Below, piece by piece: positions 1 through 48,291 of a DNA stretch of 48,291 bases. A program made the position numbers and the translations under genes. Source of the stretch: Chloroflexota bacterium (GTDB lineage Bacteria > Chloroflexota > Anaerolineae > Promineifilales > Promineifilaceae). Numbering within the stretch: position 1 is the first letter of the stretch; every line of letters starts with the position of its first letter. Where the stretch lies: positions 1-48,291 of the forward strand of contig JAGNBF010000057.1 in assembly GCA_018004935.1 (NCBI GenBank), given 5' to 3'. The notes below the pieces were generated by a model. That model was not told the origin of the DNA. It saw nothing but the letters and a program-made list of their open reading frames with translations, and searched no databases.

Positions 1-1242
1 TAGCGGTTGGCGCGAGGTGATCAGGCATTGGAATCCGGCGGCTGTCTCCATGAGTTCGATGAGATGGGGGGCGGTGTGGCTGAGGTGTTCAAAATTATCC
101 AGGATGAGGAGCAGGTCGCGGCCGCGTAAAAACTGCTTGATCTGTTGGGTTGGAGAAACACCTTCAGCCGGGGGCAGGGGCAAAGCCGCCAAAATCGCCC
201 CATCCAGATGATCCGCCTGGCTGTCGGCGGGTAAACCGACCAGGGGAACCCACCAGACGCCGTCCGGGTATTGGGCTTGCTCTTGCCGCGCCAGTTGTAG
301 CGCCAGGCGAGTTTTGCCGATGCCCCCCAGACCGGTCAAGGTGAGTAAACGACAGGTAGGATCAGCCAGGTGTGCGGCCGCGTCGTTGAGACTACTCTGT
401 CGTCCAATGAAAGGGGTTATATCGGCGGGCAGGTTGTGGCAGGGGGGTGGGGCAGGGGGTAGAAGTGTGGGCAATGTCGCGGCCGCGGGCATTCCTACCT
501 TAATTTGCTCCATTAAAACAACTGTTTCCGGCATCGGCTCCACGCCCAGCGCCTCCCATAACACCGTCCGGCACTGTTCAAACTGAGCCAACGCTTCGGC
601 TCGTTGCCCTTGGGCCGCCAAGGCGTGCATTAACTGCCGGTACGCTTCTTCACGCCAGGGATCCAGGGCCAATTGTTGCATCGTCAGCAACGCGACCTTG
701 TCCCATTGCTGTTGCGTCAGGGCCAGATCACTCAGACGGGCTAACGCCATCATGACCCGGCGGTGCAACTGCTCCCGGCGTAACAACAGCCACTCATCAA
801 AGGTCACACCGGTCACTAAAGCCGCTTCAGCCAGAAGCGGGGCCGTGTAATGGCTTAACCATCGAGCCGAATTGTCCGGATTTGTCCCACTTTCTAAAGC
901 TTGCAACTCGGCCACAAGCATGTCTACATCCAGGGTATAGTCCGTGGCCCGGTTAAATTGCACCGTCTGGTGAGAAATGAGTAGGAATGGGGTGGGAGAA
1001 CGATCATCGTGTAATGTTTTACGCAGATTGAACAACGTCTGGCGTAAGTTATTGCGTGCGGCTGCTTCAGGATGATCCGGCCACAGTAAAGCCGCCAGGT
1101 GACTCCGTCGGTGAGCCTGCCCTGCTTCCAGAGCCAGATACGCCAGGAGCGCACGAGCATTATCCGACTCAAAGCGGCGCACGACCTGTCCATCTAATAT
1201 CACCTGGAACTGACCCAAAAACGAGAAGCGTAACTGACTCAT
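1..1242 (-). CDS. SARP/BTAD transcriptional regulator with NB-ARC-type ATPase domain, C-terminus outside window
   Basis: The frame opens at an ATG at 1242 and stays open to the left edge, giving 414 residues of a longer protein. Residues 1-90 look like an OmpR/PhoB-type winged helix, starting MSQLRFSFLGQFQV. Residues about 95-240 form the helical bacterial transcriptional activation domain (BTAD), containing RREQLHRRVMMALARL and ALDPWREEAYRQLM. After a proline-rich linker comes a P-loop NTPase with Walker A GLGGIGKTRL near residue 300, Walker B DLLLILDNFEHL near 375, and LITSR at the edge. This domain order is typical of AfsR/SARP-like regulators, which in Chloroflexota usually end in TPRs; that end is not visible here. 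Target genes are unknown. It is divergent from the small protein and beta-helix pair at 1482-2872. Domain assignment is confident; function is inferred. Confidence 0.9.
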   Translation of the reverse strand, partial: MSQLRFSFLGQFQVILDGQVVRRFESDNARALLAYLALEAGQAHRRSHLAALLWPDHPEAAARNNLRQTLFNLRKTLHDDRSPTPFLLISHQTVQFNRATDYTLDVDMLVAELQALESGTNPDNSARWLSHYTAPLLAEAALVTGVTFDEWLLLRREQLHRRVMMALARLSDLALTQQQWDKVALLTMQQLALDPWREEAYRQLMHALAAQGQRAEALAQFEQCRTVLWEALGVEPMPETVVLMEQIKVGMPAAATLPTLLPPAPPPCHNLPADITPFIGRQSSLNDAAAHLADPTCRLLTLTGLGGIGKTRLALQLARQEQAQYPDGVWWVPLVGLPADSQADHLDGAILAALPLPPAEGVSPTQQIKQFLRGRDLLLILDNFEHLSHTAPHLIELMETAAGFQCLITSRQPL

Positions 1243-1442
1243 CTGAAATCCTCGAAAACAGGTTTCAAGTTTTAACTGTTCCCCTGCGTTCCTGATATTT
1301 TTATTCCTCTAAAAAATGCCCCAGCTAAGGGGAACACCGGCTATCAGGCCAAACAAATAGACATATAGTCCTCATCATAACGCCTCACTATTCCCTGCCT
1401 GCCGCTCACCGGTCACGGCTCACTTCTCATTCTTCTCAAGTA

Positions 1443-1473
1443 GTAACGCTTTCCTAACGGTGACTGTTGTACG
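1443..1473 (+). repeat. 31-bp repeat shared with the 3' end of the FmdE-like gene
   Basis: These 31 bases match the reverse complement of 41808-41838 at 29 of 31 positions. At the other site they encode the last codons (VTLS, stop) of the FmdE-like gene and the bases just after it. Here they lie immediately upstream of a small ORF. The TTG at 1467 sits inside the repeat, which argues for the ATG at 1482 as the start of that ORF. Confidence 0.6.
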
Positions 1474-1481
1474 CTCCAGAA

Positions 1482-1700
1482 ATGGCTGAACGCTTACACC
1501 GTTACCACTCGTTCCTTTTGCGCTTATGGCGTGAGGCGGAACATTCTGAAAACTGGCGAGCCTCATTGCAGGAAGTCAAAACAGAACGAGTGATAGGTTT
1601 CGGCACGCTCAAAGATCTACTGGTTTATCTGGAGGGGTTGGCTCAACGTGAAGAGCATGAGCTAAACAATCCTATGGTTGAGGAGAATGAATCATGTTAA
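1482..1700 (+). CDS. Small conserved-looking protein coupled to a secreted beta-helix protein
   Basis: This is a 72-residue ORF from ATG 1482; a TTG at 1467 would add five residues but lies in a repeat. It is charged and aromatic, with RYHSFLLRLWREAEHSENW, then WRASLQEVKTERVIGF and a final LLVYLEGL helix. I recall similar very short proteins (FLLRLWR, WRASLED, GF, L..L..FL) as common uncharacterised ORFs in Chloroflexota; this is memory, not a search. It has no signal peptide or membrane segment. Its TAA overlaps the ATG of the next gene (ATGTTAA, 7 nt), and the ribosome-binding AGGAG of that gene lies within it, so the two are probably translationally coupled. Function unknown. Confidence 0.65.
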   Translation: MAERLHRYHSFLLRLWREAEHSENWRASLQEVKTERVIGFGTLKDLLVYLEGLAQREEHELNNPMVEENESC

Positions 1701-2872
1701 GAAAGAAACGCTTTTTCTGGTTTTGCCTGGTGGTTTTAGGCAGTTTATTGGTGGTGGGACGACTCGCGGCCGCGCCGCAGGGTGTCAACCGGTACATAGC
1801 CACCACAGGCACGGATAGTGGCAACAATTGTACCAACCAGGCCACGCCATGCCTGACTATTGAACACGGCTTAAACAACAGTAGTAGTGGGGATACCTTG
1901 TTTATTGCCCCAGGCTTTTACACCCCTACCGTTAGCTTGCTTCTAAGTTTTGATGTCACCCTCATCGGCGCAGGACTAGACAAAACCTTCATCAATGCCA
2001 ACCAAAACGATAACGGCTTTGTCAATTACAATGGGGCTACCAGTTCTATTCAAGACCTGACCGTTTACAATGCCCAACTGAATGGCATTCACAATGTGAA
2101 TATATTGTATCTGGAGCGGGTTGCCGTAAGTAGTAGCGGCTCTAATGTTGACGGTGGGGGTATCTTCAATACGGCACATGGCGATCTCTTCATCAGCGAG
2201 AGTCTCATCGCGGGTAATCAGACCAGTCGGTATGGCGCAGGTTTGTTTAATGCGGGCCAGGCTACCATCAACAATAGTGCCTTTCTGCAAAACCAGATTA
2301 CGGGAATTCAGGGGGAAGAGGGAGGTGTCACCAATTATGGTGTGTTGAGTCTGACAAATGTGACCTTTGCCTTCAATCAGGCTCCGAACGCGGCCGCGTT
2401 GGGCAACATTGGCACCCTGACCATGCAAAACGTCACCATCGCCGATAACCACAACACGGTTCCAGGGGGCGTCAGTGCCATTGCCAACTATGTTCCCACA
2501 ACTACGTTGAGTCATGTCATCATCGCCAACAACGGCGATGGGCCTCAATGTGGGGGATCAGCCCCCTTAACCTCTGCTGGCTTCAATCTGGATAGTAGTG
2601 ATAGTTGTGCTTTTAATCAGTCAGGCGATCAGATCAACACAGACCCCCTGTTAAGTAGTTTAGGTGCTTATCAAAATCCCTTGATGCCTGTCTTTGGCCT
2701 GAACACGGGTAGCCCCGCCATTGACGCCGGTAACAACAGCAGTTGCCCGGCTACAGATGCCCAAGGCTCACCCCGTCCCTTCGATGGCGATGGTGATGGT
2801 ATGGCAATCTGTGACATTGGTGCGTATGAACGCGGTTATCGCCTCTTCTTACCGCTGATGTTAAGCCAATAA
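1694..2872 (+). CDS. Secreted right-handed beta-helix protein with choice-of-anchor-Q-like end
   Basis: A 392-residue exported protein. AGGAG lies 8 nt before the ATG. Residues 1-27 form a signal peptide (basic RKKR, hydrophobic core, AAA at the cleavage region). Residues 35-320 carry short beta-strand turns rich in N, G and S (GGGIFNTAHG, GAGLFNAGQ, GGVTNYGVLSLTNVTF), the pattern of polymorphic outer membrane/pectate-lyase-like beta helices. The C-terminal part has the SPAIDAG ... DIGAYE signature found at the end of choice-of-anchor Q proteins. It ends in YRLFLPLMLSQ, a hydrophobic tail resembling those of other exported proteins in this window. Probably a surface or secreted adhesin-like or carbohydrate-binding protein; the ligand is unknown. 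Confidence 0.85.
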   Translation: MLRKKRFFWFCLVVLGSLLVVGRLAAAPQGVNRYIATTGTDSGNNCTNQATPCLTIEHGLNNSSSGDTLFIAPGFYTPTVSLLLSFDVTLIGAGLDKTFINANQNDNGFVNYNGATSSIQDLTVYNAQLNGIHNVNILYLERVAVSSSGSNVDGGGIFNTAHGDLFISESLIAGNQTSRYGAGLFNAGQATINNSAFLQNQITGIQGEEGGVTNYGVLSLTNVTFAFNQAPNAAALGNIGTLTMQNVTIADNHNTVPGGVSAIANYVPTTTLSHVIIANNGDGPQCGGSAPLTSAGFNLDSSDSCAFNQSGDQINTDPLLSSLGAYQNPLMPVFGLNTGSPAIDAGNNSSCPATDAQGSPRPFDGDGDGMAICDIGAYERGYRLFLPLMLSQ

Positions 2873-3441
2873 ACCGAACCGGGCATATCTTCGCCCTTTT
2901 TCGGGACAAATCCTTTGTTAAACTCAAGGCACTTTCTACGGAAATTTTCCGCATCGATAGACCATTGACCCTGTAACGATAGTTGTAAAAGTGCCAGGTT
3001 CGTGGTGATATCTTGCTGACCATAGTCGAGTAAAACGGCGTGACGTTGGCTATCTCCTATCTGATAACGCGCCAAAACGACATTGAGGGGATAGGTAAAG
3101 GCGTCATTAACAGTTGTCGCAGGCCAGGCCACCAGCGAAGCATTCCGACCTACCGGTTGCCGGGTTGTGGCTAAACAGGCCGGGGCAACTGCTTGATCCT
3201 TCACTAGCGGATGGGCGGCCTGGCTTATATCTTGGAGATGGGGTAGACCCGCTAACAGGGCAACTAAAAACGCCAACACCTTTGTTTGCGGTCGGTGGGT
3301 ATAACTCTTTTGTTTTAGCTTCACCTTTGTCAAAGCCTTAATCAGACCCATACGTTGCGCGTACAACCCCCATACCACTAACAGGGCAGGTTGGGTCAAT
3401 TGGGGAGAATCCGGATTCGGGGATGTTTGTTGATGGCTCAT
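2836..3441 (-). pseudogene. Remnant of a DDE-type transposase
   Basis: The frame from the ATG at 3441 encodes about 201 residues. The first ~85 look like the N-terminal helical part of a large transposase family common in Chloroflexota and cyanobacteria: TQPALLVVWGLYAQRMGLI, then KVLAFLVALLAGLPHLQDI and HPLVKDQAVA. After that the similarity I can recognise stops. The rest (MITE-like collapse around TTRQPVGRN, then FRRKCLEFNKGFVPKK) looks like a short leftover segment. A full transposase would be 400-500 residues with a DDE catalytic core, which is absent. The end overlaps the 3' end of the beta-helix gene on the other strand. Family name is from memory; the truncated state is clearer than the family. 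Confidence 0.5.
2881..2904 (+). terminator. Weak hairpin plus T-run after the beta-helix gene
   Basis: Immediately after the stop, GGGC and GCCC can pair around an 8-nt loop and are followed by five T residues. The stem is only 4 bp, so this is a weak candidate for an intrinsic terminator. Confidence 0.3.
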
Positions 3442-3555
3442 AGCAACCTCACACAGTTGGAAATTGCTATAAGCCTGCCACAATTGAGCAGATTGTTAAG
3501 GTGCGCTTTTCATTTTTGGCGGTTTTTCAGCTTTTTCCCGCCAATTGCACAAAAC

Positions 3556-4386
3556 TTACGTTGAAGTGACTTTGTTTTGCCAGAAAGTAGATTCTTTAAC
3601 AACAATCAAAACGGACACGCAGGCATAAGCAATCATCAGATAAGTTAGGGCCATCTGATTCCCACCGATTTTTTGTTCGATGGGGGGAAAAAGAGAAAGT
3701 GCAGTATTGATCGCTGTGTGGAAAAGAAGCGCACTGAATAAATTGCGGCTTGTTCGTAGGAAAAAACAGGTGAATAAAATACTAAAGGCAGTGGTTAGTA
3801 ACAGGAATATGCCGAAAGGCATGAACGATTGACTGACTCCAGAAATATAGAACAATGGCAAGTGCCAAAACCCCCAAATAAACCCAAGAAATAGACTTGT
3901 TACAAGGGGATTCCACAGTGTAAGCAGTCTTGGCAAGGCATACCCCCGCCAGCCAAACTCTTCTTGAAAGGAGCCACCCAGAAAAAACATCACCAGAAAA
4001 GTGGGGACAATCATTAAGGGCTGTTTCAACAGGGTGGTATCTGGCTGATAATCATTAAGAACAACATTGATCCAGACAGCTACACCAGTCAAAACGACAG
4101 GGATAAAAATGATAGCCAGCCACCATCCCAACGCCATCCGCAGCTCGAAACCTGAACGAATCAGTTGTTTGACCGCCGCCCAGCCACCCGATTTATAAGT
4201 CAAAACCACCGAAGCAAAAAGAGGCCCGTGAGCACCCATAATGACCCAGGCCATGTGGGGAACTGGTAATGAAAAGAAACCAATAGATGACAAAACGGGG
4301 GGAAGCCAAATTAACCAGGAAAAGCCAAATGCGAGAAGGAAAAACCAAAGTAGGGACTTGGTTGAAGATGATTTCGGATTTTCCAA
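3556..4386 (-). CDS. CPBP-family intramembrane metalloprotease (CAAX/Abi-like)
   Basis: A 276-residue multipass membrane protein. I place the start at TTG 4386, which has GGAG 8 nt upstream; the open frame continues to 4587 but that extension translates a REP-like repeat (VGATLVVAL), so it is not protein. The family motifs are clear: motif 1 EEFGWRGYALP with the Glu pair at residues 142-143, motif 2 WHLPLF, and motif 3 LFHTAINT near the C-terminus. About seven hydrophobic segments are visible. CPBP proteases act in the membrane on prenylated or small membrane substrates, and bacterial members are linked to bacteriocin immunity or signalling. It stands alone with no obvious partner, so the substrate cannot be named. 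Confidence 0.88.
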   Translation of the reverse strand: MENPKSSSTKSLLWFFLLAFGFSWLIWLPPVLSSIGFFSLPVPHMAWVIMGAHGPLFASVVLTYKSGGWAAVKQLIRSGFELRMALGWWLAIIFIPVVLTGVAVWINVVLNDYQPDTTLLKQPLMIVPTFLVMFFLGGSFQEEFGWRGYALPRLLTLWNPLVTSLFLGFIWGFWHLPLFYISGVSQSFMPFGIFLLLTTAFSILFTCFFLRTSRNLFSALLFHTAINTALSLFPPIEQKIGGNQMALTYLMIAYACVSVLIVVKESTFWQNKVTST

Positions 4387-4518
4387 TATAGTTACTCCAT
4401 GAATTGTTTTTTGAGGAAGCACCCCACTTGTTATTATTGCACTACAAGGGGATAAAAAACGCCAGAAAACTGATTGGAGAGAATTCTGGGTCTTTGGGGT
4501 TTCGCAGGGTAATCGTAC

Positions 4519-4577
4519 TGTAAGGGCTGGCCTTGTGCCTGACCAGAAGAGGGCAACTACAAGGGTTGCTCCTACAG
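4519..4577. repeat. REP-like dispersed repeat remnant
   Basis: The segment holds two diverged half-palindromes (GTAAGGGCTGGCC...GCCTGACC and AGGGCAACTACAAGGGTTGCTCCTAC). Such sequences are common intergenic debris in Chloroflexota and cyanobacteria. On the minus strand it translates to the familiar nonsense peptide VGATLVVAL, which explains the false N-terminal extension of the CPBP gene. Confidence 0.5.
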
Positions 4578-4635
4578 ATGGTGTCAACCCCTGAAATCCT
4601 GAAGACCCGGCTAAAACTTTCCGCAGGTGACTACA

Positions 4636-6096
4636 TTACGCCCCGTGGGAGACAGGCATTTGTTGCAACGGTCCAAGTAGATAACGTAAAACATCTTCAG
4701 CCGAGTAGCTGGTTTTACCGGCAGGCACAAACTGGCCCACCATTACCAGATCATCGCCAGAAGTCACGAGGGGATGTTCCACCGAGCCGTCTTTGCGGTG
4801 CTGAGCGTAGCCAGCAGTGGCTATGAGGTTGTTGCATAAGCAAGTACGACCCACGGTGTCTTCACGCTTACCCCCCTTGCGGACGTAGTCATCCACTGGT
4901 TCAGCCGGGCAACGATAGTTGAGTGAGCCGTCACCTTGACGGATGATCGCACGCAAAAAACCCAAATCGCAGATACGGTGGCGGGCCGCGTAAATCGCCG
5001 GATCCGCCATCGTCCCCGGCATTGTCACCACTTTGAAGGGGAAACCCGTAGGCGAAGCGCTAGGGTTGGTGAAAACCTGCACGGCTTCATCCAGCACCTG
5101 ACGTAGAACAGATTGCTTCAACGATGCTTCCATGCCCGATTCGTCGCACAAAGCAAAAGCCGTGCCCACCTGGACACCCGTCGCTCCGGCGGCCAAGATG
5201 TTTTTCACCTGCTGAGGATTGCCATAACCACCGGCAAACCAAAAGGGCAGACCAAACGGCTTCATCTTTTCCACATCAACCACGTCTTTTTCGCCATAGA
5301 TTGGCTCACCCAGGTCGTTGAGTTTGAGTGCGCCACGTGGAGGGGCATTGTGGCCGCCCGCGGTGGGACCTTCAACCACAAACCCATCTATCGCACCTTC
5401 ACTGCGCTTGAGCAATGCCTGTGCCAGCGTGGCGGAAGAGATGATAGGCAGGAATTTGGGTCGCTTGAGTTGCCCAAATAACCGCGTAATGCCAGGGAAA
5501 ATCCGTTCGGGGTCCAAATGAATCCGCACGTCGTCATCCGGTCTGGCTCCATGCACATCGAGTCGGTAGGAGACGGGCTCGTGGTGGGCCAATTTGTCGA
5601 GAATGCCAGCCACCTGCGTGGGGATACCGGCTCCCATCAGCACATAATCCACCCCGGCCAACATCGCGCCATAGAGCGAAGCCAGGTTAGGCATTTGTAC
5701 TTTTTCCAGCAGGTTGATTCCCACGAGACCGGGGTGGTTTTCTTTGGCCAGGAAAACTTCGACATAGTTGGCGAGGGCGGTCAGCCTGTCAAGGAATAAG
5801 GGCGGATTAATGGTGTAGGTGGGCGATGTTTTGTAAGGGGTGGTGGGTGCTTTACCGCCGGGGACATAGTAACGCCTAAGGATGTTCTGCACTAGTTCGG
5901 GCATGGGAAAGCTGGCGAGGGCGCGGCGCATATGCCCGTCAAGGTCGCCGTCGGCGAGTCGGCTGACCAATACGCGGTTGATGCCGGTGCCTGAGACCAC
6001 GCCTAATTGCCCCAGCCGCGATACCGACCGAGCCAAAACCCAGTTAGAAATTGCCACCCCCATACCGCCTTGAATAATAACCGGTAACTTCATCAT
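4636..6096 (-). CDS. Nitronate monooxygenase-like flavoenzyme
   Basis: A 486-residue protein with a TIM-barrel FMN fold of the 2-nitropropane dioxygenase/nitronate monooxygenase group. Visible features are the N-terminal PVIIQGGMGVAISNW (barrel strand 1 and flavin-contact loop), VEGPTAGGHNAPPRG with the conserved His of the GGH motif, PFWFAGGYGNPQQV (phosphate-binding glycine loop) and GATGVQVGTAFALCDESG. It is longer than classical NMOs (about 320-380 residues). The extra C-terminal ~110 residues, which contain CLCNNLIATAG, resemble the long PfaD-like or nitronate-monooxygenase relatives. It would be cytosolic and oxidise nitronates or act as an enoyl reductase; the substrate is uncertain. 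Two adjacent ATGs (6096 and 6093) are equally possible starts. Confidence 0.85.
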   Translation of the reverse strand: MMKLPVIIQGGMGVAISNWVLARSVSRLGQLGVVSGTGINRVLVSRLADGDLDGHMRRALASFPMPELVQNILRRYYVPGGKAPTTPYKTSPTYTINPPLFLDRLTALANYVEVFLAKENHPGLVGINLLEKVQMPNLASLYGAMLAGVDYVLMGAGIPTQVAGILDKLAHHEPVSYRLDVHGARPDDDVRIHLDPERIFPGITRLFGQLKRPKFLPIISSATLAQALLKRSEGAIDGFVVEGPTAGGHNAPPRGALKLNDLGEPIYGEKDVVDVEKMKPFGLPFWFAGGYGNPQQVKNILAAGATGVQVGTAFALCDESGMEASLKQSVLRQVLDEAVQVFTNPSASPTGFPFKVVTMPGTMADPAIYAARHRICDLGFLRAIIRQGDGSLNYRCPAEPVDDYVRKGGKREDTVGRTCLCNNLIATAGYAQHRKDGSVEHPLVTSGDDLVMVGQFVPAGKTSYSAEDVLRYLLGPLQQMPVSHGA

Positions 6097-6340
6097 GTCT
6101 CTATCTTCTCTTCATCCAAAGTGAAAGGCACAGGTTTCCCTTTTTAAGTCGTAGATTGGTCTATGATTTGCCCTAACACCCGTCGAAGATGACTAAATCA
6201 CATTGAGCTTTTAGCGGATACGCTATAACAACCCACCTGCACGGGATACGTACTTGAGGGGGTGATTGACTTACCCTTATGGAACAAAAAAACCAGCAAT
6301 TTGTCAAGCCGGGCCGTTGGATAGTTGGTTCGGTCATTGG

Positions 6341-6596
6341 AGTAGGGGGAAACGAACGCTGGTCTATTGTTTTGAGGAGAACTTAAGAAACAGCGTTCGC
6401 CCCTACTTTTTGGGACAGTCATTTACCAGGAGCATGGCTTTCCCAAAAATTCCCGTGGTGAGGATAATTGGTTGGTACGATATAGAGCTAGTTTGCCTAT
6501 GTTTAGGGAACAGGCAACTCTCCTGATAATTCTAACCATTCCGTTCATTAGAAAACCATCGCTCTCTGATAGGGTAAAGGATGAAAAAAGAGGGAT
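6341..6596. repeat. Intergenic element, copy 1, with hairpin (second copy at 36856-37040)
   Basis: The gene-free stretch 6097-6638 contains this block. It shares ordered islands with 36856-37040: GGGGGAAACGAAC, GAGGAGAACT, GTTCGC.CC.ACTTTTTGGGA, a CATGG.TTT.CCAAAAATTC stretch, and AAAGGATG.AAAAAGAG.GAT. In this copy GTAGGGG (6342-6348) and CGAACGCTG (6353-6361) pair with CAGCGTTCG (6390-6398) and CCCCTAC (6399-6405), a 16-bp stem with a 4-nt bulge followed by five T. No ORF is supported. It may be a mobile non-coding element or a structured RNA. The remainder of 6097-6638 shows only the TTTCAAGTTCC-type low-complexity text near 6615-6660. Confidence 0.5.
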
Positions 6597-6638
6597 ATTC
6601 GTCCATCCTTTCTGAAAACAAGTTTCAAGTTCCAGGTT

Positions 6639-9600
6639 TCAAGTTCCTCTGAGTTCCTGGAGTTCCTCGCATTTTCTGCGGCGAAAACCGGCAACTTTAA
6701 GTGTGATGACGCCTAGTAAAGACACAAACGTTATCCCCATGACAAATGCCCAGGTCTTGGTCTGCACCCGCAACTGTGACAGGCCAATTGCGGTGGGTGC
6801 TGTACCTGCCTGGCCCAAAATAAAGGCGGAAAAGCCGGGTGTATCTCCCTGGGCATAGCTATAAGCCCCGCCATCGTTACCCGTGATTGGGGTGGTGAGG
6901 GGATTCCAGCCACCGACAAAGCGGAATACCGCCAGATTGCCTTCAGGTATTCCGTTAAGTTCATCACTGGTGCGGGCGTAGAGTCGTACTGTTGCCGGTA
7001 AATTGTTGCTGGGCGTTATGGTGTAACAGCGTCGGGCATAGGGGGGTGAGCTATTATTCGTGTCGGTACAATATTCCCCGGTGTTCAATTCACGCACGGT
7101 GACGGCCACCACGCCGAGATTGTTGCCGCCACTGATTTCGACGCCACGATAAAGAATGGCGGTCGCGGCAGAGTTGGGTATTTCCAGAAAAGCAACATTG
7201 CCCGTACCACCAACCAGTTTGTGCTGGGTTAAAGAGCCGTTGTTGGTGAGGGCGGTTTCGACGGAGAGTTGATTGCCTGCCGCTAGAATGAATTGACTGC
7301 CCAGATCAATGGTCAGGCTGTTGAAGTTGGTACTACCGTCGAGGGTGATGGTGTGTGCGCCGGTGATCCGCACATCTACGGATTGGGTGAAGGCGCCGTA
7401 ATCCCAGTTTTGGCCCTGGCTCCAGTTGCCGGTGGCCATGCTGGTGTAGGTAGGGCGGAAAAGGGAGATGAGGTTGCTGGTTCGTTGGCTTACGATGAGT
7501 TGTTCGTTGACCGGATCGTAGGTGTAGCCGAGAAGAGAACCCCCGCTCGCGGCCGCGCCCAAAACACTGTTACTGGCTGTAATCGGCCCTACGGTTGTCC
7601 CCGCATAACCAGCCCCATAGGTAATAGCCCCAACATCGACCACCAGGCCATTGTCCCAGTCTCGGCTTGGCACGACGTAGTTGCCGTTGTTTAAAATCAC
7701 GATTCCCAAACTGCCAAGCTGGTCGTTCGTGGTTGTTCCTACCAGGCTATTGGTTGAAGAGATGGCCCCCGTACAGCCTGTTACACCATTACACCAGGTG
7801 ATAGCTCCGGCGTCTGCGGCCGCGCCGTTATCCCAAAAAGGGGCCGGCACAACAAAATGACCCGTAGTGAGAAGATACACGCCATTCCCTCCTACCCCGT
7901 CACTGGTGGTGCTACCAACCAGGCTATTCCCGGCCGTAACCGTTCCTACACACCCCACTGTCCCATCGCACCAGGTCACCGCTCCCGCATTATAGACAGT
8001 GCCATTGTCCCATTGGGAACTGCGAACCACATAGTGACCATTTGTTAATGGTGTGATCCCATTAAATCCGACATTATCAAAGTTGTTTCCCCCTACCAGA
8101 CTGTTGGCCGGGGAAACAATGCCCGTACAACCGATTGAGCCGTTGCACCAGGTGACGGCCCCTGCGACTAAAGTAGCCCCATTGTTCCAAGAAGGACTGC
8201 CAACGACGTAATGACCATTAGCCAGAGCCACCACCGAATAACCCACATAATCACTGGCTGTGGTTCCCACCAGACTGTTGGCCGGGGTGATTGATCCAGT
8301 ACAACCGGCTAACCCATCACACCAGGTAGCCGCCCCAACGTTTGGAGTTCCCCCCTGATCCCAACTATGGCTCAGGACAATGTAGTTGCCATTGCTTAAA
8401 ACAGTCACATCCGAACCGACATAATCATCGGTGGTCCCCCCCACCAGGCTATTACTGGCAGAGATAATACCTGTACAGCCAACTGTTCCATCGCACCAGG
8501 TTGTGGCTCCGGCATTTGTGATGGCCCCACTATCCCAACTAGAACTAAACACAACGTAGTGCCCATTGCTGAGAACCTTCACCGCACCAACATAATCATT
8601 GGCCGTTGTACCGACCAAACTATTGCTGGCTGATACAGTGCCAACACAACCCCCTGTGCCGCTGCACCAGGTAGCCGCTCCGGCATTGACTGTTGCCCCA
8701 TTGTCCCAATTGCGACTCCGCACCACATAATTGCCATTGCTCAGGGGAGCGACAGAGTCAAGTCCAACCTGATCCCCGGCGGTGCTACCTAACAAACTGT
8801 TAACCGAGGAGATGATCCCCGTGCAACCGGTTGACCCGTTGCACCAAGTGACGGCCCCGGCGTCTGCGGCCGCGCCGTTGTCCCAATACAGACTGGCCAC
8901 CACATAATGACCATTACTTAAACCAGTGACTCTACCCGCTTGTCCTACATAATCATTCGTGGTACTACCGACCAGGCTATTAGCCACTGAGATAGTTCCA
9001 CTACAACCTGCCGTGCCGTTACACCAGGTAAGTGCGCCCGCATTGGCCGCGCCTCCATTATCCCAGCCTGGGGTATGGACGAGAAAATGTCCGTTACTTA
9101 AAGCCGTTATGCTATTACTGCCTACCGTATCATTGGCATTGCTCCCTACGAGACTATTGGCTACAGAAACCGCACCAACACAACCTGTTATCCCCTGGCA
9201 CCAGGTGACTGCCCCAGCATCTGTCAAGGCTCCGTTGTCCCAGTTCTGGCTCTGCACCACATACTGGTTGTTGGGCAGAACCCTCACACCTGCATCCCCC
9301 ACCTGATCATTAGCTCTTGAACCAACCAGGCTATTGGCCGCTGAGACCGCCCCGGTGCAACCACCCCAGCCGTTACACCAGGTGACAGCCCCCGCATTGG
9401 TGGTTGCGCCATTGTCCCAGAAGTTACTCCGCACGATGTAATGTCCATTGTTCAGGGCCAGGATGCCGGTGGAACCAATCCCATCCCCTGTAATTGTGCC
9501 GACCAGGCTATTGCCAGTGGAGATAGTCCCCGGACAACCCGTGACGCCGCTACACCAGGTAACAGCCCCCACATTGAGGGCCGCGCCATTATCCCAACCG

Positions 9601-10049
9601 GACGTTCTCACGACAAAGTTGCCACTGCTCAAAACGACAATAGATGTGCCGACAGATTCATCTACCGTACTACCTGTCAAGGTGCTGATTAACGCTTTCG
9701 TCGCTCCGTTGTACAGATAAACCGCCCCTGCATTAGTGATTGCTCCGGCGTCATATCCGGGATCGGCAACCACAATGTTGCCATTATTGAGAACAGCAAC
9801 CAGGCCAAATGCGCCACTCCCGGCTGGTCCCACAATGTCGGTTTGGGTAGCGGCATAACTGGTTGGTGTGAATGCCAGGCCCAAAAAGAGCAGAAGCAAA
9901 ATCAACACCCCCAGTCGAATAGGCGCGTAAAGCACTGGTTTTAGGCGTAAATGGATGTTCTCTCTGCTTATGTAGGGCAATTTGCCCCATTGCCCTACGC
10001 CAGAAAACGCCAATCTCAGGTAAAGAAAAAGTTTTTTTAGGCTCATCAT
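6639..10049 (-). CDS. Large WDNG-repeat surface protein with C-terminal membrane anchor
   Basis: 1136 residues. A long leader (about 66 residues) ends in a hydrophobic core and TSYA before the mature start. Residues about 70-850 are 13 tandem units of roughly 55-60 residues with the pattern LSNGHYVV..WDNGA..NAGAVTWCNG..GCTG..S..NSLVGST..D.VG. Eleven units have the CNG..GC cysteine pair; the first and last lack it. The repeats resemble DUF5649-like beta-propeller or blade repeats of bacterial surface proteins (name from memory). The C-terminal part has a different beta domain (TGNWSQGQNWDYG, TITLDGSTNF), then TWAFVMGITFVSLLGVITL as a single membrane helix followed by RRRK, so the C-terminus is anchored with the repeats outside. 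GAGG lies upstream of the ATG. Likely adhesion or sheath function; ligand unknown. Confidence 0.85.
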   Translation of the reverse strand: MMSLKKLFLYLRLAFSGVGQWGKLPYISRENIHLRLKPVLYAPIRLGVLILLLLFLGLAFTPTSYAATQTDIVGPAGSGAFGLVAVLNNGNIVVADPGYDAGAITNAGAVYLYNGATKALISTLTGSTVDESVGTSIVVLSSGNFVVRTSGWDNGAALNVGAVTWCSGVTGCPGTISTGNSLVGTITGDGIGSTGILALNNGHYIVRSNFWDNGATTNAGAVTWCNGWGGCTGAVSAANSLVGSRANDQVGDAGVRVLPNNQYVVQSQNWDNGALTDAGAVTWCQGITGCVGAVSVANSLVGSNANDTVGSNSITALSNGHFLVHTPGWDNGGAANAGALTWCNGTAGCSGTISVANSLVGSTTNDYVGQAGRVTGLSNGHYVVASLYWDNGAAADAGAVTWCNGSTGCTGIISSVNSLLGSTAGDQVGLDSVAPLSNGNYVVRSRNWDNGATVNAGAATWCSGTGGCVGTVSASNSLVGTTANDYVGAVKVLSNGHYVVFSSSWDSGAITNAGATTWCDGTVGCTGIISASNSLVGGTTDDYVGSDVTVLSNGNYIVLSHSWDQGGTPNVGAATWCDGLAGCTGSITPANSLVGTTASDYVGYSVVALANGHYVVGSPSWNNGATLVAGAVTWCNGSIGCTGIVSPANSLVGGNNFDNVGFNGITPLTNGHYVVRSSQWDNGTVYNAGAVTWCDGTVGCVGTVTAGNSLVGSTTSDGVGGNGVYLLTTGHFVVPAPFWDNGAAADAGAITWCNGVTGCTGAISSTNSLVGTTTNDQLGSLGIVILNNGNYVVPSRDWDNGLVVDVGAITYGAGYAGTTVGPITASNSVLGAAASGGSLLGYTYDPVNEQLIVSQRTSNLISLFRPTYTSMATGNWSQGQNWDYGAFTQSVDVRITGAHTITLDGSTNFNSLTIDLGSQFILAAGNQLSVETALTNNGSLTQHKLVGGTGNVAFLEIPNSAATAILYRGVEISGGNNLGVVAVTVRELNTGEYCTDTNNSSPPYARRCYTITPSNNLPATVRLYARTSDELNGIPEGNLAVFRFVGGWNPLTTPITGNDGGAYSYAQGDTPGFSAFILGQAGTAPTAIGLSQLRVQTKTWAFVMGITFVSLLGVITLKVAGFRRRKCEELQELRGT
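9972..9998. repeat. Short palindromic REP-like element inside the export leader
   Basis: GTAGGGCAA and TTGCCCTAC form a perfect 9-bp inverted repeat around a 9-nt spacer. It lies in-frame within the leader of the WDNG-repeat protein, where it encodes GVGQWGKLPYI, and it explains the unusually long N-region. Confidence 0.6.
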
Positions 10050-10196
10050 GGGTCAATTACCTCATCAATTGCACAGCATTGATGCTTAAGATACCAGTGT
10101 TCATTAAAAATGATTGGTATTATTTTTAGCCAATTTCAGGGGGTCGGTGCGGGCGGCATGGTTCGGCCAATGGCTTCTGGGCCGCAGACACGCACC

Positions 10197-10239
10197 GTTA
10201 AGCTGGAACAATGCCTTGGTCAGTGTGTTCCAGCTTAAC
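10197..10239. repeat. 14-bp perfect inverted repeat
   Basis: GTTAAGCTGGAACA is repeated as its exact reverse complement after 15 nt. It lies 22 nt past the stop of the LVIVD-protein gene (minus strand). No T-run follows in that direction, so it is either a terminator of unusual form or the residue of a small mobile element. Nothing else was seen in 10050-10261. Confidence 0.6.
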
Positions 10240-10261
10240 TCTTGTCTATTTGATAGTGGGG

Positions 10262-11635
10262 TTATGGGGTACGAGCGTCTTTCGTGCTCTGATGGATTCT
10301 TCGTCTTAAAACCAGCCAGAGGCAACTCCCACCCAAACTGACGAGAAACCAGAGATAGAGGTGGGGGAACGCGGCCGCGCCGCCCCAGGCCGACAGAGTG
10401 ACATCGGTAGGTGTGAAGGTGATCTGGGTGATGAACAAGCCAGAGTCCGTATCACTAATGGTCACAATATTATCGTTCCACCAGGGATAGGCACTCCAGG
10501 CCCCGTTCATCGTAGGGCTATTACTGTTAGGGGTGACATCAAAATAGGCCACAGGAATGAAATGGTTGTCGGGCAAATGACTGATGTCAAACACTTGCAT
10601 CCCGGCGCGAAAGTTGGCTTCATAGGCATAATTCCCTTTAACAAAGAGGCTGTGATCCATGGCGGGCGTATTGCCTTCAAAGTAGCCCAGCACCACCGGG
10701 TTATCCAGATTCGCAATGTCAACAATATGGGTGCGGGTATTGTGACCGTGATGCATTTCATCATCCATGTCTGAGATGAGCCAGTAATGTAAATCTTCGG
10801 TGACGGCACCCTGATGTGCCCGCATGATGCCGGGATAGGTGAAGCGGCTGACGATAGAAGGGTCGTTTTTCTGGGTGACATCGGCAATGCTGATGTTGTC
10901 ATCGCTGGCCAGGAAGCAGATTTCATGGTTAAAATAATCGGCGTCCGGGCCGTTGTACACCAGGCATTCACTGTGGGAAAGGGGGGCTTCCCCTTCATCC
11001 AGGCAACCAGCCAGGGTTGGGCTGAGTGGATCCTGTAGGTCTAACATCTGGATACCAGCGTTACAGCTACCATTGGTACTGCGTAGGGTAACGTACATGT
11101 AACCAGTGGCCTGGTTTATCCAGATCATATGAGCCGCACCAATACCCGTGTAATGAGCGGTTTCGCTGAAGGTTACCGGTGGGTTTGTCACCTGCCGTAA
11201 TTCAGTGAGAGCAAACATCTGTAAACCATGATTGGGTATCTCATCGGCTACAACGTAAACGATGTCCTGATACACTTTCATATCCCGATACAGGGAACTA
11301 CCGCCATGTGAGGGAAGTTTGCCCAGGTAGAGCGGATTTTCGGGATCGGTGATGTCTATGAAGGAGACGCCGTCGCTTAAACCAAAGATGACGTAGTGGT
11401 GACCGGTTTGGGGATCGGTCCAGCCCCAATGGTCGTTGCCCTGAACGGAGCCATCTTCAGCCCCGATGGCTGTCAGGGGGAGATGGGCCAGCAGGTCTAC
11501 ACCGGCACAGGGATAGATACCCGCCATACCATTGTTACAAGGGACACGAGTTTGCGGCGCGGCCGCGACCCCGCCGGCACTCACGATAAACAAAAACAGG
11601 ACCACCCACCCGAATAAGTAACGACACTTGTTCAT
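10262..11635 (-). CDS. Exported choice-of-anchor B (LVIVD-repeat) protein
   Basis: 457 residues from the ATG at 11635, which has GGAG 6 nt upstream; an ATG 12 nt further out is less likely. A signal peptide (YLFGWVVLFLFIVSAG, AAA) is followed by a beta-propeller of LVIVD-type blades: GLSDGVSFIDITDPENP, GIQMLDLQDPLSPTLAG, THIVDIANLDNPVVLG and GMQVFDISHLPDN. The order (GNDHWGWTDPQTGHHYVIFG, then HDMKVY-like DMKVYQDIVYVV, then DHSLFVKGNYAYEANF) matches the choice-of-anchor B family. The C-terminus has a hydrophobic helix (LYLWFLVSLGGSCLWLVL) followed by RRR, a sortase-independent membrane anchor. It would sit on the cell surface. Substrate or role unknown. Confidence 0.88.
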   Translation of the reverse strand: MNKCRYLFGWVVLFLFIVSAGGVAAAPQTRVPCNNGMAGIYPCAGVDLLAHLPLTAIGAEDGSVQGNDHWGWTDPQTGHHYVIFGLSDGVSFIDITDPENPLYLGKLPSHGGSSLYRDMKVYQDIVYVVADEIPNHGLQMFALTELRQVTNPPVTFSETAHYTGIGAAHMIWINQATGYMYVTLRSTNGSCNAGIQMLDLQDPLSPTLAGCLDEGEAPLSHSECLVYNGPDADYFNHEICFLASDDNISIADVTQKNDPSIVSRFTYPGIMRAHQGAVTEDLHYWLISDMDDEMHHGHNTRTHIVDIANLDNPVVLGYFEGNTPAMDHSLFVKGNYAYEANFRAGMQVFDISHLPDNHFIPVAYFDVTPNSNSPTMNGAWSAYPWWNDNIVTISDTDSGLFITQITFTPTDVTLSAWGGAAAFPHLYLWFLVSLGGSCLWLVLRRRIHQSTKDARTP

Positions 11636-11673
11636 TATCAACTCCACGCACCTAAATGAACCTCATATCCGGC

Positions 11674-11970
11674 CTAACGCACGGTCAGAGGAAGATAAAC
11701 AACGAATGGGAGTGGGGGATTCGCGGCCGCACCACACCAAAAACCACTACAATGGCGCAACGGCCCCGTTCCCACCGTTCCCGCTATGGGTTGGCCCAGA
11801 CTGGCACTTAACACTAACCCGCCGCCACTGGCCACACCCCCACTACCGCTTAACACCAGTCGGGGTAGTTCCATCCCCCCAGTCGCCAGGACACCGCCAA
11901 CCAGCATCCATAAGATTAACAGCCCCACCAGCAGAGCGGACAGCCATTTCGACCTGGTTCTTGTTTGCAT
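11674..11970 (-). CDS. Small exported protein ending in a YLPL tail
   Basis: 98 residues from the ATG at 11970. A signal peptide (RTRSKWLSALLVGLLILWML) precedes a glycine-rich domain, SGSGGVASGGGLVLSASLGQ and GTVGTGPLRHCSGFWCG, which looks like the short 'GG..L.GTIGQP..G....GG.Y.L.GGFW' module common in Chloroflexota exported proteins. It ends PFVVYLPLTVR, the tail type shared by several other proteins here. It lies between two larger exported-protein genes on the same strand. Function unknown. Confidence 0.7.
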   Translation of the reverse strand: MQTRTRSKWLSALLVGLLILWMLVGGVLATGGMELPRLVLSGSGGVASGGGLVLSASLGQPIAGTVGTGPLRHCSGFWCGAAANPPLPFVVYLPLTVR

Positions 11971-12053
11971 AAGGCATCCGTGGTGCGTCAAATGTGTTCA
12001 ACGTAACACACAATCCGTTATGAACGATCATGGGCGCGGGTCAACAAAAGGTG

Positions 12054-13460
12054 TTAGTTACAGGCCGTCCCTGATGTGGTACCATCGGTGGCGGCGGTGT
12101 AATTTGCCTTGTAGTTATGGGTGCAGACCAATCCACCAAATCCCGTGTACTTGTTGCCACTGTAAAACACGCCCGTTGAAGTCAACACAATTTTGGGCCC
12201 GGAGGTAGGTTCCAGCAGGAAGGCCCCGGCAGTTGAACTAACTGCCACTTGTGAGTGGTGGACGTGAACTTCACCAGCCAGCTCGATATAAATCGCCCGG
12301 TAGTCGCCGCAGATATAACTATCTACTACCCGCGGTGAGCCGGCATAGGACCAGATGCCAAAGCCGGTCCCCGTGTTACCATTACAGGTCTGGCCGTTGG
12401 CGTTGCCATTACCACCCAAAAGCATACTGTTTTGGATGTGGGGTTCGGGAGCAGGCCCGGCAAGATTACGGATATAGACAGCCACGTTCATGTCCGTGCC
12501 ACCATTAGCCCGCAAGATGCTGTCGCGGATAGTCGGTTCGGCATCGTTGAGGTAGGCCGCATAGTGACTTGTGCCCCCACTGCCATGGGCTTCAGCGATG
12601 ACATTGTTAACCAGGGTGTCGCGGCTGGTCTGGGTGGAATAGAGGGCGATGTTATACACACCTGTGCCGGCATTGTGTACGGCCATGTCGCTGATAGCAC
12701 TGTCTTCGACGAAGTCAACCGTCGCGGCCGCGTTCCCCGCACTACCCGAAGACCGGCTAGAGGTGACAAGGGTGGCATTTGGCCCGGCCCCTTGCAGGTG
12801 GACATAGGCTGGCACGGTGGAGAGCGCGGTTTCGGTGTAGACACCCGGCCCTACCCAGACCAGGTAACGGTTGGTAGATGATGAACCGGAGATGCTACTG
12901 AGCGCGGCCGCGACCGAGGTAAAGTCCCCCCCACCTGGCGACACGGTGATCACATGGTCATAATTCCCCCCTTCGTTATCCACCCCATCGGCAAAACCGG
13001 TAGGCACGCCGGTCAGACCACTCCAGGGGGACACATCGGCCTGGCTGGCCTGGAAGGCGTAGGGTACGGAACTTAAAACCTGGCGCGGTAAATCCACATA
13101 ACCACCCCCTGTATCCGCGCTTATCTGGAGATAGCGGGTGGCACTGCTGAACAGCCCGGCGGTGAGTGGCATCTGGCTACCAAGCAAAACCATGTAATAT
13201 CCATCAGTCACGGCGACGCTGTTGTGGGTTTCTTCCCACAAAGGGGACCCACCGCTAGATGCACTGTAGAGGCCGAATTTCAAGGCGACGGTGTTGTTGA
13301 CGGGGGTTCCATTCTCGACCAGGAAACCCTGGTGGCTCATGGTTGCGGGGACGACGAAGGATGATTGTTGTGGCGGCCGCGCCAGTGCCAACGAACTAAG
13401 AACGATACTCATCAGTGCTATGAGAACTGCCAGTAAAGAGACCCATCGGGAGTTGTGCAT
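12054..13460 (-). CDS. Secreted protein: fibre-like N-terminal domain plus beta-helix
   Basis: 468 residues from the ATG at 13460, with GGAG 6 nt upstream; the frame is open to 13607 but that part lacks signal-peptide character. After a signal peptide (SLLAVLIALMSIVLSSLALA) comes the widespread module MSHQGFLVENGTPVNNTVAL, LKFGLYSASSGGSPLWEE, DGYYMVLLGS, PRQVLSSVPYAFQA, usually seen in surface or tail-fibre-like proteins. Residues about 200-468 form a right-handed beta-helix (VITVSPGGGDFTSVAAALSS, YLVWVGPGVYTE, then repeated short strands). A C-terminal Cys-containing end (GLVCTHNYKANY) has no anchor. Probably secreted; it could bind or cleave polysaccharide, but no catalytic residues can be assigned. 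Confidence 0.83.
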   Translation of the reverse strand: MHNSRWVSLLAVLIALMSIVLSSLALARPPQQSSFVVPATMSHQGFLVENGTPVNNTVALKFGLYSASSGGSPLWEETHNSVAVTDGYYMVLLGSQMPLTAGLFSSATRYLQISADTGGGYVDLPRQVLSSVPYAFQASQADVSPWSGLTGVPTGFADGVDNEGGNYDHVITVSPGGGDFTSVAAALSSISGSSSTNRYLVWVGPGVYTETALSTVPAYVHLQGAGPNATLVTSSRSSGSAGNAAATVDFVEDSAISDMAVHNAGTGVYNIALYSTQTSRDTLVNNVIAEAHGSGGTSHYAAYLNDAEPTIRDSILRANGGTDMNVAVYIRNLAGPAPEPHIQNSMLLGGNGNANGQTCNGNTGTGFGIWSYAGSPRVVDSYICGDYRAIYIELAGEVHVHHSQVAVSSTAGAFLLEPTSGPKIVLTSTGVFYSGNKYTGFGGLVCTHNYKANYTAATDGTTSGTACN

Positions 13461-13670
13461 GATTGACTCCTTGACAAACAAAAAACTGGATAACCGAACC
13501 CCCTCACACAAATCCTTGACTGGTTGCTGCCACTTCCTATCTCTGCTGATCTTGTACTGCTGACCAGCAGTTCTCAATTTCACCAGAGTAAATGCCCTAA
13601 AAAACACCTTAAAGAGCTTGTAGTTTCCCAGAGGTGCTAATTCAAATTGAGAATTGCTGCTGCTGACTGT

Positions 13671-16565
13671 TCACGGCTCTGAATGTGTATGGTACGGCGA
13701 CGCTTCGGCCTGTGCCCAGGCATTATTTTCAAAAAAGTGAACGCGGCTTTCGGGTATGGGTAGTTTCTGTAAACGTAAGAACTCACTCTGTGCGGCCGCG
13801 GCCGCGGCATCTTGCCCCAACCCCTCATAACACAGGGCCAACATCTCATAAACCGCCGCCAGGTCCGGGTCAATCACCAGGGTTTGTTGAAATACCTCTA
13901 TGGCCTGTTCATACTGCGCCGCCAGATAAAAACTCTTCCCCAGTTCAAACAACACCTTCTGATCCCGGGGAAACTGCTCCCAAACCCCCTGCAACAACTG
14001 AATCGCTTCCGTAAAACGACCCTGTCGCTGTCGCAAAACCCCTAAATACGCCCGCGCCCGCCAGGACATCGGATTGATCATCTGTGCCCGCCCTAACCAA
14101 TCCTCCGCTTCCAACAAAGCATTTGTCTGTAAATGGACCAGGGCCACATTCACATATCCATCCACATAGGCGGGGTTTAAGGATACCGCCTGGGTAAATG
14201 CTGTTTCTGCTTCCACGTATAACCCCTGCTTCAATAAACCAATCCCGTATTGGTTAAAGCGCAGGTAATCTTCGGGCAGAGGTTGCCCTATTACCCCATC
14301 TTCTCCAATCACAACCATGTCAAGACTTAAATCCACAATCGGAAAACGGGGTGCGTCTTGGGCCACGGCCCATTCCGTGTACCACTGGTTAAACCGACGG
14401 TAACGCACCCGGCTCGTGATCACAAATGGCGCGGCCGCAGTCTCCGGGATGATCACCTCATAATGCACCACCTGTGTCTCCTGAGCCGGAATAGAATTAT
14501 TAAAAGCCACGCCGTATTCATTCCACAAATCATGTTTGCGAATCCATTCCCCTTCCCCGGTAATCGGCGGCGCAATAAACTGGTGTGCGTTGGGGTCTAA
14601 AACCCCCGCCTCATCTATCAAGCCACTGCTGTAAACAATCTGGCCGCGCCCATCCATCACCTGGAACTCAAGCCACGCTTCATACAAATCAAGCGGCCCG
14701 GTGGGAAAACCATGCGCGATGTGATTCGTGACCATCACATCAAAGAGATACGTTTCTCCGGGGCGTAAAGGTGGGCTGGTACGGTTTAAAGGGGCCATAA
14801 TCGTGGCGTGCTCTGACTGTGTCAGCGCGAAAATATCCACTGCAATCTCCTCTCTCTCCAACCAGGCCACCGTTTCAGCCAGTTGTGTCTCATGCCCATA
14901 ATAAAAGGGGATGGCCGTATTGGCGGCAATATAGCGGTGTGATAACACCTCATCCACTTGCCCTCCCAGGTCATAAGAAGGCACGCTCTGCATATGGCAA
15001 TCGTTGCAAGTTTGCCTCTCCGCCACTGGGTACCAGACCATAACGGACTCGTGAGAAAAACCACTTAACTGCCAATCATCATATTGATCCTGCAACCGTA
15101 ACCAGTGATATTCATTGGTCTGTTCGTCAATAAACTGTTTATGGCACAGCGAACAATACTCCGGCTCTTTATAAAACGGTTTCATAAAGGTGTCGCTATG
15201 CGGTCCCGGTTTCAAGCGAATCAGTAGATAGTTCAAATATTCTGGTATGGCTCCTTCTTGTTCCCAGAAGAGATATTGATCGGGCGGCGCAAACGTATAG
15301 GCACTTGTTCCCGTCAGATCATTAATTTTGGTAATTGAATGGCAGGCAATACAAGAAATCCCTTCATTGGGATGGCTATTTCTCACCGGCCCGGAGACAT
15401 CCATCTTGCCTGAAAGCAAGGCCAGCGGATCATGGCAACCACCACAATAACGCGTCGCATTAGGTCCCTCTGTAGCCATCATCTCCAGCAAAGCCTGTTC
15501 AAACCAGGGGTTGTCTGTTGAATAGCGGTGAACCGATTCGGCCCATTGTTCATACACATCGGTATGGCAGTTGGTTTGACCACAGCTTTGGGAATCAGCC
15601 ATCAGGGCCTCGTTAATAAAGGCCATATCCGGCGTCGTAGGTTGGCTGGGAGCGAAGGGGTTATCTCCGTAGGGGTAGGTATAGCCCGGTACGTCAATGG
15701 TGGCAGGCCATGACGAGCGGTAACGAAGCCCCAGCCCGACAGTTAGTAACACCGCTCCTAGCAGTAGAGAAACGGTAACAGGCAAACCACGCTTGATGGG
15801 AAGGGCCGTTGTTTTTTTAGGTGGTCTGGCAACCGGCTCTTTTAACGCTACTCGTGCTTCTGCCCAGGCCAGACCCGGATACAGCCGTTGGCCCAGGCTT
15901 AAGAACCGGGCTGTCATTTGTGGGTCATCCAGCCTGTTGATCAGGGCTACCATTTTGTCAGCCTTAGAGTTTCCGGGCAGGTGACGGTAATTGATGTTGA
16001 TGCGGCCGCAAAAAGCCAACAATTCCCCCTGATTACTTCGTTCCGCCAGCGTCCGGGCCAACACCTCAAGGCACGCTTTGCCAACAGCATCCTGCCTTAC
16101 CCCCAACCGGGCCGCGTCACGTCTGCCCTTCTGCCGCTGATACGCTACGATGAGATGGTGTCCCAGACCCCCACACCCGGCCAGACTCACAACAATATGG
16201 CTCCAATACACCCAGGCAACTTTGCCAGAGACACCTGTAAAAACCATTACTACGCCGGTCAACAACGAGCCGATAATCAAAATACCCGCCCCATGACCTA
16301 TCCAGCGATAGCTTCGGGAGACACGGCGTTCTGTGCCATTGGCCCGATGCACCAACCAGTGCCGGAGGTAGAAATAGCTCATCAAAAGACCGGCTACAAT
16401 GCCAACACCCGTATGAAACAACACATTGAACTGGATAAAAAAATGGGTACTGGGCCAAAAAAAGGTGATAAGCCCGGAAACGGCCACAAAGAGAAAGAGG
16501 GCAAAGGTGACGAGGAAAAAGGTTGTTTTCCAGGGGTTTTTTCTAAACGATAACAAACGCATCAT
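13671..16565 (-). CDS. Membrane multiheme cytochrome c with EAD-like domain and TPRs
   Basis: 964 residues from ATG 16565; ATGs at 16577 and 16607 are possible but lie in a duplicated segment. Residues 10-140 hold four membrane helices with several His (FNVLFHTGVG, YLRHWLVH, WIGHGAG, WSHIVVSLAG, LGHHLIVA), suggesting b-type heme ligands. Residues about 150-235 form a soluble helical module (EVLARTLAERSNQGELLAFC, INYRHLPGNSKADKMVALIN, RLYPGLAW) that reads like an effector-associated domain (EAD1-like). A fifth helix follows, then five heme sites: CGQTNCH (residue 328, CX4CH), CGGCH (374), CIACH (405), CSLCH (471) and CNDCH (520). After a beta domain, residues about 760-940 are TPR units. The family resembles cytochrome c554-like TPR proteins that move electrons across the membrane. 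Partner and substrate unknown. Confidence 0.85.
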   Translation of the reverse strand: MMRLLSFRKNPWKTTFFLVTFALFLFVAVSGLITFFWPSTHFFIQFNVLFHTGVGIVAGLLMSYFYLRHWLVHRANGTERRVSRSYRWIGHGAGILIIGSLLTGVVMVFTGVSGKVAWVYWSHIVVSLAGCGGLGHHLIVAYQRQKGRRDAARLGVRQDAVGKACLEVLARTLAERSNQGELLAFCGRININYRHLPGNSKADKMVALINRLDDPQMTARFLSLGQRLYPGLAWAEARVALKEPVARPPKKTTALPIKRGLPVTVSLLLGAVLLTVGLGLRYRSSWPATIDVPGYTYPYGDNPFAPSQPTTPDMAFINEALMADSQSCGQTNCHTDVYEQWAESVHRYSTDNPWFEQALLEMMATEGPNATRYCGGCHDPLALLSGKMDVSGPVRNSHPNEGISCIACHSITKINDLTGTSAYTFAPPDQYLFWEQEGAIPEYLNYLLIRLKPGPHSDTFMKPFYKEPEYCSLCHKQFIDEQTNEYHWLRLQDQYDDWQLSGFSHESVMVWYPVAERQTCNDCHMQSVPSYDLGGQVDEVLSHRYIAANTAIPFYYGHETQLAETVAWLEREEIAVDIFALTQSEHATIMAPLNRTSPPLRPGETYLFDVMVTNHIAHGFPTGPLDLYEAWLEFQVMDGRGQIVYSSGLIDEAGVLDPNAHQFIAPPITGEGEWIRKHDLWNEYGVAFNNSIPAQETQVVHYEVIIPETAAAPFVITSRVRYRRFNQWYTEWAVAQDAPRFPIVDLSLDMVVIGEDGVIGQPLPEDYLRFNQYGIGLLKQGLYVEAETAFTQAVSLNPAYVDGYVNVALVHLQTNALLEAEDWLGRAQMINPMSWRARAYLGVLRQRQGRFTEAIQLLQGVWEQFPRDQKVLFELGKSFYLAAQYEQAIEVFQQTLVIDPDLAAVYEMLALCYEGLGQDAAAAAAQSEFLRLQKLPIPESRVHFFENNAWAQAEASPYHTHSEP

Positions 16566-16572
16566 CCCTGCC

Positions 16573-16732
16573 GCCATTCGGAAAAATGAAGCCCCAGCAA
16601 GCTCCAAAATGGATTTGAGTAATCATGGTACACTTGATTTGTAGCAACCATAAACAAGTTTTGAGTATAACTATTGTTAAAGGCAAGAGTATCGCTCTTG
16701 GGCATTACCAGGGATTAGAAAAGAATGATTTT
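16573..16732 (-). pseudogene. Duplicated 5' fragment of the PaaI-like thioesterase gene
   Basis: These 160 bases align without gaps to 22623-22782, with 24 mismatches (85% identical). On the minus strand they encode a start like that of the thioesterase at 22285-22701 (MVATNQVYHDYSNPF..., then LLGLHFSEW), plus its upstream region. The similarity ends exactly where the cytochrome gene begins, so a promoter and 27-codon fragment now sits in front of that gene. An upstream in-frame TAA and the abrupt end show it is not an intact gene. Confidence 0.8.
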
Positions 16733-17008
16733 AATAGGGTGGAGTACACAGCGGGGCATTAAACCCGGCTTGTTATGTAATCGGGAGGGCGGGTAGCATT
16801 ACAGTTAATCGTGGTGAAGTTGCCAGAGCAAGTTTTGTGAGCTACGGTTCGCTTTTATGTTGAGAAAACCGCTGGAATGAGGTCACTTTTGAGCCGAAAC
16901 CCAAATGATTCAGGCAAAACTCAAGCCCTGAACGGCCTAAATGCTTACTCAATCACGTTCAAATCACCGACCACGATTAAGTGCAGTCCTACCCCCGGAG
17001 TAAGGTAG

Positions 17009-20000
17009 ATGGAAACGGAGTTAAACGTTCTACTGGTGACGTCGTTAATCGATCAGGAGACGCTGGTGGCTCATCATCTATCGGCGGATTTGGCCGAGCC
17101 GGTGCGACAGGTGGACACGGCCATCGCTCTGCAAATGGCACTGGCGGAAGGACGGTGGCTGTTGCTCATTGCCGATGCACAGACGCCAGAACTGGCAGCG
17201 ACGACCGTGCTGAAAATGGCACACGACCATGATCCCGATTTGCCGGTTATCGTTCTTGACGCTCAACCCCAGGTATTTACGGCCGTAACCCTGTTGCAAG
17301 CTGGTGCCAGCGACTACTTGCCCCAAAGTGAACTGGCGCGATTGGGCGCGGCCGCACGGCAGGCCATCACCACCGCCCAGGTCAGAGCTGCCACCCGGCA
17401 ACAGCAAATAGAGGCGGCCGTGCAGCAGCACCGGCAGCAAACACGTGATCTGTTGGCGGCCATGCACGACCTGGTGGTGGTAGTGGATGGCAACGGCCGT
17501 CTCCAGGAGATCATCCCCACCGACCCTGAAAAACTCTATGTGCCGCCAGATGTGGCGCTGGGCAAAACCATCGTGGAGATTTTTCCGCCGGATAAGGCTG
17601 CCTTGTTCGACGAACAGCGGCAGCGTGTGCTGGCCACCCGTTCCATCGTGGAAATAGAGTATACGCTGCCCATGGGCGGCCGCGACACCTGGTTCCACGC
17701 CCGGCTGGCCCCCCTGCCGGACAACGCTGTCCTCTTTGTCATCCGGGACATCAACGCCCAAAAAGAGGCAGAAGCCACCATACAACATGAAAAGGCATTG
17801 TCTGATTCCTTAATCAACAACCTGCCGGGCGTCTTCTATCTGTTTGATGAGCAGGGAAAATTTTTGCGCTGGAACGAAAATTTTGAAAAGGTCAGCGGTT
17901 ATTCGGCGGCTGAATTCAGCCGCCTGCATCCACTCGACTTTTTTGAGGGTGCAGATAAAGAGTTGGTTCGGGAACGGATTGGCCTGGTTTTCCAGACCGG
18001 CCAATCCGATGCCGAAGCCAGTCTGGTCACAAAAGATGGCTGGCGTATTCCCCACTACTTCACCGGCGCACGCATCCAGTTCAACAATAGCCTCTGCCTC
18101 GTTGGCGTGGGCATAGACATCAGCGAACGCAAACAGGCCGAGAAATCCCTGTGGGAACTGAAACAGGCCATAGATGCTTCCGGCGACGCAATTTTCCTGA
18201 CGGACAAAGAGGGGATCATCACGGCCGTCAATGCCCAATTCACCCGGCTCTATGGCTACACCGCCGACGAAGTGGTGGGCCGCACCACGCCGCGCATCCT
18301 CAAAAGCGGCAAACAAGACCGAGCCCTTTATGAACAGTTCTGGCAGATGATTCTGGGCGGCGCGCTGTTTCGCGGCGAAGTGATCAATCGTGCCAGCGAC
18401 GGCCGTCTGGTCACCGTTGAAGAAACCGTCAACCCCTTTTTAGACGACGCGGGGAATATCACCGGCTTCCTGGCCATTCAGCGGGACGTAACCACGCAAA
18501 GAGAAACGGAACGCGCCCTGCAAGAAGCACGCGACCTGCTGGAAATGGCCCTCATCCAATCCCCGTCTGGCATCATCATCGCTAGCGTCCCGGATGTCAC
18601 CATTCGTATGGCCAACCCGGCCGCTTTCCTGATTCGCGGTGGGGACCAAAAGTTGCTCACCGGCATTGAGGTAAGCCAACACGCCCGGCGCTGGCAAACG
18701 TTCCGCCCCGATGGTTCCCCCTATCCCTCAGAGGAACTGCCTCTTTCGCGGGCGGTATTGCGGGGTGAACAGGTACACGACGAGCAGATCATCATCCGCG
18801 ATGAGGCGGGGGTAGACCATTGGGTCAGCGCTAATGCTGCCCCCATCCGCAACAACCAGGGAGAAATTTCCGCCGGTATCGTCATCTTCCACGATATTAG
18901 CGAACGTAAACTGGCCGAAGATGAACTGCGTCTACAAGGGGCGGCGCTGGCGGCCGCGGCCAACGCCATCGTCATTACCGGCATAGATGGGGCCATCCAA
19001 TGGGCCAACCCGGCCCACACCCGGCTGACCGGCTATGAACTGGATGAGGTGATCGGTAAAAGTACACGCATCCTCAGATCAGGCGTCCAGCCAGCTTCTT
19101 TTTACAAAACGTTGTGGGACACCATTCTGGCGGGCCAGGTATGGCATGGGGAACTGGTGAACCGGCGCAAGGACGGCACGCTTTACACCGAGGAACAGAC
19201 GATCACGCCCGTGTGCAACGAGCGGGGGCAAATTACCTATTTTATCGCCATCAAACAAGATGTGACGGCGCGTAAACAGGCCGAAGAAGCCCGGCAACGC
19301 CAACTGGCCGAGCTACAGGCCAGCCGCCGCGAAACCGATTTTCTGGCTAATCTGCTGGAACAATCCTCACAGCCATTGGGGGTTGGCTTCCCTGACGGCC
19401 GTTTAGGCATGGTGAACACCGCCTTTTGCCGACTGGTGGGCTACAGCAAAGAAGAACTGCAACAAATAGATTGGAACCGGACGCTGACGGCACTGGCTTG
19501 GTATGAAAGCGAAACGCGCTATTTACAACAGTTAGAGCAGGATGATCAGCCGGTGCGTTATGAGAAGGAGTACATTCACAAAGATGGCCGGGTTATTCCC
19601 GTGGAGTTATTTGTTCACCTGATGCGTGATCAAACGGGTGAAATTGCCTATTACTACGCCTTTGTCACCGACATCACCCAGCGTAAACAACATCAGCGGG
19701 AGCAAGAGGCGATTATCGCCGTCAGTACGGCGCTACGTACGGCCCTGACCCGCGCCCAAATGCTACCGGTCATTTTAGACCATCTGGATATGTTGCTCCA
19801 GGCAGAAGGAACGGCGCTTGTCATCATCGATCAGGTCAGCGGCGATACGATTGTTGAGGCGGCACATGGCACATTTGCCACCATAGTCCATACGCGCCGC
19901 AAAGCCAGTGACGGTATGTCATACCGGGTGATTGCTACCGGCCAGCCTTTTGTCACCGCCAATATTCACCGGGAAGAGGGGATAGCTCGGCCGGAACTAT

Positions 20001-21649
20001 TCCGGCAGGTGCGGGCTGTCGCCTGTGTGCCTTTGTTAACTCAAGAGCAGGTCATTGGTGCTATCTGGTTAGGGCGACAGGCTGAAATTACGTCTGGCGA
20101 GATGCGGCTATTAACGGCCGTGGCCAACATGGCCGCCAATGCCATCCAGCGCACTACCCTGTATGAACAAACGCGCAAACAGGCAGAGCAAATCAGCCAG
20201 ATTATGCAGAGCGTCCCTGATGGTGTATTGCTGCTGGATGCCCATTACCGGATTTTGCTGGCCAACCCCCCGGCGCGGGAGTACCTGACACTGTTGGCTG
20301 GGGCACGGGTGGGCGACACGCTTTTCCACCTGGCCGATTGCCCGCTTTCCCAACTGCTCACCTCCCCGCCCACCGGTCATTGGCATGAGTTGACCACACA
20401 TGACCGAGTGTTTGAAGCCATTGCCCGGCCGCTGGCAAATGGGGCTGCGCCGGCCGGGTGGGTGTTGGTGCTGCGCGATGTCACTGAACGGCGGCTGGTG
20501 CAGCGCCAGCTCCATGAGCAGGAGCGTCTGGCAGCTATCGGCCAGTTGGCCGCCGGTATCGCCCACGATTTTAACAATTTGCTGGCGGTGATCTCCCTGC
20601 ATACCGAATTGGTGACGCGCTCTGCCCAGTTGGATGAGCGAAACCGGGAGCGGTTGGCGACCATTATACAGCAGGTGGCCCATGCCGCTCATATGGTGCG
20701 CCAGATTTTGGATTTTAGTCGCCGTTCTCACATTGAGCGCAAGCCGCTTGATCTGGTACTACTGTTAACCAAACAGGCCGAACTATTGCAGCGTACCTTA
20801 CCGGAAAACATCGCTGTTGTCTGCCATTGCCAGCTGGATGAATTGCTGGTGCAGGCTGACGCCACTCGTCTGCAGCAGGTGGTGATGAACCTGGCGGTGA
20901 ATGCCCGCGATGCCTTGCCCCAGGGGGGTCGCCTGACGTTAGAACTAAGCCGGTTGACGCTGCGGCCGCGCCAGGAGTCGCCGGTAGCTGGTATGCGTCC
21001 CGGTCGTTGGGCGCAGTTGCGAGCGATGGATACAGGCAAAGGCATTCCGGCTGACCATGTAAACCGTATCTTCGAACCATTTTTTACGACCAAAGCGCCG
21101 GGCGAAGGGACGGGGTTGGGGCTGGCACAGGTATATGGTATTGTGGCGCAGCATGATGGTCACATCACGGTGAACAGTCAGGTGGGGGCGGGCGCTACGT
21201 TTACCATTTATTTGCCGGAATTGCAGGTCGCGGCTGTGCCCCCATCCCCTGACCATATCGCTCTGACCCGGCCATTAGGCCAGGGGCAGGTGGTGCTGGT
21301 GATAGAAGACAACGAAACATTGCGCACCTCGTTAGGGGATCATTTGCGGCTCTGGAATTATCAGGTGTTAGAGGCGGCTGATGGCCATGAGGGGTTGGCG
21401 ATACTGGCGGACCAGGGCCGCCAGGTATCCTTGATCCTCAGTGATGTGGTAATGCCCCGGCTGGGTGGTGTGGAACTATTTACAGCGTTGCAGCAGGACG
21501 GCCATACCATTCCTCTGATCTTGATGAGCGGCCATTCATTAGACGAGGCCAAAGTAGCGACCTTGCAGCGCCAGGGGCTGCGTGGCTGGCTGCCCAAACC
21601 GCTGGACATAGACCGCCTGGCCCAGTTGGTCGCGGCCGCTGTCAGTTAG
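17009..21649 (+). CDS. Hybrid histidine kinase with receiver-like head, seven PAS, GAF and C-terminal receiver
   Basis: 1546 residues. GGAG lies upstream of the ATG. Residues 1-125 resemble a receiver, but the acceptor region reads [10 protein letters not shown], so phosphorylation there is doubtful. PAS domains lie at about 145-255, 263-375, 380-500, 505-640, 640-760, 772-900 and 1055-1170; a GAF domain lies at about 900-1055. The dimerisation helix has the H-box [18 protein letters not shown] with His1186. The ATPase has [14 protein letters not shown] (N box), [11 protein letters not shown] (G1), [20 protein letters not shown] (F/G2). The C-terminal receiver has Asp1479 in [13 protein letters not shown] and the Lys of LPKPLD. 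No membrane segment, so it is a cytosolic sensor, probably of redox, gas or ligand through PAS/GAF. It is divergent from the multiheme cytochrome gene, whose function it might control (inference). Confidence 0.93.
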
Positions 21650-21699
21650 ACAGGGTAGTTTTGCGTAACAACCGGCCAGGCTTGCAGCGGGATGGGCGC

Positions 21700-22160
21700 T
21701 TACATACCGCTTGACGCCACCGTTTCACGTTCCATTTCGATTGCTCTGGGGAAAAGAATGTTGTTCTCCAGGTGGACATGCTTCTTGGTGACGGCTTCGA
21801 ACTCTTGCAGTAGCACGTACAGCGTGCGGTAAGTGGGGCAGGCATCGGCGGGCGGCGTGTAGTTATCGCTGAGTGCAGCTATTTGGCCTGTGGGTATATT
21901 TGTGCCAATCCGTCCCCCGTCGCCTCGTGCTCTGCCTCCATTTTGGGAATCATCGCGGCCGCCGAGCCGAAGCGTGGCGCAACAGCCTGACTTTCCCCTG
22001 CTGTAGTATGTACCAACCGCTTGATGTAGGAAAAGAGCATTAGCTCCTCTTTTTGCATGTGCATTGCCAGTTCACCCTGGACGCCAGGCCACAAATTAGC
22101 GATCTTTATCGTTTCCGGATGCGCCTTGCCGTGGGCCTGCACAACGGTCACCAGGTAATG
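21700..22160 (-). pseudogene. Broken RIC-type (YtfE/ScdA) di-iron Fe-S repair gene
   Basis: Two frames together give a recognisable hemerythrin-like di-iron repair protein: TVVQAHGKAHPETIKIANLW, LAMHMQKEELMLFSYIKRL, FGSAAAMIPKMEAEHEATG, then in a second frame NYTPPADACPTYRTLY, LQEFEAVTKKHVHLENNILF and PRAIEMERE. The break is a 17-nt insertion flanked by CAAATA repeats near 21880-21900, which creates a stop and shifts the frame. The N-terminal ScdA_N (DUF1858) part and the first His-rich helix are missing, with a stop just before PHYLV. RIC proteins repair Fe-S clusters damaged by NO, and this genome carries a NirS-like gene, so loss of this copy suggests a redundant one elsewhere (inference). 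Confidence 0.8.
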
Positions 22161-22284
22161 AGGTTAAGCCCCAACTGAACTCTAAACTCAAGTTCTATAG
22201 ACTCAAGGCTTAATTCCAGATTTTTGGGGGAGAGGGGATATGTCTGAAGACCAGCTATTGGGTGTGCAGAATCATCCTATTCGG

Positions 22285-22701
22285 TCATTCAGCATAGGTT
22301 GGTTTTGCCATACCAATGGCAAAAGTTCCAGTTGCCTGGGCTATCAAGGTATCGTTGCTGTAAACCAGAGCCTCCAGAAAAGCGATTCGTTTACCTTTGT
22401 GAACGACGTTTGCCGCGCACCGCAGTTGACCAATCGTTACGGAGCGAAAGTAGGACATCTTTATTTCTACGGTTGTACAGAGTTCACCTCGATCCAGCAC
22501 AGAGACCAGGGCACCCCCCATACCCGTATCTGCCAGGGCATAGATGACTGCACCGTGGACGACTCCATTCGGGTTTAGAAACAGGGGGGTGATGTCAATG
22601 TGGCAAAGGCTCCGCCCCTGACGCCATTCAGAAAAATGAAGCCCCAGTAAGCTCCCAAATGGATTCGAGTAATCGTAGTACGCATGATTTGTATCAGCCA
22701 T
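22285..22701 (-). CDS. PaaI-family hotdog thioesterase
   Basis: 138 residues from ATG 22701; the frame runs to 22842, but the shorter product matches the family length. The hotdog core is clear: FLNPNGVVHGAVIYALADTG (the HG..Y.LaD catalytic helix of PaaI-like enzymes), CTTVEIKMSYFRSVTIG and AQATGTFAIG. Such enzymes hydrolyse aryl- or acyl-CoA thioesters in the cytosol. Its 5' part and upstream region exist as an 85% identical copy at 16573-16732. No ribosome-binding site is obvious. It is divergent from the CrtI-like gene 193 nt away. Substrate unknown. Confidence 0.88.
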   Translation of the reverse strand: MADTNHAYYDYSNPFGSLLGLHFSEWRQGRSLCHIDITPLFLNPNGVVHGAVIYALADTGMGGALVSVLDRGELCTTVEIKMSYFRSVTIGQLRCAANVVHKGKRIAFLEALVYSNDTLIAQATGTFAIGMAKPTYAE

Positions 22702-22782
22702 GAACGGATTTTGAGTATAGCGGTTGTCAAAGGCAAAACTATCACTCTTGGGCAACACCAGGGATGAGAAAAGAATGATTTT
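22623..22782 (-). repeat. Parent copy of the 160-bp duplication
   Basis: This segment covers the first 26 codons of the thioesterase and 81 nt upstream. It matches 16573-16732 without gaps at 136 of 160 positions. Confidence 0.8.
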
Positions 22783-22893
22783 GGTGCGACGTAGAAGCAG
22801 GTTAAATAAAGACACCTTATCTTCTGCTGTACGTAGTACCACTGTGAGTGTTATACAATTCGGCCAACATACAAACCAAACAAGGAGAACTCC

Positions 22894-24345
22894 ATGACAT
22901 CAATCAAGACAGTCGGGATTATTGGTGGAGGCGTATCGGGGCTGGCGGCGGGCGGATTGCTCTCACGTATGGGCATCAAGGTCAAACTATTCGAGGCAAA
23001 CGAGAAGATCGGCGGGTGTTGTTCGACGACGAACATCGGCGGATACACGTTCAACGACGGTGCATTATATCTCGCCCTGCCCAACATGCTGGATCGCGTC
23101 TTTGCGAAGGTCGGGCTGGATCGCCCGTCCGTTTTACCGCTGAAGAAAATCACCGCGCCGCAGACGACGGTTCTGCCCAACGGCGATAAGGTCACGTTTG
23201 GTGACGGCTTGCGTGTGACCGTCGAAAAGAAAAACGGCAGAGTAAACGAAGCCGTCCTGAAAAAAGAATTAGATGGCATGATGAAACGATGGGGGCCAGC
23301 TCTGCGCCTGCTCACCGAAGACATTCTCGTTCATCCGCTTTCATTTTCGCGCTTTCTCATCAAGGGGTGGAAGCATTTGCCCAAATTCGGCGGGACGGTG
23401 GCGGACGAATTGAGGCGGCTCTTCAGTGATGACTCGGTGCGTGCCGCTATGTCCGGCGTTCTACTTTATACAGGACTGCCCCCGGAAAAACAGCCAGCCA
23501 TTGCGGTGCTGGGTCTGGTGACCCTCTTCAGCGACGGCTTTCATCTGCCCGAAGGCGGCATGGGCAAAGTTCCAGAGGCACTCAGCCGCGCTATGCTCGC
23601 GCACGGCGGGGAAATCCATTTAAATACAAGGGTGGATAAGATCGTTGTCAGGGAAGGGCGCGTGCGCGGGTTAGAAATTCGCGGTCAGGGGGTGGTTGAA
23701 GTGGACGCGGTCCTTTCGACTGTCAGTGGGATGTTAACTTTTGGCTCATTGCTGGACGATGCCGACTCGCCGCGCAGGTTGAAACGCATGGCGCAGGAAG
23801 CAAAGTTATCGCACAGCGCGTTTTCGGTTCAACTTGGTTTGAAAAACAGGATAGACGCACCCAGCCATTCGCATTGTTTCCTGCCGCCGATGGAACAGCA
23901 AGGCGACGTGTTTACCCCCTGTGACAACGGCGTCAAGTGGCTGGTGTACGATGCGCCAACGGTGACACTCCCCGAACTCGCGCCTGCCGGTGGGAGCGTG
24001 ATCGAAATGTATCCGCCTGTACGGCGCGATTTTCCCCTTGAGGATTGGAGCGAGGCGAGAAAGGAAGCCGTTCTCGAAAAAGCGGTGGCAGCCCTCTCAC
24101 ACGTTCACAAATTGGATATCGCCGTCAAACGCATCGTCAGCCCAATGGATTTCAGGAACAATCTGAACTTGTATCGCGGGGCGGTGTACGGGTTGTCGCC
24201 GCAGGTTGCGCCGTGGAATCACTTCCCGCATCGTACCCCCATTCGAGGTTTGTACCAGACTGGACAGACTACCTATCCGGGCTACAGTGTGGGGCGAGCC
24301 GCCACGTCGGGCATCCTGGCGGCAGAAGCACTCATGGTTGAATGA
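22894..24345 (+). CDS. CrtI-type FAD-dependent phytoene desaturase-like oxidoreductase
   Basis: 483 residues; AAGGAG 7 nt before the ATG. N-terminal Rossmann motif VGIIGGGVSGLAAGGLLSRM with the acidic FEANEKIGG second strand binds the FAD ADP moiety. The centre has LPEGGMGKVPEALSRAM and GEIHLNTRVDKIVV (substrate-domain return to the FAD domain). The C-terminus has GLYQTGQTTYPGYSVGRAATSG, the carotenoid-desaturase end motif. CrtI relatives desaturate or isomerise carotenoids or saturate retinol; without carotenoid genes next to it the substrate is open. It contains no GCGGCCGC site, unlike most genes of the window, which fits later acquisition. Confidence 0.88.
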   Translation: MTSIKTVGIIGGGVSGLAAGGLLSRMGIKVKLFEANEKIGGCCSTTNIGGYTFNDGALYLALPNMLDRVFAKVGLDRPSVLPLKKITAPQTTVLPNGDKVTFGDGLRVTVEKKNGRVNEAVLKKELDGMMKRWGPALRLLTEDILVHPLSFSRFLIKGWKHLPKFGGTVADELRRLFSDDSVRAAMSGVLLYTGLPPEKQPAIAVLGLVTLFSDGFHLPEGGMGKVPEALSRAMLAHGGEIHLNTRVDKIVVREGRVRGLEIRGQGVVEVDAVLSTVSGMLTFGSLLDDADSPRRLKRMAQEAKLSHSAFSVQLGLKNRIDAPSHSHCFLPPMEQQGDVFTPCDNGVKWLVYDAPTVTLPELAPAGGSVIEMYPPVRRDFPLEDWSEARKEAVLEKAVAALSHVHKLDIAVKRIVSPMDFRNNLNLYRGAVYGLSPQVAPWNHFPHRTPIRGLYQTGQTTYPGYSVGRAATSGILAAEALMVE

Positions 24346-24390
24346 GGCGTGGAGATATATTTTAGAGAGAAGTGGGTAATTGGGGAACGA

Positions 24391-24783
24391 TCACCCATCA
24401 AAACCCACAATCGCAATCTTGTTGGGGTTGGAAGCATCAACCTTTACATCTAACTCACGCCCAACCCTAAACGGGTTTGAAAGGCCTGAGGTGGGGACGG
24501 CGCGTGTGGTTTTTACAGAATAAGCCGGGCCATTGGGGGGCTGAATTTCCAACACAAGCGCAATTTCTTGAAGTTGGTGAGTATTGCCCTTAGACCCAAA
24601 AAAACTTCCGGTGGGTTGAGCCTGAAGCACTTTGGCACGTACCGCGATCCCTGTCTGAAGCAATTTCTTTTGACCGGGCAACATCCCTCTCCCACGCAAT
24701 TCCTTATAGACGGTGAAATACAAAACCACGCCAACGAGAATGACCAACCCGACGATTTGAAGAATTGAAGGTCCGTTTTCCAT
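24391..24783 (-). CDS. DUF3592-like single-pass membrane protein
   Basis: 130 residues; GGAGCG 5 nt before the ATG. One N-terminal membrane helix (ILQIVGLVILVGVVLYFTVY) precedes a small beta domain: TGIAVRAKVLQAQPTGSFF, LVLEIQPPNGPAYSVKTTRA and VGRELDVKVDASNPNKIAI, the pattern of DUF3592/YdbS-like soluble domains, where a hydrophobic ligand or polypeptide may bind. The gene is convergent with the CrtI-like gene (45 nt between stops). Function unknown. Confidence 0.7.
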   Translation of the reverse strand: MENGPSILQIVGLVILVGVVLYFTVYKELRGRGMLPGQKKLLQTGIAVRAKVLQAQPTGSFFGSKGNTHQLQEIALVLEIQPPNGPAYSVKTTRAVPTSGLSNPFRVGRELDVKVDASNPNKIAIVGFDG

Positions 24784-24885
24784 GTTTCGCTCCTGAATAT
24801 TTTCTGCGGGATACCCCGTGAGTCATTGCATAATTCTCAACTTTCCAGTTTTCAAACTTCGGTAGTCTGGCGGCTTATGGACAAG

Positions 24886-24993
24886 TCAGGTCAAAAAATG
24901 ATCGGCCAGGGCCACGGCCGCGAAACGCCCGTGCCGTTCACCCGTGCTCAGGCGTTCCAGGACAAAATGGGGTATCAGATTAAACGACACCAT
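24886..24993 (-). pseudogene. Possible N-terminal remnant of an adenylate cyclase/ATPase gene
   Basis: A 35-residue ORF reads SFNLIPHFVLERLSTGERHG then RFAAVALADHFLT. It closely resembles the opening of Chloroflexota class III cyclase-TPR proteins (IP.FVL.RLA.GE..GRF.AA.LF.DI.GFT). The frame then stops before the catalytic Asp motif. I read it as the scar of a deleted gene; the family call is from memory. Confidence 0.4.
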
Positions 24994-25015
24994 AGCCTCT
25001 CCAGGCAGACCAGCA

Positions 25016-25855
25016 TCAGGCGAACACGACCAGCAGTCCTGCAAGAAAGGCTGGGGCTACCACTGCACAATGGTCGTAGTGAGGGATCGTCTGGTAGGTC
25101 AACTGGAAACCGGCATAGTGTCGGTTCTCCAAAGCCGACAAGAAACGTTCCAGAAACGGCCGTTCATACTCATTCAACTCCGGTTCACCATACGCCAGGT
25201 ACAGGCGGATTGCCAGGCTTTCGTGTTGCGTCGCATATTGCTGTTCGTAGTCGAGGATCGCCCCATTACCGTGCGGCAGATCAGGACTCACGACCACATA
25301 ACGCTGGAACAGATGCGGCCGCTGGAACAGCGCATACAGAGCAAACTCACCACCCCATGAGAACCCCATGAGGGTTCTGTCGGCCGCATCAACCCGATAC
25401 TCAGTTTCGATCCAGGGCAGTAATTCCTGCTGGATAAATTGTAGGAATTGGGGGGCATTGCCCGAAGCCACGGGATCAGAAACGGGAAAAACATCCTGGA
25501 TAAAACCTTCCGCCCCCTGGTCTCTCACCAGCAGGAAATCCCGCATCCGCAGGTGCATCACTTGCGCGTAGGCTTCCGCCAGGGAACCAGTGACCGGATA
25601 CCCAATACCGACGATGACCGCATCGGGAAATGGACGACAAAAAGGAACACGAATATTCAATGTCCGCACCATTTCGACCACCATCCCAAAGTACATGTTG
25701 GCGTCCAGTACATAAATTACCGGATAGGTTTTGTCTGGGTTTTCGGCATAATGGAACGGCAGGGCGATGGAGATCTGATATTCCTGATTGACTGCTGTGG
25801 AATGAAACGTTCTCACTTCGGTTCCGGGAATGGTTGCAAGGGGAAAGTTGTTCAC
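25016..25855 (-). CDS. IroE/esterase-D-like alpha/beta hydrolase (paralogue 1)
   Basis: 279 residues from a GTG at 25855, which has AGGAG 7 nt upstream; the open frame extends to 25888 but lacks a site there. Features: QEYQISIALPFHYAENPDKT and YPVIYVLDANMYFG (esterase core strands), PDAVIVGIGYP, GFSWGGEFALYALF with the nucleophile Ser in GFSWGG, and PHYDHCAVV as the likely catalytic His. This is the esterase superfamily of siderophore esterases and S-formylglutathione hydrolase-like proteins. It is about 35-40% similar by eye to the product of 26317-27195, with a DCC-family gene between them. No signal peptide. Substrate unknown. Confidence 0.86.
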   Translation of the reverse strand: MNNFPLATIPGTEVRTFHSTAVNQEYQISIALPFHYAENPDKTYPVIYVLDANMYFGMVVEMVRTLNIRVPFCRPFPDAVIVGIGYPVTGSLAEAYAQVMHLRMRDFLLVRDQGAEGFIQDVFPVSDPVASGNAPQFLQFIQQELLPWIETEYRVDAADRTLMGFSWGGEFALYALFQRPHLFQRYVVVSPDLPHGNGAILDYEQQYATQHESLAIRLYLAYGEPELNEYERPFLERFLSALENRHYAGFQLTYQTIPHYDHCAVVAPAFLAGLLVVFA

Positions 25856-25924
25856 GGAGTCACTCCTTTTGGGAAAAGACCAAATCATGGTTCGAGATAG
25901 TTTTGAATCAGAATTCTGAAGTAC

Positions 25925-26320
25925 TCAAGGGTATCGGCGAAGGGGTGTGATATCGGGGACGATGCGGCTTAACCGTCCCCGGTAGTGGGCGATAAGTTTA
26001 TCGAACGCATCAACCACCCGCGATAACCGAAGCGATTGGAGTAGGCGGCCAATCACTCGCAATCCGGGTAACTCGGCCAACAGCACCACGCCGCCGCCCG
26101 TATCGCCCGCAATGGGCGTTCCATCACGCAGGATGATCCACCACGATAGTTCGCGTTTGTCTTCTGGCACCGACGCGAGGAGCGTTGCCGCTTCCGGGTC
26201 TGCGAGCGGGAGCAGGGCCACCGCCTGTTGCGGGTCAAGTGTAGCGACGACACGCGCCGCCCAACGGCAAAAACGTCAGTTATCGGCATAGAGAAGCACG
26301 GGGCGGGGAAGTTCCATCAT
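25925..26320 (-). CDS. DCC-family thiol oxidoreductase with TGA at the first redox Cys (candidate selenoprotein or nonsense allele)
   Basis: The frame begins at ATG 26320, which overlaps the stop of the upstream esterase (ATGA), with AGGAGG just before it. It reads MMELPRPVLLYADN, TGA, RFCRWAARVVATLDPQQ and continues without further stops for 131 residues: ALLPLADPEAATLLASVPED, WWIILRDGTPIAGDTGGG and a final FDKLIAHYRGRLSRI. This is a full-length DUF393/DCC protein, whose active site is D..C..C; the TGA (26276-26278, codon 15) falls exactly on the first Cys, followed by RFC. The remaining sequence shows no decay. Either TGA encodes selenocysteine (UxxC) or a Cys codon mutated to a stop. Without recoding, translation could restart at GTG/ATG downstream only without the redox motif. 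Confidence 0.7.
26246..26261 (-). promoter_or_regulatory. Hairpin downstream of the TGA, candidate bacterial SECIS
   Basis: In the mRNA, GGCGGC (15-20 nt after TGA) pairs with GUCGUC (25-30 nt) in six pairs including two G-U, with the 4-nt loop GCGU beginning at +21. Spacing and a G in the loop's first position fit the loose bacterial SECIS rules. The stem is GC-rich and could arise by chance; an alternative UGCCG/CGGCG hairpin at +7 overlaps it. Confidence 0.3.
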
Positions 26321-27195
26321 TCCTCCTCATCTCTCTTTTCAAGCACCCATTTCAAACCAGCCTGAAAACCGGGCGCAAGGACTTCGCAGTGATTTTCGTT
26401 GGCGAAAATCTGTTTGGCTAACGTCAGCCCCTTGTATTTGCGGCTTTCAAGGACGGCCCCAAACCGGACCGTGTCAGATACAGAAACGTTGTTGGTGTTG
26501 TCGGCAGGTTCCTCGAGTTCACCTATCCAAAGATGAACCCTTGCGGCCAGTTCCTTGTGTTCCTGAGCGAACTGGGCTTCCTGTTTGAATACGAACTTTT
26601 CGCCATACCCCAGGGCCGGACTGCCAATGATGTAGCTTTCGAACAAGCCCGGCTCGGCAAACAGGGCGAATGTTGCGAACAGGCCGCCGAGCGAATGCCC
26701 GACCAGAACGCGCCGATTTGGGTCGGCGCTGAACTCGCCTTCAAGAGTCGGAATCAGTTCTTGCTTGATAAATTGCAGAAACTGCGGCGCGCCGCCTGTC
26801 ACGACGCGGCGCTGGAGCCATTCACCGGTTTCCTTCTCTTCACTCTCGACGCGCACCGGGGTAAAGTCGGACTCTCGCCAGGCTATCGAATCCTGCCATG
26901 CTTTTTGTGGAACGCTTTGTTCCTTGTAACCGATGCCAACAATGATGGCGTCAGTCGGTTTGCCGCACCAGGCCATCACACGCACCATGTCGGTGACGAG
27001 ACCAAAGTAATAATTGGCGTCGGTCAAATAAACCACCGGCCATTTCTTCAACGGCTTGTCAAAAGGCCAGGACGCGCCCGGCAATTCATAATACGCATAC
27101 GGAAGCGCGATGGAGATGCGGTATTGCCGTTTGGTGAATTTCGATTTCATCAAGCGGGTTTGGCTGGCAAGGATGGTTGCGGGTTTGTAAGGCAT
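26317..27195 (-). CDS. IroE/esterase-D-like alpha/beta hydrolase (paralogue 2)
   Basis: 292 residues from ATG 27195 with AGGAG 7 nt upstream. Features: KRQYRISIALPYAYYE, KWPVVYLTDANYYFGLVTDM, TDAIIVGIGY, RVLVGHSLGGLFATFALF with the nucleophile Ser in GHSLGG, and FANENHCEVLAPGF with the probable catalytic His. Same superfamily as the 25016-25855 product. Its stop overlaps the ATG of the DCC gene, so the two are translationally coupled; 28 nt separate it from the upstream hydrolase gene. Together the four genes look like one operon. Confidence 0.86.
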   Translation of the reverse strand: MPYKPATILASQTRLMKSKFTKRQYRISIALPYAYYELPGASWPFDKPLKKWPVVYLTDANYYFGLVTDMVRVMAWCGKPTDAIIVGIGYKEQSVPQKAWQDSIAWRESDFTPVRVESEEKETGEWLQRRVVTGGAPQFLQFIKQELIPTLEGEFSADPNRRVLVGHSLGGLFATFALFAEPGLFESYIIGSPALGYGEKFVFKQEAQFAQEHKELAARVHLWIGELEEPADNTNNVSVSDTVRFGAVLESRKYKGLTLAKQIFANENHCEVLAPGFQAGLKWVLEKRDEEE

Positions 27196-27223
27196 AGGTA
27201 ACTCCTCTGTTCGACGTTCTGAA

Positions 27224-27931
27224 TCAAACAAGGTCAAGCAAGACACTTGTCAACGCCTCTGGCGCGGTGATCATCGCATCATGCCCGGTGGGGATGAAAC
27301 GGTAATTCCAGCCCAACTCTGCATATTTCTTTTCTTCCACAGCCGCTTCTTCTGCTGAAAGCGATTTTTCCGTGCAGGAAATGAACGTGCGTGGCAGGGA
27401 ATGGGCATCAGGGTTAGTCAGGGTAAGGGGGGTGGTCAACGTCTTAATCGGATGGGGGGTTAATTTCGCTTGTAACCAGGCCAGGTCTGCGCCGGAGACA
27501 CCGAAGGTCCAATCGGCGATGGGCTGAATTCGCCACGCGTCGTCAGGGCGAATCGCATTTTCCAGGAAAAAATTCCAGTAGTCGCCAATCAGGTCTTTTA
27601 ACGCTTTCCCATCTTCTGGGAGGGGGCCATCCAGGTTGACAAGATGGGCAAGCCGTTCGGGGATTTTTTCGGCAATGGCGGGGACGAGCGAGCCGCCAAA
27701 ACTATGCCCAACCAGGATCACATCGTGCAGGTCTTCAAACCGCACCAGATTGACAACATCTTGAATGTGGACACCCACATCCATCTCAGGGTTGGCTAAA
27801 TGGACGCGCTCGCCGAGCCCGGTCAGGGTGGCGGTGGAAACTTCGTGGCCTGCCTTGCGTAGTAAGGGGGTCACTTTCTGCCAGCACCAGCCGCCGTGGA
27901 ACATGCCGTGAATGAGAACAAAGGTTGCCAT
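27224..27931 (-). CDS. Alpha/beta hydrolase of the methylesterase/hydroxynitrile lyase-like group
   Basis: 235 residues from the ATG at 27931 (an ATG 9 nt earlier overlaps the AGAGG site). Fold motifs: FVLIHGMFHGGWCWQKVTPL (oxyanion-hole HG and strand 3), ILVGHSFGGSLVPAIAEKIP with nucleophile Ser in GHSFGG, and RFIPTGHDAMITAPEAL with the catalytic His. The overall length and the LTGLGERVHLANP segment match the small plant-MES/HNL-like bacterial hydrolases. It is first in the hydrolase-DCC operon. Substrate unknown; probably small esters. Confidence 0.88.
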   Translation of the reverse strand: MATFVLIHGMFHGGWCWQKVTPLLRKAGHEVSTATLTGLGERVHLANPEMDVGVHIQDVVNLVRFEDLHDVILVGHSFGGSLVPAIAEKIPERLAHLVNLDGPLPEDGKALKDLIGDYWNFFLENAIRPDDAWRIQPIADWTFGVSGADLAWLQAKLTPHPIKTLTTPLTLTNPDAHSLPRTFISCTEKSLSAEEAAVEEKKYAELGWNYRFIPTGHDAMITAPEALTSVLLDLV

Positions 27932-27960
27932 CAAATTCATCCTCTAAAAATCTGCCAACT

Positions 27961-28236
27961 TCACTTCCACGCCGGAGCGAGAATAGCTTCAATCGGGTAT
28001 ACGAGTCCATCTGCGCCAGCATAGGAACGGAGAGCCTCGTCCAGGTCGGCCAGGTCCACAATCCCGCCACTGCCTCATAGGACGGCGTGAGAAAGATAGG
28101 TGTCCGGGGCACAACAGGCATAGCCTACTGCCTGCCCGGCGTTATTGATCTCGAAGGCGTAGCTGGACGGGCCGCCCAGTGTGCCCAGGTCTTGCATGAC
28201 GTTGTTTTGCCACAGGAAGGCATGGTTATTCCCGCC
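27961..28236 (-). pseudogene. HAF-repeat fragment with an in-frame TGA
   Basis: One frame reads GNNHAFLWQNNVMQDLGTLG, then GPSSYAFEINNAGQAVGYAC, LSHAVL, TGA (28075-28077), GSGGIVDLADLDEAL, ending at 27963. This is the extracellular HAF-repeat pattern (HAFLW..G.M.DLGTLGG..S.A..IN..GQ.VG). The TGA sits where the second HA.LW has its Trp. No start or signal peptide is present; upstream it fuses directly to the truncated sensor gene. Confidence 0.6.
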
Positions 28237-29513
28237 GCCGAGAGGCGAGCCGCCTGGCTGATTTCAATCAACGGGTGGCTAATGTTGCCGGACATCAGAA
28301 TTGCTCCCAGCAAACTGACACTCCCGGCCAGGACGAAGACGATGCCAAACCAATGGGCGAGGATCACAGGGAGACGCTCGAACGCCTGCCCGGTTTTGAT
28401 CAGGCGGGCTAATACTTGTAACGCCTGGCTCTCCGGCTGAGCCACGATCACCCCCCACTCGAACCCCGCGAAACCAGAGAGTTGAGCCGGGGCATCGTAA
28501 AAGGCACTGTTGCTCGTGCAAGCGTACCCGACCATCTCCCGTCCGTTGGCATAGTCAACCAGCATGAAACCGGCACCTTCGACCCCTGGCCTGGTTGCCA
28601 CTGCTTTGAGGGCTGGTGCGTAATGTTGCGCCACAACATTCTCGGCGGGGTTCAGGATGATCGCCGGGCTGTGGTTCGAAGCGGTGTCGGCAATCAGCCA
28701 CCCATCCAACGAAAACACACGGAGGCTGGCCCCCACGCTGATCGCTTTCTGAGAGAGACGGTGTTGAAGGTCCGTCAGCCGGATCAATGCCCGGATCACT
28801 CCCAATACCTCTTTGGTATCGGGATCAATGATAGGGAGGGCGATCCCGATGACAGGGGCTTCAATACTCGCATCAAGAAATACCTCGGTCACGCCGATCC
28901 CGGCGACGCCTTGAGTGCGGGCAGTTTGCCACCAACTTGCCCCGGCATGGGCTACTTCCGTGACGGACCGGGTGATCAGGACATTGATCCCGTTGGCATC
29001 GGTCACGAGAATCTCGACGAAGGGTGTCTCAGGCCGTTCGGTCTGCCGGAACAGGAATGACAGGGCGGACGAGAAATTCGGCTGGGGGATGGGCACGAAG
29101 AGAGTGCCTTGCAACTGCGCCTTCACCTCTGCGGACGAGAGGTCTGCCAGCCCCGTTTGTTCGACGGCCAGCGTCCCCTGCCGTGCGGCCTCGATGATGA
29201 CACTCTCTTCGCTCCAGCGCCGGACATCGGTAATCCGCTCCAACATATAACTGTCAATGACCAGTGCGGTATCCCCCGCGGCTCCGGCCAGAGTGTGCCC
29301 AACCACGTCCGTGCGTAAAGCCTCCTCCGTTTCCGCCAACCGGGCGGAAAAATTGCCGAGATTGGCCAATGTGGCGGAGAGGATGATGATGTTGACGACG
29401 AGGAGTGGCCCTAGACTGATCAAGAGCATCAGTGCGCCAATCTTGTAGCGGAGGCTGGAGCGAAATCTAGACATCGTTTGAGGGATGACAAACTGTTCGT
29501 GTGCCATCAACAT
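28125..29513 (-). pseudogene. Cache-domain sensor truncated after HAMP
   Basis: The frame gives 462 residues. A membrane helix (YKIGALMLLISLGPLLVVNI) is followed by a large extracellular double-Cache sensor region (residues about 60-345, e.g. VFSLDGWLIADTASN, FAGFEWGVIVAQPES). A second helix (GIVFVLAGSVSLLGAIL) leads into a HAMP start, ISHPLIEISQAARLSAAG. At about 28237 the homology breaks and the last 38 residues are an out-of-frame reading of HAF-repeat DNA. The kinase or methyl-acceptor output is lost. The ATG overlaps the stop of the lipoprotein gene (TAATG), so it was coupled to it. The remaining protein could still be made but would lack signalling output. Confidence 0.75.
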
Positions 29514-30445
29514 TACTCAACTGACACAACGTCAAAACGAACGGAGTCCTGCGCAGATTGATAGAGGCTGGCAGTCGGGCCGGATTTGAGTTGCTCGATC
29601 AATACCTGTAGCTCACTCAGTTGCGCGGCCGCGGCCGCTGGTTCTTCAAGCTGGAGAATTTCCAGGCATTTATCCTGAACGGCGGCGACTTGTGCCTGGA
29701 GGGTGGCGACAGTTTCACCAATCGTTGCCTGTTCTGGGATGAGGCTGGTAATTTGCCCCGCGTAACCGATTACGCCAAAGCCGTCACCGGGGTTCTCGGC
29801 GGTCCCATTGCCGTCGTGGTCGCCGTAACGCGGCCCGCCCGCTCCTTCAAGGATATTGACGACATGTTCCAGATGGGCATGCATTTCATCTACTGCGCCA
29901 ATCGCGGCCGCGTTGACGGCGTTGGTGACGTGTTGGGCAGCCAGATCGGTCTGGGCACGCAGGCCGAGGGCAAACGCGGTATCGAGCGGCGTGGCCGGTT
30001 CGCCCTCGTTTTTGACAAACAGCCGCCGTGCGTTCGTTAGCACCGCGCCTTCCAGCGTACCGGAAAAGACCACCTTCCCTGTGGGGGCTACACTCCCCGC
30101 CGCTGGTTCGAGCGTAATCTGGAACTGCACGTAACGGCTCAACAGGTTCTCGCTATTGGGAGAGTCCCAGGTGAGAGCCGCACTGCCATCCGGGGCAAGG
30201 ATGATGACACCAGTGCTGATTACCGTCCCATCGTTGCCAAGGAGCCAGCCCTGGTACACCTGGCCATCTGGTAATGCAGGAACGGTGGTCAATGTGAGGA
30301 AAAACTGGTCGGCTGTCGCGAGTTGATCGCGAAAACCGGCTGTGCCGCTCATCTCGGATATGGGCAATGAGACGACGGGAAGCGTGACGTCCGGTGTAGT
30401 GAAGGGTGTTGTCTCCGCAACAAACTTACAGGAAACAAGTAACAT
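29513..30445 (-). CDS. Lipoprotein with RskA-like anti-sigma C-terminal domain; leader frameshifted
   Basis: 310 residues are open from MLLVSCKF. The region FLTLTTVPALPDGQVYQGWL and VIILAPDGSAALTWDSP is the anti-sigma-K factor (RskA) extracellular domain pattern. After it come a helical part (LGLRAQTDLAAQHVTNAVNA, MHAHLEHVVNILEG) and a coiled-coil tail. No N-terminal zinc-finger anti-sigma domain is present. The true start is probably ATG 30480 with GGAG 7 nt upstream: MDFGKQFFLF would become a full lipoprotein signal peptide ending LVSC if the run of 8 A (30455-30462, T8 in the coding strand) had 9. So the leader is off-frame by one base, by slippage or by a sequence error. Confidence 0.72.
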   Translation of the reverse strand: MLLVSCKFVAETTPFTTPDVTLPVVSLPISEMSGTAGFRDQLATADQFFLTLTTVPALPDGQVYQGWLLGNDGTVISTGVIILAPDGSAALTWDSPNSENLLSRYVQFQITLEPAAGSVAPTGKVVFSGTLEGAVLTNARRLFVKNEGEPATPLDTAFALGLRAQTDLAAQHVTNAVNAAAIGAVDEMHAHLEHVVNILEGAGGPRYGDHDGNGTAENPGDGFGVIGYAGQITSLIPEQATIGETVATLQAQVAAVQDKCLEILQLEEPAAAAAQLSELQVLIEQLKSGPTASLYQSAQDSVRFDVVSVE

Positions 30446-30454
30446 TGAGAGAAT

Positions 30455-30462
30455 AAAAAAAA
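30455..30462 (-). other. Eight-base homopolymer breaking the lipoprotein leader
   Basis: A run of 8 A on the plus strand lies between the well-placed ATG at 30480 and the lipobox. One extra base would join them in a single frame. This could be a phase-variable tract or a base-count error. Confidence 0.55.
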
Positions 30463-30547
30463 CTGTTTACCAAAGTCCATTTTCAAGCTCCTGGCTTGTT
30501 CGGTACGGGAATAATAGAATGGATTCCATAATCATTAGAGTCTTTGT

Positions 30548-31696
30548 TTACGGGCTGGTAGCGTAACCGATTTTCTCTTGAAAAGGCCCAGCCGAACCCG
30601 TGAACCACATATGAAAGACGCGACCGTCGAAATAGACGCTGGGTTCCAGAACGCTTTCGCTGTCCCAATCGCCGGCCTGCCCGCGCAACAGAACCGGATT
30701 ATCTGGATGCGGCGTCCATTGGATCCCGTCTGTAGATGTGGCAAGGAAGATGGCTACATGTTTATCATCGGCAGTGTTGGGGAGGCTGTACCACATCATA
30801 TAAGTATCTTCGATATTGAGGACAGCAGGATAATAAGCACCCTTTTGGGATAACACAGGATTTCCCTCGTATTTTGTCCATTGGATGCCATCCGCAGAGG
30901 TGGCGTAGGCGATAGATGTTCCTGCACTTTCGCTCAACGCGGTGTACCACATTTTGTACACGCCGTCTTCAATCAGAATGCTAGGAGCATAGACATCATA
31001 GTCATCGTAACTTCCAGCCAGGCCCAGATCAATGACAGGTGCTGGATCGGGTGTCCAGGTTTGACCATCGGGTGAAGTGGCGCGATAGATGCGCGTGCCC
31101 GTCCGGCCACCGCGCGTCGAACCGAGGGAATAGTAGGTGACGTATTGCGCTTGCTCAAAGACTCCACCATGCCAGAGCATACCGAATTCCTGCCCGGCCA
31201 GCGATAACATGGGGGCGCTGCTCAGTTTTTCCCAGTCTAGCCCATCACTGGAAATGGCCGCACCCAGGCCATAGCCATAGAAAGGCGAAAATTTGCCACC
31301 GCTTTGCGTGCCATCGAAACCGACAAAGATCATGTAGAAGCCATCTGCCGTGCGAAGTACGCGTGGCTCGCCGACCAGGGTATCATCCCAGTCGCCATCG
31401 GCTCCGACGCTCAAAACCGGGTTGCCTGGATGTTTTGTCCAGTGAATACCATCCCCAAAAGGTTCAGGCGTAAATGTCGGCGGCAGGATGGTCGCAGTGG
31501 GTGGGGGCAGGGTTGCCGTGGCTGGTTGGGTGGGTGATGCGGCTACCTCGGGGGATGGGGTATTCGTGGAAGCGGCCAGCGTTGGTGATGCTGGTGGATC
31601 AGTGACCAAGATGGGATCAGGGGTTGAAACTGAAGTGGCTGGCTTACACGCAGTGGCAAAGGTGAACATCATGATGAAAATGACGAACTTACGCAT
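30548..31696 (-). CDS. Lipoprotein with GH43/32-like five-bladed beta-propeller
   Basis: 382 residues. Lipoprotein signal peptide MRKFVIFIMMFTFATAC with lipobox ATAC, then a Thr/Pro/Ser-rich spacer (residues 20-80), then a propeller. Blades contain WTKHPGNPVLSVGADGDWDD, GFYMIFVGFDGTQSGG, GVYKMWYTALSES, TYMMWYSLPN and VFHMWFTGSAGPF, with repeated DG..W motifs. This is the arabinanase/levansucrase-like fold of GH43 and GH32 families; such lipoproteins often bind or trim polysaccharides outside the cell. The catalytic acids cannot be assigned with certainty. Confidence 0.8.
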   Translation of the reverse strand: MRKFVIFIMMFTFATACKPATSVSTPDPILVTDPPASPTLAASTNTPSPEVAASPTQPATATLPPPTATILPPTFTPEPFGDGIHWTKHPGNPVLSVGADGDWDDTLVGEPRVLRTADGFYMIFVGFDGTQSGGKFSPFYGYGLGAAISSDGLDWEKLSSAPMLSLAGQEFGMLWHGGVFEQAQYVTYYSLGSTRGGRTGTRIYRATSPDGQTWTPDPAPVIDLGLAGSYDDYDVYAPSILIEDGVYKMWYTALSESAGTSIAYATSADGIQWTKYEGNPVLSQKGAYYPAVLNIEDTYMMWYSLPNTADDKHVAIFLATSTDGIQWTPHPDNPVLLRGQAGDWDSESVLEPSVYFDGRVFHMWFTGSAGPFQEKIGYATSP

Positions 31697-31922
31697 TTTT
31701 TCTCCTTGGGGGAACTTGATTACTTCACCCTATTTTGCCTGAGTTGAAAACTCAGTCTGTTTCTCCTGTGCGAGTCATCAGATAAACTGCATAACCCGGC
31801 GGCCATTGAGAACAATCAAGCTTTGCCGCAATCTTTTCGATTTTGCAATACCCACCAGATCGCCGTTCGATCTCACTAAGAGCGGCGGTATATCCATTCG
31901 TAAAGTGGTACGTCGCAGGTTC

Positions 31923-33551
31923 TCACCCATCTCCGGGCACCCATTCATACGCGCCGATATCCACTCCTGAGGTTCCGTTTCGGTCGCCACCCAGAGGACG
32001 AGGGTTGTCGGCAAAGTCTACGGATGGCGCATCCAAAGAGGAACCGGCGTCAATAGCGGGTGACTGGGGTTGGAGGTGGAAGTCACTTTGCGCGGTGTTG
32101 ACGAATAGGGGACTGCCGGTCACATAACCTTCTCCGTAGAACTCGCCCGCCTGGCCGCGGTAGCCGTCAATCAAGTTGTAATCTACGGTCAGAGCAACCG
32201 CTTGGGCCCAGCTTTCGGTCAGGAGTTGGAATGAAGCGTTTTGGCTGAGGATGTTGTTGCGCATGATCACATCCGTCATATCCGGGTTAGCGATACGAAT
32301 CCCACCGCCCCAATCCCAGCCGTTATTGGCAAAGGTGTTGTTGATGATCAGGATATGTTGCATGGGATGGTTGGCGGCAAGGTCATCACAGCAGTTGGAA
32401 AGGGAGAGGCCGTGATTCATGTTGTCGTAGGCCAGGTTGTTGTAGAGGGAGATGTTTTCTAACAGGCCACCCGCTTCCGCCGCGAGGGAAAAGCCATCGG
32501 CGGCAATATCGTGAACTTCATTGGCATAGACCTGAATGTTGTAAGTGTGTTGGGCGTAGGCATCCACGTAAATCCCCACCCGATCCAGGTCATGAACATG
32601 ATTGTGGTGGATGCTCCCGTTAGCTGAACCGTCTTTGGCGTCAATGCCTTCTTTGCCGCCCGTGGCGGGATTGAAGTCGTGGACGTGGTTGTAGCGTACC
32701 TCAAAGTTTTGGGTATTGGCCAGGGTAATATGCTCCTGTACCCCGCCGCTCCCCGCCCAAACGACTTCGTTGGAATCCACCAGTACCTCCTGTGTGCCGA
32801 AAAAAGCGATGCCCGAAGAGGCCGTGTTATAGGTGTAGAGGTGATCCACGACGAAGTTGCGGCCGCCATCGGCAAACACCCCCGCGTAGGAGGAATTGAT
32901 GATCTGCAGCCCACTCACGCGGATATGATGTTGACCGGAGAGGTCAATCACCCCGCTCCAGTTCCACATATCGAAACCCTCTCCATCCAGCGTCACCGTC
33001 TCGCCGGGATAGGCTGATAACGTGATCATCTTCTCTGGGCTACCGGAGCGTGTAAAGATGACATGTTCGTAGTAAGTGCCTGTGTGAAGGTAAACTGTGT
33101 CACCAGGGGCCAGGTTGTCGGCGGCGTGTTGGACGGTGCGCCAGGGTTGTTCCAACGTGCCCGAATTGCCATCATTCCCATCTGGGGCCACATGATAGAC
33201 ATTTCCAGAGGGTGTGGCAGTGGGCAGGGCCGTGGGTGGAAACGGGGTGACAGTAGGTGAAGTGAGGGGATAAGGGGATTGGAGCAGGGTGGATGTTGGC
33301 TCGATCTCAGGTAAAGGGGATAAAAAGGCGGTAGGTGTTGGTGTGTTTACGGCAGCGGGCGTATTTGCATTTAGGGGAGTAAGCGTGATGTCCGCTTGTG
33401 TTACGGAGATCGGACTACAGGCAGATAAAAAGATCAACAAGAGTACAGGACTTACACGATTGATCGAGCCGGTCTCCCGGCCGTGCTTGTTGTGATTCGG
33501 TGGGGACACCGGCCACAGCGCGTAAGTCCTAAGCATAAGAAAAGTACGCAT
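31923..33551 (-). CDS. Lipoprotein with parallel beta-helix; leader altered by an in-frame MITE
   Basis: 542 residues from ATG 33551. The lipobox LIFLSAC is at residues 39-45, later than usual, because an 84-bp element (33447-33530) fills codons about 8-35 of the leader. A Thr/Pro-rich spacer (residues 50-115) is followed by a right-handed beta-helix: YHVAPDGNDGNSGTLEQPWR (the entry motif of bacterial parallel beta-helix proteins), VVDHLYTYNTASSGIAF, NHVHDLDRVGIYVDAYAQ, and a C-terminal SPAIDAGSSLD with VDIGAYEW like the anchor-Q proteins. Likely an outer-surface polysaccharide lyase or binding protein; no catalytic residues assigned. Confidence 0.8.
   Translation of the reverse strand: MRTFLMLRTYALWPVSPPNHNKHGRETGSINRVSPVLLLIFLSACSPISVTQADITLTPLNANTPAAVNTPTPTAFLSPLPEIEPTSTLLQSPYPLTSPTVTPFPPTALPTATPSGNVYHVAPDGNDGNSGTLEQPWRTVQHAADNLAPGDTVYLHTGTYYEHVIFTRSGSPEKMITLSAYPGETVTLDGEGFDMWNWSGVIDLSGQHHIRVSGLQIINSSYAGVFADGGRNFVVDHLYTYNTASSGIAFFGTQEVLVDSNEVVWAGSGGVQEHITLANTQNFEVRYNHVHDFNPATGGKEGIDAKDGSANGSIHHNHVHDLDRVGIYVDAYAQHTYNIQVYANEVHDIAADGFSLAAEAGGLLENISLYNNLAYDNMNHGLSLSNCCDDLAANHPMQHILIINNTFANNGWDWGGGIRIANPDMTDVIMRNNILSQNASFQLLTESWAQAVALTVDYNLIDGYRGQAGEFYGEGYVTGSPLFVNTAQSDFHLQPQSPAIDAGSSLDAPSVDFADNPRPLGGDRNGTSGVDIGAYEWVPGDG
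33447..33530. mobile_element. 84-bp MITE-like element with TIRs
   Basis: Ends are AGGACTTACACG and CGCGTAAGTCCT, a 12-bp terminal inverted repeat with one mismatch. The interior includes GAGCCGGTCTCCCGGCC and CACCGGCCACAGCG. The length is a multiple of three, so it leaves the leader of the lipoprotein gene open. Similar ends occur near 35719-35730 and 47334-47345. No transposase is nearby. Confidence 0.65.
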
Positions 33552-33556
33552 GAGGG

Positions 33557-34207
33557 TTACAATATTTGACTCAGCAAGTAAAGAAAAGCCGCGCTGAGAG
33601 CACCTGTTAGCTTAAATGGCTTATCGGTAACGGTGACAATCCACCCATTTGGAGGCACCACACCATTTAATGGCTGTTCTACTATTTGGAGATGGTTGCC
33701 GTATAAGCCCTCATACCAGGCGACCGTCCGTTTTTCGGCGTAGGGCGCGATTCGCGGTAGGGCACCGCAAATGAGGAAAACGAAATACTGGAGGGGAATG
33801 ATAAAGATGATCCACCCTAAAATGATAATCATAAGGAACATAGCGAAGAGTAGGGCGAACAGGTGATCAATCATGGGCAGCCGCCGGATACGGTCTTTTG
33901 TGTCAAGGATTGGGGCCAGGGCAAACAGCACCAGAGCCGCGATGCCAAAGTACGCACTAACAAATCTATACGGGTTTTTGGCGATCAAGCCTGGGTCTTC
34001 TTCAAATTTACCCCATACCGAAGCCATGAAAATCGTGATCAGGCCAAAAACAGGCCCTGTATCCACATACCAGGCAAAATAGGAGCGGTTGAATACCCTG
34101 TCAAACAGCCAGTCATTGAAAACACACAACCCTAACAGGAACAAAATAGCAAGAAGGATGCGGAGATGGCGATGCTTCGAGATAAAACGAGATAACGTGT
34201 CACGCAT
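33557..34207 (-). CDS. Multipass membrane protein of unknown function
   Basis: 216 residues from ATG 34207 with AAGGG 6 nt upstream (a TTG 6 nt earlier is a weaker alternative). Four to five hydrophobic segments are visible: LRILLAILFLLGLCVF, FGLITIFMASVWG, YFGIAALVLFALAP, LFALLFAMFLMIIILGWIIF and LQYFVFLICGALP. A soluble end (VTDKPFKLTGALSAAF) follows. It is 5 nt from the start of the beta-helix lipoprotein gene, so the two are likely cotranscribed. No family is recognised. Confidence 0.65.
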   Translation of the reverse strand: MRDTLSRFISKHRHLRILLAILFLLGLCVFNDWLFDRVFNRSYFAWYVDTGPVFGLITIFMASVWGKFEEDPGLIAKNPYRFVSAYFGIAALVLFALAPILDTKDRIRRLPMIDHLFALLFAMFLMIIILGWIIFIIPLQYFVFLICGALPRIAPYAEKRTVAWYEGLYGNHLQIVEQPLNGVVPPNGWIVTVTDKPFKLTGALSAAFLYLLSQIL

Positions 34208-34377
34208 AGGCAACCCTTACCTCTGCTGTTTAAGCCAGACGATCAATCCCCTGGCTAATAGAAATAGCAGGTAGAAAAACTGCGAAAGAACGTGCAGAAA
34301 CTGAAACACGGATTTCAGAAGGGAGCCGACCGGGTGAAACCGCCCCCTGGATAAGGGACGCAATCTGTATGGTGGCG

Positions 34378-35556
34378 TCAGTTAATCTGTGCCCGGCCAC
34401 CCAGGTCAGTGTCAGGGTAGAAAGGAGCATACCATTGCAAGTTTACCGCTACCGAAAGGTAAAGAGGGTCACCACTGGATGTAAATCTATCGCCGCTCAG
34501 AACATTTCCCTTGATAAAACCCTCGATGATCCCCACATCGCCCAACGCCGGTACATCGTAGGCCAGCGACATTTCGCTTCCAAGAGTACTGGCGATAACG
34601 GGCGCCGTGAAGCCATCAAAGACGGAAATGACCAGGCCCTGGTTGAGATTACCGATATGTATGTTGGCCACGTGCAACGCGCCGTTGTCATCAGTGCGTA
34701 AATCAACCACCACGAAAATTGCCTCGCAACAGAAAGAGATATTTGCCCGGGCTTCCACTTCGCCTTCGGCCACTTTTATCGTCGTGACCGTGCCGTCGTA
34801 GGCCAGTGCCCCACCAAATAGCACCACATCAGCATTGGTTTGGGCGGTAAACTGCTGACCGTCCGACGTATCGCGAAAGTCAATATCAAGGTCAGGGAAG
34901 CCACTACCTTGCCGCATATCGAAGCCATTGCTCTCGTTTTCGCCAAAGGACAGAGCACGGAAAGCCTCATCCGGGGGTAGAAACGCGGCCACAGAGGGGA
35001 TATTGGCCAGCCAATCAATGACCGGATCTTCGGCACCGGCATCATCGGGCAACTCGTAGATACCGAGAAACTGGGAAAACTCGATAATTCGCCTGTCAGT
35101 TCCGACCGGATACCCAAGCCGTGGATACTGCACATTCGTGGACCTTACCTCTGCCTGTAGACTGAATTCCTCGTCAAGTTTGATGTCGAAGACAATATTG
35201 GTCGAGCCACTGGCATCGTCGTCGGCCTCCAAGACAATGGTTACCGGCCCGGCAAAGATGAAGCTGGCCTCACGCACACTGGTATCCAGCTCTCCTATAG
35301 GCTCAGGACAGAAGTCAGGGGGGCAGAGGCCTTGAAACAACAAGCGCACTGTTTTGATCTGCTGCGCCGCCAACCGGTCCACGTTTTCGTAATCCCATGA
35401 GATTTCAATTTGGTCGCCAACGGTCGCTCGTACCTGGTTGACGGTTACGCTGGTGAAGCGTAGATCACCTTGCGGTACAAACGTGCCCCGGTTACAACCC
35501 ATAAGACTCAGCATTGTTAACACAGTCAGGCTCGCTAAGGACAGCTTCTTTCTCAT
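34378..35556 (-). CDS. Lipoprotein of unknown function
   Basis: 392 residues with a clean lipoprotein signal peptide (LSLASLTVLTMLSLMGC). The mature part starts with a beta-sandwich-like segment (LRFTSVTVNQVRATVGDQIE, ISWDYENVDRL) resembling Ig-like or Calx domains. It continues with acidic segments (VIDWLANIPSVAAFLPPDEA) and ends in beta-strands (YLSVAVNLQWYAPF). A Cys pair lies in GLCPPDFCPEP and CC in ISFCCEAI. No domain family is recognised. It stands alone between two repeat-containing gaps. Confidence 0.6.
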   Translation of the reverse strand: MRKKLSLASLTVLTMLSLMGCNRGTFVPQGDLRFTSVTVNQVRATVGDQIEISWDYENVDRLAAQQIKTVRLLFQGLCPPDFCPEPIGELDTSVREASFIFAGPVTIVLEADDDASGSTNIVFDIKLDEEFSLQAEVRSTNVQYPRLGYPVGTDRRIIEFSQFLGIYELPDDAGAEDPVIDWLANIPSVAAFLPPDEAFRALSFGENESNGFDMRQGSGFPDLDIDFRDTSDGQQFTAQTNADVVLFGGALAYDGTVTTIKVAEGEVEARANISFCCEAIFVVVDLRTDDNGALHVANIHIGNLNQGLVISVFDGFTAPVIASTLGSEMSLAYDVPALGDVGIIEGFIKGNVLSGDRFTSSGDPLYLSVAVNLQWYAPFYPDTDLGGRAQIN

Positions 35557-35660
35557 TATTTGTTATTTCCATCCTTAATGGTCAGGACAACGACTGCGCC
35601 AGAAAGAGGCAAGACACTCGATCCCTGGCTCACGGCAGAAAAGCTACTATCCCCAAATTT

Positions 35661-35730
35661 TACTCAGCGCAGTCACAAATTGGCGGCACGGTCAGGGGAG
35701 ACCGGCTTGAGCAAACCCGTAAGTCCTAAG
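35661..35730. repeat. Dispersed intergenic repeat, diverged copy with MITE-like end
   Basis: TACTCAGCGC.GTCACAAATTGG.GGC..GGTCAGGGGA matches the start of the repeats at 36691 and 37137. The end reads CCCGTAAGTCCTAAG, like one MITE terminus, so two repeat families share this spot. Confidence 0.5.
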
Positions 35731-35833
35731 GAATGGCAGTTAGATAACTTGGTCAAGATTGGTTCAATCTCCAAAGATTGAACCAATCTGCATTGTTCAA
35801 TTTATTCAATCGTCAATCCTTAGCAAGCAAGTG

Positions 35834-36562
35834 TCAGTTTCGGCCGTTCCCTGGGACCGGTAGCCCGGCCTCGATCCATGCCTGTACGCCGCCATCCAGA
35901 ATATTCACGTTGCTATAACCCATGTCGTGCAGGAGTTTGCCACCCAACGCCCCTAGTGGCCCCAAGATACAGGTGGTAATGATGGGCCGGTTATGATCCG
36001 ATAGGTGTGGCGATTGCCATTCTTGGGGCAGTGTATGATCCGCCTGATAGGTCAATGAACCGTAAGAGATGTTGACAGCACCCGGAACTGTTCCCGTAGC
36101 CGCGACCTCAGCGGCGTCACGCACATCAATAACCAGGAGATTGGGTTCTTCTTGCAAACGGCGGTAGGCATCGGTGGGGCTGATGATAAGAACGGACTGG
36201 TACGCGGCCGCAGCCATTCCATTAAACGTCAACGGTACACCATACTGTTCACCTACTGGAGCGCGGGTGATAGCTGACTGCGCCGGCAAGTAGTCAAACC
36301 CTTTAACGGTGACATCCGTCCACAGGGGATATTCGCGAAGTTGGGTCACAATTGGTCCATTTACGTATTCATTGTAAGTGGATTCATCGGCGAAAAGATA
36401 GAGACCCCCTGCTTCGCCCTGTTCTTTATTGATGATCCAGATTTTCCACAACAAACCGGGCACATCAGCAAAGAAGTGCGCCCCTTCTGTTCCATTTTGT
36501 CGCTCAAACTCCTCGGCAGGAACGACCAACCGACCATTGATTTGCACAATTTTCTGGGACAT
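35834..36562 (-). CDS. YdhR-like domain fused to a rhodanese domain
   Basis: 242 residues from ATG 36562 with AGGAG 6 nt upstream; the frame extends to 36613 without a site. Residues 1-105 match the putative monooxygenase YdhR pattern: KIVQINGRLVVPAEEFER, GLLWKIWIINKEQGEAGGLY, FADESTYNEYVNG and VTVKGFDYLPA. Residues about 130-242 are a rhodanese domain: LLVIDVRDAAEVAATGTVPG, HTLPQEWQ and the Cys loop ITTCILGPLGALGG. Rhodanese enzymes transfer sulfane sulfur through that Cys; the YdhR-like half is a dimeric ferredoxin-like fold. Fusion suggests sulfur or redox chemistry on a small substrate. Cytosolic. Confidence 0.83.
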   Translation of the reverse strand: MSQKIVQINGRLVVPAEEFERQNGTEGAHFFADVPGLLWKIWIINKEQGEAGGLYLFADESTYNEYVNGPIVTQLREYPLWTDVTVKGFDYLPAQSAITRAPVGEQYGVPLTFNGMAAAAYQSVLIISPTDAYRRLQEEPNLLVIDVRDAAEVAATGTVPGAVNISYGSLTYQADHTLPQEWQSPHLSDHNRPIITTCILGPLGALGGKLLHDMGYSNVNILDGGVQAWIEAGLPVPGNGRN

Positions 36563-36690
36563 GATTTTTCTCCTGGTTATGAACTCGAACCTGGTGTTCT
36601 TTGATCTGACCACTGGTTATTAGTGTATTGGTTATTGCCACTGGCGAAACCCATTTTCGCCAAAGTCCAATTGTGAAATAGGGGCAAGCT

Positions 36691-36763
36691 ATACTCGGCG
36701 CGGTCACAAATTGGTGGCTCGGTCAAGAGACCGGCCACAGCCAAAAGCGCAACAACTGACCGC
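36691..36763. repeat. Intergenic direct repeat, copy A
   Basis: 73 bp beginning ATACTCGGCGCGGTCACA and ending AAAAGCGCAACAACTGACCGC. It is nearly identical to 37137-37210 with one indel. Both lie in the gene-free stretch 36614-37351 upstream of the clostripain gene. Confidence 0.7.
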
Positions 36764-36855
36764 GAATAGTATGGAGAGAGAACGACTCTGACAAACCAGC
36801 CTGCATTGTCAAGCAAAGTTTACGAGTCGTTGAACTAGCCCGCTTGTTGGGAAAT

Positions 36856-37040
36856 TGAATGGGGGGGAAACGAACACCGCTACGAGTGAGGAGAACTGAA
36901 ATACGATGTTCGCTCCCACTTTTGGGAAACACACACCTTTCTAGGGCATGGTTTTCCAAAAATTCTCAACGCATTCTACATTATTTGTTTTGGAGAGAAC
37001 TATCCCTCTCTGGCAACGAAAAGGATGGAAAAAGAGTGAT
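36856..37040. repeat. Intergenic element, copy 2 of the 6341-6596 block
   Basis: Contains the islands GGGGGAAACGAAC, GAGGAGAACT, GTTCGCTCCCACTTTTGGGA and AAAGGATGGAAAAAGAGTGAT in the same order and strand as copy 1. The hairpin here is weaker (CGAACA with TGTTCG). Confidence 0.5.
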
Positions 37041-37136
37041 TTTTATCATTGGCTTATTAAGTTTAGGAATCAAAGACCCTTTATCGCAGTATAATGGTTT
37101 AATCTGCCGGTTCTCGTTTGGCCTTTATTGCGATAT

Positions 37137-37210
37137 ATACTCAGCGCGGTCATAGACTGGTGGCTCGGTCAGGGGACCAGCCACAGCCCAAAAGCGCAAC
37201 AACTGACCGC
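37137..37210. repeat. Intergenic direct repeat, copy B
   Basis: 74 bp, same orientation as 36691-36763, with ATACTCAGCGCGGTCATA at the start and ACTGACCGC at the end. The two copies are 374 nt apart and bracket the intergenic element 36856-37040. Confidence 0.7.
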
Positions 37211-37351
37211 CTTAAGTATTGGTTTCCGAAATAACCATCTACGAATCACATTCTGTTTTGCTGTGGCCGGTCTTACTTCGGCTTTTTTGTTAAAACAACC
37301 GTGCCACCTGGTCACTATTCGATTTGCCGTTTTGGGCGAAGGAGAAGGGTC

Positions 37352-40300
37352 ATGGTCAAAGGGCATGGAGTGAAGCAGTGGTTTATCTTGCTTACGGGAT
37401 TGTTGGTATGGGGTATAGGGGGAGAAGTGGTTGGCGAAGCGCGGCCGCAAGGCGAAGGCCCGACCCCCCCCTTTACCATTGAAAGTATCCTCATCTTTTA
37501 CAGTGCGACCGATAGTTCATTGGCGTACACCTTTCGCGGCCGCGAACAAGGCAACCCCGCCAACTGGCAATGGTGGAGTATTGGCCCCACCGGTCAACCC
37601 GATCTGACTGATCCGGTTAAACCCCTACCAGGCAACCCAGTCGTGCAACAGGGGGATGTGGCCTATACGCGGGGAGGGAATGGGGTAGTAGCCTGGGAGA
37701 GCAATACCACCGGTTCACCGGCTTGTGGGGGTAATGCCCCTCGCGGCCGCGTCCAATTCACTTACCTCGACGCCCGCCTTTGGCCCGAATCGCCCCCCGC
37801 CTGGTCGGCCCCAACCAACCTGGCCCTCGGCCCCGATTTCACCTATTACGACAATTCCCAGGTTGCTCTGGATGTGACTGGCAAAGGGTTAGCCATCTGG
37901 CGGGAGCGCGTGTACGGCCACGATATTTCGGGCTGTTTGACCGGCGATGATGTCCTGCAAATGCGTTATCGTCTTTGGGATGGGGAACAATGGGTGGGTG
38001 ATCCTGAGGGTATCCTCATTCCCGCTTCGGCCAGTGCGCCCCCTAGTGGTGATGTAGACCTGGCTTTTACCAGTGTGCGTCTTGATCCCATCGGGAGTAA
38101 TGTTCCCGAAACCCGCCAACAAGCCATTGCCGTCTGGACCGGTTTTGTAGGCATAGGTAGCGAACTCTGTCCGGGGCCAGTCACCGCTGAGATGCCTGAG
38201 TATTGGCCTCAGTATGCGGTGTGGGATGGCGAAACCTTTAGCGCGGCCGCGGTTGTGCCCAATAATCCCAACACCGATCCCGACCCACCGTTTTATAGTC
38301 AGTGGGCCATTGATAGCATTAACCTGGGAAGCGACACGACCGGCTCCGCCGACCTCATTTTTAACACCATCAAATACGATCATTTGTGTGTCGTGACCCA
38401 ACACCTGGAAGCGTGGACAGCCCGTTGGGAACCAGGGATACAAGCCTGGGCCGATGCGGAATATCTGGATGACGGCCAGGGGCCGGGGATTGGTCAACGA
38501 CGCGATGATGTGGCGGTAGCTGGGTATCGTGGGCAGGCTGGGGGTATCTGGTCACAGCAGGAAACAGTGCCGGGCGGCTGGGGCAATCTAACACCCATCG
38601 CGGCCGCGCCCGGTTTTAGCGATCCGGTGGCCGTGGCCGGAATGCGTGATAATCGCACCACCCTGGTTTATCGTAACGGCACTGACCTCTACTGGACCGA
38701 AGATACGGGCAGTGGCTGGAACGCCCCGGTTATCCTGGAAGGGGGAATGTCACCGGTCATGGCCGCGCGGCCGCAAACTGATTGGTCAGTTCTCATCTAT
38801 GGGTCGGCAGACAATAACCTGGAAACGGACATGGCTGTTGATTTAGAGGAGATGGAGCAGGTCGGTTCCAGTCCACCGTTGGCGATAGTGACCCAGGTGG
38901 ATGATTTTACCGGGGTAGCCGGGGGCAGTTACCGGGCACAGGTGGTTGAAGACCCGGCCCCTGGGTTAGCCTCGGCGGCGGCCCCGGTGGCTGTGCCTAT
39001 CGTCGAGCCAAACATGGGCGCGGCCGCGACCCTTAGCAACTTCCTCGTCTGGGCGGATATGCAATACCCGGCGGACAAGACCGCTCTGATCATTTGGGAT
39101 CACGGCGACGGCTGGCGGGGCGTAAGTCAGGATGCCAGCTCCAACGATGGGGTCGGTTCCCCCAACGATGACTGGCTGGACATGCAGGAGTTGGCCACCG
39201 GACTGGATGACGGACCGAATTTATTCAATGTGTTGGCCTTCGATGCCTGTCTCATGGCCGAGTTAGAGGTCGCCTATCAGGTGTGGCTCTATGCTGAGGA
39301 ACTGGTGGCGTCTCAAGATTGTATTGATCTCACCGGTTATCCTTATACCACCATCCTACAAGACCTGGAAGACAACAGCGGCTGGGCCGGTAATGCCCTG
39401 GCGATGCAAATAGTGCTAGATTTCGCGGCCGCGTATGCCGCCGATCCCGACTTTACCATCAGTGCTATCCACCTGGACGCCGACCTGCTCGACCTGGTGA
39501 TAGCCGTCAACGATCTGGGCACAGGTCTCATCACCGGCCTGGAAGACCTGAATGACCGGCTAGACCCGGCTGACAACGTGCAAATGGGGATCAAAGCCGC
39601 CCGTGACGCCACCCATGAACCTACCTTGAATTGCGGCCGCTTTGCTGATGGTTGTTTGGTGCATGATCCCATCGTAGATTTGTTCCACCTGACCCAACAG
39701 CTTAACGCCCAGGTCGTCATAAGTGCCACCTACCTGACCGCCATTCCGGCCATTCAGGCCGCACTCAACAACGTCGTCTTCGCCGAAGCGCATGGAGCCA
39801 ACCACAACGGTGGCGCACATGGCCTCTCTCTCTACTTCCCCCAGGCCCAAAGCACGACGGCCCCACCCAATATCGTGACCGACTTTGATAGCGGCTCCAC
39901 CGTCGGTACGATCTACGCGGAAAACCCGGAAGCGGATCCCATTGATGGGCTACCGGCTCCCCCCAATCATCCCTTACCCCCCCAACCAGGCCTGCTTTTT
40001 CCAACCAATACCAATTGGGACGAGTTCCTCTACCGTTTCTATCGCCCTGTCGCCGATGGGGGTGGCACAGCCGCCGGTTATGTCGGCATAGGGGCCAGCC
40101 TGAATGCCACCGGCTCGTCCGACGCTGATGGCCTGGTGACGACGGTGGCCTGGGATTTTAACCCGACCATGAATACCGATGCCCTGGATACGGATCGAGA
40201 TGGTATTGATGAGGCCGATGATGACGCCGATGCTGTGGGGTTGACGGTGCTCTTTCCCTGCACAGAACCGGGTGTTTTCACGGCACGACTGGTGGTACGG

Positions 40301-40423
40301 GACGATCACGAGAGCCTTCATCCGCTCCATTTCAACGTAGATGCCGATGTCACCCTGCTTACCGTCATCTGTGAGCCGCTTCCCTACACCATCTTTATAC
40401 CTCTTTTGCGTAAGAACCCTTGA
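37352..40423 (+). CDS. Secreted clostripain-family (C11) cysteine peptidase-like protein
   Basis: 1023 residues from ATG 37352 (GGAG 8 nt upstream). A signal peptide (WFILLTGLLVWGIGGE) is followed by an N-terminal ~450-residue beta-rich part. The peptidase C11 region has SVLIYGSADNNLETDMA, TALIIWDHGDGWRG with His584, and LFNVLAFDACLMAELEVAYQ with Cys633, the clostripain His/Cys pair; AHGLSLYFPQ closes the domain. C-terminal is a PKD-like segment (LTVLFPCTEPGVFTARLVV) and the tail YTIFIPLLRKNP. Clostripain-like enzymes cleave after Arg or Lys. The gene has ten GCGGCCGC sites. Upstream repeats may carry its promoter. Confidence 0.87.
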   Translation: MVKGHGVKQWFILLTGLLVWGIGGEVVGEARPQGEGPTPPFTIESILIFYSATDSSLAYTFRGREQGNPANWQWWSIGPTGQPDLTDPVKPLPGNPVVQQGDVAYTRGGNGVVAWESNTTGSPACGGNAPRGRVQFTYLDARLWPESPPAWSAPTNLALGPDFTYYDNSQVALDVTGKGLAIWRERVYGHDISGCLTGDDVLQMRYRLWDGEQWVGDPEGILIPASASAPPSGDVDLAFTSVRLDPIGSNVPETRQQAIAVWTGFVGIGSELCPGPVTAEMPEYWPQYAVWDGETFSAAAVVPNNPNTDPDPPFYSQWAIDSINLGSDTTGSADLIFNTIKYDHLCVVTQHLEAWTARWEPGIQAWADAEYLDDGQGPGIGQRRDDVAVAGYRGQAGGIWSQQETVPGGWGNLTPIAAAPGFSDPVAVAGMRDNRTTLVYRNGTDLYWTEDTGSGWNAPVILEGGMSPVMAARPQTDWSVLIYGSADNNLETDMAVDLEEMEQVGSSPPLAIVTQVDDFTGVAGGSYRAQVVEDPAPGLASAAAPVAVPIVEPNMGAAATLSNFLVWADMQYPADKTALIIWDHGDGWRGVSQDASSNDGVGSPNDDWLDMQELATGLDDGPNLFNVLAFDACLMAELEVAYQVWLYAEELVASQDCIDLTGYPYTTILQDLEDNSGWAGNALAMQIVLDFAAAYAADPDFTISAIHLDADLLDLVIAVNDLGTGLITGLEDLNDRLDPADNVQMGIKAARDATHEPTLNCGRFADGCLVHDPIVDLFHLTQQLNAQVVISATYLTAIPAIQAALNNVVFAEAHGANHNGGAHGLSLYFPQAQSTTAPPNIVTDFDSGSTVGTIYAENPEADPIDGLPAPPNHPLPPQPGLLFPTNTNWDEFLYRFYRPVADGGGTAAGYVGIGASLNATGSSDADGLVTTVAWDFNPTMNTDALDTDRDGIDEADDDADAVGLTVLFPCTEPGVFTARLVVRDDHESLHPLHFNVDADVTLLTVICEPLPYTIFIPLLRKNP

Positions 40424-40431
40424 GGAACCTA

Positions 40432-40554
40432 CTATGAACATGGGTACGCCAGGGAAAACAACCAGCCGCTGAAGGTACCGACGTTCGCGGCCGCGCTTTT
40501 GTCCCAGCCAAGATTAATGACCACAAGGTTATCATTGTTCAAGGATCGGATGGG
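40432..40554 (-). pseudogene. Remnant of a WDNG-repeat protein gene
   Basis: The frame reads RSLNNDNLVVINLGWDKSAA then ANVGTFSGWLFSLAYPCS. The first half matches one unit of the repeats in the 6639-10049 protein (LNNGNYVV...WDNGAAANVGA). No start or repeats beyond this. A scar of a deleted gene. Confidence 0.45.
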
Positions 40555-40665
40555 GTAAAGATAGCGGGAGGAGTAAGGCATCCCCAGAGCCTGCCCTGAG
40601 CGAAGTCGAAGGATGACGCTCTGGGGCAACCCGTTCGCATCTAGGGATGCTCACTCCTCTACCCC
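40552..40665. repeat. Palindromic dispersed element between convergent genes
   Basis: A 114-bp element whose ends pair (GGGGTA with TACCCC, GGAGGAGTAAGGCATCCC with GGGATGCTCACTCCTC, CCCCAGAGC with GCTCTGGGG). The centre is CCTGCCCTGAGCGAAGTCGA, a very common dispersed motif in this group. It lies between the convergent clostripain and 40731 genes and could also terminate transcription. Confidence 0.65.
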
Positions 40666-40730
40666 GGTGAATCCGGTAAAACCGCTTATTGTAACATTTG
40701 CCAGTGAGTAAGAGCTTTGCAGTCTGGTTA

Positions 40731-41465
40731 TTACGGATTAACGAGCAGGGGCAAGAAGATTTGTTCCGAAATACCCAAAAAGATTAACCCACCCGCCCAA
40801 TCAGAGACATACAGGCGATCGTTCGCAAGGGTGCTATGCCGTGCCTCATCGGGCGTGACATAAGTAGAAAGTGGAACCGGGTTCATCTTGTCACTTACAT
40901 CTATAACCATGATTTCATCCGTCGCAAAATAGGCTATATCCCCGGCGACAGTTACATGCCAACCATTCCCCCGGTTGTAAAAATCCCTACCTGCTGGGGT
41001 GATTTTTTCCCATTCAACGTTACCGGGACGCAGGAGTCTCTGCCGTTGGGCTGCCGTCATACGTTGTAACACAATGATGAAAATCTCGTATTGGCGGGGA
41101 GCAGGTTTGGCAAGTTCAGCCTGAAGTTGGGTATAGGCATTTTCTGTGTCCGTCGTTGGGGTGCGTAAGGATGTGGGAGCGGCGGCCGCGGCCATGATGA
41201 TTTTGCTAAGGGATACGTAACCATGTTGCCCTGCCAGGGCACCGCTGGTCACACGCACATACACGAAGCTGGGGTCGTGCCGTAAAACGGTCAGCTGATC
41301 ACGCGCTACCAGATTGCCCCGGCTGGCCGCGCCAGCCCTGGGGGCTGATAGCAAGGGTACATTACCCATTTCCAAAGGGGTGATGATGGCTTGTTGGTTT
41401 TCATCTTGAAGCTGTTCGGCCCGCATGATGGCGGGAGTGGTCTGCCGTTGCAGGTTGGCCGCCAT
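40731..41465 (-). pseudogene. Chimeric ORF: SH3-like segment joined to an LVIVD end with FLPLL tail
   Basis: 244 residues. The N-terminal 95 carry an SH3-like segment (VPLLSAPRAGAASRGNLVAR, QLTVLRHDPSFVYVRVTSGA, GQHGYVSLSKI) without a signal peptide. The next 60 residues are helical (YTQLQAELAKPAPRQYEIFI). Then WHVTVAGDIAYFATDEIMVI, VSDKMNPVPL and RLYVSDWAGGLIFLGI are LVIVD-type blades ending EQIFLPLLVNP, as in exported proteins. Half of the molecule looks cytosolic and half exported, so an internal deletion joining two genes is the simplest reading. It is in frame with 41478-41684 across a single stop. Confidence 0.55.
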
Positions 41466-41477
41466 GCCATCTACCGT

Positions 41478-41763
41478 TTAGTTCTCGTTCGGGGCTGAGT
41501 GCATCATGCCCCGGATGATGCTGGAGAGTGGCGACGACCTGGGCGGCGCGGCGGTTGCCCTATATTTTGCCGATGTTGCGGAGAGCGGTTTATTGCTGCG
41601 GCCGCGATAGTTGCGCCAATGTATTGACCTGACTTTCCGGCGTTCCCCCCCGAAAAACCTCACCGGATAATTCCTCGGTTTCACTCCCTTGTGGCGATTT
41701 TCGCCGCCGCACCTGTCTGCGTTTTTCAGAATCGTGTTGATTGGTTGTTTTGCGTTGGCTCAT
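41478..41763 (-). pseudogene. Broken N-terminal gene segment upstream of the chimeric ORF
   Basis: Two overlapping frames carry it. The first starts at ATG 41763: MSQRKTTNQHDSEKRRQVRR, then SETEELSGEVFRGGTPESQ, VNTLAQLSRPQQ and a stop. The second (41684-41478) ends GMMHSAPNEN with a stop four codons before the next ORF. So the original gene suffered at least one frameshift and one nonsense change. The basic head and the NTLAQLSRPQQ helix are not enough to name a family. Confidence 0.5.
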
Positions 41764-41823
41764 CAATAGACACCCAAACATTTGCTATTTCATGGAATAA
41801 TGTAAAACGTACATCAGCCACCG

Positions 41824-42471
41824 TTAGGAAAGCGTTACCATATCAAAAGGCTGCTCTGCCATTGGCAGCGGCTGACAAGCCCAGAAATCGGTCATCGTGT
41901 TGCTGTAATAGTAGGTTTCACCGGCACAAGAACGGCACAAGATGATCCCGTTGCGCCACACTTCCCGCTCATTGATAATCTCTTCACCACACTGGGCGCA
42001 GTTCACCCGCGCCCCGGCCCGGCTGATGAGTTGGGCCGAAGAGGTGATGAGTTGTACCGCCTGCTGATCGAATAGCTGCTCATCGGGAATGTACTGATAT
42101 CCTAACAGGTAGCTTTCCCATTGGCTTTGTGCTTCCGGGGCATAGAGCGTTGCCAGAGAGCGACTGTTGCGGGTGGGAATGAGACGTATGGCCTGGTCTG
42201 TTTGGGTGTCTACAAAGGTGGCGGCGATTTTGCCCAAATCCACCACGCGCAAGGTGCGCCTGCCGACCCAACAGTTAGTAGCTGTTGCCACCCCATCGCT
42301 AAAACAGCCATCCGTTTCCATAATGGTCAAGAGCCGTTTTGCCGTTTGCGGCAGAGGGATTGCCAACAAACGACCGGCTAACAATCCCATCCGTACGCCT
42401 AACACTTGCCGGGGGCAAAGGTGTTGGTGTAAGCGGGCACACTGGTCTAACAAATCGGTTAAGGTATTCAT
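41824..42471 (-). CDS. FmdE-like protein with C4 zinc ribbon
   Basis: 215 residues from ATG 42471, 4 nt after the stop of the NirS-like gene. The FmdE/FwdE pattern is clear: QCARLHQHLCPRQVLGVRMG (Cys-x3-His-x3-Cys of the N-terminal site), METDGCFSDGVATATNCWVG, RRTLRVVDLGKIAATFVDTQ and LISRAGARVN, then a zinc ribbon CAQCGEEI ... CRSCAG. FmdE is named for formylmethanofuran dehydrogenase, but most bacterial homologues lie near other Mo/W enzymes, where a cofactor or metal role is suspected. Position at the end of the nitrogen-oxide cluster supports an accessory role there (inference). Confidence 0.85.
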   Translation of the reverse strand: MNTLTDLLDQCARLHQHLCPRQVLGVRMGLLAGRLLAIPLPQTAKRLLTIMETDGCFSDGVATATNCWVGRRTLRVVDLGKIAATFVDTQTDQAIRLIPTRNSRSLATLYAPEAQSQWESYLLGYQYIPDEQLFDQQAVQLITSSAQLISRAGARVNCAQCGEEIINEREVWRNGIILCRSCAGETYYYSNTMTDFWACQPLPMAEQPFDMVTLS

Positions 42472-42475
42472 GGGG

Positions 42476-44320
42476 TTAATGACCAAGCATTTCGTAACGG
42501 CGTGAGGTGTTGAAAATGCCGGTGGGCGTAACGACGCCGGTCAGTTCAGCGACCAGGGCGAAGGTTTGGGCGTTGTAAACGCGTACCACATTCCCCTGCC
42601 AGTCGCTGATGTAAACAAATTGACCATCATCGGTTAGTTCCGGGTGCAGCGTTTGGATGCCGTCATTGATGATGTGGGTAACGGTCATCGTCTGTTTGCT
42701 AATGACATAGATATTGTTAGCCGGTGAACCCAGTAACGCATCGGCCCACAGATATGGGCTTTGCTCCTGGGTGCGAATAAACAGCCCTGACCCACTGGTG
42801 GGAATCTGAGCCACGATCTGGTTGGTGTTGAGGTTCCAAATGGACACCAGCCCCTGCCCAGCATGTGTGGTGGCCCCATAGGCGACGCCGTTATCTTCCC
42901 ACACAGCCCCGGAACCGGGGTGGGGGATGTTGCCGGTAGGGATTTGGGTCACAAGCTGCCAGTTAGGTACATCAATAACTGCCATCCAGTGATCCCCCTG
43001 TGAGGCCAGGTAGAAGCGGGTATTGTCAGGGCTGAGAAAACCGTCATGAAGGATGTGACCAACGTTTTCCAGTTTGTCTATGGGGAAGGTGGGTTGGCTG
43101 AAATCAATGCGCCATACCTGTCCGGCTTCTTTCAGGGCGATGATAAAGTAAGGGCCAACCAGGCTGGGGGCCACATCGCTGACAATCGCCACACGGGATT
43201 CAACCCATTGCCCGTCGGGATCGTACCCTTCGGTGGTGATGAGTTTGAGCGGTTCTAAAGTTTGGGCGTTGAGAATGACGGCGGTGTTGGGGATGTAGTT
43301 ACCGGCAATGAGGTATTGACCATCATCGGAGATAGCCAGACCACGAGAATCTATACCAACACGGATTTTGCGGGTGGCTTGAAGGGTGTACATGTCTATC
43401 TTGAATAACCAGCCGTCGCGGCCGATGTTGTAAACCCAACGCTGGTTGGTGGGGTCGAAGGCGTAACCGTGTGCCCGGTAGCTGGCATCAATTTGACCTA
43501 AAATTTGGTGATTGTCGCCGTTGATGACGGTAATACGCCGGGCTTCGCGCTCGGTGACGAGCATCAGGTTATCGAGGTCGCCGGTGTGGGTGGGCGTACT
43601 GGGCAGGGTGGATTCGTCTACGAGAATGGTGAGGGAGTCGGCGATTTGTTGAAGCGTCCAATCAGGATTGCCACCGGCGGGTTCGGTACGCATCAAACCA
43701 ATGAGAAGCCAGATTTCGGCGTCGCTCATGCCCATTGTGCCCCAGGGGGGCATGAGGGTTCCGGGGCGTCCATTTTTGACGGCATCGAAATAGAAGTTGT
43801 CCAGCTCGGTCAGCCGATCCGGGATAAGAGCCGGGCCAATGCCCCCTTCGCGGTTGGGGCCGTGACAGCCGCTGCACGAATCCTGATAGGCCTGGTTGAC
43901 AGCATTACCATCGAACCAGTCAGAGGGACCGTTGGGGGAGACGACGATGGTTCCCTCGGTAGCGGGGTGGCTGACGGAATGGATATGGTAGTTGCCGTTC
44001 GCGGCCGCAACCCAGCTAAATGATTGTCCGGGGTTCAAGACAGGGCTGATAATCGTGCCATCGTCACTAATGAGAGTGTGCGGGACGGTATCATGGTTGA
44101 TCCAGCGCACGGTGGACCCGGTTTTAACGGCCAGGACGTGCGGCGTGACTTGACCGTTGAGGATGAGAATGTTGTTGCTGTTGCTGGTAAGGAGCGGCAG
44201 GTATACGTCTGCCGCCGCACCCGCCGCATCACTGCTTTGGGCCGGTTGCGATTGGTAGAAGGTAAAAACAAGAATCAGGGTCAGGCTGAGAATAAGGAAA
44301 CCACTGGTTATTTTCTTCAT
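42476..44320 (-). CDS. NirS-like cytochrome cd1 with N-terminal cupredoxin-like domain
   Basis: 614 residues from ATG 44320, overlapping the upstream stop (ATGA). Signal peptide KKITSGFLILSLTLILVF, then DVYLPLLTSNSNN, then a cupredoxin-like fold (residues about 50-125: VRWINHDTVPHTLI, YHIHSVSHPATEGTIVV), where the usual Cys of the C..H..M copper loop is absent. A c-type heme domain has CSGCH at Cys149-His153 with Met in TLMPPWG. Residues about 250-614 form the d1 propeller: WVYNIGRDGWLFKIDM, KIRVGIDSRGLAISDDG, ILNAQTLEPLKLI, VGHILHDGFLSPDN, PHPGSGAVW, PTSGSGLFIRT and TPTGIFNTSRR. His284, His425 and His467 align with NirS His182, His327 and His369. It should be exported and reduce nitrite to NO; NirN-like function is the alternative. 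Confidence 0.87.
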   Translation of the reverse strand: MKKITSGFLILSLTLILVFTFYQSQPAQSSDAAGAAADVYLPLLTSNSNNILILNGQVTPHVLAVKTGSTVRWINHDTVPHTLISDDGTIISPVLNPGQSFSWVAAANGNYHIHSVSHPATEGTIVVSPNGPSDWFDGNAVNQAYQDSCSGCHGPNREGGIGPALIPDRLTELDNFYFDAVKNGRPGTLMPPWGTMGMSDAEIWLLIGLMRTEPAGGNPDWTLQQIADSLTILVDESTLPSTPTHTGDLDNLMLVTEREARRITVINGDNHQILGQIDASYRAHGYAFDPTNQRWVYNIGRDGWLFKIDMYTLQATRKIRVGIDSRGLAISDDGQYLIAGNYIPNTAVILNAQTLEPLKLITTEGYDPDGQWVESRVAIVSDVAPSLVGPYFIIALKEAGQVWRIDFSQPTFPIDKLENVGHILHDGFLSPDNTRFYLASQGDHWMAVIDVPNWQLVTQIPTGNIPHPGSGAVWEDNGVAYGATTHAGQGLVSIWNLNTNQIVAQIPTSGSGLFIRTQEQSPYLWADALLGSPANNIYVISKQTMTVTHIINDGIQTLHPELTDDGQFVYISDWQGNVVRVYNAQTFALVAELTGVVTPTGIFNTSRRYEMLGH

Positions 44321-45339
44321 AGGATAGATTGGGACTGGGGTGAGGAGTGAGAAGGGGTTGTTTGTGGTCGCGCCAGCCACCACAAAGCGATGAGGGCACA
44401 AAATAGCTGGGAACTCATTTGCGGGGCATAGCCTGCGGCCGCCAATAGGGCCAACGCGACAGCGACCGGGGGATTTTTACGCCAGCAGGTTAGGAATGTG
44501 ACAATGGCCAGACACAACGCGGCCGCGTACAACATCCAGGGTAGGTAGAACGAAAGGCCGGTTGACCAGATGACCAGAATACCGGTCATAGCCGGGTCAC
44601 GCCCATACAGCAGGGCAAAGAAGGCTGTGGGCAGGAGAGCGATAAACCAGGTGTGCCACGCGGCCGCGCGACCATGGACCCACCACAAAGCGATCAGGCT
44701 GAATACAACCAACCCTTCCCCCAGGTTAAACAGCAGGCCGGTTAGGGGGGCAGGGCCAGGCAGGTGCAGGACTGCGTACCAGACGGGCATCATCTGGTAG
44801 ATAACGCCACTGCCAAGTGTCGCCACGACTGATAGATAAACCAGCCGGTTAGAAACAGGTGGTGAGGGGTGTGTTTGCAGGTATGAGAGGGTGAAAGAGG
44901 CCAGGAGCGTCAGGGTGAGCAGGTGGTGGAGCAACAACGACTCGTTGCTGGGGATGATAAATAGGAAGACCAGACTGAGCGTGACACGCCCGATCAGGAG
45001 TACCGGCCGCAGCCGTTCCCCTTTGTGCTGCCATTCGTACCAGGCCAGCCAAACGAGGATGAAAACAGCGAGTAGGGTCACGAACGCGGCCGCGACCTGG
45101 CCCACTGTGTTCAACAGTTGGTAGCCCGTGATCAGGGCTGGGGTTTTGGGAATGTGAATTGCGGCTCGCGTCAGGGTGCGGCTGATCAACCATTCCGTCA
45201 ACGCACCCACCACCAGCCAACGGCTGTACGGCAGGAGCGTCAAGCTAAAAGGAACGGCTGGCTGGGAAGCAATGGGTTGTTCATTGTCCTTGTGCCCTGA
45301 TAGGAGTGCCGACCATTGGGCATAACGTTTTATTTCCAT
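44317..45339 (-). CDS. Multipass membrane protein, unrecognised, in the nitrogen-oxide cluster
   Basis: 340 residues with about nine membrane helices (e.g. VAAAFVTLLAVFILVWLAWY, VTLSLVFLFIIPSNESLLLH, FNLGEGLVVFSLIALWWVHG, WMLYAAALCLAIVTFLTCW). Several helices carry His (LLLHHLLTLTLLA, RAAAWHTW). The head (residues 1-30) is soluble. It is 20 nt after the gamma-subunit gene and overlaps the NirS-like start by 4 nt (ATGA), so it is firmly in the operon. I recognise no family. It may be a membrane electron-transfer or assembly partner, in place of NarI-type subunits. His content allows heme binding, but that is not shown. Confidence 0.7.
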   Translation of the reverse strand: MEIKRYAQWSALLSGHKDNEQPIASQPAVPFSLTLLPYSRWLVVGALTEWLISRTLTRAAIHIPKTPALITGYQLLNTVGQVAAAFVTLLAVFILVWLAWYEWQHKGERLRPVLLIGRVTLSLVFLFIIPSNESLLLHHLLTLTLLASFTLSYLQTHPSPPVSNRLVYLSVVATLGSGVIYQMMPVWYAVLHLPGPAPLTGLLFNLGEGLVVFSLIALWWVHGRAAAWHTWFIALLPTAFFALLYGRDPAMTGILVIWSTGLSFYLPWMLYAAALCLAIVTFLTCWRKNPPVAVALALLAAAGYAPQMSSQLFCALIALWWLARPQTTPSHSSPQSQSIL

Positions 45340-45359
45340 CCCACACCTGCCTTCATCCG

Positions 45360-46451
45360 TTATTTCTTGCCCGGCAATTTGAATAACAAGAAAACACTCC
45401 CCATAAACGCCAGCATCAATAAGAAGACGAGGATCATGGGGACAAAAATGTAAGGCAAGGCTTCTAATGAGTTGATGTTAGAAGTAGAGCGGGTGGTAGA
45501 GGTTGTCGCTGTATCTGCGGCCGCGGCAGTTCCCGTATCTGTCGTGGTAGGAGCCACCGCGTTTTCTCCCAAATGGAGCGCGATCCATTGAGAGGTGGAT
45601 TTTTGCCCGTTACGTTCCTCATTAGTCCCATCCCAGGCCGCGACAGCCATCGGGTATACCACCCCATTCGCAAACCGGACATCATCTCCTTCCGCTGTTT
45701 CCAGATCGCGGGTAAAAATGACCCGCCATGCACCCTCAGACCAGGCCCCATATCCCTGCACATTCTGCATCTCGACCGGTTGTGAGGTGAGGGAACCAAA
45801 ACCGCCCGCAATTAAATCCTCCACCGGGGAGGCCAGGGTGACACTGGCTAACAAATTGCCTGCCGCTAACGCCGTCACATAATTCGTATCTTTGTAATCA
45901 GCGACCCCGGCGGCTTTACCGGCGGTTTCGTCAGCAAAGGGGTAAAAGTCCACATCCATATCGGGATAGACTGTCTCCACATCCTGACGGGCCACTAAAT
46001 CGGCCTGCCAGTCTGCCTTCCAATGCCAGATGTTGACATCACCCCCTTCCTGACCCATACAATAAAACGGCTCCCCTTCCGCCAGAGGGAATTGCAGCGC
46101 AACCGCGTCTCTAAAGTCTTGCACCCGCACGGTGGAGCTATCTTCGGTCTCGTCGGCCCATTCCACACTAAAGGCAATTTGTTCGTTGTTGTAAAGAGCG
46201 CGGATTGTGACTGCCTTGATGTTGGTTTCGGTCAGGAAAGGGCGGGCGACAGTTTGGGCACTGAGTGGTACTTCAACGGCCGTGGTCTGCTGCCACAAGG
46301 GAGAATCCAGGTCAGCCACGGGTAGGTTGCCGCTGATTTCGGTGGCGACGATGGTAACCCCCTGGCTGCTGGCGAGGGGGATTTTCCAGAAAGTGAGCAG
46401 CGCGGCCGCGCCCAACAAAATGAGTAGAATAAAACGAGAGCGTGTCTTCAT
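45360..46451 (-). CDS. Ethylbenzene-dehydrogenase-type heme b gamma subunit
   Basis: 363 residues from ATG 46451 with GGAG 6 nt upstream. Signal peptide RFILLILLGAAALLTFWKIP, then the DOMON-like fold of EbdC/DdhC/PcrC/ClrC relatives: GNLPVADLDSPLWQQTTAVE, VTIRALYNNEQIAFSVEWAD, FRDAVALQFPL, EPFYCMGQEGGDVNIWHWKA, and VRFANGVVYPMAVAAWDGTN. Met in YCMGQE and Lys in WHWKAD are the likely heme b ligands, as in EbdC. A Thr-rich stretch and a C-terminal helix (FVPMILVFLLMLAFMGSVFL) anchor it to the membrane with the heme outside. It shows that the enzyme faces outward. Confidence 0.88.
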   Translation of the reverse strand: MKTRSRFILLILLGAAALLTFWKIPLASSQGVTIVATEISGNLPVADLDSPLWQQTTAVEVPLSAQTVARPFLTETNIKAVTIRALYNNEQIAFSVEWADETEDSSTVRVQDFRDAVALQFPLAEGEPFYCMGQEGGDVNIWHWKADWQADLVARQDVETVYPDMDVDFYPFADETAGKAAGVADYKDTNYVTALAAGNLLASVTLASPVEDLIAGGFGSLTSQPVEMQNVQGYGAWSEGAWRVIFTRDLETAEGDDVRFANGVVYPMAVAAWDGTNEERNGQKSTSQWIALHLGENAVAPTTTDTGTAAAADTATTSTTRSTSNINSLEALPYIFVPMILVFLLMLAFMGSVFLLFKLPGKK

Positions 46452-46526
46452 AGCTTGCTCCTAGGAAGATTAGTTTCAGGTTTCGAGTTCCTATGAGTTC
46501 CCATAAGTTCCTGCCAAAAACCGCAC

Positions 46527-47231
46527 TCATGAGAGGGTGCTCAACGGTATGATGTTTTGCCCTGGCAGGGTACAGGTGGCACAGGAGAAGTCTGGGTCAA
46601 ATGGGGTATGTTGAACATCGGTGAGGCGCGGCCGCGCTAACGCTACCCCTAATCGTTCTGCATCCGCCCGTACAAAAACCGCCGCCAGTTGTGCCGCCAG
46701 GGCATACACCGAATCCGGGGCATTGTGCGTCACCCCCTGCGTAAATAAATCAAACCAGCGACCCAGGTGATCCTGTAGAAATTTCTGTTGGGCATCCACA
46801 CAGATCGCCACATGTTCCGGTTGACCGGCCTGCCAGGCATACGCCTCTTTTAAAGCCAACACATGCATAAACTCCAATTCCACCGCCACATGATCAGGCC
46901 GTTCCCGCACCGCCTGCCCCAGAGCAAATCCGAAAGCACGGTAAAACCCGGCCACATCGGCCATCTGTTGGCTTTGTTGGTATTCATGGGGCAAGCCATA
47001 TTCTGTTTCATAACAGAGCGAACCCACTAGGCCAAAGGTATGCCGGTGGGCTGCCTGTAACTGAGTCAGGGATACAGGTGGGATGACTAGCCAATCAGAA
47101 CATTCTGTTAAGGTGACTACGTTTTCTACCAGCAAGGGCACATCTTCCGTCCAGTTTTCCTGGGGGTAGGTAAACATGCTGGCTAAAAAGCCGTAGATCA
47201 GTGCCCTGGAGATGTTTTGCTCAAGTTCCAT
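46527..47231 (-). CDS. TorD/DmsD-like chaperone for the Mo enzyme
   Basis: 234 residues from ATG 47231, with GGAAGG 6 nt upstream; the frame continues to 47252. The family core is seen: CYETEYGLPHEYQQSQQMAD, VAGFYRAFGFALGQAVRERP, DHVAVELEFMHVLALKEAYA. An N-terminal ISRALIYGFLASMFTYP and a C-terminal FDPDFSCATCTLP complete it. TorD/NarJ-type chaperones bind the twin-arginine or N-terminal signal of the catalytic subunit until the molybdenum cofactor is inserted. It lies between the NarH-type and gamma-subunit genes, where the chaperones of type II DMSO reductases usually are. Cytosolic. Confidence 0.88.
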   Translation of the reverse strand: MELEQNISRALIYGFLASMFTYPQENWTEDVPLLVENVVTLTECSDWLVIPPVSLTQLQAAHRHTFGLVGSLCYETEYGLPHEYQQSQQMADVAGFYRAFGFALGQAVRERPDHVAVELEFMHVLALKEAYAWQAGQPEHVAICVDAQQKFLQDHLGRWFDLFTQGVTHNAPDSVYALAAQLAAVFVRADAERLGVALARPRLTDVQHTPFDPDFSCATCTLPGQNIIPLSTLS

Positions 47232-47261
47232 AACAATCCTTCCCATGATCAATACGCTGTG

Positions 47262-47345
47262 GCCGGTGTAGTCACAAGGAGCGCGGTCTGAGTCTGCACT
47301 GAGCTTGCCGAAGTGAGACCGGCTCGATCACCTGCGTAAATCCTA
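47262..47345. repeat. Diverged MITE-like segment within the operon gap
   Basis: The 115-nt gap between the NarH-type and TorD-like genes contains GGCCGGTGTAGTCACAAGGAG, GAGACCGGCTCGATCACC and CTGCGTAAATCCTAATC. These echo the interior and one end of the 33447-33530 element. The copy is too worn to have both ends. Confidence 0.4.
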
Positions 47346-47346
47346 A

Positions 47347-48291
47347 TCAAATTGAATTGAGCCGATCAACCGACCGCTCAAACAACGGTTCAACCACGCT
47401 CAAACGAGCCACTTCGCGCCCTTTGGCGTCAAAGCCGATGACCGTATCGTCATACATTTGCCAGGGTTGACCGTTGATTTCGGCTTCTCTTACCAATGGC
47501 CCCTCTTCAATCTCAAAGCGAAAGACCATTTTCTGGGTGGCTCGGAACAACTGCAACAGGGCCAACACAGTACGTGAAGGCACGGTATACCGAGCGATGG
47601 CCTGATCCACGCCAGGGCCAAACATCTGGCGCAGGTAAGCGCGGGGTGCCCAGCGGGGTGGGATGTAGTAGATGTTCGGTTCGGTGCCAAATTGGGGGTA
47701 GAGAGGCAGCGCGATTTTTTCTTCACGAATCAGGTAATACAGGGGGTTGCTCAAGTTTTCGACCCATGTGCCGTCTTCGGCAATGTCTACTAAGCCATTG
47801 AGGCGGATTTTGCCGGGGCAGACAGCCATACAACGGGTTTCCATGGGCACACCGTCGCTCAGAGGATCGTTGCCTTCAACACGAGGGTAACAGGCCACAC
47901 ATTTCTCGCTGGTGTGGGTCGTGCCCCGGTACATAGATTTTTTGTAAGGACATTGTTCGACACATTTACGGTAGCCCCGGCAGCGTTCCTGATCAATGAG
48001 GACAATGCCGTCTTCAGGGCGTTTGTAGATGGCCTGGCGTGGGCACGCGGCCGCGCACGCTGGATAGGTACAATGGTTACAAATGCGCTGCAAGTAGAAG
48101 AACCAGGTCTGATGCACCGGCAGTGAGGCCCCTTCTTCACTTAACCCCAGGCGTCCCCCCTTGTACTTGGTGGAGGTGTCCTCATAAAAATTGGGCGCAC
48201 TCCATTCCGTATCCTGAGGTAAATAACCGAGAGCCTGGTCGCCGCTTTGGGTTTCAGCGGCCGCTTCCGTAATCGTCAAACCCTGATACAC
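47347..48291 (-). CDS. NarH/NxrB-type iron-sulfur subunit of a type II DMSO-reductase-family enzyme (N-terminus outside window)
   Basis: At least 314 residues; the frame is open at the right edge, so the GTG at 48291 is not necessarily the start, and the first cluster's Cys set lies outside. Visible clusters: CNHCTYPACAAACPRQAIYK, CRGYRKCVEQCPYKK and EKCVACYPRVEG with RCMAVCPGKIRLNG. Tyr in CRGYRKC takes the place of one Cys, as in the NarH [3Fe-4S] site (Trp or Tyr). The CVACYPR ... CPGKIR pair is as in EbdB, DdhB, ClrB and NxrB. The C-terminal IYYIPPRWAPRAYLRQMFGP is the family's usual end. It passes electrons between the Mo subunit (beyond 48291) and the heme b gamma subunit. Confidence 0.9.
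   Translation of the reverse strand: MYQGLTITEAAAETQSGDQALGYLPQDTEWSAPNFYEDTSTKYKGGRLGLSEEGASLPVHQTWFFYLQRICNHCTYPACAAACPRQAIYKRPEDGIVLIDQERCRGYRKCVEQCPYKKSMYRGTTHTSEKCVACYPRVEGNDPLSDGVPMETRCMAVCPGKIRLNGLVDIAEDGTWVENLSNPLYYLIREEKIALPLYPQFGTEPNIYYIPPRWAPRAYLRQMFGPGVDQAIARYTVPSRTVLALLQLFRATQKMVFRFEIEEGPLVREAEINGQPWQMYDDTVIGFDAKGREVARLSVVEPLFERSVDRLNSI

Follow-up and report, generated by a model that had tools for sequence, protein, structure and literature searches.

A DCC1-like oxidoreductase gene of Chloroflexota with a probable selenocysteine codon, in a family that appears to use selenocysteine in many lineages

DCC1-like thiol-disulfide oxidoreductases make up the Pfam family PF04134, formerly known as DUF393, and include YuxK of Bacillus subtilis. 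That selenocysteine (Sec) can take the place of cysteine in CxxC motifs is, for its part, well known. The two subjects have so far stood apart in the sources that we consulted. Neither DCC nor PF04134 nor COG3011 occurs in the main text and family table of a 2026 review covering over 110 families of prokaryotic selenoproteins (PMC13188914), the term “DCC” is absent from PMC12013277, PMC9312934, PMC2398784 and PMC5330540, and the open-access literature yielded no paper that joins the DUF393/DCC family with selenoproteins or selenocysteine. Priority is nonetheless not proven by this search of open-access papers.

Here, we consider a gene within a 48,291-nucleotide stretch of DNA from a Chloroflexota bacterium (the window; contig JAGNBF010000057.1). 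Its product is probably a small DCC1-like thiol-disulfide oxidoreductase in which Sec replaces the first catalytic cysteine. We set this gene beside its Cys-type and TGA-bearing relatives, and we weigh selenocysteine decoding against the other explanations for the TGA.

The DCC frame, its TGA codon and its neighbours

The gene lies on the minus strand (25925..26320) and consists of 131 codons (26320..25928) and a TGA stop at 25925-25927; its translation reads MMELPRPVLLYADN-TGA-RFCRW...LRRYP-stop. The internal TGA is codon 15 (26276..26278, minus) and is followed by CGT TTT TGC, giving a predicted product ...LLYADN-U-RFC-RW... in which the TGC of codon 18 (26267..26269, minus) supplies the second, resolving cysteine. 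Sequence and alignment agree with the initial annotation that this TGA falls exactly on the first cysteine of the CxxC motif. They also agree that the frame has no further stop: it is the sole coding-like frame of the six (+12 bits for its codon usage versus -5 to -29 bits for the five others, all of which contain stops). The overlap of the start with the stop of the upstream gene, as ATGA, is likewise real and suggests translational coupling. The ribosome-binding site that had been described as strong is a Shine-Dalgarno sequence, GAGGAGGA (26321..26328, minus), whose strength is confirmed but which stands only 1 nt from the first ATG (26320-26318) and 4 nt from the second (26317-26315).

With the TGA read as cysteine, the protein matches PF04134 over residues 9-119 at 35.3 bits versus a cut-off of 27.8; the match returned by the genome search, which starts after the TGA, scores 25.8 bits and falls under the same cut-off of 27.8. 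NCBIfam holds no model for the window protein, nor for one UxxU protein that was tested. The alignment does not bear out the canonical D..C..C active site that had been proposed. At columns 12 and 13, where the family has a near-invariant Asp and Gly, the window protein has Ala and Asp, giving Y-A-D-N-U in place of Y-D-G-x-C; the Asp expected at -3 in a DxxCxxC motif is Ala, and the nearest Asp stands at -2. Column 15 is Cys or TGA in 34 of 34 homologues. A confident AlphaFold2 model built from these 34 homologues (mean pLDDT 83, pTM 0.79) has a strand at residues 8-11 and a helix at 16-28, and residues 15-18 are predicted to lie between the two, at the start of helix 1, as in thioredoxin-like enzymes. 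Foldseek against the PDB gave weak matches (E > 0.01 for thioredoxin-like chains) that belong largely to the thioredoxin superfamily.

Two esterase genes identified by profile match (PF00756) flank the DCC gene on the same minus strand, the upstream one (26317..27246) being that whose stop forms the ATGA overlap and the downstream one (25016..25888) being intact. A third alpha/beta hydrolase gene lies near both, at 27224-27940, and the three together possibly reflect a local duplication; that the DCC protein and the esterases are functionally linked is speculative. Farther upstream, a remnant of a HAF-repeat protein (TIGR02913; 28000-28250, minus; 47 bits on the piece before a TGA at 28075) sits behind a truncated Cache/MCP-like frame (28125-29513). 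This remnant, a genuine fragment of a gene, accounts for the lesions that had been noted near the DCC gene: the TGA at 28075 is there, but the four genes between 25016 and 27940 are otherwise intact. The TGA at 28075 was ruled out as a further Sec codon, being in the HAF-repeat remnant and not at a catalytic cysteine.

Selenocysteine machinery and TGA-bearing DCC genes

The draft genome to which the window contig (C10) belongs comprises 7.98 Mb in 229 contigs and is 96.6% complete. The initial annotation had made its reading depend on the genes for Sec synthesis and insertion, and all four are present: a tRNA-Sec with anticodon UCA (63.2 bits versus a gathering score of 47), a full-length selB (363.6 bits), selA (568 bits) and selD (375.9 bits), the three protein genes scoring above their curated cut-offs. 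Because selD itself carries a TGA in frame at the catalytic position (...LASCAG-TGA-AAK...), the genome contains a second Sec codon, and one of a well-established type. The tetranucleotide make-up of the window agrees with that of the selB and selC contigs (r of 0.92 and 0.91, respectively), and this speaks against a mis-binned window contig.

How common is such a codon in the family? A PF04134 search over 400 Chloroflexota genomes yielded about 155 listed DCC matches, among which 23 loci have an in-frame TGA and 1 has another internal stop. In 22 of these 23, or about one-seventh of the matches listed, TGA falls precisely on one or both of the CxxC cysteines (5 UxxC, 13 UxxU and 4 CxxU); the remaining locus ends in a natural stop. 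In-frame TGA codons close to the C-terminus in loci L054, L060 and L061 (...WW-TGA) were rejected as Sec codons and taken as natural stops. A degenerate DNA pattern demanding TGA at the first CxxC position matched 73 times in 84,980 species genomes; 47 of the matches read on as DCC proteins, one of them ending at the edge of its contig record, and 26 were chance. The genuine matches are mostly from Chloroflexota, among them Anaerolineae and MAGs under the name Dormibacterota, and the others come from Actinomycetota (Rubrobacter and Ilumatobacteraceae), Methylomirabilota, Acidobacteriota (Pyrinomonadaceae), a MAG labelled Nitrospirae and a MAG labelled Brocadia. Five read-through products that were scanned scored 50-56 bits to PF04134. 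In viral contigs, the pattern gave five matches, all chance, and the window protein gave none; a plasmid tblastn was equally without a match.

After deduplication, these surveys leave 54 distinct DCC genes besides the window gene with TGA at CxxC positions (36 UxxU, 14 UxxC and 4 CxxU), so the in-frame TGA homologues that the initial annotation had proposed to look for do exist; in 50 of them (UxxC and UxxU), the TGA occupies the same column as in the window gene. The four label types require 13 changes on the DCC tree. In our judgement of the sequence evidence, the DCC family almost certainly uses selenocysteine in many bacterial lineages, whether as UxxC, UxxU or CxxU. The presence of selB does not discriminate in this respect, as it scores above the cut-off in 20 of 22 genomes with Sec-type DCC genes versus 21 of the 26 genomes used for comparison. 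Two genomes with UxxU DCC genes, G095 and G329 (loci L074 and L076), have no selB above the cut-off; they are 95% and 77% complete, respectively, and the selB of G095 may lie in an assembly gap. Another UxxU gene (L125, NZ_CP045121.1), itself intact, is found in the complete genome of the isolate Rubrobacter marinus SCSIO 52915, which makes this the most practical organism for experiment.

The family also has recurrent hairpins that are candidates for bacterial Sec insertion elements (bSECIS). Of 40 UxxU and CxxU genes, 37 have a stem of 5 bp or more whose loop, typically GGU, GGUC or GUCCG, coincides with the W-V motif codons or adjoins them; for 32 of 36 UxxU genes, the best loop begins 16-18 nt past the second TGA. 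The arms vary yet remain complementary (GCGCUG/CAGCGC, CCGGUG/CACCGG, GUCUG/CAGAC, GCCUG/CAGGC and CGCGU/GCGCG). Four CxxU genes (L057, L060, L061 and L064, from G331, G317, G348 and G215) share one and the same perfect hairpin, GCGCUG-GGUC-CAGCGC, at 17 nt beyond the TGA, which provides a good reference bSECIS for the DCC family. Mean z values relative to synonymous re-coding, computed without the minus-strand survey loci that the alignment and tree do include, are -1.0 for UxxU, -0.95 for UxxC and -0.29 for CxxU (n = 4) versus +0.47 for Cys homologues (n = 19). Given these values, the energy signal of the family is modest, and the main support comes from the fixed place of the hairpin and its varied but complementary arms.

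For the window gene itself, the hairpin that had been described after the TGA exists, as a stem with loop CGUGU 21 nt after the TGA (26243..26261, minus; -8.6 kcal/mol, z of -0.34) or, in an alternative register, with loop GCGU (26246-26261). It does not exceed chance expectation: 35 of 100 synonymous re-codings are equally stable, and minimum-free-energy folding of the stretch after the TGA gave nothing unusual. The hairpin fits a loose bSECIS description and, because so many re-codings do as well, neither supports nor refutes Sec.

Selenocysteine decoding and its alternatives

The evidence outlined above supports the proposal of a selenocysteine DCC protein, since the Sec machinery is present and the family contains Sec forms, and we consider it probable that the UGA at codon 15 of the window gene is decoded as selenocysteine. 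In favour of this reading, the TGA sits exactly on the first cysteine of CxxC in an otherwise open PF04134 frame, the complete selA/selB/tRNA-Sec/selD set occurs in the same genome, and 22 other Chloroflexota DCC genes have TGA at CxxC with almost no TAA or TAG. The 47 genuine matches of the TGA scan, the hairpin of the UxxU and CxxU genes with its varied complementary arms, the low chance of a nonsense mutation at this codon and the structural model also speak for it. For the window gene Sec is probable; near-certainty applies to the family alone, because the nearest relatives of this gene are Cys-only and distant and its hairpin is not significant.

Where, then, does the gene belong among its relatives? 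The nearest sequences are Cys-type DCCs of a Chloroflexota family (f23), with identities of up to about 37%. Members of this family (L011, L012, L017, L018 and others) are also its neighbours on the tree, with support of 96/70, and they differ from it at the catalytic codon, with an internal TGA in 0 of 19 matches. The branch of the window gene is long (1.23 changes per column), and, given such a branch beside Cys-type DCCs, its place is unsure. The other 55 genomes of its order have no match, the best full-length relatives in its class (28-33% identity) are without TGA, and no Sec-bearing orthologue was found among the matches compared from the order, the class and family f23, a comparison in which a single genome represents its genus. 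TGA at codon 15 is present in more distant members of the DCC family. We posit that the Sec of the window gene probably arose independently from a Cys ancestor.

Could the TGA instead be a lesion? The main rival explanation is that a mutation turned TGC or TGT, a Cys codon, into TGA and left a young pseudogene whose reading stops after codon 14. This would agree with what counts against Sec: the closest relatives and tree neighbours are Cys-only, at no more than 37% identity and with no Sec orthologue among them; the motif has lost its conserved Asp and Gly; the gene's own hairpin is not significant; and 1.7 kb upstream stands a gene remnant that contains a TGA of its own. However, the remaining 116 codons are open and show coding-like usage, the sole lesion coincides with the single codon that the family uses for Sec, and the genome decodes Sec. 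Stop-bearing non-Sec DCC genes are, in addition, very rare among the matches listed from the 400 Chloroflexota genomes. Only 2 of 41 one-step paths by which a nonsense mutation could arise would place TGA on a CxxC cysteine (about 5%, or 3% with transitions weighted). Because a nonsense hit of this kind has a chance of about 3-5%, while non-Sec stops are very rare and Sec forms account for about one-seventh of the matches, Sec decoding is the likelier, even after a heavy discount for the Cys-only neighbours, the absent Asp and the HAF-repeat remnant, and we regard a pseudogene as unlikely.

A sequencing or assembly error that turned TGC or TGT into TGA, with the real gene encoding an ordinary CxxC DCC protein, is conceivable in a draft genome of 229 contigs, but a substitution exactly at the catalytic Cys codon is improbable and the four neighbouring genes contain no frameshift; we give this explanation very little credence. 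Least plausible of all is a start downstream at GTG 26221, from which the frame is open and would encode a 98-residue protein without the active site, since this codon has no visible ribosome-binding site, similarity to DCC proteins starts well before it, and the strong Shine-Dalgarno sequence occupies 26328-26321.

If the UGA is decoded as Sec, what might the protein do? We infer the actual decoding of the UGA, the catalytic steps and the substrate as follows. UGA codon 15 would be decoded by SelB with Sec-tRNA, through the SelA/SelB/tRNA-Sec/SelD system, to give a U-R-F-C active site. Sec15, where helix 1 begins, would open the reaction: its selenolate would be the nucleophile that attacks a disulfide or another oxidised substrate, after which Cys18 would resolve the selenenylsulfide so formed.

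Significance and comparison with known systems

We think it likely that the DCC1-like proteins are a previously unlisted selenoprotein family that spans several phyla, with many diselenide-capable UxxU members and with Cys and Sec swapped several times, and that the window gene represents a separate Cys-to-Sec replacement in a lineage that is otherwise, as known, Cys-type. Such a finding would enlarge the selenoproteome by a widespread redox family, and a catalytic Sec would support a true redox role for DCC proteins. Sec-type DCC genes are likely misannotated as truncated or missing because the UGA is read as a stop. The UxxU forms would be natural diselenide-capable active sites, and the mixture of CxxC, UxxC, CxxU and UxxU forms would let the timing and the causes of exchange between Cys and Sec be tested directly.

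With the known DCC1-like thiol-disulfide oxidoreductases of PF04134, the window protein has in common the whole-length domain match, with the TGA read as Cys, the position of the CxxC motif and, as predicted by the model, a thioredoxin-like arrangement; unlike them, it has TGA for its first cysteine and Ala and Asp for the preceding Asp and Gly. The GGU-type loop of the UxxU and CxxU hairpins, at the distance noted above, is in line with that of the E. coli fdhF bSECIS, and the clear GGU-loop hairpin of these genes is missing from the window gene. With the redox selenoproteins of the Sec-in-CxxC type in the 2026 review (PMC13188914), the DCC proteins share the motif theme, whereas the protein families are different and PF04134 is not named there. 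The Sec-type DCC genes of Chloroflexota, Rubrobacter, Ilumatobacteraceae, Methylomirabilota and Pyrinomonadaceae form clades apart from the window gene and, unlike it, keep the DG and W motifs; they and the window gene have in common a TGA on the catalytic codon.

Follow-up and report, generated by a model that had tools for sequence, protein, structure and literature searches.

NirS of Pseudomonas and Paracoccus, the dihydro-heme d1 dehydrogenase NirN, the C1-C2-NirS proteins of Chloroflexi and the nitrite oxidoreductase (NXR) operon of Kuenenia (7b04) are the described systems closest to the locus reported here. The roles of the NirS residues used for mapping are given in PMC7278500 and PMC8756737, and heme d1 synthesis starts from siroheme and uses NirDLGH, NirJ, NirF/NirC and NirN (PMC13168839). 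Schwartz et al. (2022) reported C1-C2-NirS in Chloroflexi and, in a limited number of these, a further cupredoxin at the N-terminus; the available text of that paper states that no C2-NirS without C1 was seen in Chloroflexi (PMC8756737). A cupredoxin fusion in Chloroflexi NirS-type proteins, namely cupredoxin-C1-C2-NirS, is thus partly known already. Hemp et al. (2015) credited Levilinea saccharolytica (about 99% complete) with NirS (PMC4653796). NXR converts nitrite to nitrate and also runs in reverse, and the available text on the Kuenenia gene cluster describes no cd1 gene (PMC8387239).

In the 48,291-nucleotide stretch of Chloroflexi DNA analysed here (the window), a protein encoded on the minus strand shares with NirS a c domain, a d1 propeller, and counterparts of the heme c His/Met ligands and of His182, Arg156, Arg198, His327, His369 and Trp498. 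It differs from NirS in its placement in a clade of its own, a serine in place of Arg372, an extra cupredoxin, a genome without recognised d1 biosynthesis genes, and an NXR rather than a nir operon. With C1-C2-NirS it has in common the class Anaerolineae, an extra N-terminal electron-transfer domain (a cupredoxin in some) and the lack of a nir operon, and the C1-C2-NirS genomes in our panel likewise have no recognised d1 genes. However, its sequence is only 31-35% identical to C1-C2-NirS, has no C1 domain, and falls outside NirS, whereas C1-C2-NirS lies inside NirS with full support; membership in that group was therefore ruled out. With one CxxCH and no C1, the family of the window protein is, by sequence, a C2-NirS-like form without C1 in Chloroflexi. 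What makes the locus most interesting is that the protein forms its own clade, sits in an NXR operon and is encoded in a genome without a recognised heme d1 route, three points that were absent from an earlier note on this DNA.

Domains of the fusion protein and their ligand sites

The gene and its domains are as follows.

42476-44320, minus strand: cupredoxin - cytochrome c - d1-propeller protein, 614 aa (translation, Pfam, AlphaFold2 model)
44240-44320, minus strand: hydrophobic N-terminal helix, residues 1-27, a candidate signal peptide or membrane anchor (sequence; model)
43937-44179, minus strand: cupredoxin domain, about residues 48-128, with a degenerate copper site of H81, S115 (Cys position), H118 and T121 (Met position) (Pfam, alignment, fold comparison)
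43688-43900, minus strand: c-type cytochrome domain, about residues 141-211, with CSGCH at 149-153 and ligands H153/M190 (Pfam, alignment)
42500-43579, minus strand: d1-type eight-bladed propeller, residues 248-607, with H284, H425, H467, R258, R301 and W574 (Pfam, alignment, model)

Pfam placed Cupredoxin_1 at 28-127 (E 1.4e-7, 31.9 bits against a cut-off of 27), Cytochrome_CBB3 at 141-207 and Cytochrom_D1 at 248-607 (E 1.7e-80), and phmmer against PDB sequences matched NirN, NirS and NirF as well as amicyanin (59-127). The best-scoring solved relative was NirN (236 bits), which was also best by fold. The AlphaFold2 model of the full protein (mean pLDDT 77.7) superposes on NirN and NirS across the c and d1 domains, and its N-terminal helix covers residues 5-23 in a part of low confidence. 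These results bear out the description in the earlier note of a NirS-like cd1 protein carrying an extra cupredoxin domain; the note had counted about 75 cupredoxin-like residues ahead of the c and d1 domains, and the domain is real, although it measures about 80 residues and a hydrophobic helix stands ahead of it. The note had also proposed a search for the same three-domain order, which was found again in relatives of 47-70% identity, so the fusion is more than a chance event.

Alignment placed the Pseudomonas NirS heme c ligands His51 and Met88 at His153 and Met190, and C149, C152, H153 and M190 were unchanged across seven aligned sequences. As previously read from the letters, the three d1-site histidines of NirS (His182, His327, His369) align with His284, His425 and His467, which were present in 23/23 family rows and 19/19 NirS rows of the tree alignment. 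NirS Arg156, Arg198 and Trp498 correspond to Arg258, Arg301 and Trp574, and the equivalent of the Trp498 lid was kept in all 22 family members that reach that position. Arg372 is replaced by Ser470; a serine at this position also occurs in NirN. NirN differs from the family and from NirS in having Asp at the His425/His327 position (both NirN rows and 6rtd; Tyr in the one NirF examined), and the window genome has no recognised d1 pathway for such an enzyme to serve.

Modelled alone from a 12-sequence alignment, the cupredoxin domain reached a mean pLDDT of 89.5 and matched purple cupredoxin 5fc9 (VIA Z 13.6, rmsd 1.1, 81 residues), the C-terminal cupredoxin of Nitrosopumilus copper oxidase 9cck (VIA Z 13.1), and also plastocyanin and amicyanin (VIA; Foldseek). 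A profile search with the domain recovered the same relatives by sequence. Structure prediction and superposition thus returned a cupredoxin and not the different fold that had been named as counting against the claim, and the N-terminal domain is, as modelled, a true cupredoxin fold. Its ligand set is incomplete: aligned with copper-intact relatives, the type 1 positions read His81, Ser115 (Cys position), His118 and Thr121 (Met position). The loop YHIHSVSHPATEG reads as quoted earlier, with Ser115 in place of the copper Cys, and the doubt expressed over type 1 copper was justified, as the domain cannot hold it in the usual way.

Across the 21 family N-termini aligned for a copper-site survey, the full His-Cys-His-Met set was present in seven (L063-L067, L070, L082), the Cys was lost in 12 (the window protein, L036, L057-L062, L068, L071, L074, L076), and a recognisable cupredoxin was absent in two (L077, L084). 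L072 and L073 have short N-termini that run directly into the c domain, and the sequences used for L069 and L075 began at the c domain, their N-termini lying outside the survey. The copper-intact rows present in the tree form one group. In the group of the window protein (UFB 98 with L069), the Cys is absent in every member whose N-terminus was read, and among the 12 Cys-less N-termini only the window protein retains both His positions. The suggestion that the domain carries another metal was not supported: in most of its nearest relatives the Cys is gone and the His ligands with it, whereas the sister group retains the full type 1 set, which makes a replacement metal unlikely and copper loss, rather than a swap for another metal, the best account of this pattern of residues. 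The protein may possibly take electrons differently, as also suggested previously.

Placement and distribution of the family

We built a tree of the d1 domain from 50 sequences, with a single long NirF branch as the root and two NirN rows; L053 (Natrinema) and L085, each split over two reading frames, and L082/L041, cut at a contig end, were left out. NirS (19 rows from Proteobacteria, Thermus and Chloroflexi C1-C2-NirS) was monophyletic without the window protein (UFB 100), and NirS, NirN and L083 also formed a group (UFB 100). The family joined three Campylobacterota sequences at UFB 93; a gap-trimmed rerun gave 86 for this union, 28 for the family alone and 100 for NirS. The AU tests used constrained trees from a fast-mode search. 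They rejected a union of the family with NirS (delta lnL 66.3, p 0.031), and assignment to NirS by best match was thereby ruled out. Placement within NirN, the outcome against which the earlier note had set its reading, was not recovered in the best tree, although a forced union with NirN (delta lnL 33.6, AU p 0.080, only two NirN rows) was disfavoured only. The tree thus indicates that the family is a clade of its own outside NirS, distinct from NirF too and probably from NirN. In the literature searched, which did not extend to subscription papers and preprints, we found no description of this clade as separate from NirS.

Family members were present in 8 of 298 genomes of the class, and 23 others had only the 31-35% identical proteins. 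A scan of a genome collection found the family in 29 loci, six of which were the same contigs as in the class search; hosts of the scan loci include Anaerolineae, Levilinea saccharolytica, two Actinobacteria bins, Sulfurovum, Sulfurimonas and a Thermofilaceae archaeon. The tree does not place L078 and L083 with the family; the Levilinea member (L073) is 60% identical to the window protein.

Several of these loci hold related architectures. The Sulfurovum/Sulfurimonas proteins of L079, L080 (6189-9146, 6192-9146) and L081 (6870-9143) are 757-985 aa long, with differing N-terminal cytochrome parts and a C-terminal family-like d1 domain, and their host genomes also carry NirS and the full d1 pathway. 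In the Thermofilaceae archaeon (L078, 1442-3211), a weak cupredoxin match and a d1 propeller occur without CxxCH, and adjoining genes encode further cupredoxin-like domains. A Natrinema plasmid (L053, 8248-10193) carries a d1-domain relative, 37% identical, in two frames with no gene annotated. Near the family member of L069 (2261-5977; a Chloroflexi bin, data set of hydrothermal-vent style) are a short COX1-like protein and a multiheme cytochrome with similarity to hydrazine dehydrogenase/HAO (92.5 bits).

The NXR operon and its neighbours

The cd1 gene stands in an operon of the order NxrA, a 98-aa protein, NxrB, TorD, NxrC, membrane protein, cd1 and FmdE, of which the window holds the following besides the cd1 gene.

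47347-48291, minus strand: NxrB-like iron-sulfur subunit, truncated at the contig end, with its first part carried by contig C136 (Pfam, NCBIfam, contig overlap)
46527-47252, minus strand: TorD/NarJ-type assembly chaperone (Pfam, NCBIfam)
45360-46451, minus strand: NxrC-like heme b subunit of the EB_dh family (PF09459, TIGR03477)
44317-45339, minus strand: membrane protein of unmatched family, its stop codon overlapping the cd1 start codon (Pfam/NCBIfam; homologues in four other loci)
41824-42486, minus strand: FmdE-domain protein with a zinc ribbon, directly downstream of the cd1 gene, likely start ATG 42471 (Pfam, neighbourhood comparison)

Because the first 127 bases of C136 are identical to the last 127 of the window, the two contigs adjoin, and the NxrA gene of the window genome lies on C136 (977-4429, L098). 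It is 85% identical to that of genome G224, whose large subunit matches Kuenenia NXR subunit A (7b04_B) over nearly its full length with 1709.7 bits, against 162 bits for perchlorate reductase, the next family, and under 100 for NarG. An NxrC homologue in L035 matches NXR subunit C (7b04_C) with 115.6 bits. With NxrA of the 7b04 kind, NxrB and an EB_dh NxrC all present, the operon is of the Kuenenia type, and homologues of these three subunits and of the chaperone precede the cd1 gene. It differs from that of Kuenenia in its Chloroflexi host and in the c-d1, membrane and FmdE proteins that follow. Slightly upstream on C136, and divergent, are a PilJ-type histidine kinase and a response regulator; their homologues in G224 are closest to NarQ/NarX (203 and 163 bits) and of LuxR type, respectively.

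This operon is common to the window, L057, L058, L059 (= G224) and L060, which share the chaperone, NxrB, and NxrC or the membrane protein, together with the small protein and NxrA where the stretch reaches them; L060 has no called NxrC frame, and no FmdE was found there. Among the other family loci read, no shared neighbours were found, so a single neighbourhood for all members was ruled out, NXR linkage being confined to these five. The overlap of start and stop codons suggests that the membrane protein and the cd1 gene are co-expressed, and the FmdE gene starts within a few bases of the cd1 gene end. A role of the membrane protein as a cytochrome b that oxidises quinol was considered and set aside, since its five homologues share only one apparently conserved His and no Pfam or NCBIfam family matched.

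No nitric oxide reductase was recognised in the window genome: its two full heme-copper oxidases have the oxidase Tyr (HPEVY, HPVVY), and the further candidates are one sequence cut at a contig end and one weak 21-bit match. Elsewhere in the window, 13671-16607 (minus strand) encodes a 978-aa protein in which multiheme cytochrome c554-type motifs precede TPR repeats, and 35834-36613 (minus strand) a ydhR-type monooxygenase-like domain fused to a rhodanese domain.

Heme d1 biosynthesis and candidate function

In the window genome (96.6% complete), NirF, NirN, NirDLGH, NirJ and uroporphyrinogen-III methyltransferase were all not found. We extended the search to 26 genomes with a family member, eight from the class and 18 derived from the loci, the latter of unstated completeness. 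A second long d1 protein of NirF or NirN type was found in none of the 26, and uroporphyrinogen-III methyltransferase in eight and not in 18. A siroheme decarboxylase domain exceeded the cut-off in two (G049, G311), of which the G049 protein reads as an ordinary Lrp/AsnC regulator and the G311 one looks genuine. NirJ exceeded its cut-off in 0/26; as this cut-off also misses the positive controls, NirJ was judged by score, with 433 bits in G049 (inside a heme operon), 207 and 204 bits in two others and at most 144 bits in the rest. The controls were three relatives from Campylobacterota that have the complete heme d1 pathway; the same searches recovered every pathway gene in them, in a single cluster or close to it (NirJ 379-389 bits, NirF 84-87 bits).

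Such results could be obtained from an ordinary NirS if its heme d1 genes had escaped assembly or diverged beyond recognition. The genome is not 100% complete, G311 has NirDLGH-type domains and G049 its NirJ-like protein, and nirS of Thermus adjoins a TIGR04053 radical SAM gene instead of classical NirJ. However, a NirF-like protein was missing from all family genomes and uroporphyrinogen-III methyltransferase from 18/26, whereas all were found in the three Campylobacterota; TIGR04053 is missing from the window genome and shows no clear link to cd1 genes (in 9/20 genomes with one versus 5/20 without), which also discounts it as a NirJ substitute; and grouping with NirS was rejected. We regard this explanation as very improbable.

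The cofactor puzzle is wider than the family, since the 12 genomes with C1-C2-type NirS (among L011-L032) also lacked NirDLGH (0/12) and NirJ above 160 bits (0/12), with no recognised NirF. Searches of the Levilinea genome recovered none of NirF, NirDLGH, NirJ above 1e-30 or uroporphyrinogen-III methyltransferase, and the only d1-domain gene found was the family member. The propeller could bind heme b, say, or some further non-d1 tetrapyrrole, and the protein could perform a different redox chemistry on a nitrogen oxide while reusing the NirS geometry. The active-site His and Arg are retained while the window genome and most of the family lack the siroheme/d1 route, which is in keeping with this idea, as is the replacement of Arg372. 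Campylobacterota with a complete d1 route carry their own NirS beside the family-like protein, suggesting a separate job for the latter. There is, however, no direct evidence for another cofactor, and uptake of d1 or its precursors from neighbours could also account for three of eight unlinked facts. We know of no d1-fold enzyme that uses a tetrapyrrole other than heme d1, and hold this reading to be possible but on the unlikely side. Its broader form, which we likewise view with more doubt than confidence, is that the whole cd1-like clade, including the 'NirS' published for the isolate Levilinea saccharolytica, would use a non-d1 tetrapyrrole in hosts unable to make siroheme, one lineage having been built into the NXR operon.

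Alternatively, the d1 site may be empty and the protein an electron carrier or scaffold for NXR acting through its c heme. The window genome has no known d1 biosynthesis, in Kuenenia the nxr cluster includes a gene for the monoheme cytochrome c NXR-T, which is required for tubule formation (PMC8387239), and a scaffolding role has been reported for heme d1-free NirS (PMC7278500). Yet the strict conservation of H284, H425 and H467 and near-strict conservation of W574 would be unexpected in an empty site, and the majority of family members are not beside nxr genes; we consider it improbable.

The account we place first, with slightly less than even confidence, is that the family is a third class of NirS-like, tetrapyrrole-dependent nitrite reductase, here beside NXR, using imported d1 or another heme. 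As NXR works both ways, nitrate and then nitrite reduction would be the natural reading: the NXR of the operon would most likely run as a nitrate reductase, and the c-d1 protein, predicted to be exported, would reduce the nitrite so made to nitric oxide. The c heme (His153/Met190) would receive the electrons and hand them on to a putative iron tetrapyrrole held by His284, with nitrite bound by His425 and His467 as by NirS His327/His369. The cupredoxin would have begun as a type 1 copper electron-entry domain, as it still would be in the sister group, and in the window protein would be a structural remnant that has lost its copper. We counted in favour the NirS ligands and catalytic His in 23/23 rows, the NXR operon, the NarQ/NarX-like kinase and the cupredoxin ligand loss, and against it the lack of a d1 route and of a nitric oxide reductase, the Arg372 to Ser470 change, NXR linkage in only five loci, and the NirN union at p 0.080. 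We know of no experiment on any member of the family.

NirS genes in genomes and metagenomes are counted as proof of nitric oxide formation from nitrite. The clade described here is annotated as NirS and lies outside NirS, mostly in genomes without a recognised heme d1 route, implying either that the cofactor is imported or made by an unknown route, or that a cd1 fold carries a different heme. Its pairing with NXR suggests a compact nitrate-to-nitric oxide (or reverse) module in Chloroflexi such as those that occur in anammox reactors.
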